From: Thiotrichales bacterium 35-46-9
GTDB lineage: Bacteria; Pseudomonadota; Gammaproteobacteria; Thiomicrospirales; Thiomicrospiraceae
Direction: 5' to 3'
Assembly: GCA_002281095.1 (NCBI GenBank)
Contig: NCFI01000009.1
Coordinates: forward strand, 1 to 37,805
DNA length: 37,805 nucleotides
Shown: one piece after another, positions 1-37,805 of the stretch
Layout: every line of letters starts with the position of its first letter
Numbering within the stretch: position 1 is the first letter of the stretch
Translations under genes and position numbers: made by a program
Notes under the pieces: generated by a model
The model's input: only the letters and a program-made list of their open reading frames with translations
What the model was told of the DNA's origin: nothing
The model's database searches: none

Positions 1-40
1 ATAACAGCCACGTTTCTGACTCCCAGTTAACATTGGGTGC

Positions 41-49
41 ATTATACCA
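41..49 (-). promoter_or_regulatory. Extended -10 promoter element, copy 1
   Basis: On the minus strand this reads TGGTATAAT, matching the extended -10 form TGnTATAAT. No good -35 is visible because the upstream bases belong to the terminator hairpin. It points toward position 1, so its target gene would lie outside the window. Confidence 0.5.
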
Positions 50-56
50 CAAACCA

Positions 57-84
57 AAAAAGCGACCCTTTCGGATCGCTTTTT
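57..84 (-). terminator. Rho-independent terminator after the tiny-gene operon
   Basis: The arms AAAAAGCGA and TCGCTTTTT pair perfectly. They are followed inward by a C/A mismatch, two C-G pairs and a four-base TTTC loop. The A-run and T-run on the two sides make it usable in both directions. It sits about 55 bases past the stop of the 139-279 gene on the minus strand, so it most likely ends that operon. Confidence 0.8.
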
Positions 85-138
85 CAAAGGTTCAACTTGG
101 AAGCCCTGTTTGCCACGGCAAGCAATTTGAGTTAAGTG

Positions 139-279
139 TTAAGCATGCTGCGCCGATGTGTCAACCGAATCCTTACCCTGCTTATGTTGATGTTTAGACC
201 AAACCATAAAAGCAACAACAGACCAAGCACCACCGACAACAATCAGTAACGATAAAATGAAACCAACTTCTGTACTCAT
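139..279 (-). CDS. Tiny single-pass membrane protein, 46 aa
   Basis: A short reading frame, ATG at 279 to TAA at 139. The protein starts MSTEVGFILSLLIVVGG and has one hydrophobic segment at about residues 6-27, followed by a basic, polar tail (WSKHQHKQGK, then acidic and small residues). The start lies three bases after the stop of the upstream 65-aa gene, and a GAGG stands about 11 bases upstream. A terminator follows. No family is recognised. The spacing, shared strand, promoter and terminator support a real two-gene unit. The topology suggests a small inner-membrane protein that might act as an accessory subunit, but nothing in the sequence identifies its partner. Confidence 0.6.
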   Translation of the reverse strand: MSTEVGFILSLLIVVGGAWSVVAFMVWSKHQHKQGKDSVDTSAQHA

Positions 280-282
280 GAC

Positions 283-480
283 TTAATCATCCTCTAGGTT
301 ATCAGCAATAAAAGCCGAAAGCTGCAATGCAAACCAAGCAACAGCAGCCAACAGTAGATAAATTGGGTCTGACTGCTTGAAGTATATCAAACCAGCAAAC
401 GCAGTAACACCCCACGAAGCCCTTCTTAGCTCAACGGCAAAATTTTTTGCTGCTTGCGCGTTAAATACAAATTTTGCCAT
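283..480 (-). CDS. Small membrane protein, 65 aa, first gene of a tiny operon
   Basis: This frame starts at ATG 480, with an AGGAG ribosome-binding site six bases before the start. A basic amphipathic N-terminus (residues 1-20, with RRAS) is followed by two hydrophobic stretches at about residues 23-34 and 39-58, and an acidic end NLEDD. The pattern fits a small protein with one or two membrane passes and positive charges retained in the cytoplasm. An extended -10 promoter lies about 30 bases upstream, and the next gene starts three bases after the stop. I do not recognise the family and assign no function. Both genes being compact and well signalled makes chance frames unlikely. Confidence 0.7.
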   Translation of the reverse strand: MAKFVFNAQAAKNFAVELRRASWGVTAFAGLIYFKQSDPIYLLLAAVAWFALQLSAFIADNLEDD

Positions 481-509
481 TGTTACTCCTAGTCAATTTG
501 GTTAACGGC

Positions 510-518
510 ATTATACCA
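510..518 (-). promoter_or_regulatory. Extended -10 promoter for the tiny membrane-protein operon
   Basis: The minus strand reads TGGTATAAT. A transcript starting about seven bases downstream would have a leader of roughly 23 bases carrying the AGGAG site used by the gene ending at 480. The -35 region overlaps the porin terminator and matches poorly, so activity would rest on the extended -10. Confidence 0.6.
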
Positions 519-525
519 CAAACCA

Positions 526-553
526 AAAAAGCGACCCTTTCGGATCGCTTTTT
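526..553 (-). terminator. Rho-independent terminator after the porin gene
   Basis: Same hairpin as at 57-84: AAAAAGCGA pairs with TCGCTTTTT, with an inner C/A mismatch, two C-G pairs and a TTTC loop. It begins about 40 bases past the porin stop on the minus strand. Confidence 0.85.
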
Positions 554-593
554 CGGTGTTTCATATTGAAAGCCGTGTTGCCACGGCAAGCAA

Positions 594-1697
594 TTAGAAC
601 TTGTGGATTAAACCAACAGAAACTGCACTGTTGTCTTTACCAGCACGAGTTAAGAAGCTATCACCTGAACCTGCACTGGCCAAGTTAACACTGTATGCAC
701 CGTTAGTATCGTTATCCATAAGAGCATAGCTGACATATGCAGTTGTGTTTTTGCTCATAGCATGGTCATAACCAACATTCCACAAAGTTGCGCCTGTTTT
801 ATCAAGCGCAGCAGAAGAACCTAACTTAGATGCCATGTAAACTTGTGCTTTGATGGTACCAGCAGAAGTAACCTTATAAGAACCACCCAAGCCAAAAGTA
901 TCACGAGTACCATTCAATCCAATTGCTTTAGCAGTGTTGTCATTTTGGTACAGAGCAACAACTTTAGCTGATCCAAACGTATAGCCAGCACCTAAACGAA
1001 CAGCTTCAAAATTATTTGCTAACGCAGCACCACCAACTACAGATGGAGTAGTACCTGTTTTTCCAATATTGATATAACCCAAACTAGCATCAAAAGCACC
1101 AGCTGCAAAATTTAATTGCGCAGAGTAAGCATCACCTTTGTTATTAACTTTTGAATTTTGCTCACGATCATAAGCCGCACCAGGAACATACGCTAATCGA
1201 GCATCAAAACCACCCATTTTTGGAGTAGCATAAGCAATAGTGTTACCATAACGACCGTCAACAGCATCAACATCATTTGCAGTAGCTAGGATATTACGGG
1301 TGTTACCAATTTGGTCACGAAACAAATCATATTTACGACCAGCGTGCTTAATTGGAGAGTCCATTTTACCTAGTAATACAGTACCAAAACCACCATTTAA
1401 GCCAATAAAAGTATCACGTAAAGTATTACCCAAACCACCAGCACCATTGTCCATATTAATAGCCATCTCCATTTGGTAAATAGCTTTCAAACCAGCACCC
1501 AAATCTTCTGAACCTTTAACACCAACGCGTGAAGAGTTAGAAACAACATTCAACGAACTAGCATCACCAGTAGCGGTTTTAATACCATCTTGTTGAGCAA
1601 CAGCCGTCTCAATTTTACCATAAACAGTAGCAGCTGCGAAAGCAGAAGGAGCTGCAACAGCAGCAGCGATAGCGATAGCTAAAACATTCTTGTTCAT
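594..1697 (-). CDS. Outer-membrane general porin (Gram-negative porin family), 367 aa
   Basis: A trimeric beta-barrel porin for diffusion of small hydrophilic solutes across the outer membrane. The true start is the ATG at 1697, preceded by an AAAGGA site. It opens a signal peptide (MNKNVLAIAIAAAVAAPSAFA, cleavage after residue 21 or so). The frame extends 60 bases further upstream, but that part is leader. The mature part begins ATVYGKIETAVAQ and contains SSRVGVKGSEDLGAGLKAIYQ and FIGLNGGFGTVLLGKMDSP, both typical of betaproteobacterial porins of the OmpC/PorB-like group. The chain ends in phenylalanine (LIHKF), the usual signal for barrel assembly. Length fits the family (about 340-390). 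It has its own promoter and terminator and is therefore monocistronic. The exact selectivity cannot be read from the sequence. Confidence 0.93.
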   Translation of the reverse strand: MNKNVLAIAIAAAVAAPSAFAAATVYGKIETAVAQQDGIKTATGDASSLNVVSNSSRVGVKGSEDLGAGLKAIYQMEMAINMDNGAGGLGNTLRDTFIGLNGGFGTVLLGKMDSPIKHAGRKYDLFRDQIGNTRNILATANDVDAVDGRYGNTIAYATPKMGGFDARLAYVPGAAYDREQNSKVNNKGDAYSAQLNFAAGAFDASLGYINIGKTGTTPSVVGGAALANNFEAVRLGAGYTFGSAKVVALYQNDNTAKAIGLNGTRDTFGLGGSYKVTSAGTIKAQVYMASKLGSSAALDKTGATLWNVGYDHAMSKNTTAYVSYALMDNDTNGAYSVNLASAGSGDSFLTRAGKDNSAVSVGLIHKF

Positions 1698-1764
1698 AGG
1701 ATTTCCTTTATAGATTCCAACATTTTTCGAGTCAGACGGAATGTCTGCCTCAACCACGATTGCA

Positions 1765-1794
1765 ATACTACAACAGGTTTTTGTGACTGTGCAA
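1765..1794 (-). promoter_or_regulatory. Porin promoter
   Basis: On the minus strand TTGCAC (1789-1794) and TAGTAT (1765-1770) are separated by 18 bases, a reasonable sigma70 pair. The transcript would have a leader of about 60 bases with a weak five-pair hairpin at 1733-1747 (CAGAC/GTCTG). T- and A-rich DNA lies just upstream at 1798-1822 and could act as an UP element. Confidence 0.6.
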
Positions 1795-1852
1795 CACTTT
1801 TTTGCTTTTTTGTTGAATTTTTTTAGCCATTGTTGTTTTTGTGCAACAAGAA

Positions 1853-1900
1853 GTGAGGGGGAAATGGTGAGGGGTGAGGAGACGGGAGTGAGGAGTGAGG
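1853..1900. repeat. GTGAGG purine-rich short repeat tract
   Basis: Five GTGAGG units start at 1853, 1867, 1874, 1888 and 1895 in an almost pure purine strand. The tract begins right after the toxin stop (1902-1904) and lies between the toxin gene and the porin promoter. It looks like local tandem slippage. No function is shown. Confidence 0.6.
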
Positions 1901-1901
1901 A

Positions 1902-2183
1902 TTACAGCAAGTCTTGTTCTGCTCGACGAATATGCACAATTTCTATCACGGCTTGTTCGATACGATAGAAAATAATAAACAAACCATCAGCCACAACAAG
2001 GCAGCGTAAAGTTGGCTTGTATTTGTAAACGGGGGCTGAGTAAGGAAAATTCAGCAACTGTTGAAAAGGTTCTTTTATTCTAGCGATCATTTTACGAGCT
2101 AAAGCACTACCACCTATTCTATAGTAATGTTCACCGATAGAATCCAAGTTACGTCTGGCACGTTTAGTGATTTCAAGCTGCAT
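1902..2183 (-). CDS. ParE/RelE-family toxin of a toxin-antitoxin pair, 93 aa
   Basis: A small basic protein, beginning MQLEITKRARRNLDSIGEHY, with the layout of the RelE/ParE toxin fold. It has an N-terminal helix pair rich in Arg/Lys (ARRNLDSI, ARKMIARI), then LLNFPYSAPVYKYKPTLRCL, then the C-terminal strand IIFYRIEQAVIEIVHIRRAEQDLL. The IEIVHIRRAEQD ending is characteristic of ParE-like members. Its ATG lies inside the end of the antitoxin gene (11-base overlap), so the two are translationally coupled with the antitoxin first. ParE members poison gyrase and RelE members cleave mRNA; the sequence here favours ParE-like, but the target is not settled. Confidence 0.85.
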   Translation of the reverse strand: MQLEITKRARRNLDSIGEHYYRIGGSALARKMIARIKEPFQQLLNFPYSAPVYKYKPTLRCLVVADGLFIIFYRIEQAVIEIVHIRRAEQDLL

Positions 2184-2400
2184 ATCTTGCTTCTAACTCG
2201 TCAAACACCTCTTCAAAACTAAACCATTCCGTATTAGGGTCATCGGCTTCTTTTATGCATTCATCTAAAATTGCGTGCAGTTCGGCATTTGGGTCTTCTT
2301 TAGCAGTTACTAAGAAAGTCTGTACTTGCTGATAAACCCGCTCGATCAAACTCGGTTCGGCGTCTTTTAATAAGGCGTTAATGTCTTGTAAGGTGTGCAT
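2173..2400 (-). CDS. Antitoxin partner of the ParE/RelE toxin, 75 aa
   Basis: A short acidic protein in the antitoxin position, preceded by a strong AAGGAG site seven bases before the ATG. Residues 1-30 form predicted helices (LQDINALLKDAEPSLIERV). The C-terminal half is strongly acidic (DECIKEADDPNTEWFSFEEVFDELEAR), as expected for the segment that wraps a basic toxin. No clear ribbon-helix-helix or HTH DNA-binding motif is evident to me, so autoregulation is uncertain. The call rests mainly on size, charge, order and the 11-base overlap with the toxin gene. Confidence 0.75.
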   Translation of the reverse strand: MHTLQDINALLKDAEPSLIERVYQQVQTFLVTAKEDPNAELHAILDECIKEADDPNTEWFSFEEVFDELEARYAA

Positions 2401-2424
2401 GAAGAACTCCTTGTGTTGATGCGC

Positions 2425-2688
2425 TTAGGCTGGCAAAAACAATTTAGCCGCTAACGCCAGCAAACCGGCCATAAAGCCAGCGATGGCAAAGGTTTGCACT
2501 AACATTGCTTTGTATAAATTGCTTTCAAGTAAGTGCAAATCCATTTTAGTGGCAAACGCACCTGCCTCATGAGCCTGCTCAATTGCTCTAGACTGCGCAC
2601 GCGTTAGTGCTTCAACTTGTTTTTCATCAAAACCCGCTTCGCGTAAGGTTTTATTAAATTCAAAAGTATCAAAGGTAATGGTGCTCAT
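2425..2688 (-). CDS. DUF1640/CCDC90-like coiled-coil membrane protein, 87 aa
   Basis: The N-terminal region (TFDTFEFNKTLREAGFDEKQVEALTRAQSRAIEQ) is typical of the DUF1640/CCDC90 family, the bacterial relatives of the mitochondrial MCUR1 coiled-coil proteins. Residues about 28-60 are heptad-like (LTRAQSRAIEQAHEAG, then TKMDLHLLESNLYKAM). A single hydrophobic segment at about 63-85 (TFAIAGFMAGLLALAAKLF) anchors the C-terminus. An AGGA site precedes the ATG. The antitoxin gene starts 24 bases downstream on the same strand, so it probably heads the toxin-antitoxin operon. Bacterial members have no established molecular function. Confidence 0.75.
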   Translation of the reverse strand: MSTITFDTFEFNKTLREAGFDEKQVEALTRAQSRAIEQAHEAGAFATKMDLHLLESNLYKAMLVQTFAIAGFMAGLLALAAKLFLPA

Positions 2689-2719
2689 GGTGTTTCCTGC
2701 TCACAAAAGGCTTCGCGTC

Positions 2720-2725
2720 ATTATA
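2720..2725 (-). promoter_or_regulatory. Possible -10 box for the DUF1640/toxin-antitoxin operon
   Basis: The minus strand reads TATAAT 32 bases before the DUF1640 start. The 17-base upstream position falls in a T-rich stretch at the end of mntH and gives only a poor -35. No terminator hairpin separates it from mntH, so readthrough from mntH is also possible. Confidence 0.35.
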
Positions 2726-2736
2726 ACTCTTTTATC

Positions 2737-4041
2737 CTATTCAAAAAAGAAGTTCCACAACAACAAGATATTCAACACAATAATGATACTGGTGATTAGA
2801 CCTGTGAGCAGCGTTAACCACAAGGGATTGACAAAGTTACCCATTAAATCGCGGTCTTTGGTCATCATCCACAGTGGCACTAGAGCAAAAGGCAATTGCA
2901 AACTCAGAATGACCTGACTGAGCACCAATAATTGCGCCGTACCACTGACACCAAACCACCAAGCAACCAATACCGCTGGCACTATCGCCAACCCGCGTGT
3001 GAGCAAACGGCGTTTCCAAGCAGGTAGGCGAATATTCAAAAAGCCTTCCATCACCACCTGCCCTGCTAAGGTGGCGGTGAGTGTGGCATTTTGCCCCGAA
3101 GCCAGTAAGGCAACGGCAAATAGGGTCGAAGCGGCACTAGCACCCAACATAGGCGCTAACAGCTGGTAGGCGTCTTGAATTTCAGCGACATCATTCTTGC
3201 CATTCACATAAAACACCGAAGCCGCCAGCACAACAATAGCCGCATTAATAAAGAAGGCAATGGTTAGGGCAATAATGGTGTCAAAGGTAGCATAGCGCAT
3301 GGCTTCTCGTTTAGCGCCATCGTCACTGGCAAAGTCGCGTGTATGTACCAATGCTGAATGCAAATAGAGGTTGTGCGGCATAATGGTGGCACCCAAAATA
3401 CCTAAGGCAAGGTAGAGCATTTCATTATCTGAAAACAAGGCGGTGCTAGGCATTAAGCCAGCCGCTGCATCCGTCCAGTTGGGTGATGACCACCAAAGTT
3501 CGATCGCAAAGGAAACGCTAATGGTGGTCATCAGCGTAATCACCACCGCTTCAATTAAGCGAAAGCCTTTTTGTTGTAACATCAGTAATAAAAACACATC
3601 GAACACGGTAATTAAAATACCCGCCACCATCGGGATACCAAATAACAAGTGCAGGGCAATGGCACTACCAATCAGCTCGGCAAGGTCGGTAGCAATTACC
3701 GCCAATTCAGCCATAATCCACAACCCCCAAGTGGTGCGTGGACTGTAGCGACGACGACAGAGTTGCGCCAAGTCTTGCCCTGTGGCAATCCCCAAGCGTG
3801 CAGTGAGTACTTGCAACACCATCGCCATTAAGCTAGCAATTAATACCACCGACAGCAAGGCGTAACCGTAAGCCGAACCTGCTGCCAGCCCTGTCGCCCA
3901 GTTGCCGGGATCCATATAGCCCACCGCTACCAAAAAGGCTGGCCCCATAAACACCCACAAGCGACGACGGCTTGATCCTTGCGGAATGGCGACGGAACGA
4001 TGAGATTCGGGCAGGCTTAACTGTTCTGTGGGTATCGACAT
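2737..4041 (-). CDS. mntH: NRAMP-family manganese/divalent metal:H+ symporter MntH, 434 aa
   Basis: An inner-membrane proton-coupled importer of Mn(II). The protein shows 11 hydrophobic segments and the NRAMP hallmarks: DPGNW in TM1 (residues 44-48) and MPHNLYLHS in TM6 (221-229), where the Asp, Asn, Ala and Met side chains bind the metal. E. coli MntH has MPHVIYLHS at the second site, so the variant residues flank the metal-binding Met. The length is somewhat longer than the E. coli protein (412), owing to an N-terminal extension. The ATG at 4041 is the only sensible start. The gene diverges from mntR across 130 bases, the classic arrangement for MntR repression under high manganese. A candidate operator lies between its -35 and -10. 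Confidence 0.93.
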   Translation of the reverse strand: MSIPTEQLSLPESHRSVAIPQGSSRRRLWVFMGPAFLVAVGYMDPGNWATGLAAGSAYGYALLSVVLIASLMAMVLQVLTARLGIATGQDLAQLCRRRYSPRTTWGLWIMAELAVIATDLAELIGSAIALHLLFGIPMVAGILITVFDVFLLLMLQQKGFRLIEAVVITLMTTISVSFAIELWWSSPNWTDAAAGLMPSTALFSDNEMLYLALGILGATIMPHNLYLHSALVHTRDFASDDGAKREAMRYATFDTIIALTIAFFINAAIVVLAASVFYVNGKNDVAEIQDAYQLLAPMLGASAASTLFAVALLASGQNATLTATLAGQVVMEGFLNIRLPAWKRRLLTRGLAIVPAVLVAWWFGVSGTAQLLVLSQVILSLQLPFALVPLWMMTKDRDLMGNFVNPLWLTLLTGLITSIIIVLNILLLWNFFFE

Positions 4042-4090
4042 AGGGTGTTTTCTTTATAGGTTAAAGGCAATAAAATTTTTTACTGGCTTT

Positions 4091-4118
4091 ATTTTACAGC
4101 CTTGGCTACAATTTACAA
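4091..4118 (-). promoter_or_regulatory. mntH promoter with candidate MntR operator in the spacer
   Basis: On the minus strand TTGTAA (4113-4118) and TAAAAT (4091-4096) are 16 bases apart. The spacer and flanks (4094-4111) contain an imperfect palindrome, TTACAGCC-TT-GGCTACAA. Its core AGCC..GGCT resembles the enterobacterial MntR box (AGC..GCT core). A second short inverted repeat, AGTGT-CATA-ACACT, lies at 4120-4133 on the mntR side. Both assignments are inferred from position and symmetry. Confidence 0.5.
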
Positions 4119-4171
4119 CAGTGTCATAACACTCTAGTGATTTATTTTTCTAACATTTATGGTCTATTTAG

Positions 4172-4612
4172 ATGAAAAATACACCCGAAACCCTCCCCAA
4201 TCAACAAGCGCAAGCGGCTCGTTTCCAACAAGCGCGTGATGCCCGCAGTGCGGCGACGGCACAGGATTATGTGGAACTGATTTCCGATTTAATTGCCACC
4301 GAAGGCGAAGCGCGTTCAGTCGATGTCGCTAAACGCTTGGGCGTTAGCCATGCCACAGTGGTAAAAACCATTAATCGCTTGCAAAAAGAAGGCTTAATTA
4401 ATACCAAGCCCTATCGCGGTATTTTTTTAACGCCCACTGGTGAAGACTTGGCAGCAGAATCGCGCCATCGTCATCAAGTGGTTGCTAAATTATTAATGGC
4501 ACTGGGTGTGGACGAAGAAAACGCACAAGTGGATGCCGAAGGTATGGAACATCATATCAGTGCGGTCACCCTTGCCGCTTTCGAGGCGTTTTTAGCACGA
4601 GAAAAACAATGA
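4172..4612 (+). CDS. mntR: Manganese-responsive DtxR-family repressor MntR, 146 aa
   Basis: A Mn(II)-activated transcription regulator expected to repress mntH. An N-terminal extension of about 30 residues is followed by a winged helix at about 32-95 (SVDVAKRLGVSHATVVKTINRLQKEGLI is the helix-turn-helix, GIFLTPTG the wing). The dimerisation/metal domain follows, with ESRHRHQVVAKLLMALGV and DAEGMEHHIS. The Glu-His-His cluster of the latter is the metal-binding signature of MntR. It lacks the C-terminal SH3 domain of DtxR/IdeR, as does E. coli MntR. The long N-terminus and length match the E. coli-type proteins (155). The last codons overlap the start of the next gene (ATGA), implying co-translation. 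Confidence 0.92.
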   Translation: MKNTPETLPNQQAQAARFQQARDARSAATAQDYVELISDLIATEGEARSVDVAKRLGVSHATVVKTINRLQKEGLINTKPYRGIFLTPTGEDLAAESRHRHQVVAKLLMALGVDEENAQVDAEGMEHHISAVTLAAFEAFLAREKQ

Positions 4613-5732
4613 AGTCATCTTTATATTTAGCCTCACTGGCAAGCAGTATTGCGCTAGCATCACTCTGCTCATTGCCCACGCTTGCGCAAGACTGGCAAGG
4701 TTTTAATACGGCGATGCAACAAGGCATTGAAGATCGTCAACAACTGATGAATGACTTTTTTAATGATGAAGCCCCCCATCATCATTTCAAGGGCTGGCCG
4801 AGTTCGCGCAGTCATTTTATGGCGATTGCTCAGGGCAACCACTTAATTAGTGATAGAAGCAATGGTGGCGATTCAGCATGGCAAGAGCGGCATCAGCATC
4901 CGCATAATCAGTGGAACGATTTGGTGGAAACTGGCGTTATTTTGTCAATTTCAACCTGACTGAACCCGAATTAACCATTGATGAAGCGCATATCACCTTG
5001 CCCTTACTGCCCTTAACGCAATTAAAAATGGGACAGTTCTATTCGGGATTTGGACGATTAAACAGTCAGCATCCGCATGATCGTGACTTTATTGACACAC
5101 CGATGATTTACCAGCGCTTGTTTGGTGATTCATCGCTATTAGAAAAAGGCGTACAACTGAGTGTTAGCCCGATCAGCAACGTCATGATGGCTGTTGAGCA
5201 ACTGAGTGCCATTAATCAAGATCAATTTAATTTACCAGACACCGCCAAACCGGCGTTAACCAATGTATTTGCTCGCTGGAATCAACGCTGGTCTGAGCAG
5301 ACTTATTCCTTAATCGGTGTGAGCAGAGCGCAAGGCGATAGTGGTGATGCCAACGGCGTAAAAAACAGCACGCAATGGTCGGCTGTCGATTTCACACTCA
5401 AACAGCGACTCGACAACAACCGCTATTGGATGCTACAAGCCGAATATTTAGAGAGAACATCAGAACAAGCTTCATCGCTCAATCAACAAGGGCATTATGC
5501 CATGTTGCTTTACCGCTGGCACGAACAATGGCGGGCAGGAATTCGTAACGAAACGGCTCACAGCCAAGCCAGTAATCTGAGCAATACCACTCGAAACGCA
5601 TTATTAATAGAGTATGACGCCAACAGTTGGCTAAGAACCCGCTTACAATTAGGACACGAACAACAAGCCAAAGGCGTAGAAGGCATCTATTGGCTAGCAG
5701 GATGGCAAGCGAGTTTCCAGTGGCTCCACTGA
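4609..5732 (+). pseudogene. Frameshifted outer-membrane beta-barrel gene coupled to mntR
   Basis: The first part (4609-4959) encodes a signal peptide ending about SLPTLAQ, then a His-containing segment (APHHHF, ERHQHPHNQW). The rest continues in another frame from 4908 to 5732. The second part carries FVNFNLTEPELTIDEAHITL, KMGQFYSGFGRLNSQHPHD and DTPMIYQRLFGD, the pattern of TonB-receptor-like, zinc-associated outer-membrane barrel proteins. Inserting one T into the TTT at 4920-4922 would join the halves as QWND-FGGNWRYF, giving about 374 residues. A separate second gene starting at GTG 4911 is unlikely because it has no ribosome site or signal peptide. The start overlaps mntR by four bases, so I infer a manganese-regulated outer-membrane channel. 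Whether this is a true mutation, phase variation or a sequencing error cannot be told here. Confidence 0.7.
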
Positions 5733-5774
5733 GCCAAGTGCTAAATTCGCCGTGTCGTTTGCGCTAATTCACAT

Positions 5775-5780
5775 TATAAT
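5775..5780 (+). promoter_or_regulatory. Possible -10 box for purE-purK
   Basis: A perfect TATAAT 34 bases before the purE start. The -35 at 17 bases is weak (GTGTCG). No PurR-type palindrome is evident to me. Confidence 0.4.
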
Positions 5781-5813
5781 AAGCCTTTATTCTTTGTATG
5801 ATGTGATGATGCT

Positions 5814-6302
5814 ATGACACCTCAAGTCGGAATTATTATGGGCTCGCAATCGGACTGGCCTACCATGCAACAAGCGGCGATGATGCTGGCCCAATTTGGC
5901 ATCGCTTATGAAACTAAGGTGGTTTCAGCGCATCGCACGCCCGATTTGTTGGTTGAATACGCCAAATCAGCGGCCGATCGTGGCTTAAAAGTCATTATTG
6001 CTGGTGCAGGCGGTGCGGCGCATTTGCCGGGCATGGTGGCAAGCATGACCCGTTTGCCCGTATTAGGCGTGCCGGTACAGTCTAAAGCCTTATCGGGCTG
6101 GGATTCTTTATTGTCGATTGTGCAAATGCCCGGCGGTGTGCCTGTGGCGACTTTAGCCATTGGAGATGCCGGTGCTAAAAATGCGGGCATTTTGGCAGCG
6201 CAAATTTTAGGCACCAATGACGAGGCGATTGCGGTTAAATTAAATGCCTTCCGTCAAGCGCAAACCGATGCTGTGTTAGCGCAACCCGACCCTAGCCTGT
6301 GA
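5814..6302 (+). CDS. purE: N5-carboxyaminoimidazole ribonucleotide mutase PurE, 162 aa
   Basis: Converts N5-CAIR to CAIR in de novo purine synthesis, in the cytosol as an octamer. The class I signature is clear: GSQSDWPTM at residues 10-18 (phosphate-binding Ser-Asp) and SAHRTP at about 39-44 with the catalytic His, followed by [13 protein letters not shown] and [12 protein letters not shown]. Length is as usual (about 160-170). purK follows after ten bases, and the two enzymes act in consecutive steps, with PurK supplying the unstable N5-CAIR. The presence of PurK confirms the class I mutase rather than the class II carboxylase. Confidence 0.97.
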
Positions 6303-6312
6303 GCAATCTGAG

Positions 6313-7401
6313 ATGAGTATCGGTCCAGTTATTGGTGTCATTGGTGCAGGTCAGCTCGGTCGGATGCTGGCCTTGGCAGGAACACGCTTGGGAGCGCGTT
6401 TTGCTTTTTATGAAGATGTACCCAGCTCAACCAGCGAAACACTGGGCAAGCTTTACCATCAACATCAACTGCAAGCCTTTATCGACAGCGTCGATGTGGT
6501 CACTTTTGAATCGGAAAATACGCCCGTCGCTTTGGTTGAGCAGATAGCCCAACACAAACCCGTTTTCCCGACTGCTAAGGCATTATTCACCGCCCAGCAT
6601 CGTGGACGTGAAAAAAATCTGTTTCGCTCGCTCGGTATTCAAACCGCCCCTTTTGCCATTGTCAACAGTCTAGCAGAACTAGAAGCGGCAGTGGAAAGCA
6701 TTGGACTGCCAGCCGTGCTCAAAACGACAACGGAAGGTTATGACGGCAAAGGACAGGCGGTGTTGCGCTCGCCGGACGATGTTGCAAGCGCATGGGAAAA
6801 CATCGGTCATCGAGAGCTGATTTTAGAAGGCTTTGTGCGTTTTCAACGCGAATTGTCCATCATTGCTGCCCGTGATGCACAGGGCAATACCGTATTTTAT
6901 CCCTTAGTCGAAAACCAACATCAAGACGGTATTTTACGGGTTACCCTCGCCCCTGCTCCAGCCGTTAGCACGGCTACCAGCGCACAAGCACAAACCATGG
7001 TGCAAGCCATTATGGATGCCTTGGATTATGTTGGAGTCATGGCGTTAGAACTCTTCGACACTGAAAACGGACTAGTGGTGAATGAAATGGCACCGCGTGT
7101 GCACAATTCAGGGCATTGGAGTCAAGATGGTGCTTGGACGGATCAATTCGAAAATCATTGCCGTGCCTTACTAGGTCTGCCTTTGGGCGATGCCAGCCAG
7201 TCGGTTAACGCCTGTGCCATGCTGAACCTGATTGGTGAATTAGGCAACTGGCAGCAGGCTTTGACCGTGCCGCACGCTCAGGTGCATCTATACGATAAGG
7301 CTCCCCGTGCTGGCCGCAAGCTAGGTCACATTAATGTCACCGCTAACAGCGAGACAGAACTACAGCAGACGATTGAACGAGTGAAGGACTTACTCGGTTA
7401 A
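6313..7401 (+). CDS. purK: N5-carboxyaminoimidazole ribonucleotide synthase PurK, 362 aa
   Basis: An ATP-grasp enzyme that makes N5-CAIR from AIR, bicarbonate and ATP. The N-terminal Rossmann-like part has GVIGAGQLGRMLALAG (residues 8-23). The ATP-grasp core includes PAVLKTTTEGYDGKGQAVL and ELILEGFVRFQRELSII. Metal-binding residues lie in VGVMALELFDTENGLVVNEMAPRVHNSGHW. The C-terminal domain ends with HLYDKAPRAGRKLGHINV. All expected parts are present and length matches the family. It is the last gene of the purEK operon, followed by a strong terminator. Confidence 0.97.
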   Translation: MSIGPVIGVIGAGQLGRMLALAGTRLGARFAFYEDVPSSTSETLGKLYHQHQLQAFIDSVDVVTFESENTPVALVEQIAQHKPVFPTAKALFTAQHRGREKNLFRSLGIQTAPFAIVNSLAELEAAVESIGLPAVLKTTTEGYDGKGQAVLRSPDDVASAWENIGHRELILEGFVRFQRELSIIAARDAQGNTVFYPLVENQHQDGILRVTLAPAPAVSTATSAQAQTMVQAIMDALDYVGVMALELFDTENGLVVNEMAPRVHNSGHWSQDGAWTDQFENHCRALLGLPLGDASQSVNACAMLNLIGELGNWQQALTVPHAQVHLYDKAPRAGRKLGHINVTANSETELQQTIERVKDLLG

Positions 7402-7420
7402 CGAATCATTCTCTGTAAAT

Positions 7421-7449
7421 AAAAAACCCAGCGAGTTGCTGGGTTTTTT
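7421..7449. terminator. Bidirectional terminator between purK and the metal hydrolase gene
   Basis: A perfect 12-pair palindrome, AAAAAACCCAGC and GCTGGGTTTTTT, with a GAGTT loop. It lies between convergent genes with A- and T-runs on both sides and so serves both. Confidence 0.95.
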
Positions 7450-7465
7450 ATACGTGTCAATCGGA

Positions 7466-8272
7466 TTAAAATTTAATCGTCTCGCCGACTTTCATCACTT
7501 TCAGATTCGCTTTAGCACCACGTTTTTTAAGTGCCTTGGCAAATTCTTCCGGTGTGCCACTTAAAATATTGAACGTACCGTAATGATTCGGAATGGCCAT
7601 TTTCGGATTCACCAATTTCACCGCTTCGGCAGCACGCTCTGGCCCCATGGTAAAACGGTCACCAATCGCCACTAACATGGCATCAATTTTACCAAACTCA
7701 TTAACCAACTTCATGTCGGAGAATAAATCGGTATCACCCGTGTGGTAGAAGCGTGGGCCGTTCTTAATCGAAACCACAAAACCAACCGCAATACCCGCTT
7801 CTTTCAGATCTCCATTTTCCAATTCCACTGACCCACCATGAACCGCTGGTACAAAACCGACCTTCACTTCGCCATCTAATAGGCTGATCTCACCACCAGG
7901 AAAGCCTGCCGTACCCATATTGAACTGACCTTCGGGGAACTTCATGTGTTTCACCATCGCTTTGCCCAACTCTAGTGTTGAAACCAACATCGCCGTTGGA
8001 TTGTTTTCGGCAATCGCCGTTGCATCAGCAATGTGGTCAAAATGACCATGAGTCGCTAAGATCAAACTAACATCATCCAAGGCCTCCATGTCTTTTTTGG
8101 CGTTTGGGTTGGTTGGATTATTAAACCATGGGTCGATAATGACGGTTTTACCCGATGGCGTGACAATTTTATAGGTTGAATGGCCGTACCAAGTGAGCTG
8201 AGTCGCCGCTAACGCAGGAATGGCTAATACTAAGGCACTGGTCGCGATGACCGCTTTCAATAGTTGTTTCAT
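7466..8272 (-). CDS. Exported metal-dependent hydrolase, UPF0173-like metallo-beta-lactamase fold, 268 aa
   Basis: The first 22 residues form a signal peptide (MKQLLKAVIATSALVLAIPALA), so the enzyme is probably periplasmic. The mature part begins TQLTWYGHSTYKI and has IIDPWFNNP. The metallo-beta-lactamase motif is HGHFDH at 75-80. Further expected metal ligands are His in VPAVHGG, Asp in YHTGDTDLF and His in AIPNHYGTF. This is the layout of the UPF0173 (YtkL-like) hydrolases, which normally lack a signal peptide. Substrate is unknown; it should not be called an antibiotic-resistance enzyme. An AGAGGTAA site precedes the ATG. It is a single gene, downstream of but not clearly co-transcribed with glyQS. 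Confidence 0.85.
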   Translation of the reverse strand: MKQLLKAVIATSALVLAIPALAATQLTWYGHSTYKIVTPSGKTVIIDPWFNNPTNPNAKKDMEALDDVSLILATHGHFDHIADATAIAENNPTAMLVSTLELGKAMVKHMKFPEGQFNMGTAGFPGGEISLLDGEVKVGFVPAVHGGSVELENGDLKEAGIAVGFVVSIKNGPRFYHTGDTDLFSDMKLVNEFGKIDAMLVAIGDRFTMGPERAAEAVKLVNPKMAIPNHYGTFNILSGTPEEFAKALKKRGAKANLKVMKVGETIKF

Positions 8273-8375
8273 GGGCGTTACCTCTTATTAATATCTCGTT
8301 ATTCGATATAAGTCGCACAAAAGCTCAACAAAGCGACAAACCAAAGCACACACTTACATCGACCGAGTTACTATA

Positions 8376-10430
8376 TTACAGCTGACCAATATCCGCAACC
8401 AAACTCATTAACTGATGGGCGCTGGCCAAGAGTGCTAAGCGATTATGGCGTAGCGCTTCATCATCAACATTCACCATCACATCGGCAAAAAAAGCATCGG
8501 CTGGCTCACGCAATGCTGACAAGGTTTGCAACACTGCCGCATAATTGGCTTGGCTGTAATGGCGTTGCGCTTCCACTTCGATATCACACAAGGCCAACCA
8601 CAGTTTTTGCTCCGCACCTGCCTGTAATAAGTCGGTATTAACCGTGGAATGACTGCTTGCCGATTTTTTCAGAATATTACCAATACGCTTATTAGCGGCC
8701 GCTAAGGCTTCTGCTTCGGGCAACTGAACAAAATGCTCAACCGCTTGCAAACGACGCCACATATCTAAGGGTTGTGCCGAAGCCACAGCACGCACTGACT
8801 CGAACCATTCTGGCTTAACACCCGCTTCGACCGCATAGCCTTTGAAACGCGCCATAACGAAATCGACGATTTGTGCTACCAAATCACTATTCACCACTGG
8901 ATTATGCAGTGCTAACGCTTCGCGTACCCAGTAGTCAACATCCATAGCCAACTCAGATTCAACGGCAATGCGTACTATGCCCAGTGCCGCACGACGAAGC
9001 GCAAAGGGGTCTTTATCACCAGTCGGAATCATGCCCGCATAAAAAATACCCGTCAGTGTATCGAACTTATCGGCCAAAGCAACCGCTTGAGCCACTGAAT
9101 TGGTGGGAATGTCTGCGCCACCGCCTTTCGGCCAGTAGTGTTGTTCGATGGCATAGGCGACATCGACATCTTCATTGGCTTGTAGCGCATAATAACGCCC
9201 CATAATGCCTTGTAGCTCAGGGAATTCGCCCACCATCGCCGACATTAAATCGCACTTCGCCAGTCGTGCCGCACGCCCCGCCAACTCAGGCGATGAACCT
9301 AGGTGTTTCGCCATCGCCGCTGCCAGGGTTTCAATGCGTTCTACTTTATCGAACACACTGCCCAAGTCTTTCTGGAAAATAACGGTTTTTAAAGGCTGCA
9401 ACCAAGCTTCCATACTGTGCTTTAAGTCTTGCTGCCAGAAGAAACGCGCATCGGACAAACGTGGACGTACCACTTTTTCATTGCCTTCTCGAATTTGCGC
9501 CACGTCCGTACTGTCAATATTGGTAATAACGATAAAAACCGGCGTCAATTTACCTTGTGCATCAACGGTATGAAAGTATTTTTGGTTAGCCTTCATTGTT
9601 GAAATCAGGCATTCTTGTGGCACTTGCAAAAAGTCTTCATCAAAACGACAGGTCACCGCACTCGGCCATTCAACCAGAGCAGCCACCTCTTCCACCAACT
9701 CAGGATCAATTTCTGCAACCACACCGGCATCTTTCGCTGCTGCTTGCACCAAATCGACAATGGTATCCATACGGGCATTAAAGCTAGCGACAACAAAGGC
9801 TTTTGCCAAGGTTTGTTCGTAACTTGCGGCATCTTTCAGCAACACCAGTTCAGGGTGATGCACACGATGACCGACACTCACTTGCGCCGATTCAACACCC
9901 AGAATACGACAAGGCAAGACATCCTCACCTAACAATAAAGTGACGTGTTTGACAGGGCGCACGAATTCCGCATCACCGGCGCCCCAGCGCATGCGTTTGG
10001 GAATGGGCAAGTCAGCCAAGGCTTTTTCGACCATGGCGGGTAACAAATCGCGTGTGTGACCACCCTTAATGACCTGTTTTACTGCCATCCAGACACCCTT
10101 AGGGGTATCCACTTCAATCAAATCCGTAATGGCAACACCATTGGTACGCGCAAAACCTTCTAGGGCTTTACTGGGGTTACCTTCTTTATCAAAGGCTTGT
10201 GACTTGGGAGGACCTTGACGTTCTTGCACGCGATCTTCTTGCTGACATTGCAAGTCGCGCACGCGCACCGCCAAGCGGCGTGGTGTGGCAAAGGGTTCAA
10301 CATCGCCATAGGCTAGGTTAGCCGTGGTCAGCTGTTTCGCCATGCCATCGGCAAAGGCGTGCATTAGGCGTTTAAGCGCTTTAGGTGGTAACTCTTCGGT
10401 GGCAATTTCAACTAAAAAATCGGCTTTCAT
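8376..10430 (-). CDS. glyS: Glycyl-tRNA synthetase beta subunit GlyS, 684 aa
   Basis: The tRNA-binding subunit of the bacterial alpha2-beta2 glycyl-tRNA synthetase. It begins [21 protein letters not shown], the conserved start of the family. It contains DLPIPKRMRWG, EVAALVEWPSAVTC, FLQVPQECLISTMKANQKYF, TDRKE-region equivalents including DPFALRRAALGIVRI, and a C-terminal anticodon-binding-like region (LPEAEALAAANKRIGNILKK, RLALLASAHQLMSLVADIGQL). Length matches the usual 680-700. Its ATG overlaps the glyQ stop by one base (TAATG), so the subunits are made in step. Confidence 0.97.
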   Translation of the reverse strand: MKADFLVEIATEELPPKALKRLMHAFADGMAKQLTTANLAYGDVEPFATPRRLAVRVRDLQCQQEDRVQERQGPPKSQAFDKEGNPSKALEGFARTNGVAITDLIEVDTPKGVWMAVKQVIKGGHTRDLLPAMVEKALADLPIPKRMRWGAGDAEFVRPVKHVTLLLGEDVLPCRILGVESAQVSVGHRVHHPELVLLKDAASYEQTLAKAFVVASFNARMDTIVDLVQAAAKDAGVVAEIDPELVEEVAALVEWPSAVTCRFDEDFLQVPQECLISTMKANQKYFHTVDAQGKLTPVFIVITNIDSTDVAQIREGNEKVVRPRLSDARFFWQQDLKHSMEAWLQPLKTVIFQKDLGSVFDKVERIETLAAAMAKHLGSSPELAGRAARLAKCDLMSAMVGEFPELQGIMGRYYALQANEDVDVAYAIEQHYWPKGGGADIPTNSVAQAVALADKFDTLTGIFYAGMIPTGDKDPFALRRAALGIVRIAVESELAMDVDYWVREALALHNPVVNSDLVAQIVDFVMARFKGYAVEAGVKPEWFESVRAVASAQPLDMWRRLQAVEHFVQLPEAEALAAANKRIGNILKKSASSHSTVNTDLLQAGAEQKLWLALCDIEVEAQRHYSQANYAAVLQTLSALREPADAFFADVMVNVDDEALRHNRLALLASAHQLMSLVADIGQL

Positions 10431-11365
10431 TACACACCCTCCTTCACATCAACTTTACACATCGGGAAACCCAGTGCTTCACGTCTAGCCACATAAGCTT
10501 CAGCCACTTGCTTGGCCATAGCACGCACTCGACCAATAAAGCGTTGGCGCTCGGTTACCGAAATCGCTTTACGTGCGTCTAACAAGTTAAAACTGTGCGA
10601 GGCCTGTACCACTTGCTCGTAAGCAGGCAAAGGCAAATCCTGGCTAATGAGTGAATTGAAGGCGGTTTCACAATCATCGAATGTTTTGAACAGCACATCG
10701 GTATTGGCGTGCTCAAAGTTATAAGTGGACATTTCCACTTCGTTTTGATGGAAAACATCGCCATATGTCACCTTACCCTGCGGACCATCAACCCAAGTCA
10801 AATCGTAAACACTATCCACTCCTTGCAGGTACATAGCGATACGCTCAAGACCATAGGTAATTTCGCCCGACACAGGACGACATTCTAAGCCGCCTACTTG
10901 CTGAAAGTAAGTAAACTGAGTCACTTCCATGCCGTTTAACCAAACTTCCCAGCCCAATCCCCAAGCACCGAGCGTAGGTGATTCCCAGTTGTCTTCAACA
11001 AAGCGAATATCGTGTACCTTACGGTCAACACCCATCATTTCCAACGACTGCAAATACAAATCTTGAATATTATCGGGTGAGGGTTTTAATAAAACCTGGA
11101 ATTGGTAGTAATGCTGCAAGCGATTGGGGTTTTCACCATAACGGCCATCGGTGGGACGGCGACAAGGTTGCACATAAGCGGTGCGCCATGGCTCTGGCCC
11201 TAAAGCACGTAAAAAAGTCGCTGAGTGAAAGGTTCCTGCACCCATCGGCATATCGTAGGGCTGAATTACCACACAGCCTTGTTGCGCCCAAAATTCTTGC
11301 AGAGCCGCAATGAGTCCTTGGAAAGTTTTAATATTGTGCTTGGGGGTGGCGGATGACACGGTCAT
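10430..11365 (-). CDS. glyQ: Glycyl-tRNA synthetase alpha subunit GlyQ, 311 aa
   Basis: The catalytic subunit that activates glycine and charges tRNA-Gly. The frame is open for 51 codons upstream, but homology begins at [20 protein letters not shown]. The ATG at 11365 has a GGAG site five bases before it, so I place the start there, giving a normal length (about 300). Motifs of class II synthetases are visible: [23 protein letters not shown] near the N-terminus, [21 protein letters not shown] with motif 2 arginine, and GLEWE-like [21 protein letters not shown]. It overlaps glyS by one base. The upstream DNA is shared with the divergent M23 peptidase gene. Confidence 0.95.
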
Positions 11366-11461
11366 AACTCCAACAACATCTGGATAAAAATAGGCTTGTA
11401 TTCTACCACAAGGAGATAGTGAATCTGAGCGTCGGTTCATAATCACCTTAAAAGCATAACT

Positions 11462-11490
11462 TTGCATGTGATGCCTATCACATGTATAAT
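11462..11490 (+). promoter_or_regulatory. Promoter of the M23 peptidase-anmK operon
   Basis: TTGCAT (11462-11467), exactly 17 bases of spacer, then a perfect TATAAT (11485-11490). This is the best sigma70 promoter in the window. It gives a leader of about 35 bases to the ATG at 11532. Confidence 0.8.
11465..11484. promoter_or_regulatory. CRP-type palindrome inside the promoter spacer
   Basis: CATGTGAT-GCCT-ATCACATG is a perfect inverted repeat with eight-base arms. It contains the CRP/Vfr-type core TGTGA-N6-TCACA (11467-11482). Its place between -35 and -10 suggests repression of the M23-anmK promoter. It also lies about 100 bases upstream of glyQ on the other strand, where it might act differently. 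Confidence 0.65.
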
Positions 11491-11531
11491 GAACTGATAA
11501 ATTATCTTGTCCAAACATAGGTTACCCCCGC

Positions 11532-12899
11532 ATGATGGCAGAACTCAAACACCGCATAGCGCCCACTAAGCGCTTACACAAGCTGGTCATCGCCAGCAGC
11601 CTAACCCTCGCAACGCTTGCAACCATCGCTTCCCTTCCTATTCAGGCCAACTTCCCGTCACGAACTTTCGAACTTCCCTTACCCGAAATAACTCGTCAAA
11701 TTGATGAGTCTTTGGCATTGCTTGACGAAACAGAAGAAAGTGCCGAATTGGTCAGTCAATGGGTAGAAGTTAAGCCTGGTGACAATTTGGGCGTCATTAT
11801 GGAGCGCGTCGGTGTGGGTGCTGGCGTTGCTGCACAGTTATCTGCTAGCCCAAATGGGGATGCTTTCCGTAAGCTTCGTGCAGGCACGCACATGGAACTT
11901 AAGTTCGATGAGAACAACCAACTCGTTGCCCTAAACTACCATTTTTCCAGCTTGAATATTCTGACAGCAGAAAAAACCGATAGTGGCTTTGCTGTCCAGC
12001 AAATCATCAAACCCGTTGAAAGTCAGATTGTCAGTTTCAGTGGCACCATTGATAATTCACTTTTCTTAGACGGTCGCAAAGCAGGCATGCAAGCGCAGCA
12101 AATCATGGATATGGCGGACATTTTCGCTTGGGATATTGATTTCGGACGTGAACTACAACCCGGCAACACCTTTAGCGCTGTTTTTGACGTTCCTTATGCG
12201 GAAGGTAAAGCGGTTGGATCGGGTAAGTTACTCGCTGCTCGTATTGTCATTGGCAAAAAAGAGCATACCGCTTTCTACCATGCCGCTAGCAAAGCTTACT
12301 ATGATCAAGAAGGCAAAAGCTTACGCAAGGCTTTCAACCGCAATCCAGTAGACTATGTTCGCATCACTTCTGGGTTCAGCAAAGCACGTTATCATCCGGT
12401 ACTGCATAAGATTCGTGCACATAAAGGCGTGGATTATGGTGCCCCTATTGGCACTCCAGTTAAAGCAACTGGTGACGGCAAAGTCACTATGAAAGGCTGG
12501 GGTAATGGTTATGGTAATATGATTACCATTCAACACGGTGCTACTTATACCACTGTTTACGGACATTTATCACGTTTTGCTAAAGGTATCCAAGCTGGAA
12601 GTAATGTCAAACAAGGGGAAGTGATCGGTTATGTCGGCATGACCGGATTGGCCAGCGGCCCGCACTTACACTATGAGTTCCGTGTTAAAGGTCAGCACGT
12701 TGACCCCTTGGGCGTTAAATTTGTTGAAGGTGATCCGTTAAAATCTAAAGATAAGCCAGCCTTTATGCAGCAAGTTGCACAACTAACCGAGCGCATGAAT
12801 ACGCCAGTGTTGGATGATGCCACCATGGCAAAATTTAGTGATGACATCAGCGTTAGCGCTGAAAGCACACAAACGGCTTACAACACACAGTTCGAGTGA
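11532..12899 (+). CDS. M23-family murein DD-endopeptidase, membrane-anchored, 455 aa
   Basis: A zinc peptidase that cuts cross-links in peptidoglycan on the periplasmic side. A hydrophobic segment at about 18-38 is a signal anchor or signal peptide. An OapA/LysM-like region follows (WVEVKPGDNLGVIMERVGV to about residue 140). The C-terminal M23 domain spans about 280-400, with HKGVDYGAP carrying the zinc ligands His297 and Asp301, a conserved YGHLSRF, and HLH at 378-380. This layout matches MepM/YebA-type proteins. Two ATGs, at 11532 and 11535, are possible starts. It is followed after six bases by anmK, linking wall cutting to recycling of anhydromuropeptide sugars, and lies under a CRP-site promoter. 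Confidence 0.92.
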   Translation: MMAELKHRIAPTKRLHKLVIASSLTLATLATIASLPIQANFPSRTFELPLPEITRQIDESLALLDETEESAELVSQWVEVKPGDNLGVIMERVGVGAGVAAQLSASPNGDAFRKLRAGTHMELKFDENNQLVALNYHFSSLNILTAEKTDSGFAVQQIIKPVESQIVSFSGTIDNSLFLDGRKAGMQAQQIMDMADIFAWDIDFGRELQPGNTFSAVFDVPYAEGKAVGSGKLLAARIVIGKKEHTAFYHAASKAYYDQEGKSLRKAFNRNPVDYVRITSGFSKARYHPVLHKIRAHKGVDYGAPIGTPVKATGDGKVTMKGWGNGYGNMITIQHGATYTTVYGHLSRFAKGIQAGSNVKQGEVIGYVGMTGLASGPHLHYEFRVKGQHVDPLGVKFVEGDPLKSKDKPAFMQQVAQLTERMNTPVLDDATMAKFSDDISVSAESTQTAYNTQFE

Positions 12900-12905
12900 T
12901 CAAAC

Positions 12906-14006
12906 GTGCTAACGCTGGGCATTCTTTCGGGTACCAGTGTTGATGCCATTGATATCGCTTTGGTAGATTGGCAATCACAATCTCCAAAGCTCATCGCTTT
13001 TGACGAGTTTGAATGGCCTAAGCACATTCAAGCTCGCTTACTGGCGCTACCTGAATCCCCTCTAGTTTATTTAGCTCAACTGGGCGAACTGAATACCGCT
13101 GTTGGGCAGGTATTTGCTCAGTGCATTCAAACCTTTCTTAGGAAGCAGCAGATAGACGCGTCTACCATTTCAGTTATTGGCAGTCATGGGCAAACGCTTT
13201 GGCATCAACCCCAAGGCGAACATCCTTTTAGCCTACAAATCGGTCATGCAGCAGTCATCGCCAAACAAACAGGGATTAGCGTTGCCGCTGACTTCCGTAT
13301 GGATGATGTGGCACTGGATGGACAAGGCGCTCCGCTTGCACCCGCCTTTCATGAAGTCTTGTTCGCAAAAGCTAATGAATCGGTTGGTGTGCTCAATTTA
13401 GGTGGCATTGCCAATATCACCTTACTACGTCCGACTCAGCCAATCATCGGTTTTGATACCGGTCCGGCTAACACCTTGCTGGACGCTTGGTATCGACAGC
13501 ATCATCACGACCGCGCCTACGATATGGCAGGCAACTGGGCAGCCAGCGCACCTGTCGATGATGCACTTTTAACACAGTTGCTGACTCACCCCTACTTTAA
13601 GCAGCCCCTACCCAAAAGCACAGGTCGAGAAGATTTTTCGTTACAGTGGCTTAACGAGCAACTGACAGGGTTCACACATCTATCCGCAGCGCAGGTGCAA
13701 AGCACGCTCATGCAATTAACAGTGCAAAGCATTGCTCGTATTGTCAATCAAACACTCAGCAATGGCAGTCTGATCTGGTTAGCTGGCGGTGGCGTCATGA
13801 ATGATGAATTGATGAAACGACTCAAATGCGCCCTGCCTGACTATCGAATTCTGCCGACCGAGCAAGCAGGCTACCCTTCAGCGACCATTGAAGCCATGCT
13901 GTTTGCCTGGTTAGGCAAGCAACGTTTACAGGCACATGCAGTCAATCTCACTTCGATTACAGGCAGTAAAAAGCCCGCCATTCTGGGCGGGCTTTGGTTA
14001 CCATAA
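12906..14006 (+). CDS. anmK: Anhydro-N-acetylmuramic acid kinase AnmK, 366 aa
   Basis: Phosphorylates and opens 1,6-anhydro-MurNAc released from peptidoglycan, giving MurNAc-6-phosphate for recycling. The ASKHA-fold signatures are present: GILSGTSVDAIDIALVDW at the start, SHGQTLWHQP, and GVLNLGGIANITLL. FDTGPANTLLDAWY and the end GYPSATIEAMLFAWLG complete the set. Length matches E. coli (369). The start is a GTG at 12906, six bases after the peptidase stop; no ATG fits. The last codons (about residues 355-363) run through a terminator hairpin used by the convergent citrate synthase gene. The C-terminus ITGSKKPAILGGLWLP still matches the family ending. Confidence 0.95.
   Translation: MLTLGILSGTSVDAIDIALVDWQSQSPKLIAFDEFEWPKHIQARLLALPESPLVYLAQLGELNTAVGQVFAQCIQTFLRKQQIDASTISVIGSHGQTLWHQPQGEHPFSLQIGHAAVIAKQTGISVAADFRMDDVALDGQGAPLAPAFHEVLFAKANESVGVLNLGGIANITLLRPTQPIIGFDTGPANTLLDAWYRQHHHDRAYDMAGNWAASAPVDDALLTQLLTHPYFKQPLPKSTGREDFSLQWLNEQLTGFTHLSAAQVQSTLMQLTVQSIARIVNQTLSNGSLIWLAGGGVMNDELMKRLKCALPDYRILPTEQAGYPSATIEAMLFAWLGKQRLQAHAVNLTSITGSKKPAILGGLWLP
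13970..13995. terminator. Terminator hairpin inside the 3' end of anmK
   Basis: AAAGCCCGCC and GGCGGGCTTT form a perfect ten-pair stem with an ATTCTG loop. On the minus strand the stem is followed by TTTTT, making a good terminator for the citrate synthase gene (stop at 14019). On the plus strand only three T follow, so it is weaker for anmK. Confidence 0.8.
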
Positions 14007-14018
14007 AATTGATTGCGC

Positions 14019-15173
14019 CTATCGCTGACTAATTGGCGTGTAACGACGCTCACTCTCACCCATGTATATTTGCGTAGGACGGTAAATTTTATTTTTCTTC
14101 AACTGTTCATGCCAATGCGCTAACCAACCGGCCGAGCGAGAAATGGCAAAAATAGGCGTGTAAGAAGCTGGATCAAAGCCCATTTCACGATACAAAATAC
14201 CGGAATAGAAATCGACATTCGGATAAACACCCTTATGCGCCAGCAACTCTTTACACACTTCTTCGACTACTAAGGCGGTTTCAAACAACTTACTGAGCTT
14301 ACCGCCCTTATCAAGCAAATGTTCTTGAATGAGTTGTTGCAAAATGGCAGCTCGCGGATCCTTCGTTTTATATTCACGATGTCCCATACCCCAAATCACT
14401 TGCTTATTGGCCAAACGATTTTCGATATAAGCGCGCGCATTTTTGGCATCACCAATTTCTTCCAACATGGTAATGACTTTTTCATTCGCCGCACCATGCA
14501 GCGGGCCAGACAAAGAACCAATTGCCGATGAAACCACCGAACAGGGATTAGCCAGAGTCGAGCCTGTCACCAAGGCAGTAAAGGTAGAAGCATTAATGGT
14601 GTGTTCTGCATGTAAAATTAAGCAGGCATCGAGCAAACGCTCCCACACAGCATCTGGCTCTTTGCCTTTGAGCATATAAAGCATGTTGCCTGCATAAGAC
14701 AAGTCGGTACGCGGATTAATGGGATCATAGCCGTTACGCAAATGCTCCCACATTGCCACTAAGGTACCCATATGCGCCAAGATATTTTCCGACACTTCAC
14801 GAATATAGGTGGCATCATTCTCATCGCCCGCCATATAAGCAGTAGAAGGATAGAAGCTGGCCATCGAAGCCATGACCGTTTGCAACATGTGCATCGGATG
14901 CGTTGTTGCTGGCAAACACTTCATTAATGAACGAATGTTGTATTTGACGCGACGATTCTCGTTGAGCTTTTCAGTAAAACGTGCCAACTCATCTGCCGAC
15001 GGTAATTCACCGGTCAGCAGCAACAGTGCTGTTTCTTCAAACGAAGAAAACTGAGCCAGTTCCGCAATGGAATAACCCCGATAGGTTAGAACACCCGCCT
15101 GTCCATCAATATAGGAAATTGCCGACTCTGTCGCGGGAACCCCAGCCAAACCGGGAATATAAGCCATTGTCAT
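14019..15173 (-). CDS. gltA: Citrate synthase, short type, 384 aa
   Basis: Condenses acetyl-CoA with oxaloacetate at the entry to the citric acid cycle. The catalytic triad is visible: His226 in SGPLHGAANE, His265 in GMGHREY, Asp321 in YPNVDFYSG. HAEHTINAST (188-197) is the conserved neighbouring helix. At 384 residues it is the short form, lacking the N-terminal domain of the roughly 430-residue enterobacterial GltA that mediates NADH inhibition. Short forms include both citrate and 2-methylcitrate synthases. No prpB or prpD neighbour is present, so citrate synthase is preferred, but 2-methylcitrate synthase is possible. The erpA gene ends 16 bases upstream, so they may share a transcript. 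Confidence 0.85.
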   Translation of the reverse strand: MTMAYIPGLAGVPATESAISYIDGQAGVLTYRGYSIAELAQFSSFEETALLLLTGELPSADELARFTEKLNENRRVKYNIRSLMKCLPATTHPMHMLQTVMASMASFYPSTAYMAGDENDATYIREVSENILAHMGTLVAMWEHLRNGYDPINPRTDLSYAGNMLYMLKGKEPDAVWERLLDACLILHAEHTINASTFTALVTGSTLANPCSVVSSAIGSLSGPLHGAANEKVITMLEEIGDAKNARAYIENRLANKQVIWGMGHREYKTKDPRAAILQQLIQEHLLDKGGKLSKLFETALVVEEVCKELLAHKGVYPNVDFYSGILYREMGFDPASYTPIFAISRSAGWLAHWHEQLKKNKIYRPTQIYMGESERRYTPISQR

Positions 15174-15189
15174 AGATTATTACACTCAC

Positions 15190-15531
15190 TCACACACTAA
15201 AAGAAGAACCACAACCACAAGTTGATGTCGCGTTAGGATTTTCAATGACGAAACGCGCGCCAGATAAATCCTCTAGGTAATCAATTTTGGCGCCTACCAA
15301 GTATTGAAAACTCATCGAGTCGATTAAAAGCTGTACGCCATCTTTCTCAACTGAAGTATCGTCCTCATTAACGGCAGCATCAAAAGTAAAGCCATACTGA
15401 AAACCAGAACAACCACCACCCGTGATGTAAACACGCAATTTAAGATCAGGATTATTTTCATCCGCCAACAAGGTTTTGACCTTGGCGGCGGCATTATCAG
15501 TAAAGTTTACTGGCACAAAAGTGTCGCTCAT
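15190..15531 (-). CDS. erpA: A-type iron-sulfur insertion protein ErpA, 113 aa
   Basis: Carries and inserts Fe-S clusters into target proteins. The three cluster-binding cysteines are present: Cys41 in [11 protein letters not shown], and Cys105 and Cys107 in [10 protein letters not shown] at the C-terminus. The length and the phrase [14 protein letters not shown] fit ErpA better than IscA or SufA. It stands alone, without isc genes, between argC and citrate synthase. argC next to erpA is a recurrent order in betaproteobacteria. Confidence 0.93.
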
Positions 15532-15586
15532 GATGCAGGCCCTCGAGTTTTTATTTATATGATGGCTATTCTAGCACGAACCTTCC

Positions 15587-16636
15587 TTAAGGTAAGAGTG
15601 CAATGGTTTCTAATCCCATTGATTCAGGCAAACCAAACAACAAATTCATATTTTGCACCGCCTGACCCGAAGCCCCTTTCGCTACGTTATCAATGACCGA
15701 AGTAACGACCACTTTGTTGCGACCTTGTGGGCGATATACTGCCAAACGGCAGATATTCGTGCCTTTCACACTACGCGTTTCTGGCATACTGCCCGCAGGC
15801 ATCACATCGACAAACTGCTCGTTTGCATAGCGTTGTTCGAACAAGCTTTGCAATTCAGCGGCGCTGATATCTTGCGTTAAGTTGGCATAAACCGTGACTT
15901 CAATGCCACGAATCATTGGTAATAAGTGAGGCACGAAGGTGACATTAACTGGCTTGCCTGCCATCACGGCTAGGCGTTCTTCAATTTCAGGGAGGTGACG
16001 ATGTCCATTCAATCCATAAGCTTTAAAACTATCATAGGTTTCAGCAAATAACATATCCACTTTGGCATTTCGTCCCGCACCTGAAATACCCGATTTAGCA
16101 TCTACCACGACATCACTGACATCAATCAGGTTATTTTCAAGCAGAGGCATTAACGCTAATTGGGTTGCGGTAGGGTAACAACCTGGGTTACCAATAATCA
16201 TCGCACCTTTAATCGCTTCACGATTGGCTTCAGGAAGCCCGTAGACTGAACTAGGCACCAACTCAGGTGTGGGATGCTTGTGGGCATACCATTTTTCCCA
16301 CACAACTAAGTCTTGCAAACGAAAGTCGGCTGCGAGATCAATCACCTTAACGCCCGCGGCTGTCAGTTCTTTCGCTTGTGCGGCAGCAACGCCATGAGGC
16401 GTCGCAAAAAACACCACATCGCACTCTGTTAGGTTAGCCTCATCTGGTGTGGTAAAAACAAGATCATCCATCACGCCGCGCAAGCTGGGAAACAGCTTAG
16501 CAACCGATGTACCCGCTTCACCACGAGAGGTGATGGCCGTCACTTTTGCTTGTGGATGACGCGCCAAAATGCGTAATAATTCAGAACCGGTATAACCCGT
16601 TCCACCCACAATACCGACATTAATTGGCGCCATCAT
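15587..16636 (-). CDS. argC: N-acetyl-gamma-glutamyl-phosphate reductase ArgC, 349 aa
   Basis: Reduces N-acetylglutamyl-5-phosphate with NADPH in the third step of arginine synthesis. The NADP-binding motif [17 protein letters not shown] lies at 8-24. The catalytic cysteine is Cys153 in [21 protein letters not shown] and [18 protein letters not shown] are conserved. Length fits the type 1 family (about 345). Two adjacent ATGs (16636 and 16633) could start it; an AAGGA about ten bases upstream and a GTGGA directly before them do not decide the choice. Confidence 0.96.
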
Positions 16637-16752
16637 TCCACTTTTTTCCTTTTAAATTACGTTTATGTTGGATTATTAGCATAATCAAATCAACTTCACA
16701 CTGTCCAGCAAGGAACACCTTGTGTCATCAAATCGTCATACCGACAAACCTT

Positions 16753-19314
16753 CTACTTGGCATCCGCTTTTTTGCGTACCCGTGTTGTTTTAGGTTTGCT
16801 TGCCGCCGCTTCACCCTCAACCGCTACCGCCTTTTTACGCGTCGTTTTGGGCTTTGTTGTTGACGCTTCTGCAGCATCACTTGATGCTTTGGCCGTTGTC
16901 TTTTTCGTTGTACTCGCCTTCTTGGGTGCGGCCGCTTTTTTAGCCTGTGCTTTCGCCGCTGTTTTACCACGCCCACGCATCGGTTTACTGGGCGCTTCTG
17001 CCAAACGACGTAAGCACTCTTCCAGCGTTAAGTCATGCGGGTTTTCTGTTTTGGCAATCTTGGCATTTACCTTATTCACCGTGTCAGCAATGTAAGGCCC
17101 CCATTGACCATTCAGAATTTGAATATCTGACCCTTCAAACTTTTTCACCACTTTGTTGGCTTCTTGTTCCAACTTGGCTTGCACCAAAGCACTGGCTTCT
17201 TCTAGGGTAATATCAAGCGGATCAAAGCCTTTCAGCGTCACATTCAACTTACCTGCCTGAATGTAAAGACCAAAAGGACCGCGCTTAACAACCAGCGGTG
17301 TGCCCGCTTCGATGGCAAAGAGCGTTCCATCGCTACTATAAGCCGATAAAATGTCAGTGGTAGCACCCAAATCTCGTGGCAGTTTGAATAAATCTAACGC
17401 ATCTTCCAATTTGATGGTATCCATGCGCTGCGTGTTACGCAGACTGGCATAAACGGGCTTTTCACCTGTCTCTTCTTCATTACCACCCAACTGGGCAAAA
17501 GCACCAAAACGCCCCATGCGCACAGAGACAGGCTTGCCCGAAACAGGATCGACACCCAACTCGCGTGCTTGAGATACTTCGGCGCGCAAAATGTGCTCGG
17601 CTGCTTCAACTTGCGTATGAAAAGGTTGATAAAATTGAGCCACGGTTTCACGCCATTCCGCTTTACCTTCGGCAACGGTATCAAATCGATCTTCCATGCG
17701 AGCGGTAAATTGATAATCAATCACTTCTGGAAAATGAGCAATGAGAAAATCGGTGACAATACCGGCAATATCGGTTGGGAAGAGTTTGTTCTTTTCACTG
17801 CCAGTCAGCTCGGTTTGTTCCGTTTGACTGATCTGTCCTGCTTCGAGCGACAACAGCGTCAACTGACGGGGCGTGCCTTCACGGTCCTCTTTCACGACAT
17901 AACCACGATCTTGTACTGTCGAAATGGTCGGCGCATAAGTTGACGGACGTCCAATACCCATTTCTTCCAAAGCTTTCACTAAGGCTGCCTCATGGAAACG
18001 TGCTGGTGGTCGGGTAAAGGTTTCTTTCGCCATCGCCGCTTGCAATTGTATCGTCTGACCCACTTGCATCGGCGGTAAACGCCCTTCGTCTTTGTCATCA
18101 TCTTCACTGCGATCATCGTAGGCGCGAATAAAACCATCAAATAACAAGACTTCGCCCTTAGCGACCAGCGACTCATTCGGCAGCTCGCTAATGCTGATTT
18201 CAGCAGTGGTACGTTCAAACTTGGCCTCGGCCATTTGACTGGCGAGTGTGCGTTTCCAAATGAGCTGATAAAGTCGCTGCTCATTACGCTCACCATCGAC
18301 CATATCTTTGGACAAGTCGGTAGGACGAATGGCCTCATGCGCCTCTTGTGCGCCAGCTGATTTGGTTTTGTATTTGCGAACTTGATGATAGTGTTCACCA
18401 AAACGGTCACGGATGACATTGCCAGCCTGTCCAAGCGCAATATCGGACAAGTTAACCGAGTCGGTTCGCATATAGGTAATCTTTCCCGACTCATACAAAC
18501 GTTGCGCAATCGTCATGGTCTGCTTGACGGAAAAACCCAGCTTTTGTGCAGCTTCTTGCTGTAACGTCGAGGTGGTAAAAGGAGGACGTGGACTACGCGT
18601 CGCAGGCTTAGCTTCTAAACTACTGACAACAAAGGTGGAACGCGCCATAGCCTGCAGAAAGCTTTCTGCCGCTGTTTGATCAGCCAAATCTTTATTGCGC
18701 TTAGCGGCAAACGCCAAATTGTCAGCGAGCAAACTGGCGGTTAAGCGAAAACTGGCTTGCGCCTGAAAAGCTTGAATTTCGCGCTCGCGCTCGACAATCA
18801 GACGCACCGCCACCGACTGAACACGCCCCGCGGACAATCCGGTACGAACCTTTTTCCACAAAACAGGAGAAAGCTCAAACCCGACCAAACGATCAACGAC
18901 ACGACGCGCTTGCTGCGCATCGACTAAATGCACATCTAAGGTACGTGGATTCGTCACGGCTTGTTCAATAGCGGGTTTGGTAATTTCATGAAACACAATC
19001 CGCTTTGTCGAATCAACTGGCAAGTTCAATGCTTGCGCCAAATGCCACGCGATCGCCTCTCCTTCACGGTCCTCGTCCGTTGCCAGCCAAACGGTATCCG
19101 CCTCTTTCGCTAACTTTTTCAGCTCAGACACCACCGACTTTTTGTCGGCTGACACCTCATAAGCAGGCGTAAAACTTTGCAAATCAATGCCCATGCCTTT
19201 TTTAGGCAAGTCACGAATATGACCAAAGCTAGAACGTACCGTAAAGTCTTTGCCCAAGTATTTTTCAATCGTTTTGGCCTTGGCAGGTGACTCGACGATG
19301 ACTAAATGTTTCAT
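16753..19314 (-). CDS. topA: DNA topoisomerase I (type IA), 853 aa
   Basis: Relaxes negative supercoils. I start it at the ATG at 19314, six bases after AGGAG; the TTG just before it is less likely. The Toprim domain opens with LVIVESPAKAKTIEKYLG and includes DEDREGEA (near residue 80-87). The active tyrosine lies in KITYMRTDSVNLS (about residue 281). SAGRVQSVAVRLIVERE is conserved. The C-terminal third has GRFGAFAQLGG, KRGPFGLYIQAG and NGQWGPYIAD repeats (topoisomerase C-terminal repeats) and no Cys4 zinc ribbon such as E. coli TopA has. The last 90 residues are a Lys/Ala/Thr-rich tail with KPKTTRKKA and KPKTTRVRKK, likely a disordered DNA-binding end. Confidence 0.95.
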   Translation of the reverse strand: MKHLVIVESPAKAKTIEKYLGKDFTVRSSFGHIRDLPKKGMGIDLQSFTPAYEVSADKKSVVSELKKLAKEADTVWLATDEDREGEAIAWHLAQALNLPVDSTKRIVFHEITKPAIEQAVTNPRTLDVHLVDAQQARRVVDRLVGFELSPVLWKKVRTGLSAGRVQSVAVRLIVEREREIQAFQAQASFRLTASLLADNLAFAAKRNKDLADQTAAESFLQAMARSTFVVSSLEAKPATRSPRPPFTTSTLQQEAAQKLGFSVKQTMTIAQRLYESGKITYMRTDSVNLSDIALGQAGNVIRDRFGEHYHQVRKYKTKSAGAQEAHEAIRPTDLSKDMVDGERNEQRLYQLIWKRTLASQMAEAKFERTTAEISISELPNESLVAKGEVLLFDGFIRAYDDRSEDDDKDEGRLPPMQVGQTIQLQAAMAKETFTRPPARFHEAALVKALEEMGIGRPSTYAPTISTVQDRGYVVKEDREGTPRQLTLLSLEAGQISQTEQTELTGSEKNKLFPTDIAGIVTDFLIAHFPEVIDYQFTARMEDRFDTVAEGKAEWRETVAQFYQPFHTQVEAAEHILRAEVSQARELGVDPVSGKPVSVRMGRFGAFAQLGGNEEETGEKPVYASLRNTQRMDTIKLEDALDLFKLPRDLGATTDILSAYSSDGTLFAIEAGTPLVVKRGPFGLYIQAGKLNVTLKGFDPLDITLEEASALVQAKLEQEANKVVKKFEGSDIQILNGQWGPYIADTVNKVNAKIAKTENPHDLTLEECLRRLAEAPSKPMRGRGKTAAKAQAKKAAAPKKASTTKKTTAKASSDAAEASTTKPKTTRKKAVAVEGEAAASKPKTTRVRKKADAK

Positions 19315-19336
19315 CAATAGCTCCTGAAACTCATTT

Positions 19337-19461
19337 GGATGGGGGTTCTGGGGGAAGGGCTAACCCTAAGTAGCATGTAACCACTTAATTTAATACCCTT
19401 CCTCCAGACATAAAAAATTAAGACACTAAAAACTGAGCAGAGCGAAATTTTTGTGTGTTTT
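19337..19461 (+). repeat. Two-hairpin repeat family, copy A
   Basis: Between topA and dprA. CTGGGGGAAGGG (19348-19359) can pair with CCCTTCCTCCAG (19396-19407), leaving one G/T position. A second hairpin at 19423-19456 pairs ACACTAAAAA with TTTTTGTGT around GCAGAGC. The G-rich part has tracts of 2, 5, 5 and 3 G, just short of the strict G-quadruplex pattern. On the minus strand the second hairpin could help end dprA transcripts. Confidence 0.85.
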
Positions 19462-19481
19462 TCATTTATTAACGCTCTCCT

Positions 19482-20579
19482 TCAGCGAATACGGGCAATT
19501 TTATTGCCTCCATAGTTTTCCACGCTATCAGAGATTTCAAGTTCCATCAAGAGGGAAGCGAATTCTGATGCTGATAATTGACAATTCATTAACAATTCAT
19601 CCGCGCTAATCGGATCATAGGGAATCTGTTTTAAAAGTGCTAGCGCGGTCGGTGATAAGTGAGCCAATTCCTTATCTAATATTGCCGCTGGTTGGACAAA
19701 GCGACGTAATTGTGGCGCCAACTCGGTCAAGATATCCTGCACCGTTTCCGTTAACTTAGCCTGTCCTTTTTTAATCAGCGCATGGCAGCCCTTGGCCAAG
19801 GGATTATGAATCGACCCCGGAATAGCAAAGACCTCTCGACCTTGCTCTAGTGCCAAACCTGCTGTAATTAACGACCCTGAAGCCTCAGCAGCTTCGACCA
19901 CTAATACGCCCAGCGACAAACCTGAAATAATGCGGTTTCGCTGCGGAAAATGCCAATGTTCAGCACGCGCACCGAGTGGAAACTCACTTAACATCAATCC
20001 ACAAGCAACAATCGATTCGGCCAGTGATTTATTGCGAGCTGGGTAGACTAAATCTACACCGGTACCCACTACGGCAACCGTTTGTCCCTGATGTGCGACC
20101 AAAGCGCCCATATGTGCAGCCGCATCAATGCCACCAGCCAGCCCACTGGTGACACACAGCCCCGACTCAGCCAAACCCTGCGCAAACTCATGCGCAATTT
20201 TTTGTCCGCCAGTGGTAGCGTTTCGACTACCAACCATGGCTATTTGCGGCGCAGACAGCAAAGTGACATCACCACGCGCCCACAACACGGGTGGCAAATC
20301 GTCAATTTGTTGCAGTTGCCGAGGATAATTCACATCATCCCACCATAACAGACGATGTTGCTCGGGGGAACGTGCAAGCCATTCAAGCTGTTGGTCGGCT
20401 TGTTGCCAATTCGCTTGCCAGTCACTGGCCAAGCCCCAATGACGCTGTTCAGAAGCACTAGCCGTTACCAGCGATTGTGCACTTCCTGCCAACGACATCA
20501 GTTCTAAGAAGGCTTTTCGTCCAATTCCTTTGCTTAAATAGACCGCTAATCGTGCCCGATTTTCCTGTTCACTTATCAT
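19482..20579 (-). CDS. dprA: DNA-processing protein DprA (Smf), 365 aa
   Basis: Binds incoming single-stranded DNA during natural transformation and loads RecA. A SAM-like helical N-terminus (about 1-60, LAVYLSKGIGRKAFLELMS) precedes the Rossmann-like core. The core has YPRQLQQIDDLPPVLWARG, AMVGSRNATTGGQKIAHEFA, GLAGGIDAAAHMGAL, VVGTGVDLVYPARNKSLA and FPLGARAEHWHFPQRNRII. The C-terminus (about 300-365) carries the DprA winged-helix domain (ALLKQIPYDPISADELL). Length is usual. It is flanked by same-orientation copies A and B of the repeat family. Its presence hints at competence, although dprA is also kept in non-competent bacteria. Confidence 0.95.
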   Translation of the reverse strand: MISEQENRARLAVYLSKGIGRKAFLELMSLAGSAQSLVTASASEQRHWGLASDWQANWQQADQQLEWLARSPEQHRLLWWDDVNYPRQLQQIDDLPPVLWARGDVTLLSAPQIAMVGSRNATTGGQKIAHEFAQGLAESGLCVTSGLAGGIDAAAHMGALVAHQGQTVAVVGTGVDLVYPARNKSLAESIVACGLMLSEFPLGARAEHWHFPQRNRIISGLSLGVLVVEAAEASGSLITAGLALEQGREVFAIPGSIHNPLAKGCHALIKKGQAKLTETVQDILTELAPQLRRFVQPAAILDKELAHLSPTALALLKQIPYDPISADELLMNCQLSASEFASLLMELEISDSVENYGGNKIARIR

Positions 20580-20605
20580 TTGCTAAAGCTCTTGCAAAAT
20601 ACCAC

Positions 20606-20731
20606 GGGTATGGGGGTCTGGGGGAAGGGGTTATTACAGGTAGCATGTAACACTTGATTTAAGCCCCTTCCACCAGAAAAAAATAAAATCGGAACGCTAA
20701 AAAATGTGCGAAGCGGAGTTTTTAGTCGTTC
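20606..20731 (+). repeat. Two-hairpin repeat family, copy B
   Basis: Between the divergent dprA and def genes. G-tracts of 3, 5, 5 and 4 with loops TAT, TCT and AA (20606-20630) meet the canonical G-quadruplex pattern. The G-rich arm can pair with CCCTTCCACCAG-type bases at 20664-20675. The second hairpin, 20693-20730, pairs AACGCTAAAAA with TTTTTAGTCGTT with one bulge around GCGAAGC. Confidence 0.85.
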
Positions 20732-20771
20732 TTGCTGGTCTATCTCCCCTGTTCTGACTGCATTTATGACA

Positions 20772-20777
20772 TATAAT
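20772..20777 (+). promoter_or_regulatory. Possible -10 box for the def operon
   Basis: A TATAAT lies 35 bases before the def start, just downstream of repeat copy B. The -35 at 16-18 bases is poor. It would drive def through trkH. Confidence 0.4.
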
Positions 20778-20812
20778 ATGATAAAAAATGTTTGCGAAAA
20801 GGAAAATTTTCC

Positions 20813-21316
20813 ATGTTGCTGGACATCGTCCTCCATCCTGATGAACGCTTACGCGTTCACTGTACGCCCGTTACCGAAATGAACGACAAGCTAGATCAAC
20901 TGCTCAGTCATATGTTCGACACCATGTATGACGCTGATGGCGTTGGCTTAGCCTCCACGCAAGTCGGTGAAAATCAGCGCTTTTGTGTTGTTGATGTTTC
21001 TGAAGATCGTAGCAAACCCCTAGTGCTCATCAACCCCGAAATTGTTGACCACAAGAACACCATTACGTGGAAAGAAGGTTGCTTATCAATTCCAGAAGTG
21101 TCTGCTGAAATTATCCGACCGAAAAATATTTTGGTGCGTGCATTGGATCGCGATTTCAAACCCATTGAGTTTGAAGCGGACGATTTGCTATCAGTGTGTA
21201 TTCAACATGAAATCGACCATTTAGACGGCAAATTGTTCATTGACCATTTATCACCGCTGAAACGTCGTCGTCTGATGGAAAAATACGCCAAACAACAAAA
21301 GGCTCAAACCCCATGA
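20813..21316 (+). CDS. def: Peptide deformylase, 167 aa
   Basis: Removes the N-terminal formyl group from new proteins. The three family motifs are present: GVGLASTQVG at 43-52, EGCLSIP at 88-94 and HEIDHLDG at 132-139. Cys90, His132 and His136 bind the metal and Glu133 is catalytic. The usual first motif is GxGLAAxQ, so Ser replaces Ala here. I choose ATG 20813, with AAGGA about ten bases upstream, over the TTG at 20792. It is the first gene of the long operon and overlaps fmt by four bases. Confidence 0.96.
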   Translation: MLLDIVLHPDERLRVHCTPVTEMNDKLDQLLSHMFDTMYDADGVGLASTQVGENQRFCVVDVSEDRSKPLVLINPEIVDHKNTITWKEGCLSIPEVSAEIIRPKNILVRALDRDFKPIEFEADDLLSVCIQHEIDHLDGKLFIDHLSPLKRRRLMEKYAKQQKAQTP

Positions 21317-22245
21317 GTTTACGTGTTATTTTTGCTGGCACACCTGAGTTTGCAACCTATCCATTGCAAGCACTGATTCAAAGTGAGCATCAAGTGGTTG
21401 CTGCGTTTACGCAACCCGATCGCCCTGCAGGTCGCGGTAACAAGCTCACGCCTCCGCCAGTCAAAGTCTTGGCCGAACAAAATGGCATTCCGGTGCATCA
21501 GCCACTGTCATTAAAGACACCCGAAGCTCAAGAACTGATTGCGCAATATAAGGCCGATGTCATGGTGGTGGTGGCTTACGGTCTGTTATTGCCACAAGCC
21601 GTTTTAGACATGCCACGCTATGGTTGTTTGAATATTCATGGCTCGTTATTGCCACGTTGGCGGGGTGCTGCGCCCATTGCGCGCGCTATTGAAGCTGGCG
21701 ATAAACAGACGGGTATCGACATCATGAAAATGGATGCTGGCTTGGATACAGGCGATATTTTAGCGCGTGCTGTGCTCCCTATTTTACCGTCAGACACACA
21801 ACAACAGGTACATGATAGCCTCGCTCCGATGGGCGCTCAACTGCTCATGACCGTGCTGAGTGACTTACCTCATTTTTTAGCGCAAGCAAAAGCACAACCC
21901 TCCGAAGGGATTTGCTATGCCCACAAGCTGAGTAAAATAGAGGGCAAAATTGATTGGACGCAAAGCGCAACGCAAATTGTGCGCAAAATTCGTGCTTTTG
22001 CGCCTTGGCCAGGCAGTTTTTGTCATTGGGGCGAACAGGTGCTTAAAGTTGGCATGGCAGAAGTGGTGAATGAGCAGAGCCATCAAGCCCCGGGCAGCGT
22101 ACTTGGGCTAACAGAGCAAGGCTTACTAGTAAATACGGCTGATGGCATTGTTGCCTTACAACAACTACAACGCACTGGTGGAAAAATGCTGCCGGTTCAT
22201 GAGTTCAGCAAAGGCTGCGACCTGAGCGGACAACAACTCAGCTAA
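21313..22245 (+). CDS. fmt: Methionyl-tRNA formyltransferase, 310 aa
   Basis: Formylates initiator Met-tRNA, the step that deformylase later reverses. The N-terminal domain begins LRVIFAGTPEFATYPLQAL, with a folate-binding and catalytic region LNIHGSLLPRWRGAAPI (His in NIHGSLLP) and DAGLDTGDIL. The C-terminal OB-like domain includes IRAFAPWPGSFC. Length matches E. coli (315). It overlaps def by four bases and rsmB by one. Confidence 0.97.
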   Translation: MSLRVIFAGTPEFATYPLQALIQSEHQVVAAFTQPDRPAGRGNKLTPPPVKVLAEQNGIPVHQPLSLKTPEAQELIAQYKADVMVVVAYGLLLPQAVLDMPRYGCLNIHGSLLPRWRGAAPIARAIEAGDKQTGIDIMKMDAGLDTGDILARAVLPILPSDTQQQVHDSLAPMGAQLLMTVLSDLPHFLAQAKAQPSEGICYAHKLSKIEGKIDWTQSATQIVRKIRAFAPWPGSFCHWGEQVLKVGMAEVVNEQSHQAPGSVLGLTEQGLLVNTADGIVALQQLQRTGGKMLPVHEFSKGCDLSGQQLS

Positions 22246-23561
22246 TGAAAAACCATCCAACCCCACGTCGCCTCGCATTCGATATGCTGATGGCTGTCAT
22301 TGTCGATAACGAGTCGCTATCCGCTGTATCGCCACGCTTACTGCCACGTTTGAGCGAAGGGCGCGATAGAGCTTTTGCCTATCGCTTGACGCTGGATACT
22401 CTGCGCCAACTCAATCGGTTAGCCTGGATGCGTGACCAATTATTGGAACGCCCTTTTAAAGGCAAAGACATGGATATCGCTGTATTGCTGCTGTTAGGCA
22501 TTGCGCAGCTTTGTGATTCGTCTTTAGCGGTACACGCCAGTTTGCACGAAACCGTTGAATTGGCACGCGGCTTTAAGAAAAAGCCTTGGGCTGTGGGACT
22601 CATCAATGGTGTACTACGCAATTTTCAACGTCAACAAAGCGAGTTAATACAAAAAGCAAGCCAACAAGTTGACTTAGCAACAGCACATCCCACTTGGTTT
22701 ATTCAACAACTGCAACAGGCTTACCCAGAACACTGGCAAAGGGTTTGCCACGCCAATAACGAACCGGCAGCGCTCTGTCTTCGCCTGAAACCGCATTGTG
22801 ATGTTGAAGCCTATCTCCAACAACTCCCTGAATCACTGGAAGCGCAAGCACACCCGAACTTATCTCATGCCGTGTTACTGGATAGCACCGACGTAACACA
22901 ATTACCCGGCTTTACTGAGGGTTGGTTTAGCGTGCAAGATGCTAGCGCACAATGGGCGGGACATCTGCTGCAACCCAAAGCGCACGAGCGCATTTTAGAT
23001 GCCTGTGCGGCTCCAGGTGGTAAAACAACGCATATTCTGGAGTTAAGCGACAATCAGTGCGATCTAACTGCCTTGGATATTGAAGCCAGTCGGCTAGAAC
23101 GTATCGAAGAAAACCTGACACGCTTAGCACTGACCGCCAAGCTACAGGTTGCTGATGCAGCAGATACCGCTTCTTGGTGGAATGGACAGCTTTTTGATGC
23201 GATTTTATTAGATGCGCCCTGTTCTGCAACGGGTATTATTCGACGCCATCCCGACATTAAATGGCATCGTAAACCAGCGGATATTAAGGTGCTTAATGAA
23301 ACTCAAGCGCACTTACTCGACCAACTCTGGTCGCTCGTTAAACCCGCTGGTAGACTGCTCTATGCTACTTGTTCTGTTTTACCCAGTGAAAACACGGAAC
23401 AAATTCAAGCTTTCCTAGCTCGCACTCCCGATGCGCAGCTCATACCAACCCCAATCACAGGTGCACTAGACACCGGATTTGGTCAGCAACTGCTGCCCAG
23501 TCACAGTCGCGGCGGCGATGGTTTCTTCTATGCGTTATTAGTCAAACAGGAAATGATTTGA
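22245..23561 (+). CDS. rsmB: 16S rRNA m5C967 methyltransferase RsmB (Sun), 438 aa
   Basis: Methylates C967 of 16S rRNA with S-adenosylmethionine. The N-terminal 150 residues are a NusB-like helical domain (RRLAFDMLMAVIVDNESL, HETVELARGF). The methyltransferase domain has the SAM-binding loop DACAAPGGKTTHILEL, LDAPCSATGIIRRHPDIKW with one of the two functional cysteines, and LLYATCSVLPSENTEQI with the other. The end HSRGGDGFFYALLVK is conserved. Starts at TAATG with fmt and overlaps the next gene by four bases. Confidence 0.96.
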   Translation: MKNHPTPRRLAFDMLMAVIVDNESLSAVSPRLLPRLSEGRDRAFAYRLTLDTLRQLNRLAWMRDQLLERPFKGKDMDIAVLLLLGIAQLCDSSLAVHASLHETVELARGFKKKPWAVGLINGVLRNFQRQQSELIQKASQQVDLATAHPTWFIQQLQQAYPEHWQRVCHANNEPAALCLRLKPHCDVEAYLQQLPESLEAQAHPNLSHAVLLDSTDVTQLPGFTEGWFSVQDASAQWAGHLLQPKAHERILDACAAPGGKTTHILELSDNQCDLTALDIEASRLERIEENLTRLALTAKLQVADAADTASWWNGQLFDAILLDAPCSATGIIRRHPDIKWHRKPADIKVLNETQAHLLDQLWSLVKPAGRLLYATCSVLPSENTEQIQAFLARTPDAQLIPTPITGALDTGFGQQLLPSHSRGGDGFFYALLVKQEMI

Positions 23562-24115
23562 TGCGTTACTGGCTGCTGTTATCCATACTGCTCACGACTT
23601 TCAGTCAAGCACTTTGGGCTGACGTGACGCGTGCTACGCCCTTGTTGCCCAGTATTCAAGGACAACAGCTGGTGGTGGATGGCCAGGTCACACTCGGCAT
23701 GACACCAACAATGGAGAAAGCACTGTTGCATGGCATTGCTGTTGAGTATAGTATTCAAGTTACCTTAATTGATCCTGAACAGTGGTTTTGGCAAAACACC
23801 CTAGCCAGCAAAAAAATGCGCGTGCGCCTTTCTTATGATCCACTAAAACAGACCTATCTGTTAAGCAATCTGACCTTATCCCGACTCAATACGGATCGAG
23901 ACTTATCGCGAGCCCTCACCACACTGGGTTCGATTCAGAGCTTTCCCTTAATCGCTATCGAAAAGCTTCAAGCAAATAAAGCCTATGCGCTGCAGTTAGA
24001 AGTGCGTCTCGAAAGAGAAAGCTTGCCCAACGCATTGCGTCTTTCCAGCCTACTTGACAGTGAATGGCGGGTAAACTTAAGCGGACATCAACAACCTTGG
24101 ACATATCAACCATGA
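23558..24115 (+). CDS. DUF4390-family exported protein, 185 aa
   Basis: A signal peptide at residues 1-21 (MMRYWLLLSILLTTFSQALWA) precedes a mature part rich in beta strands (GQQLVVDGQVTLGMTPTMEKALLHGIAVEY, ALQLEVRLERESLPNALRL). This matches DUF4390 proteins, which sit directly upstream of NtrY-like kinases in betaproteobacteria. Function is not established. The position suggests a periplasmic partner of the kinase, which is inference. It overlaps both neighbours by four bases (ATGA). Confidence 0.85.
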   Translation: MMRYWLLLSILLTTFSQALWADVTRATPLLPSIQGQQLVVDGQVTLGMTPTMEKALLHGIAVEYSIQVTLIDPEQWFWQNTLASKKMRVRLSYDPLKQTYLLSNLTLSRLNTDRDLSRALTTLGSIQSFPLIAIEKLQANKAYALQLEVRLERESLPNALRLSSLLDSEWRVNLSGHQQPWTYQP

Positions 24116-26310
24116 AACGGCTGAGGGATAAATTTAAGCCCTACCGATTTGTGCTACTCATTGCAGTGCTCTTGGTTTTTTCATTGATTCTGCTCAGTCA
24201 AAGCCTACAGACAGCTCAAGATTTTACCAACACCTACGGCGCTTTGTTACTGATTAACCTACTGGGTGCCATCATTCTATTGGCTTGGTTGGCGTTCAAT
24301 CTCTGGCAACTGAAACAAGATATTGTTCGACAAACACCTGGCTCCAAACTACAAATTCGTCTGGTTGGTGTGCTTGCCTTACTGATTGGCATACCCATGC
24401 TGGTTGCCTTTTTCTTTGCCCGTCATGTGATTCATCAGAGTGTTGAAAACTGGTTTGATACCCAAACAGAAGAAGTGCTACAAGACGCACTGACGCTGAG
24501 TCGTAGCCTACTCGACCTCAAAACACGCGATAGTCTCAATCGTTTGGAAGGACTGATTCAACTCAATAAAGAAGGACTAATTAGTCAACCGACCTTTACC
24601 CTGACAGCGGTGGCAGAAATGTTGGGAGATCGTAATACGGACATCACCCTCTTTTCCAGCGCAGGACAAGTCATTGCTACTGCCAGTATTGACACCATTA
24701 ATACCAATAATCTGCTTCCCCAGCCCTTACCAGAAAATATTCTACAACAAGTGCGACAAGGCACACCTTATGCCGCCTTGGACGCTGACCCACTTTCAGA
24801 CGGCACTGTCAGTAGCTTTATTCGTATCGTCTTGCCGGTACGCGACCCCAACCAACGCATTCCCTCGTTATTGCAGGCGCAATTCCATTTACCCGACGAA
24901 CTGCGCCAGCAAACTGATCGCGTCAGCAAAGCCAACGCCCAGTATCAAACGCTCGCTTTTTTACGCGAACCACTCAAGACCTCCGTTACGATTAACTTGG
25001 CCTTGGTGGTACTGCTGACGCTGCTCGGCGCGGTATTAGCGGGCATTCAAGCGACGCGCAACTTTATTCGCCCTGTCAGCGAATTGACCCAAGGCGCACG
25101 TAACATTGCCAAAGGCGATTACAGCCAGCGTTTAGAAACCGACCGTCATGATGAACTGGGTGACTTGATGCACACCTTTAACGACATGGCAGAACAAATT
25201 CAAAAATCACGCGATGAATTAAGACGTAGCCAACTGACCGCTGAAGGTCAAAAACGCTATTTACAAATTCTGCTGAATCAAATTACTGCTGGTGTACTGA
25301 CCTGTGATCCCAAACTACGATTGCGTACTGCGAATAATGCCGCATCTCGTTTGCTTGGCACATCACTCGACAGTCACATAGGATTATCTCTGAACGAACT
25401 GCTTGAAAAGCACAGTCCACTCTCGCCGTTTTTAGAAGCCATCGAAAGTGCCGCACAAGAGCTTGCTCCACAAAGTGAAAAAGCATGGGAAAACCAAATA
25501 TCCATCGATGCTGCTGACAGTCGTCATATTTTGATGCTACGCATCAATCGATTGCCAGATTTACTGCATACATCGGGCGGCTTACTGGTTGTGTTTGACG
25601 ATATTACCGCTATTGTACAATCACAGCGTTACGCTGCATGGCAAGATATCGCCCGCAGACTCGCTCATGAAATCAAAAACCCCCTAACGCCTATTCAATT
25701 GGCAGCGGATCGCATGCGTTACCGATTACTGGATCATCTTAACGAAGAGGATGCACGCATTCTCGACCGAGCCACCCATACCATTATTCAACAGGTCGAT
25801 TCCATGAAGCGCTTGGTACAGGACTTTTCGGACTTCGCTAAAAGCCCGAAAGTAGTGATGCAACAAATCGACCTCAACAACTTCATTCAAGATATGGCGA
25901 TTATGTATCCGCTCACCGATAAACAACGTATGCGTATTCAGCTACAACTCGACCATCAGTGCCCTCACATCATCGCCGATTTGGGACGCCTGCGACAAAT
26001 GTTTCATAACCTCATCAAAAATGCGATTGAGGCCAGTGAAAAAGAAGAAAAGCCTAGCCTGATCATCAGTACGCAATGTGATAAGGAATATCTAAACTTG
26101 ACCTTTAGCGACAATGGTCCTGGTATTCCCGAAGACTTACGGCTGTGGATTTTTGAACCCTACTCGACGAACAAACCCAAGGGAACAGGGCTAGGAATGG
26201 CTATTGTCAAACGCATCCTAGATGAGCATCAGGCTAGCATCAGCATTGGCAGTAATGACCCACAAGGTGCTAGAATTAACGTTTCGTTTCCCCTCAACCC
26301 AAAAGGTTAG
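24112..26310 (+). CDS. ntrY: NtrY-like membrane sensor histidine kinase, 732 aa
   Basis: A membrane sensor that should phosphorylate the NtrX-like regulator encoded next. I start at ATG 24112, which overlaps the previous stop; an ATG 48 bases earlier lies inside that gene and adds only a non-homologous end. Membrane segments lie at about 13-30, 43-63, 84-103 and 292-312, with a large sensor region between 104 and 291. HAMP follows at about 312-365 (FIRPVSELTQGARNIAKGDY), then PAS at about 380-500. The HisKA H-box is RRLAHEIKNPLTPIQL with His519. The ATPase domain has LRQMFHNLIKNAIEAS, DNGPGIPEDL and GTGLGMAIVKRI. The signal is unknown; NtrY family kinases have been linked to nitrogen and redox responses. 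Confidence 0.92.
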   Translation: MKRLRDKFKPYRFVLLIAVLLVFSLILLSQSLQTAQDFTNTYGALLLINLLGAIILLAWLAFNLWQLKQDIVRQTPGSKLQIRLVGVLALLIGIPMLVAFFFARHVIHQSVENWFDTQTEEVLQDALTLSRSLLDLKTRDSLNRLEGLIQLNKEGLISQPTFTLTAVAEMLGDRNTDITLFSSAGQVIATASIDTINTNNLLPQPLPENILQQVRQGTPYAALDADPLSDGTVSSFIRIVLPVRDPNQRIPSLLQAQFHLPDELRQQTDRVSKANAQYQTLAFLREPLKTSVTINLALVVLLTLLGAVLAGIQATRNFIRPVSELTQGARNIAKGDYSQRLETDRHDELGDLMHTFNDMAEQIQKSRDELRRSQLTAEGQKRYLQILLNQITAGVLTCDPKLRLRTANNAASRLLGTSLDSHIGLSLNELLEKHSPLSPFLEAIESAAQELAPQSEKAWENQISIDAADSRHILMLRINRLPDLLHTSGGLLVVFDDITAIVQSQRYAAWQDIARRLAHEIKNPLTPIQLAADRMRYRLLDHLNEEDARILDRATHTIIQQVDSMKRLVQDFSDFAKSPKVVMQQIDLNNFIQDMAIMYPLTDKQRMRIQLQLDHQCPHIIADLGRLRQMFHNLIKNAIEASEKEEKPSLIISTQCDKEYLNLTFSDNGPGIPEDLRLWIFEPYSTNKPKGTGLGMAIVKRILDEHQASISIGSNDPQGARINVSFPLNPKG

Positions 26311-26312
26311 TC

Positions 26313-27662
26313 ATGAGCAAGGCACATATTCTCGTTATCGACGATGAACCCGATATCACCACTCTCATCCAAGACATTCTGGAAGACGAGGGTTATCAGG
26401 TGGATGTCGCCAATACCGGCAATCAAGGGCGTGACTTAGCACAACGGAGTCACTATGATCTACTCTTACTCGATGTTTGGCTACCTGACATTGACGGCAT
26501 TAGCCTACTCAAAGAGTTTTTAGTACTACCTAACGCCCCTTCCATGGTCATGATGTCAGGCCATGCCACCATTGAAACAGCGGTAGAAGCCACCAAATTG
26601 GGCGCTGTTGACTTTTTAGAAAAACCGCTTTCCTTAGCAAGGTTACTGGCAACCGTTGAGCACGCTTTGGCCGAGAGGGATTTAGCCAGCACCCTCACTC
26701 ATAGCGATGTGCCTAGCCAAGAAGGGCCTATTGGTCGTTCCGCTGCCATTAAGCAATTACGCGAACAAATCAAAAAATTGGCCCCATTAGATGCCCCCGT
26801 TTTGATTGAAGGTGAAGCAGGGAGCGGCAAAAAACTCGCTGCTTATGCACTCCACCGCACCAGCCCAGAGCGAGGCAAACCCTTTGCAATGGTGACGGCG
26901 GCGCAACTCAACGACCCCATTACCTTTAGTGAATGGGTGGGCGCAGACACCGATGGCAAATTAGCGCAAGCCAAAGGCGGCACCATTGTCATCGAAGACG
27001 TGGACACGCTCACACCCCAAACACAACAATGGCTCGATCGTTGGTTGAGCACCGGTATGATGACACGCTTAGATGGACAACAAGTCCCCTTACCTGCACG
27101 GATTATTGCGCTTACCTTATCGCCATTAGTGCCTTTGGTTTCACAACATCGCTTTAAGGATGAACTTTATTATCGCTTGTCGGTATTGAGTTTGAGCATG
27201 CCACCCTTGCGAGATCGCAAGGAGGACATTCCTGAGTTGCTAGATTATTACATTGACCATTTTGTCCGTCAGCACAACCTAAAATATCGACGCTTTGGTA
27301 TTGCAGCACAAAACATTCTGCGTCAACACACTTGGCCAGGCAATGTACGCGAGTTAAAAAATCTGGTGCATCGTTTACTGCTGTTGGGTGGTGATGAAAC
27401 GATTGGTGAACAAGAAATTCAACAAGCGCTAACCGCTCAGCAAAGTTCAGAAGATAAAAGCCACCCCTGCCCGCTCAATTTGAGCCTACCACTTAAAGAA
27501 GCTCGTGAAGCCTTTGAGCGTCGTTACTTAACAGAACTCTTGGTCAATACACAAGGATCCGTTTCAGAAACGGCTCGTTTGGCAGGGCTTGAACGTACCC
27601 ATTTATATCGTAAATTAAAAAGCCTCAATATTGACCTGCATACAGGGAGCCATAACGCATGA
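26313..27662 (+). CDS. ntrX: NtrX-like response regulator with a degenerate sigma54-activator core, 449 aa
   Basis: A receiver domain at 1-120 has the acidic pair Asp10-Asp11... region, phosphoacceptor Asp54 in LLLDVWLPD and Lys in FLEKP. An AAA+ domain follows at about 137-370, with Walker A GEAGSGKK at 167-174. The Walker B end reads IEDVD instead of the usual LDEI. The GAFTGA loop that contacts sigma54 is absent: FSEWVGADTDGKLAQAKGG runs through that place. Arg-bearing LYYRLSVLSLSMPPLRDRKEDI is retained. A Fis-type HTH closes the protein (GSVSETARLAGLERTHLYRKL). So it probably controls promoters without activating sigma54. It starts two bases after ntrY and overlaps trkA by four. Confidence 0.9.
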   Translation: MSKAHILVIDDEPDITTLIQDILEDEGYQVDVANTGNQGRDLAQRSHYDLLLLDVWLPDIDGISLLKEFLVLPNAPSMVMMSGHATIETAVEATKLGAVDFLEKPLSLARLLATVEHALAERDLASTLTHSDVPSQEGPIGRSAAIKQLREQIKKLAPLDAPVLIEGEAGSGKKLAAYALHRTSPERGKPFAMVTAAQLNDPITFSEWVGADTDGKLAQAKGGTIVIEDVDTLTPQTQQWLDRWLSTGMMTRLDGQQVPLPARIIALTLSPLVPLVSQHRFKDELYYRLSVLSLSMPPLRDRKEDIPELLDYYIDHFVRQHNLKYRRFGIAAQNILRQHTWPGNVRELKNLVHRLLLLGGDETIGEQEIQQALTAQQSSEDKSHPCPLNLSLPLKEAREAFERRYLTELLVNTQGSVSETARLAGLERTHLYRKLKSLNIDLHTGSHNA

Positions 27663-29044
27663 ATATCATCATTCTGGGTGCTGGACAAGTTGGCTCTGCC
27701 CTAGCGCAATTTCTAGCAAAAGAAAATAACAACATCACCATCGTTGATACTGACACCCAGCGCTTGCAGAAATTGCAAGACCATATTGATGTTCGCACGG
27801 TTGTTGGACATGCCGCTTATCCTTCCATATTGGAGCAAGCTGGTGCCGAAGATGCGGATATGCTCATTGCCGTCACGCCAAGTGACGAAGTCAACCTACT
27901 GGCCTGCCAAATTGCCAAAATTTTATTTAAGATTCCCGATAAAATTGCCCGCATTCGTCGCAGTGAATACATCACCCATCCCGAACTTTTTGATGTCGAT
28001 TTTTCAGCCGATGCCATGGCGATTAACACCATTATTAGCCCAGAGGTATTGGTTACACGCTATATTGAGCAGCTCATTCGCTACCCTGGCTCGTTACAGG
28101 TACTCGACTTTGCTGACGGCAAATTACGACTGGTCGGCTTACGCGTGCGCTCAACAGGTCCAATGCTTGGACAAACCATTCGTGATGTCACCGCCAAGCT
28201 ATCTCAACAACAGGAAATTCGTATTGTTGCCATTTACCGTAACAATGCTGCCATTGCTCCCGATGGCGACACCATGTTTATTGAAGGCGACGAAGTCTTT
28301 TTCCTAGCACAAGCGGATGCCATCATCGGCATTATGCGCAAGCTACAACGTCAGGACTTACCTTACCGTAAAATCTTTATTGCAGGTGGCGGCAATGTTG
28401 GACTACGTTTAGCAAAATCACTCGAAAAAGATTTTCAAGTCAAACTGTTAGAACACAACTTAGGTCGCTGTCGTGAAATCGCTGAAGAGCTAAGTGACGC
28501 CGTAGTGCTCCACGGTGATGCGATGGATCGAGATTTACTGTTAGAAGAAAACATTGATCATACCGACCTGTTCATTGGTGTGACCAATCATGACGAAGCC
28601 AATATTCTTTCTTCCATGTTCGCTAAACAACTCGGCGCTCGTAAAATCATGACACTGGTCAATAACAGTGACTATGTGAACATGATTCAAGATGACAAGA
28701 TTGATATTGCCATTTCTGCCGATCAAATTACAGTCTCTAGCTTACTCGCCAAGGTGCGCCAAGGTAGCACTGCGGTAGTACACACACTACGTCGTGGCGC
28801 TGCTGAAGCCATTGAAGTCGTTATTCATGGCAGTGAAAACACGTCCAACGTGGTCGGCAAAGCGGTAGAGCAAATTCAGTGGCCGCCAGCAACGCTCGTT
28901 GGAGCGATTGTACGCGAAGAACAAGTACTCATGGCACACCATGATACCATCATCGAATCGGGTGATCATGTGGTGCTGTTTGTCGCTGACAGTGAACAAG
29001 TGCTCGCTATCGAAAAATTGGTCACTCCCAAAAAATTAACTTAA
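27659..29044 (+). CDS. trkA: Trk potassium uptake regulatory subunit TrkA, 461 aa
   Basis: A cytosolic, nucleotide-binding gating protein for the TrkH channel. It holds two tandem RCK units: NIIILGAGQVGSALAQFLA at the N-terminus and KIFIAGGGNVGLRLAKSLE at about 240-259. Both are glycine-rich NAD-binding loops, and each is followed by a TrkA-C domain. LIAVTPSDEVNLLACQIAK and IGVTNHDEANILSSMFAKQ are the matching second halves. Length matches E. coli (458). It is placed between ntrX and trkH. Confidence 0.97.
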   Translation: MNIIILGAGQVGSALAQFLAKENNNITIVDTDTQRLQKLQDHIDVRTVVGHAAYPSILEQAGAEDADMLIAVTPSDEVNLLACQIAKILFKIPDKIARIRRSEYITHPELFDVDFSADAMAINTIISPEVLVTRYIEQLIRYPGSLQVLDFADGKLRLVGLRVRSTGPMLGQTIRDVTAKLSQQQEIRIVAIYRNNAAIAPDGDTMFIEGDEVFFLAQADAIIGIMRKLQRQDLPYRKIFIAGGGNVGLRLAKSLEKDFQVKLLEHNLGRCREIAEELSDAVVLHGDAMDRDLLLEENIDHTDLFIGVTNHDEANILSSMFAKQLGARKIMTLVNNSDYVNMIQDDKIDIAISADQITVSSLLAKVRQGSTAVVHTLRRGAAEAIEVVIHGSENTSNVVGKAVEQIQWPPATLVGAIVREEQVLMAHHDTIIESGDHVVLFVADSEQVLAIEKLVTPKKLT

Positions 29045-29078
29045 CGTCAAATAGACTCAGTAAAGGCTCTTCCTAACG

Positions 29079-30533
29079 ATGGACTTAAAAGTTATTCAGC
29101 GCATTTTGGGCTTTTTGCTCATGGTGTTTAGTGTCACACTCTTACCGCCCATTATGGTTGACTTGATTTATCAAGAAGGTCGTTGGACCAACTTTTTCTT
29201 TCCATTGCTGCTCAATTTAAGTGTTGGCTTTTTACTCTGGTACCCCGCTCGCCATAATCGCAGTGAAATGCGTATTCGTGATGGCTTTTTCATCTCTGCC
29301 ATGTTTTGGGTCGTACTTTCCTTAGTGGCGAGCACTCCCTTTCAACTCACGCCTGAACTACAACTTTCCTTTACTGATGCTGTTTTTGAGGCCACCAGTG
29401 GACTGACCTCAACAGGCGCTTCTGTCATCACAGGCTTAGACCAGCTACCACATGCCATTTTATATTATCGTCAACAACTTAACTGGTTGGGTGGGTTGGG
29501 TATTGTCGTATTAGCGGTAGCCATCCTGCCCATGTTAGGGGTTGGTGGTATGCAACTTTATAAAACGGAAATGTCAGGACCATCTAAAAACGACAAAATG
29601 GCACCCCGTATTGCCGAGACGGCGCGCGGATTATGGATCGTTTATGTTTCGTTAACCCTGGCGTGTATCAGTGCTTTTTGGCTGGGTGGTATGAGCCTAT
29701 TTGATGCCATTGGTTACGCTTTTTCAGTGATGTCACTTGGCGGATTTGCGCCGCATGATGCCAGTATGGGCTACTACGACACCCCTTATTTACTTTTTGT
29801 CGGTGGCTTATTCATTCTGATCAGTGGCATTAATTTTACCCTACACTTTACTGCATGGCGCAGCATGGGCGTTGCTCACTATTGGCGCAATCCCGAAGTA
29901 CGCATGTACTTACTCATCGTCTCTATCGCCACAGTGATCATGACAGCAACCCTCTGGCATCATCAAGTTTATGATTCATTAGAATTATCGTTTTTACACG
30001 GTTTTTTCAACATGATTAGTGTGATGACGACGACCGGACTCACCACCTCCGATTTATCCTTGTGGCCGACCTTCATTCCCGTACTGCTCATTATGCTCAG
30101 CTTCATTGGCGGCTCTGCTGGCTCGACCGCAGGCGGTATCAAAGTGGTACGTATTTTATTGTTATGGAAACAAGGCATGCGCGAACTTTACCGCTTGGTT
30201 CATCCTAATTCAGTTGTACCTATCAAGCTCGGCACACAAACTGTTTCCGACAGCGTTATCAGTGCAGTATGGGCCTTTTTTGCCCTTTATATCTTCACGG
30301 CTGCATTTATTACCTTATTGTTCATGGCAACGGGACTCGACTTTTTTAGTGCTTTTGCGACCACAGCCGGCACCCTAAACAATATGGGAGTTGGACTAGG
30401 TGGGAGTGTCAGCGGTGGATTCGCCGCCTTATCCGACACGGCAACTTGGATAGGCACCTTTGCCATGCTGCTCGGACGCTTGGAGTTGTTTACGCTGCTG
30501 GTTTTATTTACACGCGCTTTTTGGCGTGGCTAA
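29079..30533 (+). CDS. trkH: Trk potassium transporter membrane subunit TrkH, 484 aa
   Basis: The K+-translocating membrane protein, with four pore-like repeats and about ten membrane helices. Selectivity-filter segments can be seen at ATSGLTSTGASVI, VMSLGGFAPHD, VMTTTGLTTSDLSLWP and TAGTLNNMGVGLG. GGSAGSTAGGIKVVRILLLWKQ is the intramembrane loop that gates the channel. ILYYRQQLNWLGGLGIVVLAVAI is also typical. Length matches E. coli TrkH (483). Last gene of the operon, 34 bases after trkA, with a hairpin downstream. Confidence 0.97.
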   Translation: MDLKVIQRILGFLLMVFSVTLLPPIMVDLIYQEGRWTNFFFPLLLNLSVGFLLWYPARHNRSEMRIRDGFFISAMFWVVLSLVASTPFQLTPELQLSFTDAVFEATSGLTSTGASVITGLDQLPHAILYYRQQLNWLGGLGIVVLAVAILPMLGVGGMQLYKTEMSGPSKNDKMAPRIAETARGLWIVYVSLTLACISAFWLGGMSLFDAIGYAFSVMSLGGFAPHDASMGYYDTPYLLFVGGLFILISGINFTLHFTAWRSMGVAHYWRNPEVRMYLLIVSIATVIMTATLWHHQVYDSLELSFLHGFFNMISVMTTTGLTTSDLSLWPTFIPVLLIMLSFIGGSAGSTAGGIKVVRILLLWKQGMRELYRLVHPNSVVPIKLGTQTVSDSVISAVWAFFALYIFTAAFITLLFMATGLDFFSAFATTAGTLNNMGVGLGGSVSGGFAALSDTATWIGTFAMLLGRLELFTLLVLFTRAFWRG

Positions 30534-30602
30534 GAAGACTCTGAATCATGGCTTCTACTCCGTAGCGCTAAAGCGTCGTTGCCTATTCAGACTTCCTATT
30601 TT
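30534..30602 (-). repeat. Inverted half copy E of the repeat family, acting as terminator
   Basis: Between the convergent trkH and lptG genes. GAAGACTCTGAAT (30534-30546) pairs with ATTCAGACTTC (30585-30595) with a two-base bulge. On the minus strand, the bases at 30584-30602 match 33140-33158 of copy D for 19 consecutive positions (AAAATAGGAAGTCTGAATA). Only the second-hairpin part is present. It probably ends trkH and lptG transcripts. Confidence 0.7.
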
Positions 30603-30619
30603 CATTTTTTAGCTATTCC

Positions 30620-31726
30620 CTAACGCATCCTAGCCAGTAGCATTAAACTGACCAATAAAATCGTCGTTGGCAACAAGAAGGCACTGATCACCGCCGGCAA
30701 ATGTGCCAAAGCCACCATGTCACCAACGACACGATTCAGTAAAAAGAATACCAATCCAATGACAATGCCCAATAACACGCGTCCACCCATACTGGCGCTA
30801 CGACCCGCGCTAAGCAATAAGGTAAGCGCCAACGCCAGCATGGCCAACAATGAAATAGGATGAGCAAGCTTACGCCACAAAGCCAGCTCTAGCGTCTGTG
30901 TCTGTAATCCGCTGGCCTTCATACTGTCGATTTGTGAACGCAGCTCAATCCAAGACCAATTTTTCTTATCCTGTGCCATTAGAGACAATGCCATCGGTTC
31001 AAAAGGCAAAGTCACCGCTAGGCTTGCCTGTTGCGTTTGTTGCCAAGTTAAACCTGTAAACGGAAAATCGCCACCAATGGCTTCTGTTGCGACCTGTTGC
31101 TGACGTACTTCGCGCAAAATCCATTGACGACTTGTGGCGTCAAAATCAGCCTGTTGCGCTTGAATCACATGATAACGATCTTGAGCGCTATCCAACTCGT
31201 AAATAATGACACCTGCCAGTTGGTCTTGCTTCACCACGGTTTGTGCTGTGATGTAACGCCGCTGATCTTTCGTCCAAAAGCCCGTTTCACCCGCTAAGGA
31301 TAAATGCTGCGCCCCATTCACCAAACGCAATTGCAGCGCTGTTTTTTCTGCCCAAGGCGCTAAACTTTCACCCACCAAAAGCATCATCAACCAAATCAGC
31401 AACAATCCCTTAGCCAAGGCGAGCAAAATACGAGAAGGCGACCAACCACTAGCACGGATAATGGTTAGCTCACTTTGCGCAGCTAACTGCCCTATGCCCG
31501 CTAACACACCAATCAGCAACGCCATGGGGAAGACTTCATAGGCATAAGCGGGCATTTTTAGCAACGCAAACAACAAGGCTTTAGAGAGTGGATAATTTTC
31601 TGACAAACGCCCCAGTTGGGACAATAACTCTGAAAAACCCAGCAAAGCGGTGAGCAATAACATAGCAGCGAACACTGGCCAAACAACGGACTGCGCTAAA
31701 TAACGTTCTATTTTACCGAATAACAT
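30620..31726 (-). CDS. lptG: LPS export ABC transporter permease LptG, 368 aa
   Basis: One of the two inner-membrane permeases of the LptB2FG lipopolysaccharide extractor. I place the start at ATG 31726, eight bases after GAGG, giving MLFGKIERYLAQSVVWPVF. An open stretch of 28 codons upstream comes from repeat copy C and has no homology. Membrane helices lie near 14-35, 56-85 and 93-120 in the N-terminal half and three near the C-terminus, with a periplasmic beta domain between. LTIIRASGWSPSRIL is the coupling helix to LptB. It is the distal gene, separated from lptF by about 160 bases that hold repeat copy C. The lptF-first order fits the family. LptB is not in the window. Confidence 0.93.
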   Translation of the reverse strand: MLFGKIERYLAQSVVWPVFAAMLLLTALLGFSELLSQLGRLSENYPLSKALLFALLKMPAYAYEVFPMALLIGVLAGIGQLAAQSELTIIRASGWSPSRILLALAKGLLLIWLMMLLVGESLAPWAEKTALQLRLVNGAQHLSLAGETGFWTKDQRRYITAQTVVKQDQLAGVIIYELDSAQDRYHVIQAQQADFDATSRQWILREVRQQQVATEAIGGDFPFTGLTWQQTQQASLAVTLPFEPMALSLMAQDKKNWSWIELRSQIDSMKASGLQTQTLELALWRKLAHPISLLAMLALALTLLLSAGRSASMGGRVLLGIVIGLVFFLLNRVVGDMVALAHLPAVISAFLLPTTILLVSLMLLARMR

Positions 31727-31750
31727 TAGGTGACCTCTAAAACCCCTAAC

Positions 31751-31875
31751 GGGAAGGGGGGCTGGGGGAAGGGCTTGATGATAGAGGCATTTAACCACTT
31801 GATTTAACACCCTTCCACCAGAAATTTAATGAACTTGGGAACTCTATAAACCCACGAAGTGGAGTTTATAGAGAT
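31751..31875 (+). repeat. Two-hairpin repeat family, copy C, between lptF and lptG
   Basis: G-tracts of 3, 6, 5 and 3 with loops AA, CT and AA (31751-31773) fit the canonical G-quadruplex pattern. The arm can pair with CCCTTCCACCAG (31810-31821). The second hairpin, 31842-31873, is the best in the set: CTCTATAAAC pairs with GTTTATAGAG, with an inner CCAC-GAA-GTGG and one bulged A. The G-rich strand is opposite to lptF-lptG transcription. Confidence 0.88.
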
Positions 31876-31885
31876 GCCCATAAGG

Positions 31886-32965
31886 CTATTTTCCTATCAA
31901 CCGACGCTTGAGCAACCACCACCAATGCACAATGGGCATCACTACTAATAATGGGAAAACGAGCATCATCAGCATCCCTGGAAACACCGGCAGACCACCG
32001 CTCTGAATTTGTGAACGCAAGGCAATGGCTACCTGCATAAAGAGCAAATAAAAACCCAGCCCCAAAGCCATGCGTGAGTAACGCCCTTTACGCGGCCCCA
32101 CTCTCGCTAAACGCCAACCCACAAAAGCCAGCACTAATACACTCGCCATAACAAAAAAACGCCACTGCAAATGCGCCATGGCACGGGGTTCATCGCGCTT
32201 TTGCCATAGCGTTAGCGTGTCCATGGCTTCAATATCTAACGCCGACAAGGTTACTTGCCAATCTGGCAACCAAACCGTCATACGCTCAAAACGTTGACTC
32301 ATCAACTCTTCTGGACCCAGCAAACCACTCATCACCTGACCATTAAGCAAAATGAGCTGTGTTCGCCCCTGTTGTTGCTCAAAATAACCGCGTGGCGCCA
32401 ACAATAATTGATCGAGCTTTTCTGGGGTGCGCAATTGAATGAAAATATCCGTTAATTCGCCTTTAGCACTCACTGTTTCCGCATAAAACACCCCTTGCGA
32501 TGAGGGCAAGGGCGTAAAACGCCCACCAACCAGTGATTTAATATGCGTTCGCAACTGACCTTCTGCCAAAATATTCCGTTCCTGTTGCATCGACCAAGCC
32601 GCGCCAAACAAGGAAAAGAAGCCTGCCATTAAGGCGGCAATTAACGCCAGCAGCATGACCAAACGAACAAAATAGCGTGGCGCTATGCCACTGGCGGCCA
32701 AAACTTCCATTTCTCGATCATGATACAGACGACCAAAAGTGAGCATCACCGCTAAGAGCACCGATAACGGTAATAAAATTTCCATCGCCATCGGGATTTT
32801 CAACAACACCAATTGCAACACCAAGTCGGGACTCAATCGACCTTCCAAAGCTTCAGTCAGCAAACGAGCAACTTCTCCGCCCATGATGACCAATAGCAAT
32901 ACTCCCAACACCGCCACGAAGGATAGGGTCATTTCTCGACTGATATAAGCGGTTAGTAAACGCAT
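31886..32965 (-). CDS. lptF: LPS export ABC transporter permease LptF, 359 aa
   Basis: Partner permease of LptG. It begins MRLLTAYISREMTLSFVAVLGVLLLVIMGG, the usual first helix. Helices follow near 45-75 and 95-120, then a periplasmic jellyroll-like region and three helices at about 265-355. VLAASGIAPRYFVRLVML is the LptB coupling segment. GAAWSMQQERNILAEGQLRTHIKSL and GGRFTPLPSSQGVFYAE are conserved in LptF. Length matches E. coli (366). It reads away from pepA; the two share a 252-base intergenic region holding repeat copy D. Confidence 0.93.
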   Translation of the reverse strand: MRLLTAYISREMTLSFVAVLGVLLLVIMGGEVARLLTEALEGRLSPDLVLQLVLLKIPMAMEILLPLSVLLAVMLTFGRLYHDREMEVLAASGIAPRYFVRLVMLLALIAALMAGFFSLFGAAWSMQQERNILAEGQLRTHIKSLVGGRFTPLPSSQGVFYAETVSAKGELTDIFIQLRTPEKLDQLLLAPRGYFEQQQGRTQLILLNGQVMSGLLGPEELMSQRFERMTVWLPDWQVTLSALDIEAMDTLTLWQKRDEPRAMAHLQWRFFVMASVLVLAFVGWRLARVGPRKGRYSRMALGLGFYLLFMQVAIALRSQIQSGGLPVFPGMLMMLVFPLLVVMPIVHWWWLLKRRLIGK

Positions 32966-33004
32966 GGGTGGATAACTTTACTCATTAATGATTAGTGCCA
33001 GTGC

Positions 33005-33033
33005 TTGTGCATTAGACACAAATTGAGTATTGT
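33005..33033 (+). promoter_or_regulatory. Possible pepA promoter
   Basis: TTGTGC (33005-33010), 17 bases, then TATTGT (33028-33033). A TTGTG/CACAA inverted repeat overlaps it. A transcript from here would carry the whole of repeat copy D in its 5' leader of about 180 bases. Confidence 0.4.
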
Positions 33034-33058
33034 AAGTTAATATGTGCAAAATACAAAA

Positions 33059-33187
33059 GGGATGGGGGTGTGGGGGAAGGGCTAGGCCATAACAGCCTGA
33101 AACCGATTAATTTATGCCCTTCCAACCACTCAAAGAACTAAAATAGGAAGTCTGAATAAAAAGCAGAGCGCATTATTCAGACTCTCC
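33059..33187 (+). repeat. Two-hairpin repeat family, copy D, upstream of pepA
   Basis: G-tracts of 3, 5, 5 and 3 with loops AT, TGT and AA (33059-33081) fit the canonical G-quadruplex pattern. The C-rich partner GCCCTTCCAACCA starts at 33117. The second hairpin, 33149-33183, pairs AGTCTGAATAA perfectly with TTATTCAGACT around GCAGAGC. It ends about 30 bases before the pepA start. Confidence 0.88.
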
Positions 33188-33217
33188 TAAGTAAAAACAG
33201 TCAAGGACACTAATGAA

Positions 33218-34711
33218 ATGAATAAACTGAGCATCGAATTAAGTCAAAATGCCACCGCACAACAATTACTGGTTATGGCAGTGAGTGGCGGTAATGAACA
33301 AAGCACCGAATTTAAACAACAAGATAAGTTGCGCAAAGGCCAACTGAGCCAAGCCATTAGCGACGGTATTATCAGTGGCAAAAAAGGCAACACCCAGTTC
33401 GTTGCCCGCGTTAATGCCAAAGAGCCTAATTTACTTTTGGTTGGAGTGGGTGACAAACCCCTAACGCTTCGTTACTACCGTGAAGTGCTCGAATCGGCTG
33501 CTCAAGCCGTCAGCTCAAGCAAGCATACCGACGTTCATTGCATCCTGCCAAAAGCTGAGTTAATCGACATTGACGCTCAACAAGCCTTAACGCATGCCAG
33601 CCTCATTTTCCAGAATAGTCAGTATCGCTATAACGATGAAAGTCGTGGCAAAGCAGCCAAAGAACCTGCACCTGTTTTGTCTCGTTTAACTTTCCCCGTT
33701 GCTGGCTTATCTGAAACCGAAGCACAAACTGCTATTGCACAAGGTCAACTGACCGCTCTAGGTATGGCAACAACACGCACCTTAGGTAATTTACCACCCA
33801 ATCTGCTCAATCCCGAAGCTTTGGCAGACCATGCTAAAGCCATGGCCAAAACACACGGACTCAAATGCACCATTCTAAAACGTGCCGACATGGAAAAATT
33901 GGGTATGGGTAGCTTACTTGCCGTGGCACAAGGTTCAACGACAGCGCCACGCATGATCGCCCTTGAATACAAAGGCGGCAAAGGTGCGCCGATTGCCTTG
34001 GTTGGTAAAGGGGTAACCTTCGATACCGGTGGTATCAGCTTGAAACCAGGCGCAGGCATGGATGAAATGAAATTCGATATGTGTGGTGCCGCTACCGTGG
34101 TGGGCGTTATGCAAGCCTTAGCCGAATTAAAACTACCCATTAACGTAGTGGGCGTAATTCCCGCCGTTGAAAACATGCCCGCAGGCAACGCCGCTCGCCC
34201 CGGTGATGTGGTGACCAGCATGAGCGGTCAAACCATTGAAATTCTCAATACAGATGCCGAAGGTCGCCTCATTCTCTGTGACGCCCTAACCTGGACACAA
34301 CGCGAATTCAAACCCAAGCAGATTATTGATATGGCCACCTTAACGGGCGCTTGTATTATCGCGCTTGGCAATCACACCAGCGGCCTGATGGGCAATAATG
34401 ACACACTCGCTAGTGAACTACTGGTAGCGAGTGAACAGACCTATGATCGCGCATGGCGCTTACCCTTATTTGATGAATACGATGAACAGCTGAAATCGAA
34501 TTTTGCCGACATGGGTAACATTGGTGGTCGTGAGGCAGGCACCATCACTGCTGCCTGTTTCTTGAAACGCTTTATTGAAAATGACACCCCTTGGGCACAT
34601 TTGGATATCGCTGGCACGGCTTGGGTATCGGGCGCGAAAAAAGGCGCGAGTGGTCGCCCCGTTCCCCTACTGGTGCAATACCTGATTAATCAAGCTCAAG
34701 CACCGGCATGA
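33218..34711 (+). CDS. pepA: Leucyl aminopeptidase PepA (M17), 497 aa
   Basis: A cytosolic two-metal aminopeptidase, normally a hexamer. Metal-binding residues are all present: Lys264, Asp269, Asp287, Asp346 and Glu348, in GKGVTFDTGGISLKPG and NTDAEGRL. Catalytic Lys276 and Arg350 are kept. The N-terminal domain (1-165) is the variable alpha/beta part. In E. coli PepA also binds DNA in dimer resolution and carAB control; whether this one does cannot be seen. AAGGA at 33203-33207 is ten bases before this ATG but only five before another ATG (33213) that reads Met-Lys-stop and overlaps the start. pepA next to holC and valS is a conserved order. Confidence 0.95.
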   Translation: MNKLSIELSQNATAQQLLVMAVSGGNEQSTEFKQQDKLRKGQLSQAISDGIISGKKGNTQFVARVNAKEPNLLLVGVGDKPLTLRYYREVLESAAQAVSSSKHTDVHCILPKAELIDIDAQQALTHASLIFQNSQYRYNDESRGKAAKEPAPVLSRLTFPVAGLSETEAQTAIAQGQLTALGMATTRTLGNLPPNLLNPEALADHAKAMAKTHGLKCTILKRADMEKLGMGSLLAVAQGSTTAPRMIALEYKGGKGAPIALVGKGVTFDTGGISLKPGAGMDEMKFDMCGAATVVGVMQALAELKLPINVVGVIPAVENMPAGNAARPGDVVTSMSGQTIEILNTDAEGRLILCDALTWTQREFKPKQIIDMATLTGACIIALGNHTSGLMGNNDTLASELLVASEQTYDRAWRLPLFDEYDEQLKSNFADMGNIGGREAGTITAACFLKRFIENDTPWAHLDIAGTAWVSGAKKGASGRPVPLLVQYLINQAQAPA

Positions 34712-35118
34712 GCGAAGTCTGGTTTTACCTGCTGGCCGATGCGACGCAAGCAACGCGCCAGCAATTCATCTGTCGCTTTAGTGAAATGGCCATCAAACGT
34801 CAACGCCAAGCGATTATTTATTGTGATTCGGATGCGCAAGCCGAAACCCTAGATGACCACCTCTGGACACAGACATCACCGGCCAGCTTTGTCGCCCATA
34901 GCATCAACTTTGCTTGCCCAGCCCCGATTCAACTGGTTACAGCGCAGCTTCCGCCCCAAGGGGATATTTTGCTCAACCTAACCGATGAATTACTCACCGT
35001 TACCGGTTATCAACGCATTGTTGAAATCATCAACCCCGATAGTCGTGACGCCAGTCGCAGCCGCTGGCGACATTACCAACAACAGGGTTTAACACCCGAA
35101 CTGAAACCCATCGCTTGA
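34708..35118 (+). CDS. holC: DNA polymerase III chi subunit HolC, 136 aa
   Basis: The accessory subunit that links the clamp loader to single-strand-binding protein. The match rests on the start VWFYLLADATQATRQQFICRF, the segment AIIYCDSDAQAETLDDHLWTQTSPASFVAHS and the motif GYQRIVEIINPDSRDASRSRWRHYQQQG. Order (pepA-holC-valS) and length (about 140) also fit. It overlaps pepA by four bases. A short hairpin follows at 35121-35139. Confidence 0.93.
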   Translation: MSEVWFYLLADATQATRQQFICRFSEMAIKRQRQAIIYCDSDAQAETLDDHLWTQTSPASFVAHSINFACPAPIQLVTAQLPPQGDILLNLTDELLTVTGYQRIVEIINPDSRDASRSRWRHYQQQGLTPELKPIA

Positions 35119-35120
35119 CG

Positions 35121-35139
35121 ACTCAGCTAAACGCTGAGT
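35121..35139. terminator. Weak hairpin after holC
   Basis: ACTCAGC and GCTGAGT pair perfectly around TAAAC, three bases after the holC stop. No T-run follows, so it may be only a pause or stability element. Confidence 0.35.
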
Positions 35140-35187
35140 ATCAGCAAGCTTAACGCTTTGAGCTGCACATCACTGAGCAAGCCTTCG

Positions 35188-35196
35188 TGTTATAAT
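35188..35196 (+). promoter_or_regulatory. Extended -10 promoter for valS
   Basis: TGTTATAAT matches TGnTATAAT, 36 bases before the valS start. The -35 is poor, as expected for an extended -10 promoter. It lets valS be transcribed apart from pepA-holC. Confidence 0.6.
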
Positions 35197-35232
35197 TGTC
35201 AGCATTTGATTACTGAATACGACGCCGCTTTC

Positions 35233-37805
35233 ATGGATAAAACATACGACCCCTCTAGCATCGAAGGCAAATGGTACGCCATTTGGGAAAATAACGGACA
35301 TTTCAAACCCGCTGCACAAGGCAACGACAGCTATTGTGTCATGTTGCCGCCGCCTAACGTCACGGGTAGCCTGCACATGGGGCACGCCTTTCAAGACACC
35401 ATCATGGACGCGCTCATTCGCTACCATCGTATGTCGGGCAAACGCACACTCTGGCAGCCGGGTACCGATCATGCCGGTATTGCCACGCAAATGGTGGTGG
35501 AACGTCGCTTGGCCGCACAAGGGGTCAGCCGTCACGATCTGGGGCGTGATGAGTTCTTAACCAAAGTCTGGGAATGGAAAGCGGAATCGGGCGGCACCAT
35601 TACACGTCAAATGCGTCGTTTGGGTGCCAGCTGTGATTGGTCTCGTGAACGCTTCACCATGGATGATGGACTGAACGATGCGGTCAAAGAAGTTTTCGTT
35701 CGTCTGTTCGATGATGGTCTGATTTATCGTGGCAAGCGCTTGGTCAACTGGGATCCCGTGTTGCAAACTGCCGTTTCCGATCTCGAAGTAATCAGCGAAG
35801 AAGAACAAGGCAGTATGTGGCATTTCCGCTATCCGTTAACAGATGGCTCTGGTTCACTGGTGGTAGCGACAACCCGTCCCGAAACCATGCTCGGTGATAC
35901 GGCGGTTGCGGTCAGCCCTGAAGATGAACGCTACGCCAGCTTCATTGGCAAAACCATTACCCTGCCCTTAGTCGGTCGTGAGATCCCCATTATTGCCGAT
36001 AGCTACGTTGACCCAGCGTTTGGAACGGGTTGCGTTAAAATCACCCCAGCGCACGACTTTAACGACTATGCCATTGGTCAACGTCATGCGTTACCGATGA
36101 TGACCATCCTAACGCCGACCGCGCATATTAACGACAATGCCCCTGAAGCCTATCGTGGCTTAGATCGTTTTGAAGCACGTAAGCGCGTCGTTGCCGATTT
36201 AGATGCCTTAGGATTATTGGTGGAAATCAAACCTCATACGTTAATGGTTCCCCGTGGTGATCGCACCCAATCGGTCATCGAACCCATGCTAACCGATCAA
36301 TGGTTTGTCGATTTAACCCGCGACACCCAAGCCGATGGTCGTATGGGTGGCAAGCAAGCCATTACCGACCCAGCTCTCGCTTGCGTTGCTGATGGTCGTG
36401 TTAAGTTTGTACCCGACAACTGGTCGAACACCTATAATCAATGGCTCAATAACATTCAAGATTGGTGTATTAGCCGTCAAATCTGGTGGGGACACCGTAT
36501 TCCCGCTTGGTACGATGAAAATGGCAGTGTTTATGTGGCCCGCTCGGAAGCCGAAGCTCGCAGTAAATACAATTTACCCGCGCATTTGGCGTTACACCAA
36601 GATACCGACGTGCTCGATACTTGGTTCTCGTCGGCACTCTGGCCGTTTAGCACCCTCGGTTGGCCAAACAACACAGCAGAATTAAAAGACTTCTACCCAA
36701 CCAGTACGCTGGTAACGGGTTTTGACATTATCTTCTTCTGGGTCGCACGTATGGTCATGTTTGGCTTGTACTTCGCTAAAGATGTGCCTTTCAAAACCGT
36801 TTATGTACACGGACTGGTGCGCGATGCCGAAGGACAAAAAATGTCCAAGTCGAAAGGTAATGTACTCGACCCGATTGATCTAATCGATGGCATTACGCTA
36901 GAAAACTTGGTGGCTAAACGCACTACGGGCCTCATGCAACCAGAAATTGCGAAAAAAATCGAAGCTAAAACGCGCAAAGAATTTGAAGGGGGTATTCCTG
37001 CTTACGGCACCGATGCCCTGCGCTTTACCTTCGCGTCCCTTGCCAGCAATGGACGCGACATTCGTTTCGATCAAAAACGCTGTGAAGGTTACCGCAATTT
37101 CTGTAATAAGTTGTGGAATGCTACCCGTTATGTGCTGATGAACACCGAAGGGCAAGATACCGGCTTAGATGCTACTTTGCCCTGCGATTACAGCCAAGCG
37201 GATAAGTGGGTTATCTCTCGTTTACAACAAACTGAAAGTGAAGTCATTCGCCATTTTGAACAGTATCGTTTAGACTTACTCTCGCAAGAAGTCTATGATT
37301 TCTTCTGGTCGGACTACTGTGACTGGTATTTGGAACTGACCAAACCGGTACTCAATAACCCTGACAGTAGCGATGCACAAAAACGTGCTGCCCGTAAAAC
37401 ACTGGTAAGGGTATTAGAAGCGACACTGCGTCTATTGCATCCGATCATGCCCTTTATTACTGAAGAAATTTGGCAAAAAGTCGCACCTTTAGCGGGCAAG
37501 TCTGGCGACACCATCAGCACGCAGGCTTATCCACAGCCGCGCGCTGAGGGCATTTGCCGAATTGCGTTAGGTAATATTGCTTGGTTACAAGAAGCGATTT
37601 TAGCGGTGCGTCGCCTACGTGCCGATTTAAGCGTTGCTCCCAGCAAACCCATTAACCTGATTGCCGTCGATGCCAACGCACAAGACCAACAACGCCTAAG
37701 TGAATTTGCCCCCTATTTACGTTTCCTCGCTAAAGTAGAAGGCATTGAACTGGCGAACGAAGATCCGACACAAGCAGCCGTTGCCGTCGTGGGCGGCAAT
37801 CTGAA
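35233..37805 (+). CDS. valS: Valyl-tRNA synthetase ValS, 3' end cut by window edge
   Basis: A class I synthetase that charges tRNA-Val. The first 857 codons are in the window and remain open at the edge; the family is about 920-960 residues, so about 70-100 are missing. HIGH-type motif in [15 protein letters not shown] (HMGH at 48-51) and KMSKS at 536-540 are intact. The editing (CP1) domain is present, with [15 protein letters not shown] and [28 protein letters not shown] and the anticodon-binding helices follow. The C-terminal coiled arm lies outside the window. No frameshift is seen. Confidence 0.97.

Follow-up and report, generated by a model that had tools for sequence, protein, structure and literature searches.

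Four repeats of about 150 bp in the 37,805-nucleotide stretch of DNA analysed here (the window) are almost certainly copies of an IS5-family MITE. The family is new, and an IS5-derived MITE is itself a known kind of element. The best explanation overall, and a very probable one, is a MITE family mobilised in trans by an IS5-family (DUF772/DDE) transposase; that the pairing within its hairpins is maintained at the level of the element is moderately probable. The evidence consists of terminal inverted repeats (TIRs), target duplications, empty sites, the same TIRs on IS5 elements, multiplication restricted to the genus and copy-specific pairing of the hairpin arms.

From left to right the element consists of a left TIR, hairpin 1, an A-rich linker and hairpin 2; the right TIR doubles as the right arm of hairpin 2, and a third TIR-like sequence, in direct orientation, forms the inner arm. 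The copies in the window and their parts are as follows.

19315..19463 (limits approximate), + strand: MITE copy 1, in the topA-dprA gap; older, with degenerate ends; covariance-model match of 144 bits
20585..20732, + strand: MITE copy 2, in the dprA-def gap; flanks TGCT/TGCT; site empty in G001
20615..20678, + strand: hairpin 1 of copy 2, arms TCTGGGGGAAGGGG ... CCCCTTCCACCAGA
20690..20732, + strand: hairpin 2 of copy 2, its right arm being the right terminal repeat
About 30531-30612, - strand: partial fifth copy, consisting of a B-type hairpin 2 on its own whose loop holds a second repeat (GGCTTCTACTCCGTAGCGCTAAAGCG)
31729..31879, + strand: MITE copy 3, A-type, in the lptF-lptG gap; flanks ATTA/ATAA; site empty in G001
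33037..33187, + strand: MITE copy 4, B-type, in the lptF-pepA gap; flanks TAAG/TAAG, an exact 4-bp duplication
33145..33187, + strand: hairpin 2 of copy 4, arms AGGAAGTCTGAATAA.. / ..TTATTCAGACTCTCC

An earlier note on this DNA had described a four-copy repeat family that it did not recognise. The four copies lie where it placed them in the window, all on the + strand and all intergenic, but its left limits are about 20-25 bases too far right, the element being about 150 bp long and starting further upstream. The 'G-rich' and 'C-rich' blocks that it named are present, but are actually the two arms of hairpin 1 (CTGGGGGAAGGG / CCCTTCCACCAG). The genes around the copies are ordinary (topA, dprA, def, fmt, trkH, lptF, lptG, pepA and a holC-like gene), and the window contains no Rfam match at the gathering score. 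Elsewhere in the window, positions 39-130 and 508-598 hold a duplicated block of about 92 bases, 89-95% identical, near a porin-like gene; the block contains a terminator-like hairpin (AAAAAGCGACCCTTTCGGATCGCTTTTT).

The family is in fact recognisable by its ends. The TIRs are imperfect and about 17 bp long (GGtgACCTCTAAAAACC / GGgcACCTCTAAAAACC; GGTGACCTCTAAAAC / GGGCATCTCTATAAA in copy 3), and an alignment of many copies gives GGTGACCTCTAAAAACC as the left end and GGGCACCTCTAAAAACC as the complement of the right end. Exact 4-bp target duplications were found at the predicted borders of 26 of 87 copies, where permuted flanks predict 1.9 (z 17.7), with many copies having no exact duplication; duplications of other lengths or at shifted offsets fit worse. 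The TIR pattern had 49, 51, 22 and 72 matches in four genomes, compared with about 2-5 for a reversed control. At the orthologous sites in the relative G001, which is about 93% identical over the region, copies 2 and 3 are absent and copies 1 and 4 are present. The element of about 150 bp contains no transposase gene. Hairpin-2 units also occur alone, for instance one of 44 bp in G003 (L258) with TAAG on both sides, and therefore the inner/right TIR pair may also be able to move independently as a unit of about 44 bp.

A covariance model was built from the four window copies and used at a match threshold of E ≤ 1e-3. It gave 67 matches on both strands of the organism's own 1.83-Mb genome (G000), and 72, 20 and 22 matches in three genomes of the same genus. 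Chance is excluded, because the same search of 25 genomes from other genera of the same family and class returned none. The copies thus extend well beyond the four of the earlier note: the genome carries about 65, in both orientations, and the window itself adds the fifth, partial one. At least two subfamilies can be distinguished, A (CTCTAAAAA..CCCACGAAGTGG..TTTTTAGAG) and B (AGGAAGTCTGAATAA..GCGAAGCGC..TTATTCAGACCTTCC).

Some copies carry further small repeats. The second repeat (CACCTTGCGGTGCACTAAAGTG / GGCTTCTGCTTCGCAGCGCTAAAGC) consists of two tiny hairpins and sits inside MITE copies, either in the loop of hairpin 2 or in the left arm of hairpin 1 (L249, L250, L254; window 30531-30612; G000 C110:3868, C45:34665, C8:38550 and C76:9209); in L249 and L250 it forms a 23-base tandem array. 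Several copies (G000 C102:6031; L235; L243) have a different small hairpin (ATACCGAAGGTCTCGGAACGATA) inserted at the apex of hairpin 2.

An IS5-type transposase gene, in many cases truncated at a contig end, follows the same TIR in G001 and G003. The N-terminal transposase fragment matches DUF772 (PF05598) with E 7.6e-10 and the NCBIfam IS5_4 model with 2e-11, the latter falling under the whole-protein cut-off because the query is a fragment. Complete plasmid-borne relatives annotated as IS5 family bear the same TIRs, as in the Azotobacter salinestris plasmid copy (NZ_CP045303), whose terminal repeats are GGGCACCTCTAAAAACC nearly letter for letter (GGGCACCTCTAAAAACC / GGGCACCTCTAAAAACA; GGGCACCTCTAAAAACC at both ends except for the last base). 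The Diaphorobacter and Comamonas plasmid relatives have the TIRs GGGAACCTCTCAAAACC and GGGCACCTCTCAAAACC, with 4-bp duplications TCAC and TTGC, and so share the length of the target duplication with the MITE. The MITE differs from these elements in that it encodes no protein, contains internal hairpins of its own and carries the TIR a third time. An internally deleted IS of 470 bp with TIRs at both ends was found in G001 (C76). An IS5-family transposase would recognise the outer TIRs and insert the element with a 4-bp target duplication, mobilisation presumably occurring in trans.

In the draft assembly of the organism's own genome no intact transposase was detected, and neither DUF772 (PF05598) nor DDE_Tnp_1 (PF01609) was found. 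Across the four genomes, matches to PF05598 occurred in G001 only, as fragments only, and PF01609 had no match in any of these draft, fragmented assemblies; IS5-type transposase fragments were present in the drafts of G001 and G003, with none in those of G000 or G002. Because these assemblies are broken up, IS copies being a cause of contig breaks, the partner could be absent from the assembly or extinct in the organism's own genome. For the B-type ends, a search turned up no IS partner. A nearly full palindrome of about 180 bp with related ends (GGGCACCTCGAATAACC) in G001 (L251, C141:5560-5760) may be a further MITE belonging to this transposase group.

The arms of the second hairpin differ among the four window copies and each pairs with its own partner, as the earlier note had observed, with folding z-scores of -2.0, -4.1, -3.5 and -4.9. 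Covariation was tested on 104 copies (10,731 column pairs) in an alignment fitted to the covariance model, using a G-test with average-product correction and our own implementation of an R-scape-like null, in which substitutions were re-dealt along the tree in 40 replicates. Under this tree-aware null five helix pairs reached E ≤ 0.1, and these are the top five of all 10,731: 117-123, 108-132 and 104-137 (E 0 for each of the three), 25-84 (0.025) and 111-129 (0.1). In a structure-blind MAFFT alignment, pairs from both hairpins were also top-ranked, mixed with some cross-hairpin subfamily signal. Permutation of arms within subfamilies gave own-partner pairing with z 10.4 (A) and 4.8 (B) for hairpin 2 and z 4.2 (A) and 4.0 (B) for hairpin 1; as a control, left and right TIRs had no copy-specific pairing (z -0.3 in A, 0.5 in B). 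This within-subfamily permutation with its TIR control rules out subfamily confounding as the sole cause of the covariation, and the control values near zero rule out TIR:TIR coevolution. The covariation in both hairpins is therefore real and goes beyond shared ancestry, within the limits of statistics on copies that are mutually related.

Single changes in hairpin 2, read on the + strand and counted approximately by parsimony, left G-U about 57 times and A-C about 20 times (p 3e-5), where unpaired transition rates predict nearly equal numbers. This excess speaks for the + strand as the folded molecule, either as RNA or as single-stranded DNA. It also weighs against the strongest of the competing accounts, in which a mutation process and not selection keeps the pairing, quasi-palindrome correction by template switching copying one arm onto the other. 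Template switching does not predict that G-U should outnumber A-C on a single strand, and no mirrored change occurred among 10 orthologous pairs. In its support, private variants are mirrored in near-perfect palindromes (C8_38550: GGCAGCTCTAACAATCCCA / TGGGATTGTTAGAGCTGCC), and double changes of the transversion type, for which G-U cannot be an intermediate, occur about as often as those of the transition type (23.5 vs 27.4). As the whole explanation it is possible but unlikely; as a contributor to element-level maintenance, the copying of one arm onto the other may help to keep the pairing.

The 10 orthologous pairs, drawn from G000 and G001, bear on whether resident copies are conserved. Divergence was 6.2% in the hairpin-2 arms (9 of the 19 hairpin-2 changes coming from one pair), 5.7% in the rest of the element and 5.6% in the flanks; in hairpin 1 it was 2.9% (p 0.08). 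No clear compensatory pair was found among the listed changes in these pairs. Orthologous arms drift like their surroundings without compensation, and therefore the coupling arises among transposing lineages or by arm-onto-arm copying: pairing is kept among transposing lineages and not clearly at each site. The earlier note had taken compensatory change as a sign of selection on a structure. The compensation itself stands, in both hairpins and together with the G-U excess, but not a structured locus conserved by the host, since the copies are IS5-type MITE insertions, a close relative lacks two of the four at the same sites and the arms of orthologous copies drift uncompensated.

A role for the host would have hairpin 2 selected at each resident site as a regulatory RNA, a terminator or 3' stabiliser. 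The gene context offers some grounds for it. In 34 of 87 copies a gene that reads into the element has its stop codon at the right end, and in 12 at the left end (p 0.0016), counted from -12 to +8, mostly within one base and with orthologues not collapsed; the corresponding numbers in G000 alone are 19 and 7. A strict terminator-like apex stem followed by a T-run, in which an A-tract, a GC stem and a T-tract form the apex, occurs in about a quarter of A-type copies (18/74 on the + strand, 13/74 on the - strand, against <1% in shuffles). Among B-type copies the same strict test found 1/26 and 0/26, and in 77% the 8 bases that follow hairpin 2 on the - strand include five or more T. A generic terminator scan gave no site on the window copies. 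The G-U asymmetry implies that the + strand is folded and the stop-codon asymmetry implies transcripts of the - strand, and the two are unreconciled. That hairpin 2 acts as a transcription terminator is accordingly a tentative reading, somewhat short of an even chance. A benefit at each site is unsupported, because orthologous copies show no compensation; their arms diverge like their surroundings and site occupancy is polymorphic between close relatives, so that host-level selection is distinctly unlikely.

Under element-level maintenance, pairing would instead be kept since paired, terminator-like elements multiply or survive better beside genes. It is quite improbable that a folded + strand, as RNA or single-stranded DNA, is needed for propagation of the MITE, with lineage-level selection and not host sites maintaining both hairpins; if true, the folded + strand would be a structure-dependent helper step for a MITE of a DDE transposase. 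An origin as REP/REPIN-type repeats moved by a RAYT (IS200-like Y1) transposase is extremely unlikely: such repeats are likewise small, palindromic and intergenic, and compensatory changes across the hairpin of a mobile repeat are reported in REPIN spacers (PMC3116915), but Y1_Tnp (PF01797) was not found in the organism's own genome by a search that finds it in control genomes, and the 4-bp target duplications and IS5-type TIRs also disfavour it.

Folded MITEs and terminator-like repeats are already known (PMC3049150, PMC5896051, PMC10969869). Coxiella QMITE1/2 (PMC5896051) and MITEAba12 (PMC6382973) are, like this MITE, short, intergenic and strongly folded, with TIRs and target duplications; the present family differs in being genus-specific in sequence and asymmetric, with the right TIR within its own hairpin. 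The pneumococcal BOX, RUP and SPRITE repeats are likewise folded, interspersed and inserted into one another, a likeness in described features; SPRITE resembles a terminator and is located close to the 3' ends of genes, and the words covariation and compensatory are not used in that study (PMC3049150). A search of the literature under the name Thiomicrospira turned up no miniature inverted repeat.

The family offers a mobile repeat in which the covariation of paired arms can be measured, the comparison of left and right TIRs serving as internal control and orthologous copies as a clock. It also warns against taking significant covariation in a multi-copy intergenic repeat as proof of a host RNA gene, since such a signal can build up among the source lineages that transpose even as the copies left in place decay.
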